Below, in pieces: positions 1 to 17,820 of a DNA stretch of 17,820 nt (position 1 is the first letter of the stretch; every line of letters begins with the position of its first letter). A program made the translations under genes and the position numbers. The notes beneath the pieces are model-generated. The model worked only from the letters and a program-made list of their open reading frames with translations. It had not been told where the DNA came from and did no database searches. This stretch comes from a bacterium (GTDB taxonomy: Bacteria > Blakebacterota > Blakebacteria > Blakebacterales > Blakebacteraceae), in NCBI GenBank assembly GCA_025774615.1, contig JALGVQ010000053.1:1-17820 (forward strand), read 5' to 3'.

Positions 1-535
1 TGCGCGGTTTTTCGAGGTTCTCATTATCCCATTTCGGCTGCCGGGCGATTCTGTCCGCGATATCGATCCCCTCGACGACCCGCCCGAACACGGTGTATTG
101 CCGGTCAAGAAGAGGGATCTTCGAGAGACAGATAAAGAACTGGCTCCCTGCCGAATCGACATTCCGATCTTCCCGCGCCGCCGAGACGATCCCCCGTTCG
201 TGAGGGATGTCGTTGAACTCGGCCCGCACGGTCCATTCGGGGCCGCCGAGGCCGTCGTTCCAGGGGTTATCATCCTTCGAGAGCGGGTCACCGCCCTGGA
301 CGATGTAGCCCTCCGCGATCCGGTGGAAGGTGGTCCCGTTGAAGAAATCCTCCCGGGCAAGCTTCTTGAAGTTCTTCACATGATCAGGCGCTTCACGGGG
401 GTAGAACTCGATCACGATGGTGCCGAGTTCTGTCTCGATCACCCACTGGTCGGTGCCGCCGAGAAAGAAGTAACCGCCCGCGGCGATGAGCAGGAGAAAG
501 AGGAACCCGAAGAGGATTGTTCCCAGACTCCGCAT
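1..535 (-). CDS. Membrane-anchored cyclophilin-type peptidyl-prolyl cis-trans isomerase (C-terminus beyond window)
   Basis: This protein catalyses cis-trans isomerisation of X-Pro bonds in proteins. Reading from ATG at 535, 178 codons are visible and the frame is open at the left edge, so the C-terminus is missing. Residues 7-26 are a hydrophobic segment (ILFGFLFLLLIAAGGYFFLG) behind a single Arg. There is no lipobox Cys, so I read it as an uncleaved signal anchor with the isomerase domain outside the cytoplasm. Cyclophilin motifs follow in order: FHRI with the catalytic Arg at 72, IVQGGDP at 78-84, SAGSQFFI at 128-135 and LDRQYTVFGRV at 143-153. A GGGAGG Shine-Dalgarno lies about 7 nt upstream of the ATG. 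The gene sits 39 bp after the HAD hydrolase gene and is probably co-transcribed with it. A role in folding exported proteins is inference; the family assignment is very secure. Confidence 0.95.
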   Translation of the reverse strand, partial: MRSLGTILFGFLFLLLIAAGGYFFLGGTDQWVIETELGTIVIEFYPREAPDHVKNFKKLAREDFFNGTTFHRIAEGYIVQGGDPLSKDDNPWNDGLGGPEWTVRAEFNDIPHERGIVSAAREDRNVDSAGSQFFICLSKIPLLDRQYTVFGRVVEGIDIADRIARQPKWDNENLEKPR

Positions 536-574
536 GATATCCCTCCCGGAGGATAGTGTGGTTCAGATGGTCTC

Positions 575-1306
575 TCAGTCGGTATCACCGACACCCGGAA
601 GGAGATCGAACAGTCCGGTAAGGTCGGTGACGGTGGCATCGGGGGCGGGGTACCCCGCAGGATACTCTCCACCCTTCCGGTTGACCCAGACCGTCCGCAA
701 CCCGGCCCTGGAACCGCCCGCGACATCAGAGGAAGGGCTGTCACCCACGAATACCGTCTCCTCCGGATCGAGGTCGAGTCGCCAGAGGGCGTGCTCGAAG
801 ATCCGGGCAGCAGGCTTGTACGCGCCGGCACCCTCACTGGTGACCACCGCTTCAAAGGTGATCGGCAGCTCCGCACAGAGAATGACCTGGATCACGGGGT
901 CGTTCTCATCGGCATTCGATATGAGCGCCAGACGGTATCCCCGCGCAGCAAGAGTCGGAAGCACCTCTGACACCTCGGGATAGAGCCCGCTGGTCGCGAT
1001 GCGCTCCCAGAGCAGTTCGATATCACTCTCCAGATCGCGGTACTCATTCAGCCCGAAATGTTCATAGAGCGCCGTGAGCCGCGAGCGGTGCCGGTCCTTG
1101 ATCGAGCGGAACGGCCTCTCGACCGCTGCGGTGTCCCAGTCGTATTCTTTCCTGCTCAAAGCCCGGTAGACTTCCTCGAACTGGTCATCATCCAGATCGA
1201 TCTCCTCGGCAATGAGCAGATTGCGCAACTGGTAGCGGGGGAACCCTGTATCATCCACGAGCGTGTAGAGCACATCGAAGAGGATGGCTTTGACCGGCGG
1301 TATCAC
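575..1306 (-). CDS. HAD-superfamily hydrolase (haloacid dehalogenase-like)
   Basis: This is a 243-residue cytosolic HAD-superfamily protein, the usual length for subfamily I with a helical cap. Motif I is LFDVLYTL with the nucleophile Asp11. The second Asp typical of HAD phosphatases (DxD) is replaced by Leu13, as in dehalogenase-like members, which also lack an acid at that position. Motif II is the Ser130-Asn131 pair in LISNAD. Motif III is Lys164 in AYKPAARIF. Motif IV is VGDSPSSD, Asp189 and Asp194. The helical cap falls at about residues 20-110. The start is GTG at 1306 and overlaps the stop of the upstream GWxTD gene as GTGA, so the two are translationally coupled. The substrate cannot be read from sequence: a small phosphorylated metabolite, an organic halide or no catalysis are all possible. 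Family is certain, reaction is not. Confidence 0.9.
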   Translation of the reverse strand: MIPPVKAILFDVLYTLVDDTGFPRYQLRNLLIAEEIDLDDDQFEEVYRALSRKEYDWDTAAVERPFRSIKDRHRSRLTALYEHFGLNEYRDLESDIELLWERIATSGLYPEVSEVLPTLAARGYRLALISNADENDPVIQVILCAELPITFEAVVTSEGAGAYKPAARIFEHALWRLDLDPEETVFVGDSPSSDVAGGSRAGLRTVWVNRKGGEYPAGYPAPDATVTDLTGLFDLLPGVGDTD

Positions 1307-3489
1307 CGAACCCGGTTCACACGGAAGAAGGTCTGGCTCACTGTACGCGTTCCCGCGACCAGGTCCTCAACGGTGATCCTGAGCCGGTACATCCTGAAGC
1401 TGCTGTCCTCCAGGGAGATCGCCATGGTCTCAACGACATCGTTGAAGATGCCCGATTCCTCATCGAGGACGACTTCGACTCCACCCGCCTGCTGCCTGGT
1501 TGCGGTGCGGCCGCCGATCCGTACGCGACCGAGCGAACCCTGCTCTCCGGCACCGGGGTCGATCCGGTACGAGGTGCGATACCTCGTCGCGCCGTACTCA
1601 TCCTTCCTGAGCCCGTAGATGCCGAAGTAGATCAACACCGGCTGGTTCTGCTGGTAGACCCGTGTCGGCAGGGGTGTGACCATATACCCCCCCTTGGCGA
1701 AACGGCCCTGCTCGCCCTCAACGACCGTGAACGCGATCTCCACATCGCTGATGTGAAGCCCTTCCTCGGGATAATTCCGTACGATTATAGGGATCTCCTG
1801 GTCCTGCCGCCGGAACCCCTCTTGATCGGAGAAAGAGAGTGCCAGCGTGTAATTGCCGGGCGCGACCGTCATCACCTCCTGGTCGATGCTGATCATGTCC
1901 GGTCCCACTCCCGGTCCGATCGGAACGCGCATCTGCCGGGTGTTCCGGTACACCTCCTGCTGAAAATCGGAGGTGAAGAGACTGATGTTGACCGTGACGA
2001 TCGCCTCTCCCTCATCAAGGGTCTTCTGCGTGATCAGTTCGATCACGGGAAAGGCCCAGTACGCTTCATACCGGGTCATGCCATCCGGTGCCTTGAAGGA
2101 GGCTTCATCGTTATAGATCGTTAACGGTTCAACTTCGATCTCCGGGATATATCCGCTCTGGGTGAGTCCGACCCGCAGATCCTGGTTTGCATCCTCAACC
2201 AGGAAGCTGAGACTCTGCTGATCGACACCGTAGAGCAGCATCCCGAATTTTGGATCCATGGAGACACGGGAGGCCGCGTACTCTCCGGGACCGGGCGTCG
2301 GCACGAATCTCCATCCTCCGCCGAGCGGATGCTGTTCGAAGTGGAAGATCATCCGCGGCCGTTGACCTTTCTCTTCGTACATCCACGACATGTTGTCGAT
2401 CTCGATCTCATGAGTGAACGCGACCTCGTCCGCCTCACCCCATCTGATATAGATCAGCCCCATGTCGTTGAAGGGCGCCTCGATATCATAGGTGGGCGGG
2501 AGGTGGAGCCATCCCTGATCGTCGGGATTGTTCCAGACCGCCCGAAATCCTGCCATCAGGTGGTTCTGCTCCGCCACCCTGAGGCGATCGTAGTGGATGG
2601 CGATCACCTCGTTGTCAACGGTGGTCTTCGTGGGATCCTTTTCCTTCCAGAAGCCCCGCAGGAAGTTCGCGTAGTCCTCAACCGTCTCGACACGCCTGAA
2701 TCTCGCCATCTGCGTAAGGTTGGCGGCCCAGATGGCGTCCTCCCACATCGCCCGGGCCACAGCCGGATATTTCATGAACGTGATCGCGTCGAGGTAGCGG
2801 GTGGTTCCGTCCTCCACTTCCCCCATCTCGAAGAGTGTCAGGGCCAGAGTGTAGTCCACCCATCCCGGGGCGAAGTCCCGGTAGCGTTCCCTCAGGCCCC
2901 GCAGCATCGCCTCGGCCCGACTGGTGTTGCCGCTCAGCCTCAGGGCGTCAGCATACCGGAAGGTGAGCACCGGATCGCTGGTGGTCGCCCTGGCCGCTGC
3001 CTCGAGAACCCCGACATAGTCAGGCAGTGATCCCTGCTCTGCGTGCGCCCCGAGGAGCCGTCGCATCACATCTTCGTAAAGGGGATCATCCTCGACGAGT
3101 CCTTCGAACAGTTCGAGCGCCTCATTCAGGTTCCGGTTACCACCCAGACGGGTGAGGGTGCGCGCTTTCCAGTAACGACCCTCCCGTGACGCGGGATCAA
3201 CTTCGAGGGCGCGTTCCATGTTCTTGAGGGCGTCTCTCAGCTGTTCTTCCCGCGCGAACGCCTCAGGTGGTTCGGTGAAATCACATCGACCGAGCCAGAC
3301 GTGGGGGAGAGGATCGCGGCGATCGATCCTGGACGCCCTGCGGAAGGATGCCCGGCAGTCGGACGAAAGCGTCCTTTCCCGCCTCCATCGCCTCACGCAT
3401 CCGATCCCTCTGCTCGGCCATCCATACTGGAGCCGTGTCACGTGACACGGGTGCCGGCCCGGTGTTCGGTGCATCGGGAACGGCCCCAC
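1303..3489 (-). CDS. TPR-repeat GWxTD-domain protein, body of a probably frameshifted gene
   Basis: This open frame encodes TPR-like helical repeats (about residues 45-250: HVWLGRC, ALKNMERALEVDP, ALELFEGLVEDDP and similar). A GWxTD domain follows: FWKEKDPT at 280-287, then a RIYIRYGEPDE-type strand as NDMGLIYIRWGEADEV at 341-356, with an aromatic SWMYE at 368-372. After that come several hundred residues of beta-rich sequence. GWxTD proteins are usually exported proteins of unknown biochemical role, common in Gemmatimonadota, Acidobacteriota and related groups. The first 45 or so residues in this frame are Arg-rich and do not look like real protein. A convincing signal peptide lies upstream in another frame (3281-3553). 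The true gene therefore most likely starts near 3553 and changes frame at about 3340-3385. The 3' end overlaps the HAD gene by GTGA. GTG at 3489 is only the most upstream start in this frame. Confidence 0.85.
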   Translation of the reverse strand: MGPFPMHRTPGRHPCHVTRLQYGWPSRGIGCVRRWRRERTLSSDCRASFRRASRIDRRDPLPHVWLGRCDFTEPPEAFAREEQLRDALKNMERALEVDPASREGRYWKARTLTRLGGNRNLNEALELFEGLVEDDPLYEDVMRRLLGAHAEQGSLPDYVGVLEAAARATTSDPVLTFRYADALRLSGNTSRAEAMLRGLRERYRDFAPGWVDYTLALTLFEMGEVEDGTTRYLDAITFMKYPAVARAMWEDAIWAANLTQMARFRRVETVEDYANFLRGFWKEKDPTKTTVDNEVIAIHYDRLRVAEQNHLMAGFRAVWNNPDDQGWLHLPPTYDIEAPFNDMGLIYIRWGEADEVAFTHEIEIDNMSWMYEEKGQRPRMIFHFEQHPLGGGWRFVPTPGPGEYAASRVSMDPKFGMLLYGVDQQSLSFLVEDANQDLRVGLTQSGYIPEIEVEPLTIYNDEASFKAPDGMTRYEAYWAFPVIELITQKTLDEGEAIVTVNISLFTSDFQQEVYRNTRQMRVPIGPGVGPDMISIDQEVMTVAPGNYTLALSFSDQEGFRRQDQEIPIIVRNYPEEGLHISDVEIAFTVVEGEQGRFAKGGYMVTPLPTRVYQQNQPVLIYFGIYGLRKDEYGATRYRTSYRIDPGAGEQGSLGRVRIGGRTATRQQAGGVEVVLDEESGIFNDVVETMAISLEDSSFRMYRLRITVEDLVAGTRTVSQTFFRVNRVR

Positions 3490-3553
3490 CGGAACCGATC
3501 AGCAGGAGGAGCAGGAGTGCCGGATGGCGTATCATGTGTCGGTTGATCATCAC
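3281..3553 (-). pseudogene. Signal-peptide-bearing N-terminus of the GWxTD protein, out of frame with its body
   Basis: This 90-codon frame starts GTG-ATG at 3553/3550 (or ATG at 3535). It encodes a basic n-region, a hydrophobic core (ALLLLLLIGSGGA) and a polar stretch, then a helix-prone segment MAEQRDRMREAMEAGKDAFVR that looks like the first helix of a TPR. It then runs into low-quality sequence rich in Pro, Ser and Arg and stops at 3281. The GWxTD body is open in the neighbouring frame from about 3350 onward, where FRRASRIDRRDPLPHVWLG reads as a normal TPR helix. Joining them needs the ribosome to skip one base: the sequence carries one extra base, or lacks two, relative to an intact gene. 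No lipobox Cys is visible. A sequencing or assembly error is as likely as a true mutation. No strong Shine-Dalgarno is seen. Confidence 0.65.
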
Positions 3554-3612
3554 AGTGGTATGACGGTCGAGGGGGGCCGGCTGTTCCCGGCAGAACGGGA
3601 TTGATTCACGCG
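3554..3612 (-). other. 59-bp spacer between the GGDEF gene and the GWxTD gene
   Basis: This gap separates the carB-GGDEF group from the GWxTD-HAD-cyclophilin group. It holds a small inverted repeat at 3576-3591 (GCCGG, 6-nt loop, CCGGC), which reads as a 5-bp stem on either strand. There is no T-run after it on the minus strand, so I do not call a terminator. I cannot recognise a -35/-10 pair. A promoter for the downstream group would most plausibly lie here or inside the end of the GGDEF gene. Confidence 0.4.
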
Positions 3613-4917
3613 CTACTCCCGACCTTTCCCATCCACATCCCCACCCAGGAATCCATCACGGCCGGCAACCTTGATACGGTTCCGCCCGGCCTCTTTTGCG
3701 GCATAGAGACCTTTGTCGGCAACATCCACGAGTTCCCTCAACGCTGAAGCGTCATCGGGGAAGGTGGTCACGCCACCGGAGACAGAGAGTTTCACCGTGT
3801 GCTTCCGGTCACTCCCCATGAACCCGTGCTCCTGGACCAGTTCTCTGATGCGTTCGGCCACGAGCGCGCCGCCAGACTTGTCGGTCTCGGGAAGGACGAT
3901 CGCGAACTCGTCACCACCGTATTTTGCCACCACATCCACCGGGCGAGTGGTCTCTTTCAGGATCACGGCGATATCCTTCAGCGCCTGACTGCCCAGCAGG
4001 TGCCCATGATGGTCGTTGAATCGTTTCAGACCATCCATGTCGATCATCACCAGCGTCAACCGGTGTCCATACCGGCGCGCCCGTTCGAACTCGAGTTCGA
4101 ACTGCTGTGAGAAATACCGGTAGTTGTAGAGACCGGTCAGACCGTCGGTGATGGCCTGCTCGTGGATCTCCCGTTCCTTCTCCCGGTACCGCTCGGAGAG
4201 GGCCGTGGCAATACCCGCTGAGATATAGAGGATCGCCGCCAGTGCAGCAGTATGTGCCAGGATATACGGGGTGTTCTCATAATTCAGAATGATCTCAGGC
4301 ATACCGGGAATATTCAGAAAGGTGATCTCATACAGTTCCACTGGAGTGAGTATGAGCAATCCCAGTGTCTCTATCGGATCGCGAACCAGGTAGCACATGG
4401 TCGCGAATAGCCCGATGGCCAGTGTCGCCTGCAGAAAGGTCTCTTTCCGGCTCAGCAGGTAGGAGGCGGTGATGGTATGCAGGATATAGAAGAAGACGAG
4501 GGGGGAGTCGATCCCCCCCGTCAGGTAGATGATGCATGTCAGGGCGACCAGGTCGAGGTCGATCTGGAGCATCCCCGACCGGTAGATCAGACCGAGTCCC
4601 TGCAGGTCGAGATTCTTCCGCTCACGGAAACGGAAGTCGATCTCGAAAGCCACGTTGTACATGCCCATCAGGACGAGGACGAGACCGGGCGCGAACGGGT
4701 TGTACTCGAAGTTTCCCAGCCAGGTCACCAGTAATGTCGTCGCGGCCAGGGCCATGATCGCGAACCAGCGATACTTGATCATCAGATAGGAGCGCTGGAG
4801 GTACTCGGAGCGCTGGCGTACGATCGACTCGGGCTCATCGTCCTGAACCAGCAGGCCGTCGCGCAGAGCATCCCCCTCCTCACCGGGAGGAGGCATCAGC
4901 ACCTCCTCAACAGGCAT
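3613..4917 (-). CDS. Membrane-bound GGDEF diguanylate cyclase with six-TM sensor region
   Basis: This enzyme makes the second messenger c-di-GMP from two GTP. Counting from ATG at 4917 (434 residues): a short acidic N-terminal tail is followed by about six hydrophobic segments (roughly 49-67, 75-92, 121-135, 138-155, 162-177 and 219-240). A charged linker then leads to a C-terminal GGDEF domain (about 255-420). The domain has an intact signature GGDEF at 334-338, the metal Asp in MIDMDG (293) and the substrate Asn in RFND (301). The allosteric inhibition site RPVD (325-328) lies exactly five residues before GGDEF. The enzyme should therefore be active and product-inhibited. The membrane part resembles MASE-type sensors but I cannot name a class. 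I chose ATG 4917 because GGAGG sits five bases upstream. A TTG at 4956 with its own GGGAGA is an alternative adding 13 acidic residues. The carB stop is upstream at 4986. Confidence 0.93.
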   Translation of the reverse strand: MPVEEVLMPPPGEEGDALRDGLLVQDDEPESIVRQRSEYLQRSYLMIKYRWFAIMALAATTLLVTWLGNFEYNPFAPGLVLVLMGMYNVAFEIDFRFRERKNLDLQGLGLIYRSGMLQIDLDLVALTCIIYLTGGIDSPLVFFYILHTITASYLLSRKETFLQATLAIGLFATMCYLVRDPIETLGLLILTPVELYEITFLNIPGMPEIILNYENTPYILAHTAALAAILYISAGIATALSERYREKEREIHEQAITDGLTGLYNYRYFSQQFELEFERARRYGHRLTLVMIDMDGLKRFNDHHGHLLGSQALKDIAVILKETTRPVDVVAKYGGDEFAIVLPETDKSGGALVAERIRELVQEHGFMGSDRKHTVKLSVSGGVTTFPDDASALRELVDVADKGLYAAKEAGRNRIKVAGRDGFLGGDVDGKGRE

Positions 4918-4985
4918 GGTGACCTCCGGGGTTTCTTCCAGCTGCTCTTCGCTCAAACCATTCTCCCGATCAATATCCGGACTTC

Positions 4986-7900
4986 TTATATCTCACGTAT
5001 CTCTCTGTTATTTCCCGCACCATGGTATTCCTGGAGGGAGGTCACCTGCAAGACACCTTCCTGAAGAGCCCGGATGCCGTTGGCGGCGGCCGCGGCGCCC
5101 TTCAGCGTCGTGATACACGGAACACCCCGGGCAACCGCCTCGGTGCGGATGGAGCGGTCGTCGGTTCGCGCTCCCCGGCCGAAGGGGGTGTTGATGATCA
5201 GGTCGATATCCCCGTTCTTGATGCGGTCGACCACGTGTGGACGCGGCCCTTCACCGACCTTGAATATATGTGTTGCCTCGATGCCCGCCTGCCTGAAGTA
5301 CTCCGCGGTTCCCTCGGTGGCCATGATCTCGAAACCGAGCTCTTTCAGCTGTTTCGCCACTTTAAGGGCTTCTGCCTTGTCGTGATCGACGACACTGAGG
5401 AAGACCGTTCCCTGTGTCGGCAGTTCGTAACCGGTGGACGAGAAGGCCTTGGCGAAGGCCAGCCCCGGGGATGAGGCCGAACCCATCACCTCACCGGTGC
5501 TGCGCATCTCAGGCCCGAGGATCGTGTCGACCCCGGGGAACTTCATGAAGGGGAAGACGACCGCTTTAACGAAATATTCGGGCGCCTCTCCCTCATCGGG
5601 AACACCCAGCTCATCGAGCATCTTTCCGGCCATCACTTTCGCGGCCACCTTCGCCCACGGTATTCCTGTGGCTTTGCTCACAAAGGGAACAGTACGGCTG
5701 GCTCGTGGATTCACCTCAAGCACGAACACCTTGCCCCGCTGGATGGCATACTGCACATTCAGCAATCCCCGCACCTCGAGCGCCTCGGCCATCCGCCGGG
5801 TATATTCCCGGATCGTATCGATCACGTCATCGGATAAGGTCAGTGGAGGCAGGACGCACGCGGAGTCGCCGGAGTGTACTCCCGCCTCCTCGATATGCTC
5901 CATGATCCCGGCGATCACCACGCGCTCGCCGTCGGCGACCGCATCCACGTCCACCTCGGTCGCATCCTCCAGGAATCGGTCGATCAGCACCGGGTGCTCC
6001 GGGCTCGCCAGAACGGCAGTGCGCATGTAATGCTCGAGATCCCTGTCGGTGTAGACTACCGCCATCGCCCGGCCACCCAGTACATAGGAGGGCCGGATGA
6101 GTACCGGATACCCGATCTCACCGGCCACTGCGAGAGCCCCCTCCACCTCGGTGGCCGTCCCGTCGGCCGGCCGCGGTATGTCGAGTTCCTCAAGCAGGGC
6201 TCCGAACCGCTGGCGATCTTCGGCCAGGTCTATCGATTCCGGATCGGTACCGATGATCGGCGCCCCCGCCTTCTGCAGGTCGAGCGCAAGGCTCAGCGGG
6301 GTCTGTCCGCCGTACTGGACGATCACGCCTTCAGGCTGCTCTGTCTCGACGATGTGCAGGATATCTTCAAGCGTCAGGGGCTCGAAGTAGAGGCGGTCGG
6401 AGGTGTCGTAATCGGTCGATACCGTTTCGGGATTGCAGTTGACCATGATGGTCTCGAAACCCTCCTCCTTCAGCGCGAAGGAGGCATGACAACAGCAGTA
6501 GTCGAATTCGATCCCCTGTCCGATCCGGTTCGGTCCACCCCCCAGGATCATGATCTTCCGGTTCTCCGTGGGCTCCGCTTCGTCTTCGCTCTCGTAGGTG
6601 GAATAGAAGTAGGGAGTGTATGCCTCAAACTCGGCGCCGCAGGTGTCGACCCGCTTGAAGACGGGTCTGATATCGGTCTCCTTCCGACGCTCCCGCACTT
6701 CCTCCTCGGAAGAGCGCACCAGTCTGGCCAGTTCGATGTCGCTGTAGCCGAACCGCTTCGCCTTGTAGAGAAGCTCGCGCGGCAGTCGCCCGATGCTGAA
6801 GGCCCTGATCCGTCCCTCGAAGTCGACCAGCTGTTCGATCTGCCGCAGGAACCAGGGATCGATACCGGTAAGGCGATTCACGTCACTGAGATCCATCCCC
6901 GACTGGAAGGCGAGATGGATGTAGAAAAGACGCTCCCAGTTCGGCACTCTGAGACGCTCGGTGATCCGATCGGGATCAAGATCGGCGGCACCGTCGGAGA
7001 GTCCCGCGCGATCGATCTCAAGCGATCTGATCGCCTTGAGGAGCGCCTCCTTGAACGTCCGCCCTATCGCCATCGCCTCACCGACCGACTTCATCTGTGT
7101 CGTCAGGGTCTGGTCGACGTTGGGGAACTTCTCGAACGCCCAGCGGGGGATCTTCACGACACAGTAATCGATCGTGGGCTCGAATGAAGCCGGGGTTTCC
7201 CGGGTGATATCGTTCGGGATCTCGTCGAGTGTGTAGCCGATGGCCAGTTTGGCGGCGATCTTCGCGATCGGGAAACCGGTGGCTTTCGAGGCGAGTGCGC
7301 TGGATCGGCTCACCCGCGGGTTCATCTCGATAACCAGGATACGGCCGTCGTCGGGATTGAGAGCGAACTGAATGTTACTGCCGCCGGTCTCGACACCGAT
7401 CGTGCGGATCACCTGCAGGGCCATGTCGCGCATGCGCTGGTATTCGCGGTCGGTGAGCGTCTGCGCGGGCGCCACGGTGATCGAATCACCGGTATGGATT
7501 CCCATGGCATCGAAGTTCTCGATCGAACAGATAACCACCACGTTGTCCATGAGGTCCCGCATGACCTCCAGCTCGTATTCCTTCCACCCGATGACCGACT
7601 CTTCGATGAGTATCCGCCCGACCGGACTGGAATCGATCCCCTTCTCCGCCAGGCTCCGCAGCTCTTCGATATTCCAGGCGATACCCGCGCCAGACCCGCC
7701 GAGGGTGTAGGAGGGGCGGATGATAACCGGATATCCGATCTCCTCGATAAAATCGACTGCCTCCTCGACCGTGAGCACATATGCGCTGTGCGGGCACTCA
7801 AGCCCTGCCCTCTCCATCGCCTCCTTGAAGAGATCCCGATCCTCAGCCATCGCGATGGCGTCCGGTTTTGCACCGATCATCTCGACACCGTACCGCTCCA

Positions 7901-8222
7901 GCACCCCTCTCTCGAAGAGTTCGAGAGAGAGATTGAGCCCGGTCTGTCCTCCGACTGTCGGCAGGAGGGCATCGGGCCGTTCCTTCTCGATGATCATCTC
8001 TATGACTTCAGGAGTAAGGGGCTCCACATAGGTTCGGGCAGCGATCTCGGGGTCGGTCATGATGGTAGCCGGGTTCGAGTTCACCAGCACTACCTCATAC
8101 CCTTCCTCACTGAGGGCCTTGCACGCCTGCGTGCCCGAGTAGTCGAATTCGCACGCCTGCCCGATTACGATCGGTCCGGAACCGATGATCAGGATCTTCT
8201 TCAGATCATCACGCCGGGGCAT
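4986..8222 (-). CDS. carB: Carbamoyl-phosphate synthase large subunit
   Basis: CarB makes carbamoyl phosphate from bicarbonate, two ATP and ammonia channelled from CarA, feeding pyrimidine and arginine synthesis. From ATG 8222 the protein is 1078 residues, close to the 1073 of E. coli. The first ATP-grasp half reproduces E. coli numbering exactly at key residues: Arg129, Arg169, the GGSGAG loop from 175, Glu215, His243, Gln285, Glu299, Asn301 and Arg303. An oligomerisation region follows (about 400-550). The second synthase half begins at about 556 ([12 protein letters not shown]). A C-terminal methylglyoxal-synthase-like regulatory domain starts near 935 and includes [12 protein letters not shown], the region where UMP/ornithine allostery acts in this family. 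The start overlaps carA by 14 bp and is preceded by a G-rich GGAAGGGGGG tract. An upstream in-frame ATG at 8258 would add 12 residues and break the numbering match, so I reject it. Confidence 0.98.
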
Positions 8223-9414
8223 CGTCACCCCCCTTCCGATCTGCCCGCGCAGGGTCATTGTTGTCGCGATGTTCCCCCATCGCCCGCACGAACTCTCTGA
8301 AAAGGTAGGCGGAGTCCCGCGGACCGGGTGATGCTTCAGGGTGGTACTGTACTGCGAAGACCGGGTATCCGGTGTGCCGGAAGCCCTCGTTCGTGCCGTC
8401 GTTCAGATTGACATGAGTTTCGATGAGCCCGCTTCCTCCACTCTCCAGATCGACCGCGAACCCATGGTTCTGGCTGGTGATCTCGACTCTGCCTGTTGCA
8501 ATACGCTTGACCGGGTGGTTCGCGCCATGATGTCCGAACTTCAGTTTCCAGGTCCGGTACCCGAACACCTGCCCGAGGATCTGGTGCCCGAGACAGATAC
8601 CGAAGGAGGGGAGACAACAGGCGAGGATTTTCGCCTCCTCCACGACACCGGGGAGCGCTGCCGGATCACCGGGGCCGTTCGAGAACACTACTCCGTGGGG
8701 CTTGATCGCGAGCACATCCCCGGCGGGTGTATCGGCCGGAAATACGGTTACCCTGCCGCCGACATCCACCAGCCGGCGAAGAATGTTCTGTTTCACTCCA
8801 TAGTCCATCACCGCGACGCGGAGAGCACCCGCCGGCAGGGGCGGTTCATCCTCGGGCACCTCTACCGGTGGTACCTGCTCCTCCGGTATCCCGAATGGCG
8901 CCGGACTGGGCTGATCCCATTCATACTGCTTCCCGATCGTCACCTCATGCACCAGGTCACGACCTTCCATCTCGGGTGAGGAGCGGACCTTGTCGAGGAG
9001 CGCGTCGGTATCGGAGGAGAGCGAGACGATCCCCCGCATTGCTCCGGAAGACCTTATGTGGCGGGTGAGGGCACGTGTATCCACGCCGGTGATCCCGGTA
9101 ACACCGTATTCACGCAGGTAGTGGGTCAGATCCTGGCGCCCCCGCCAGTTACTGAAGAGGTCAGAGTACTCCCGCACCACGAACGCCTCCGGCCAGACAC
9201 CCCTCGACTCTGCGTCCTCCGGCGTTACTCCGTAATTGCCGATCAACGGGAAGGTCATAACCACGATCTGACCGGAGTAGGAGGGATCGGTCAGAATCTC
9301 CTGATACCCGGTCATGGCAGTGTTGAAGACCACCTCGCCGGTCGAATCCAATCCCGCGCCGAATGATTTTCCGGGGAATACCCGCCCGTCCTCAAGTACC
9401 AGAAATGCGTCCAC
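8209..9414 (-). CDS. carA: Carbamoyl-phosphate synthase small (glutaminase) subunit
   Basis: CarA hydrolyses glutamine and passes ammonia to CarB. The protein begins [19 protein letters not shown], as CarA proteins do. It has the small-subunit N-terminal domain followed by a class I glutamine amidotransferase domain. Counting from GTG 9414 (401 residues), the nucleophile is Cys274 in SFGICLGHQ. The His358/Glu360 pair in [10 protein letters not shown] follows at the E. coli spacing of 84 residues. An acidic, Pro-rich linker of about 30 residues (164-196) between the two domains makes it longer than E. coli CarA (382). GTG 9414 is preceded by GAGGAGG, which sits on the stop codon of hyuB. An alternative GTG at 9456 would overlap hyuB by 26 bp. 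CarA and CarB overlap by 14 bp, so their translation is coupled. I see no arginine- or pyrimidine-type leader upstream, and expression may come from the preceding operon. Confidence 0.96.
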
Positions 9415-9430
9415 TACCTCCAGGTCCTCC

Positions 9431-10996
9431 TCATTGTTCGTGTCCCCAACCACCACCGCCCGGGGTCTCGAGTCTGATCCCCTCTCCCTGTTTCATCTGC
9501 CACGTCCCTTTCCCGGGAAGCGGAGTCTCCTCACCAGCACTGTCTATCCTGGTGTTGCGACCGCACTGCCCGGCCTCTCCCCCTTCGAGGCCATAGGGGC
9601 CGAACACGCGCCGTTCGCTCAGGAGGCTCACTGTCGCCGGCGCCCCCAGAACGATCTCGCGGAAGATCCCGTCCCCTCCGGGGTGGAGTCCACTTCCCCC
9701 CGATCCCGAACGGATACGGTACCGTGTCACCCGGAAAGGATACGCATGCTCGAGCGCTTCCACCGGGGTGTTCCTCGTATTGGTCATGTGGCAGTGCACC
9801 GCCGAGGGGCCACTGCTTCCGGGCCTGCCTCCCATGCCGCCCCCGGTCGTCTCGTAGTAGGCATACGATTCATGAGTCCGTGGATCGATCCCCCCGATGG
9901 AGAGGTTGTTCATCGTTCCCTGGCTGGCAGCCGGAACCCGATCGGGAGCGGCCCGGGCGAGCGCGCCAAGGATCACGTCCACCAGCCGCTGACTCGTCTC
10001 GACATTGCCGGCCGCCACCGCGGCCGGATGGAGCGCATTCACGACCGTGCCCTGCGGGGCAATGAGCCTGATCGGCGCGAAGGAGCCGTGATTGGGCGGT
10101 ACCGCCGGGTCGAGCAGGCAGCGGAAGGCGTATACCGTAGCCGACAATGTGATGGCTTCCACCGCGTTCACCGGCCCGGCGCACTGGGGCGCGCTCCCGG
10201 TGAAATCGACCGTCGCTTCTTCACCATCGATCGTGATGCTTACCCTGATCGGCAGCGGTCCGCTCCCCATTCCGTCGTCGTCGAGTTGATCTTCGAATGT
10301 GTACGTCCCGTCAGGCAGGTCACCGATCAGAGCGCGGGTCATCCTCTCTGCGTATGTGAGGAGATGGCCCGCGTATTCGAGCGATTCCTCCACTCCGCGC
10401 TCCTCTATCAGTTCCAGAAGGCGCCGTGCCCCTACATCAAGCGAAGCCATCTGAGCGCGCAGATCCCCTTCCCGTTCTCCCGGCGTCCGCACGTTCGCCA
10501 TCATCAGTGCCACGAGGTCGGAGTCGGGTTCGAGTTCGCCCTTCTTGCGGAGGCGTACCGGCGGTATGCGGAGACCCTCCTGATAGATATCGACGGCCAG
10601 AGCCATCGAACCGGGCGCGATCCCGCCTACATCGGCATGGTGAGCCCGGGAAGCAACATAGAAGAGGGGACGACTCTCCGTGTACACCGGAGCCACCATC
10701 GTGAGATCGGGGAGGTGGGTGCCTCCGGCGAACGGGTCGTTCAGAAGGACGACCTCCCCCGGCTCCAGATGTCCTCCTTCGAGAGCGGAGGCTACCGAGC
10801 GGGGCATACTCCCCAGATGGACGGGCAGATGGTCACCCTGGGCGATGACCCGGCCCTGGCCATCGAACACGGCGCAGGAGTAATCCCTGCGTTCCTTGAT
10901 GTTGGGGGATGAGGAGGTACGCTGAAGAACGGCTCCCATCTCCTCCGCGACTCCTGCGAACCGGTGTTTATAGACTTCAAGGAGAATGGGGTCCAT
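9431..10996 (-). CDS. hyuB: Hydantoinase B / 5-oxoprolinase HyuB-type subunit
   Basis: This is the B subunit of an ATP-dependent cyclic-amide hydrolase: N-methylhydantoinase, 5-oxoprolinase and related carboxylases share it. The 521 residues are typical for a free-standing HyuB. Visible landmarks are DYSCAVFDGQGRVIAQGDH at about 38-56, HLPVHLGSM (56-63), NDPFAGGTHLPD (86-97) and SRAHHADVGG (116-125). The family-typical glycine-rich end is YRIRSGSGGSG and TPGGGGWG near the C-terminus. No signal peptide is seen; the enzyme is cytosolic. It works with HyuA, which here lies two genes upstream (13408-15519). The start ATG is 18 bp after the PfkB-family gene, with only a weak GGAAA-type ribosome site. 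The stop overlaps the carA Shine-Dalgarno. 5-oxoproline hydrolysis to glutamate and hydantoin opening cannot be told apart from sequence alone. Confidence 0.95.
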   Translation of the reverse strand: MDPILLEVYKHRFAGVAEEMGAVLQRTSSSPNIKERRDYSCAVFDGQGRVIAQGDHLPVHLGSMPRSVASALEGGHLEPGEVVLLNDPFAGGTHLPDLTMVAPVYTESRPLFYVASRAHHADVGGIAPGSMALAVDIYQEGLRIPPVRLRKKGELEPDSDLVALMMANVRTPGEREGDLRAQMASLDVGARRLLELIEERGVEESLEYAGHLLTYAERMTRALIGDLPDGTYTFEDQLDDDGMGSGPLPIRVSITIDGEEATVDFTGSAPQCAGPVNAVEAITLSATVYAFRCLLDPAVPPNHGSFAPIRLIAPQGTVVNALHPAAVAAGNVETSQRLVDVILGALARAAPDRVPAASQGTMNNLSIGGIDPRTHESYAYYETTGGGMGGRPGSSGPSAVHCHMTNTRNTPVEALEHAYPFRVTRYRIRSGSGGSGLHPGGDGIFREIVLGAPATVSLLSERRVFGPYGLEGGEAGQCGRNTRIDSAGEETPLPGKGTWQMKQGEGIRLETPGGGGWGHEQ

Positions 10997-11014
10997 TCAC
11001 TGTTTCCGGTTGAG

Positions 11015-12067
11015 TCAATCCTGGCTGGCGTCATCCTCCTGTCCGGGAGTTACTCCGGCCAGGATGGCATTGATATCTGTGAGCGTACCCAGTGCCAGCG
11101 ATCCCATGTGCAAACAGGCATGGGCCGCACAGGCAGAGGCGAAGTAGCCGGCTTCCTCTCCGTTGATCCCCATGAGGATCGCGTAGGAGAGACCACCGAA
11201 ATAGGCGCCGCCCGCTCCGGTCGGGTCGACCGCGGGTCCGCCCAGAGCGGCGATCGGCCACTCTTCTCCATTGTACATCAGGTAGCTTCCCTCTTTGCCG
11301 GCAGTCACCACGGTATAGCGGGAACCGTAGGTCTCGTGCATGATCCGGCAGGCGAGTCCGGGATCTTCTTCACCCGTCAGTTTCATGGCCGCGCGCTGCC
11401 CGGCCTTCAGGACATCGGTCTTCTGCAGAACTGCTTCGAGTTCCTTCCGGCGTCCAAGGCCGGCCTCCTCAACGAGGTAGATCGGATCGGTGTCGATGTC
11501 GGTGAAGATCATGCAGTCGGCGGCATGCGCGATCTCGATAGCCTGGAGGGTCGTACGGAGCGGGATCGTCGCGACATCGGTGTGGAACTGGAGTGAGCCG
11601 TCGATGCAGCCCACCATCGTCGCGTCGACCTTTTCGGGGGTGAGGTAATTCAGGACGTTCGGGAAGATGATGATGTTCCGCTCCCCGTTCGGCGTGACGG
11701 AGACCCACGCGAAGGGTGAGCGCTGGTCCTCCCACCGTTCGATGCAGCTGGTAGAGATACCCTCTGCCTCGAAGTCGCGCAGGATGCGGGATCCTTCCTC
11801 ATCATCACCCAGTATCCCCATCCAGGCGGCACTCACACCGAGGCGGGCCAGCTGGATGAGGCTCAGAGCGGTTGCCCCCCCAAGAGAGACTTCCAGCCCC
11901 TGGCTGATCTGTTTCGGCTTCATGAAACCCGCTTCAGGCACCAGCGCGTGATAATTGACCGTGCAGGTACCCATTCCGACCACATCGGCTGCCGCCCCGT
12001 GACTCTCCCCCTGCATCTTCTCTTCTGGTGCCTTACGTGGTGGACTCGATTGTCGCCTGGCACTCAT
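11015..12067 (-). CDS. PfkB/ribokinase-family carbohydrate kinase homologue lacking the catalytic Asp
   Basis: This 350-residue protein has the PfkB fold signatures. It shows an N-terminal strand DVVGMGTC at 28-35, a GGATALSLIQLARLG segment at 63-77 and MGILGDDEEGSRI at 83-95. In this family the middle element is usually GG-x-x-x-N-x-A. The C-terminal ATP-site motif is at 281-287. Relatives phosphorylate sugars or nucleosides. The motif normally reads D-T-T-G-A-G-D, where the last Asp is the catalytic base. Here it is DPTGAGG, with Gly287 (codon GGC) in that place. The substrate-binding Asn of the N-terminal GG motif is also not evident. It may be a regulatory or inactive homologue, or use another base. 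The gene lies between the PLP enzyme (51-bp gap) and hyuB (18-bp gap), clearly in the same operon. ATG 12016 is an alternative start that would drop a polar 17-residue tail. Confidence 0.85.
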   Translation of the reverse strand: MSARRQSSPPRKAPEEKMQGESHGAAADVVGMGTCTVNYHALVPEAGFMKPKQISQGLEVSLGGATALSLIQLARLGVSAAWMGILGDDEEGSRILRDFEAEGISTSCIERWEDQRSPFAWVSVTPNGERNIIIFPNVLNYLTPEKVDATMVGCIDGSLQFHTDVATIPLRTTLQAIEIAHAADCMIFTDIDTDPIYLVEEAGLGRRKELEAVLQKTDVLKAGQRAAMKLTGEEDPGLACRIMHETYGSRYTVVTAGKEGSYLMYNGEEWPIAALGGPAVDPTGAGGAYFGGLSYAILMGINGEEAGYFASACAAHACLHMGSLALGTLTDINAILAGVTPGQEDDASQD

Positions 12068-12118
12068 GATCTGCCCGTCCTGTTGTGATCCCTCTCACCT
12101 GTCCGGTTCGGGGCGTGC

Positions 12119-13318
12119 TCAGAGCGCCGCCAGACCGGTCTCCAGGTCAGCCAGGATGTCCTCGATCTCTTCGATCCCCACCGAAAGCCGGATAAGCCCG
12201 TCGGGAACCCCCATCGCCTCACGTTCACTGCTACTGAATTTGTAGTGTGAGGAGACCGCAGGCAACAGCAGGGTGGTTTCAACACTGCCGAGGCTCGGTA
12301 CGATCCTGATGAGATCGAGCGTGTCAACAACACGGTGAGCTGCGCTGAGGTCGCCATCCACTTCGAAGGAAAGCATCCCCCCGTACGCCGACATCTGACC
12401 TGTGGCGACCTCGTGATACGGGTTCGATTCAAGTCCCGGGTAGTTGACGAGCCGCACTTCGGGGCGTGTCTCCAGGAAGCGCGCGATCTCGAGCGCGTTC
12501 TCACAACTCCGCTCCACGCGCACCTTTAGGGTCTTGATGCCGCGCAGCAGAAGGAAGGCCGCCATCGGATCCATGATCCCGCCGAGGTCGATCAGACGAG
12601 TGCGGACCTCCGCTATCAGTTCGGCCGGACCGGTGACCACACCGCCGGTGGTGTCTCCATGACCGCCCAGGTATTTGGTGAGGCTGTGGATGACGACATC
12701 CACTCCCATATCGAGCGGACGCTGGAGGATCGGAGTGGCAAAGGTGCTGTCTGCCACGATCTTCGCGCCCGCAGCGTGACCGAGTTCGACCGCCCTGGCG
12801 ATATCCACCACCTTCAGCGTAGGATTGGTGGGAGATTCCAGATAGAGCAGATCGGCCCCGGAACCGAGCGCTTCTTTCAGCACGGCGCCATCACCCTGTT
12901 CGGAACCCACATCAACCCAGACGACCTCGACACCCCACGGCTCGAGAATCCGGGTGAAGAATCCGGAAGATCCGCCGTAGAGATCCCGGAACGCGACCAG
13001 CTTCGATCCGGGCCGCAGGAGGGTGAACATCACCGTGGAGATCGCGGCCATCCCCGAGGCGGCCGCGAGGGCATTCTCGCTCCCCTCGAGTGAGGCCACC
13101 TTCTCCTCGAGAGCCCGTACGGTCGGATTGCCCATCCTCGAGTAGATATACTCCCCCTTCGGCCTCAGGAACGCGTCCTCCAGAGCCTGGGCTGTCGCAA
13201 ACCCGAACGGAGCGGTCTGATAGATCGGTACCGACACCGCGCCGGTCGTGGGATCGGTCTTCTCGCCGGCGTGGACGGCGCGCGTGGATGGTCCTCTGCT
13301 GCGGTGTTCATCAGACAC
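12119..13318 (-). CDS. Trans-sulfuration-family PLP enzyme (cystathionine gamma-synthase/lyase or methionine gamma-lyase type)
   Basis: This PLP-dependent enzyme of the Cys/Met metabolism family is 399 residues long, the standard length. Visible active-site elements are YSRMGNPT (59-66, phosphate-binding Tyr and Arg from the neighbouring subunit) and SGMAAIS (88-94). RDLYGGS has the stacking Tyr114. ESPTNPTLK is at 161-169 and Asp190 binds the pyridine nitrogen. Lys215 in HSLTKYLGGHGD forms the Schiff base. It starts RAVHAGE like cystathionine gamma-synthases and lyases. Family members synthesise cystathionine from activated homoserine, cleave cystathionine to cysteine, or degrade methionine to methanethiol. 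I cannot choose among these from motifs alone. The start is GTG at 13318 with AGGGAG seven bases upstream. The gene sits between hyuA (89-bp gap) and the PfkB-family gene (51-bp gap), so a link to sulfur amino acid or gamma-glutamyl metabolism is suggested but not shown. Confidence 0.93.
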   Translation of the reverse strand: MSDEHRSRGPSTRAVHAGEKTDPTTGAVSVPIYQTAPFGFATAQALEDAFLRPKGEYIYSRMGNPTVRALEEKVASLEGSENALAAASGMAAISTVMFTLLRPGSKLVAFRDLYGGSSGFFTRILEPWGVEVVWVDVGSEQGDGAVLKEALGSGADLLYLESPTNPTLKVVDIARAVELGHAAGAKIVADSTFATPILQRPLDMGVDVVIHSLTKYLGGHGDTTGGVVTGPAELIAEVRTRLIDLGGIMDPMAAFLLLRGIKTLKVRVERSCENALEIARFLETRPEVRLVNYPGLESNPYHEVATGQMSAYGGMLSFEVDGDLSAAHRVVDTLDLIRIVPSLGSVETTLLLPAVSSHYKFSSSEREAMGVPDGLIRLSVGIEEIEDILADLETGLAAL

Positions 13319-13407
13319 GTTACTTCTCCCTCGTTCTGAAGGTTGTCTCTACCCCTGTTCGCTCTACCTGTATTCGCTCCACTGGAGCCCGGTTGCTGCG
13401 TGACTCA
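13319..13407 (-). other. 89-bp spacer between hyuA and the PLP enzyme gene
   Basis: This is the largest intergenic gap in the window. In transcription order it holds a perfect 5-bp-stem hairpin at 13376-13388 (GCTCC, 3-nt loop, GGAGC), then two imperfect 15-bp direct repeats and the ribosome site of the PLP enzyme gene. No T-run follows the hairpin, so I do not call it a terminator. No convincing -35/-10 pair is visible. Read-through from hyuA is the simplest expectation. Confidence 0.45.
13350..13379 (-). repeat. Two imperfect 15-bp tandem direct repeats in the hyuA-PLP gene spacer
   Basis: On the minus strand the units read GAGCGAATACAGGTA (13379-13365) and GAGCGAACAGGGGTA (13364-13350), with a partial third unit GAGACAA directly after. 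The period is 15 bp. The units share a leading GAG and a CAGG/GGTA-like end with the repeats upstream of hyuA at 15531-15575. Confidence 0.6.
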
Positions 13408-15519
13408 TCACCCATCGAGGGTGAGCAGAAGATCGCCGTATGATCCGACTTCGATGCCGGCATCGGGCGGTACGATCGTGGTTGCGGAGAACTCATGGAT
13501 CAGAAGCGGACCCCTGAGCTTCAGGCCGGGAGTGAGCCGCTCCCCCGGTATCTGGGGCGTGTCGAGGCTCATGCCATCCCAGATCATGGGCCACGTCGGG
13601 AACTCCCCGATGGTAAACTCCCCGCCGGCGATACGCGGGGCATCCGGATCCGTATCGCCGATCCGCGGCAGAAGCGTGTCGAGGTCGGCCGCTCCCGGAC
13701 CGTGGCCCTCCACCCGCAGGGAGACCAGTTCCACCGCAATTCCCGGCCGGTCATATCCGTAACGTTCGAGATGAGCAGCGGCAAAGCGGGCCTTCATCTT
13801 CTCTCCGAGCTCCACCGTTCCTGCCTCCCCCTGCCCGGGTACCTCCACCGTCAGTTCGAATGACTGTCCCCGGTATCTCAGATCGACACGCCGTCCAAGG
13901 GTGCACTCCTCACGTGACACACCCGCTTCCTCAAGTCCCTCCAGCGCTTCCTCTTCGAGTCTGCTCCAGATCTCATCGAGCGCAGCGGCATCCTTCACCG
14001 CGTCGGAGCCCAGCACCGTTTGCGCCCGGTCGACACGCAGACCGGCCACGAGAGTGCCGACAGCCGAGAGGAGGCCCGGCTCCCGGGGGATAAGCACGCG
14101 GTCCACGCCGATCTCTGCCGCCAGCGCCGCCGCGTGCATCGCACCGGCCCCTCCGAAAGCGACCAGCACATATTCCCGGGGATCCTTCCCCCGCTCTACA
14201 CTGATCTTCCGCAGAGCTGTCGCCATCGTGGTGATCGCGACCCGCACCACCCCTTCGGCGGTCTCCTCCGGAGTGAGCTGGCGTGCTTCCGGGGAGCGCG
14301 CTGCCGCTGAGGCCAGTGCCCGAAGGCCAGAGTGCGCGGCATCGGTGTCGAGTTCCATCGTGCCGCCCAGCAGACCGCCGGCCGGAAGCCGTCCGAGCAG
14401 GAGATTGGCGTCGGTGACCGTGACTCCCTCACCATCGGGACCGGGGGATCTCCGCCCGTACGCAAGCGGACCGGGGTCGGCCCCGGCGCTCTGCGGCCCG
14501 ACGTTGAGAGCCCCCCCGCGGTCAATCCGGGCAAGACTCCCGCCACCGGCACCTACGGTATGCATGTCGATCTGCTCTATGAGGAGAGGATATCCCTCAA
14601 GTCCTCCCTCGGTGGTCTGGCGGATCGTACCGTCACAGAGCGCCACGTCGGTGCTCGTGCCCCCCATGTCGAAGGTGAGTATTTTCTCGAATCCTGCGCG
14701 TCTGGCGACCGCGAGCGCGCCGGCTACACCGGCGGCCGGTCCCGACAGGAGCGTGTGGACCGGTTCTCTGGCGGCGCGTTCGCTGGAGAGGCTTCCACCA
14801 CTCGAGGTGGTGATGACGAGGTCGGCTGCTCCGATCCCGTCGCGGAGAGCTCCGAGATACCGTCCCATGATCGGCTGGACGGAGGAGTTCACCACCACGG
14901 TGGATGATCGTTCATATTCACGGAAGAGGGGGATCAGCACCGATGAACGGGTGATGGGGATCTCCGGAAGGCTTTCGCTGAGCGCATCGGCAACGATCTG
15001 TTCATGCGCGGCATTGGCATAGGAGTGCAGCAGGCAGATCGCGATGGCTTCGGGCGGCGGATCGAGCGCGGAGATACGATCGATCAGAGCGGTGATCTCC
15101 TCACTGCCGGGCAGGAGCGCTCTCTCCACCTGACCTTCAGGACCGATCCGTTCGGCTATGCCGAATCGCCGGTCGCGGGGAATGAGCGGTTCGGGGCTCC
15201 TCACTTCGAGATCGTAGAGGGCAGGCCTGTCCTGACGGCCGATCTCCAGGACATCCTCGAATCCCAGGGTGGTCACCAGCACGGCACGGGCCACGTTCCC
15301 GGTCAGGATCGCGTTGGTGGCTACGGTGGTCCCATGGGCTATCCGGTCACCGGGCAGGAGCGCGCCCCCTTCGAGGGCTTCGGCGATCCCGTCGAGTACA
15401 GCCCGGTATGGTCCATCAGGGGTACTGCTCAACTTGTGGTGCACCAGCCCCCCGGGGGTGAGCGCCACGAGATCGGTGAAGGTCCCGCCGGTGTCGACTC
15501 CGATGTAGCGTTCCCGCAT
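13408..15519 (-). CDS. hyuA: Hydantoinase A / 5-oxoprolinase HyuA-type subunit
   Basis: This is the ATP-binding subunit of an ATP-dependent hydantoinase or 5-oxoprolinase, 703 residues, standard for free-standing HyuA. The hydantoinase A N-terminal domain (about 1-180) has the phosphate-binding DTGGTFTD at 9-16 and HGTTVATNA at 62-70, followed by EIGRQDRPALYDL. The second actin-like half has DMGGTSTD at 284-291, HTVGAGGGS at 320-328 and GPQSAGADPGP at 341-351. A C-terminal HyuA domain ends the protein. No signal peptide is seen; it is cytosolic. It needs HyuB, which here is displaced two genes downstream (9431-10996) rather than adjacent as is usual. The ATG at 15519 has GAGG seven bases upstream, and that GAGG is the start of a fourth copy of a 15-bp repeat. 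Substrate (hydantoin, 5-oxoproline or similar) cannot be assigned with confidence. Confidence 0.95.
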   Translation of the reverse strand: MRERYIGVDTGGTFTDLVALTPGGLVHHKLSSTPDGPYRAVLDGIAEALEGGALLPGDRIAHGTTVATNAILTGNVARAVLVTTLGFEDVLEIGRQDRPALYDLEVRSPEPLIPRDRRFGIAERIGPEGQVERALLPGSEEITALIDRISALDPPPEAIAICLLHSYANAAHEQIVADALSESLPEIPITRSSVLIPLFREYERSSTVVVNSSVQPIMGRYLGALRDGIGAADLVITTSSGGSLSSERAAREPVHTLLSGPAAGVAGALAVARRAGFEKILTFDMGGTSTDVALCDGTIRQTTEGGLEGYPLLIEQIDMHTVGAGGGSLARIDRGGALNVGPQSAGADPGPLAYGRRSPGPDGEGVTVTDANLLLGRLPAGGLLGGTMELDTDAAHSGLRALASAAARSPEARQLTPEETAEGVVRVAITTMATALRKISVERGKDPREYVLVAFGGAGAMHAAALAAEIGVDRVLIPREPGLLSAVGTLVAGLRVDRAQTVLGSDAVKDAAALDEIWSRLEEEALEGLEEAGVSREECTLGRRVDLRYRGQSFELTVEVPGQGEAGTVELGEKMKARFAAAHLERYGYDRPGIAVELVSLRVEGHGPGAADLDTLLPRIGDTDPDAPRIAGGEFTIGEFPTWPMIWDGMSLDTPQIPGERLTPGLKLRGPLLIHEFSATTIVPPDAGIEVGSYGDLLLTLDG

Positions 15520-15530
15520 GGCGCCGCCTC

Positions 15531-15575
15531 TATTATCTGATCCTCTGATACCTGGTCCTCTTATATCTGATCCTC
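15531..15575 (-). repeat. 15-bp tandem repeat, three units, spanning the galK stop and leading to the hyuA ribosome site
   Basis: In minus-strand order the units are GAGGATCAGATATAA (15575-15561), GAGGACCAGGTATCA (15560-15546) and GAGGATCAGATAATA (15545-15531). A further GAGG at 15530-15527 is placed seven bases before the hyuA ATG and serves as its Shine-Dalgarno. The first unit encodes the last four residues of GalK plus its TAA stop. Every unit begins with a GAGG that resembles a ribosome site. Confidence 0.8.
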
Positions 15576-16829
15576 GATCGGGTACACCCCGGCTCCATCG
15601 GCGGAGTGGAGATGGTGGACCGTCGGGCGCCTGCCGAATTCACTCTCGAGGCCCTTCTCCACTCTCTCCCTCAGTGGTCCCTCACATCCTTCCCGATGGA
15701 ACACGACACAGCACCCGCCGAATCCCGCGCCGGTGAGCCTGGCGCCGAATACGCCATCCACGGTGAGCGAGCGCTCGACGATCAGGTCGAGTTCGGAAGT
15801 GCTGACCTCGTAGAGATGCGCGAGTGATAGGTGGCAATCCACCATCAGCTCCCCGAACCCTTCCGATTCCTCCAGAACGAGTCTCGTGACCCCTTCCCGC
15901 ACGCGGGCGTTCGCATCCACCACGTGCTGGACCCGTGACCTGAGCGGTTCGGGCAGGATGTCCTCGACCTCTTCGAACACTTCGGGACTCAGATCACGGA
16001 GTGACTCCAGCGGGCCCGTGACCTTCCGCAAGATAGTCAGGGACGTCTCGATCTCCTGTCGTCGTTTCAGGTACTCCCCGTCGGCCAGTTCCCGTTGCAC
16101 ACCGGAATCGATCACCGTCACGGCGGTTCCTGCCGGCAGCGGGATGTTCCGCCAGGTCAGATCGCGACAATCGAGAAAGAGCGCCTTGCCGGCCTCGGCC
16201 ATAAAACTCGTGAACTGGTCCATCACCCCGCAGGGAACGCCGACCCACCGGTTCTCAGCCCGCTGACAGAGCAGGGCAGCTTCAGGTGTGGCACCGCCAT
16301 TATTCAGAGCCAGGTAGACAGCCGCCTCCAGTGCCGCCGAGGAGGAGAGTCCCGATCCGAGCGGTACATCGCCCGCGATCACTCCCAGGCCGGTCGGGAT
16401 CGATGATCCCGCGGCCTCCATCTCGATCACCACACCCGCGACATACCTGCGCCAGCGGTTCTTCGGGCCTCCGGTGAGCCGTTCGAAGGCATCGGCACTC
16501 TCCCGGTACCGGTCGATGTCCGTGATATCGAGCATGAAGCGGTCACCGAAGTCGAGGCTGACGAACTCAAGTGCCTTCCCTTTTGGCCCAGTGCGCTCAG
16601 TGTGCTCAGTGTGCTCAACACCCTCTGCGAACGCGCACGACACATATCGGTCCACCGCAACCGGCAGGACGAAGCCGTCGTTGTAGTCGGTATGACCGCC
16701 GAGCAGGTTCACCCGACCGGGCGCGATGGAGATCCGCCTCCTCCTGCTCATGTCTTCATCCAGCAGTTCCAGAAGTCCTCTGGATGCCCTGCCGGCCGGT
16801 TCCGGCCACACCACTGCCGGGGAGGTCAT
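15561..16829 (-). CDS. galK: Galactokinase-type GHMP sugar kinase with an altered sugar-contact residue
   Basis: Galactokinase phosphorylates galactose at C1 in the Leloir pathway. From ATG 16829 the protein is 422 residues. GHMP-kinase motifs are in order: GRVNLLGGHTDYNDGFVLP (38-56), GDVPLGSGLSSSAALE (153-168), CGVMDQ with the catalytic Asp204, and the third motif RLTGAGFGGC near the C-terminus. An ELADGEYLKRR segment matches family sequence after the second half begins. The family-typical Glu of GEHTDY, a galactose contact, is Gly45 here (GGHTDY, codon GGT), so sugar specificity may differ. A loop at about 72-81 holds a 9-bp tandem repeat. I chose ATG 16829 because it overlaps the stop of the upstream helicase gene as ATGA. 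ATG 16856 is an alternative nine codons upstream. No other Leloir gene is present. A relative acting on another hexose is possible. Confidence 0.9.
   Translation of the reverse strand: MTSPAVVWPEPAGRASRGLLELLDEDMSRRRRISIAPGRVNLLGGHTDYNDGFVLPVAVDRYVSCAFAEGVEHTEHTERTGPKGKALEFVSLDFGDRFMLDITDIDRYRESADAFERLTGGPKNRWRRYVAGVVIEMEAAGSSIPTGLGVIAGDVPLGSGLSSSAALEAAVYLALNNGGATPEAALLCQRAENRWVGVPCGVMDQFTSFMAEAGKALFLDCRDLTWRNIPLPAGTAVTVIDSGVQRELADGEYLKRRQEIETSLTILRKVTGPLESLRDLSPEVFEEVEDILPEPLRSRVQHVVDANARVREGVTRLVLEESEGFGELMVDCHLSLAHLYEVSTSELDLIVERSLTVDGVFGARLTGAGFGGCCVVFHREGCEGPLRERVEKGLESEFGRRPTVHHLHSADGAGVYPIEDQI
16590..16616 (-). repeat. 9-bp tandem repeat, three units, inside galK
   Basis: On the plus strand the units are AGTGCGCTC, AGTGTGCTC and AGTGTGCTC. 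On the coding strand they give a repeated Glu-His-Thr tripeptide (EHT, EHT, ERT) in a surface-type loop between the first and second GHMP motifs. Gain or loss of a unit keeps the reading frame. Confidence 0.7.
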
Positions 16830-17820
16830 CGACCTATCTTCCGTTCCCGGAACCATGCTTCCACGATAGTGGTCACCTCACTGCTGGAGACGATCTCCGG
16901 TTCACCCCAGTCGAGAGAGCCGAGGAAGAGGCGCCCGTACGACCGGCTGAGTATCCGGGGATCGAGAACGATCGCGATCCCCCTGTCCTCGCGGTGCCTG
17001 ATGAGCCGCCCCATGCCTTGCTTGAATTTCAGGATGGCCATCGGCAGCAGCAACTCCGTAAACGCGTTTCCGCCCTCCCGCTGGAGCCTTTCAGCGCGAG
17101 CCTGAAGCACCGGTTCCGAGGGAACCCGGAAAGGAAGTCTCGTGAGCGCCAGCAGGCTCAACGCCTCCCCCCTGACGTCGATCCCCTCCCAGAATGAATC
17201 GGTCGCCAGCAACGCCTCCCCGGCGCCGGTCCGCAATGCCTCGAGCAGATCACTCCGGGGAGCCTCCCCCTGCTTTCTCAGTACGATACCCCGTTCGGCG
17301 AGCGGGCCCTGGAGTTCTCCATGCACCGCCTTCAGCATGCCGTAGGAGGTCATCAGGACAAGAGAGCGCCCACCGGCGGAGGTGATCGCGGGCCCGAGCA
17401 GATCGACAACCGCTTCCCGGTGAGCCGGCTCCGTCGGATCAGGAAGATCATCCGGAATGAGGAATGTCACCTGTTCCCGGTGATCGAACGGGCTGGTGAG
17501 CGACTCACTGACGAGCCGCCCTCTCTCCAGCAGATCGAGACCGAGCCGTACTGATATATAATCGAAGGTGCCTCCGGCTGAGAGGGTGGCCGAAGTGAGC
17601 AGGGCGCCCTCGACGATCCCGAAGGCTGTCCTGGCCAGCTGGGGGCCGACCTCGACGGGCGCGGTGGAAAGGGTCAATCTCGGAGAGCCGGTTCTCCCTG
17701 ACCTGCTTTCAAGCCACCGCACCATCTCCTCTTCAGTCGCATCGGCTGGATCGATGAATCGGGCCAGAGCCGCAGCGGCCCCGTTCAGGCGGTTCGTGAT
17801 GGCAGAGATATCGATGAAGG
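16826..17820 (-). CDS. DinG/XPD-family ATP-dependent DNA helicase, C-terminal part (N-terminus beyond window)
   Basis: The frame is open to the right edge, so only the last 331 or so residues are seen; the start and Walker A/B motifs lie outside. The visible part is the second RecA-like domain of an XPD/DinG-type superfamily 2 helicase. It has a LTSATL motif at about 17580-17595, then TSYGMLKAV, the ATDSFWEGID motif at about 17177-17206 and the arginine-finger motif QGMGRLIRHREDRG at about 16980-17020. VLDPRI follows, as in DinG proteins. Family members unwind DNA 5' to 3' during repair and replication, often with an Fe-S cluster whose cysteines would lie in the unseen part. The stop overlaps galK as ATGA, so the two are co-translated, though no functional link is apparent. 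Whether it is DinG proper or a YoaA-like paralogue cannot be decided here. Confidence 0.93.
   Translation of the reverse strand, partial: FIDISAITNRLNGAAAALARFIDPADATEEEMVRWLESRSGRTGSPRLTLSTAPVEVGPQLARTAFGIVEGALLTSATLSAGGTFDYISVRLGLDLLERGRLVSESLTSPFDHREQVTFLIPDDLPDPTEPAHREAVVDLLGPAITSAGGRSLVLMTSYGMLKAVHGELQGPLAERGIVLRKQGEAPRSDLLEALRTGAGEALLATDSFWEGIDVRGEALSLLALTRLPFRVPSEPVLQARAERLQREGGNAFTELLLPMAILKFKQGMGRLIRHREDRGIAIVLDPRILSRSYGRLFLGSLDWGEPEIVSSSEVTTIVEAWFRERKIGR

Follow-up and report, generated by a model that had tools for sequence, protein, structure and literature searches.

The window (the whole stretch of DNA analysed, a single contig of 17,820 bp) contains a long co-directional run of genes in which the two chains of a putative lactam-hydrolysing enzyme, HyuA and HyuB, are encoded 2.4 kb apart. 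We consider it somewhat probable that this is a housekeeping-like run, kept in a single little-known and uncultured family of bacteria and carrying an OPLAH-type, two-subunit 5-oxoprolinase-like enzyme that has been split by two lineage-specific genes. In the mechanism that we propose, HyuA would use bound ATP to phosphorylate a small lactam, in all likelihood 5-oxo-L-proline, at its amide carbonyl, and HyuB would finish the hydrolysis to L-glutamate via its metal site, so that the pair would stand in for the absent PxpABC. The intervening genes would encode a pyridoxal phosphate (PLP) enzyme of the gamma family and a conserved, non-catalytic pseudokinase of the PfkB family with a binding or regulatory role, while CarAB, DinG and a GHMP kinase would be neighbours through shared transcription rather than members of one pathway.

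Layout and conservation of the gene run

The earlier note had described the order hyuA, PLP enzyme, pfkB, hyuB, carA and carB with gaps of 16–89 bp, and both the open reading frames and the Pfam matches agree with it, all six genes lying on the minus strand. The first gene, hyuA (13408–15519; 703 aa; PF05378, PF01968 and PF19278), encodes the predicted ATP-binding subunit of an ATP-dependent lactamase of the hydantoinase/oxoprolinase family and is followed after 89 bp by the gene for a PLP enzyme of the Cys/Met-metabolism type (12119–13318; 399 aa; PF01053, Cys_Met_Meta_PP, over cut-off), after a further 51 bp by pfkB (11015–12067; 350 aa) and, 18 bp beyond this, by hyuB (9431–10996; 521 aa), which encodes the predicted metal-binding subunit. 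The gene for the small subunit of carbamoyl-phosphate synthase, carA (8209–9414, with a GTG start at 9414; TIGR01368, 467 bits, over cut-off), comes next after 16 bp, and carB (4986–8258; TIGR01369, 1540 bits, over cut-off) encodes the large subunit. Directly upstream of hyuA, also on the minus strand, is a GHMP kinase gene of the galactokinase type (15561–16856; TIGR00131, 242 bits versus a cut-off of 227), which is overlapped by the gene for the C-terminal part of a DinG-type helicase (16826–17820, minus strand; PF13307), open for 330 codons up to the contig edge. A promoter scan of the four gaps from hyuA to carA found neither a sigma-70-like site on the minus strand nor a terminator-like site, and the run may well be co-transcribed. 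The dinG gene, unbroken in the window up to the edge and complete in two related genomes (G002 and G003), carries a frameshift in L062, which is probably a sequence error given the continuity of the helicase in these other sequences.

A search for the four-gene order in related genomes, which the earlier note had suggested, found it conserved. The full order from dinG and the GHMP kinase gene (gal) through hyuA, the PLP gene (plp), pfkB and hyuB to carA and carB occurs in a second genome of the same genus (G001), while contig pieces carry hyuA'-plp-pfkB-hyuB-carA and dinG-gal-hyuA' in G003 and dinG-gal-hyuA in G002. The order is therefore neither an artefact nor peculiar to a single genome. 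It is kept across two genera of the window's family (the other genus being seen in contig pieces), while the hyuA-plp-pfkB-hyuB order was absent from every other genome examined. The GHMP kinase gene adjoins hyuA in all three of these relatives too, and the adjacency of hyuB and carA is kept in relatives with the locus. A literature search for an operon combining hyuAB with methionine gamma-lyase found nothing relevant.

That HyuA and HyuB genes are normally adjacent, as had been assumed, is true in this clade as a tendency only. Among 33 informative loci the two genes were adjacent at 21, separated by a gap of 0.3–1 kb at five and unlinked at seven. For example, an HD gene lies between hyuA and hyuB in f24 and an AbiEii-like gene in G012, while in G036 the two genes are unlinked, on contigs of 58 kb and 61 kb, and the neighbours of such unlinked copies are generic. 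The split arrangement in the window is real and conserved, yet only modestly unusual. These other separations, and the generic genes around unlinked copies, also fit a neutral rearrangement, in which hyuA and hyuB became separated in the ancestor of the family when two unrelated genes landed between them, with no functional link, an explanation that is compatible with an oxoprolinase assignment and that we regard as a serious possibility, if short of an even chance. The tight spacing has been retained while the proteins diverged to 63–81% identity, which argues against a neutral split, but weakly, because any operon would show the same. The composition of the PLP and pfkB genes (GC 0.61–0.66; GC3 0.72–0.77) matches that of their neighbours and gives no sign of horizontal insertion.

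HyuAB among the ATP-dependent lactamases

HyuA contains Hydant_A_N and Hydantoinase_A domains (PF01968, 279 bits) and HyuB a Hydantoinase_B domain (PF02538, 698 bits), with both scores over the curated cut-offs; HyuA is the sole Hydantoinase_A match in the genome, and HyuB was likewise the single match found. The ATP phosphate motifs DxGGTxTD and DxGGT and the adenosine motif GxxPGP, as defined in PMC8453981, are present in HyuA as DTGGTFTD, DMGGT and GADPGP and are invariant in all three family members. Similarly, D38, H94, D97 and H119 of HyuB align with the metal ligands D41, H99, D102 and H124 of CapB (PMC8453981). By domains, ATP motifs and metal ligands alike, the pair is assigned to the hydantoinase/oxoprolinase (HyuAB) family.

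Within this family, the HyuB tree nested the window's protein in a branch of fused OPLAH-like proteins. Support for the fork between the OPLAH-like set and the rest was moderate (88/66), and ranged from 83/71 to 100/99 along the backbone of the tree used for approximately unbiased (AU) tests. HyuB and the fused bacterial proteins have the motifs RAHHADVGGxxPGSM and GNVETSQRxVDV in common; we take these fused proteins to be OPLAH-like by their architecture and motifs, the set being one without an experimentally proven OPLAH sequence. AU tests rejected trees in which HyuB was placed together with N-methylhydantoinase (p = 0.0012, in a tree that left out the Pseudomonas NS671 HyuAB, a 5-substituted hydantoinase) and with the caprolactamase CapB (p = 0.0005), while a grouping with the OPLAH-like proteins was not rejected (p = 0.45). 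Of the two activities that the earlier note had entertained, 5-oxoprolinase and hydantoinase, the first is favoured by this placement, with HyuAB belonging to the fused, OPLAH-type (5-oxoprolinase-like) branch. The substrate would most likely be 5-oxo-L-proline, and could be another lactam.

Under the second activity, an ATP-dependent hydantoinase would give an N-carbamoyl product that might tie HyuAB to the carbamoyl phosphate of CarAB, a carbamoyl link that the earlier note had called suggestive. Family membership and the conserved adjacency of carA, which starts 16 bp past hyuB, are consistent with such a tie, but we consider it improbable, since the AU tests reject the N-methylhydantoinase and caprolactamase groupings. 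Furthermore, the carbamoyl phosphate made by CarAB leads to arginine and pyrimidines, whereas ATP-dependent hydantoinases yield N-carbamoyl amino acids, and these do not supply CarAB.

The eukaryotic-type ATP-dependent 5-oxoprolinase OPLAH has the same HyuA-HyuB two-module make-up and the same ATP and metal motifs, but is one fused chain of about 1250 aa (PMC8453981) where the window has separate chains of 703 and 521 aa; a related protein in G196 is also fused (1214 aa). N-methylhydantoinase/ATP-dependent hydantoinase HyuAB (PDB 7hk5) is of the same family, with HyuA and HyuB scoring 383 and 292 bits against its one fused chain, but has SGQLIDNGG where HyuB has RAHHADVGG, and a common clade is rejected. 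The caprolactamase CapAB (PDB 6yra; NF050156/NF050157) provided the best NCBIfam matches, and its ATP motifs and metal ligands align with those of the window's proteins. However, the scores of these matches, 407 and 278 bits, fall short of the cut-off of 1000, and HyuB has His-Cys in place of the vicinal Cys-Cys of CapB; together with the rejected grouping, this speaks against a caprolactamase identity. In the hydAB clusters described in PMC5214803, which consist of two genes only in a conserved order, hyuA precedes hyuB on the same strand, as in the window, which adds the two intervening genes.

PxpA and the wider genome context

PxpA is the usual bacterial 5-oxoprolinase. In a check of pathway gene content made one gene family at a time, PxpA was absent from all four genomes of the window's family, which are incomplete (63–85%). 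Outside the family, 44 genomes matched the HyuB clade strongly, and none of these had a strong PxpA match, where 3.4 would be expected (Fisher p = 0.023, one-sided and without correction for phylogeny). Over 386 genomes the mutual exclusion of PxpA and HyuB was weak (p = 0.02–0.11 depending on threshold, also uncorrected for phylogeny). HyuA and HyuB homologues are commonly labelled 'hydantoinase'; because the evidence here indicates a 5-oxoprolinase-type enzyme in genomes without PxpABC, many proteins so named in uncultured phyla may be oxoprolinases with a housekeeping role.

The two intervening genes

The PLP enzyme shares PF01053 and the PLP lysine (in HSLTK) with MetB, MetC and MegL, but forms a separate long branch outside all three in the tree and scored below every NCBIfam equivalog cut-off (TIGR01328, 405 versus 550). 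It has Gly at the position of Cys116 and Pro at that of Glu339, where Escherichia coli MetB has Glu; we take Cys116 to be specific to methionine gamma-lyase (MGL) and Glu339 to be the site of cystathionine gamma-lyase and gamma-synthase (CGL/CGS). The Gly and the TIGR01328 score speak against an MGL identity, and the Pro and the sub-threshold equivalog scores against a CGS or CGL identity, so that the enzyme, which the earlier note had proposed to place among these three, could be assigned to none of them and is classed as an orphan branch of the gamma family.

This bears on a further proposal, that all four proteins act in one sulfur or gamma-glutamyl salvage pathway, in which HyuAB would open 5-oxoproline or a sulfur analogue (e.g. 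2-oxothiazolidine-4-carboxylate) and the PLP enzyme would handle the released sulfur amino acid. The four genes do occur together in two genera under similar purifying selection, and gamma-glutamyltransferase (GGT) was found in all four family genomes in several copies, in keeping with the glutathione or gamma-glutamyl salvage that the earlier note had envisaged. Such a pathway is nevertheless unlikely, as no glutamate-cysteine ligase (GshA) of the GCS2 type was found in these four genomes, the PLP enzyme falls outside MetB, MetC and MegL by tree and key residues, and no Cys/Met PLP enzyme was linked to HyuAB outside the family in the neighbourhoods read. In addition, the conserved run also holds the unrelated dinG, GHMP kinase and carAB genes, and conservation of order alone therefore cannot single out these four.

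The PfkB-family protein had been regarded as an ordinary homologue, and its PfkB domain is indeed present (PF00294, 131 bits), but residues expected of a kinase have been lost. The catalytic Asp is missing, with GAGG in place of GAGD invariant in three family genomes, as is the Asn of motif 1, which reads GGATAL or GGATVL in all three members, whereas the nearest relatives have GGVTLN together with GAGD. The gene is under purifying selection (dN/dS 0.13–0.17), and the protein is probably a pseudokinase, judging from these substitutions; a structure prediction made from two sequences gave a pLDDT of 34.5, too low to be of use. Sugar-kinase folds in actual or proposed non-catalytic roles are known from the plant PfkB-like proteins FLN1 and FLN2 and from yeast Gal3p (PMC3409070), with which the window's protein has only a likely loss of catalysis in common and no evidence of shared function. 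A conserved and selected PfkB protein without the catalytic Asp would offer a testable bacterial case of a non-phosphorylating sugar-kinase fold. Were it to sense a sugar or nucleotide and so regulate or scaffold the split OPLAH-type HyuAB, with the PLP enzyme supplying or consuming a sulfur-containing lactam or amino acid, 5-oxoproline or sulfur salvage would gain a regulated branch of a new sort, a speculative idea that we consider improbable. The GAGG variant also occurs in f24 genomes, in genes that are not beside hyuAB; the PfkB tree groups these proteins with their own GAGD paralogues, which rules out a shared origin with the family's variant, and the GAGG change therefore arose at least twice.

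Conservation and layout of the gene run

The window takes up the entire contig C30 (17,820 bp), and the genome it belongs to is 82% complete and amounts to 3.3 Mb in 324 contigs. Read along the minus strand, the window encodes the C-terminal part of DinG (to the contig edge), a GHMP kinase (gal), hyuA, a Cys/Met-type PLP enzyme (plp), a PfkB homologue, hyuB, carA and carB, followed by a GGDEF protein, a TPR protein and a HAD hydrolase. The hyuA-plp-pfkB-hyuB-carA-carB run described in the earlier note is real and family-wide, and unreported in the literature searched. It is not confined to one genome: a 12,964 bp contig of a second genome of the genus (G001) has the identical order dinG-gal-hyuA-plp-pfkB-hyuB-carA-carB, while G003, from a different genus, has it in pieces: one contig carries hyuA'-plp-pfkB-hyuB-carA and a second carries dinG-gal-hyuA'. 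The family member G002 encodes dinG-gal-hyuA before its contig ends. Identities to the window proteins were 87% (G001) and 81% (G003) for HyuB, 83% (G001) and 72% (G002) for HyuA, 85/74% for the PLP enzyme and 81/63% for the PfkB protein. Conservation of order was read within the family, the remaining compared genomes being no closer than the same domain, and a scan of the genome collection with the window PfkB protein matched only the G001 contig. The DinG frame is broken once in G001 (L062, about 1886), probably through sequence error, as it is continuous in the window, G002 and G003.

The gaps from hyuA to carA are 89, 51, 18 and 16 bp (taking the GTG at 9414 as the carA start), and the GHMP kinase lies 41 bp ahead of hyuA. 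No sigma-70-like promoter turned up when the minus strand of the region was scanned, nor did the hyuA-to-carA gaps show a terminator-like site; as the scan covered a single promoter type, this lends weak support to co-transcription. Imperfect repeats of AGAGGATCAGATA-type units lie in the GHMP kinase/hyuA gap right before the hyuA start (15520-15560, minus strand). As the conserved run also includes dinG, the GHMP kinase and carAB, it is only possible that hyuA, plp, pfkB and hyuB form a functional unit.

Published clusters comprise two genes arranged as hydAB (PMC5214803), in contrast to the four-gene order here. Among 37 HyuB-clade loci outside the family, hyuA and hyuB were adjacent (≤200 bp apart, or fused) in 21, separated by 0.3-1 kb in five and unlinked in seven (no hyuA within 3 kb either side of hyuB), with contigs too short to judge in four; in the genome G036 they lie on separate contigs of 58 and 61 kb. 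Adjacency, presented as the norm in the earlier note, is thus the commonest state, but splits occur elsewhere, and the window is a new instance of a minority state rather than unique. Of the five gaps, two were annotated, and these are filled by an HD-domain gene (family f24) and an AbiEii-like gene (genome G012). The f24 loci (L176, L189, L190) read hyuA, HD-domain gene, hyuB, then an FHA/VWA-type protein and a galactokinase-type GHMP kinase, making this a second lineage with a split and a GHMP kinase nearby; in L189 a TldD/TldE-like pair precedes hyuA.

Identity of HyuAB

HyuA and HyuB are the sole members of their families in the window genome, and none of the ATP and metal motifs has been lost from them. 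The closest HyuB proteins outside the family (55-61% identical) came from a Thermomicrobium plasmid and candidate-phylum genomes, with haloarchaeal proteins at about 50%. A phylogeny of the kind suggested as a check in the earlier note puts HyuB on a branch with fused OPLAH-like proteins 1,140-1,210 aa long, encoded by Agrobacterium and two further genomes, with N-methylhydantoinase (7hk5) and caprolactamase (6yra) outside it. Constrained groupings of the family with N-methylhydantoinase (p 0.0012) and caprolactamase CapB (p 0.0005) were rejected, whereas grouping with the OPLAH-like set was not (p 0.45). Similarly, where window-type HyuB has RAHHADVGG, 7hk5 has SGQLIDNGG and CapB has KGHLTDIGG. 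The motifs RAHHADVGGxxPGSM and GNVETSQRxVDV agree with the OPLAH-like placement. Of the two activities raised previously, '5-oxoprolinase-type' is therefore the better reading, judged from the fused relatives and from the motifs of eukaryotic OPLAH; the hydantoinase alternative is disfavoured and its carbamoyl link to CarAB is not supported.

The usual bacterial 5-oxoprolinase includes PxpA (PF03746), which was absent from all four family genomes (63-85% complete). Across 386 genomes, the 44 with strong HyuB-clade matches outside the family and the 30 with strong PxpA matches did not overlap (3.4 expected; one-sided p 0.023, or 0.03-0.11 with other thresholds, treating genomes without phylogenetic correction). 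Glutathione or gamma-glutamyl salvage, also suggested earlier, is possible but unproven, as gamma-glutamyltranspeptidase occurs in 4/4 family genomes but a search for GshA of the GCS2 type found no such glutamate-cysteine ligase.

The PLP enzyme and the PfkB protein

Apart from the putative pseudokinase, the parts of the locus are ordinary. The PLP enzyme retains the PLP lysine and general Cys/Met family features, but it fell into none of the classes considered in the earlier note, standing alone on a long branch when MetB, MetC and MegL references were included in the tree. No NCBIfam equivalog reached its cut-off (best 427 of 600), and Gly and Pro occupy the places of Cys116 of MGL and Glu339 of CGL/CGS, respectively. 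It is not the genome's only copy, as contig C96 carries a second Cys/Met enzyme (40% identical).

In PfkB kinases the Asp of GAGD is the catalytic base. All three family members have GAGG instead, and GGATAL/GGATVL versus GGVTLN in their nearest relatives, yet dN/dS (0.13-0.17) is similar to that of neighbouring genes; this loss of catalytic residues under constraint is what would be expected if the protein were conserved for a role other than catalysis. The G001 protein (L062:7371-8384) is missing 14 residues in-frame, including the first strand of the fold, consistent with a loss of catalysis or with a mistake in the assembly.

The GAGD-to-GAGG change also occurs, away from hyuAB, in three f24 genomes (G311, G026, G173; loci L091, L093, L095), where the GAGG proteins are sister to GAGD paralogues within their own genomes, indicating a separate origin. 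A PfkB gene also adjoins hyuAB on the Priestia filamentosa plasmid pBEH4 (L109: SIS-domain protein, hyuA, hyuB, PfkB kinase, GntR regulator), where the kinase keeps GAGD. The nearest relatives of the window protein include PfkB domains within 578-587 aa proteins of family f112 (L087, L088, L089), one with an SIS-like ISHSGGT motif that suggests a kinase-isomerase fusion.
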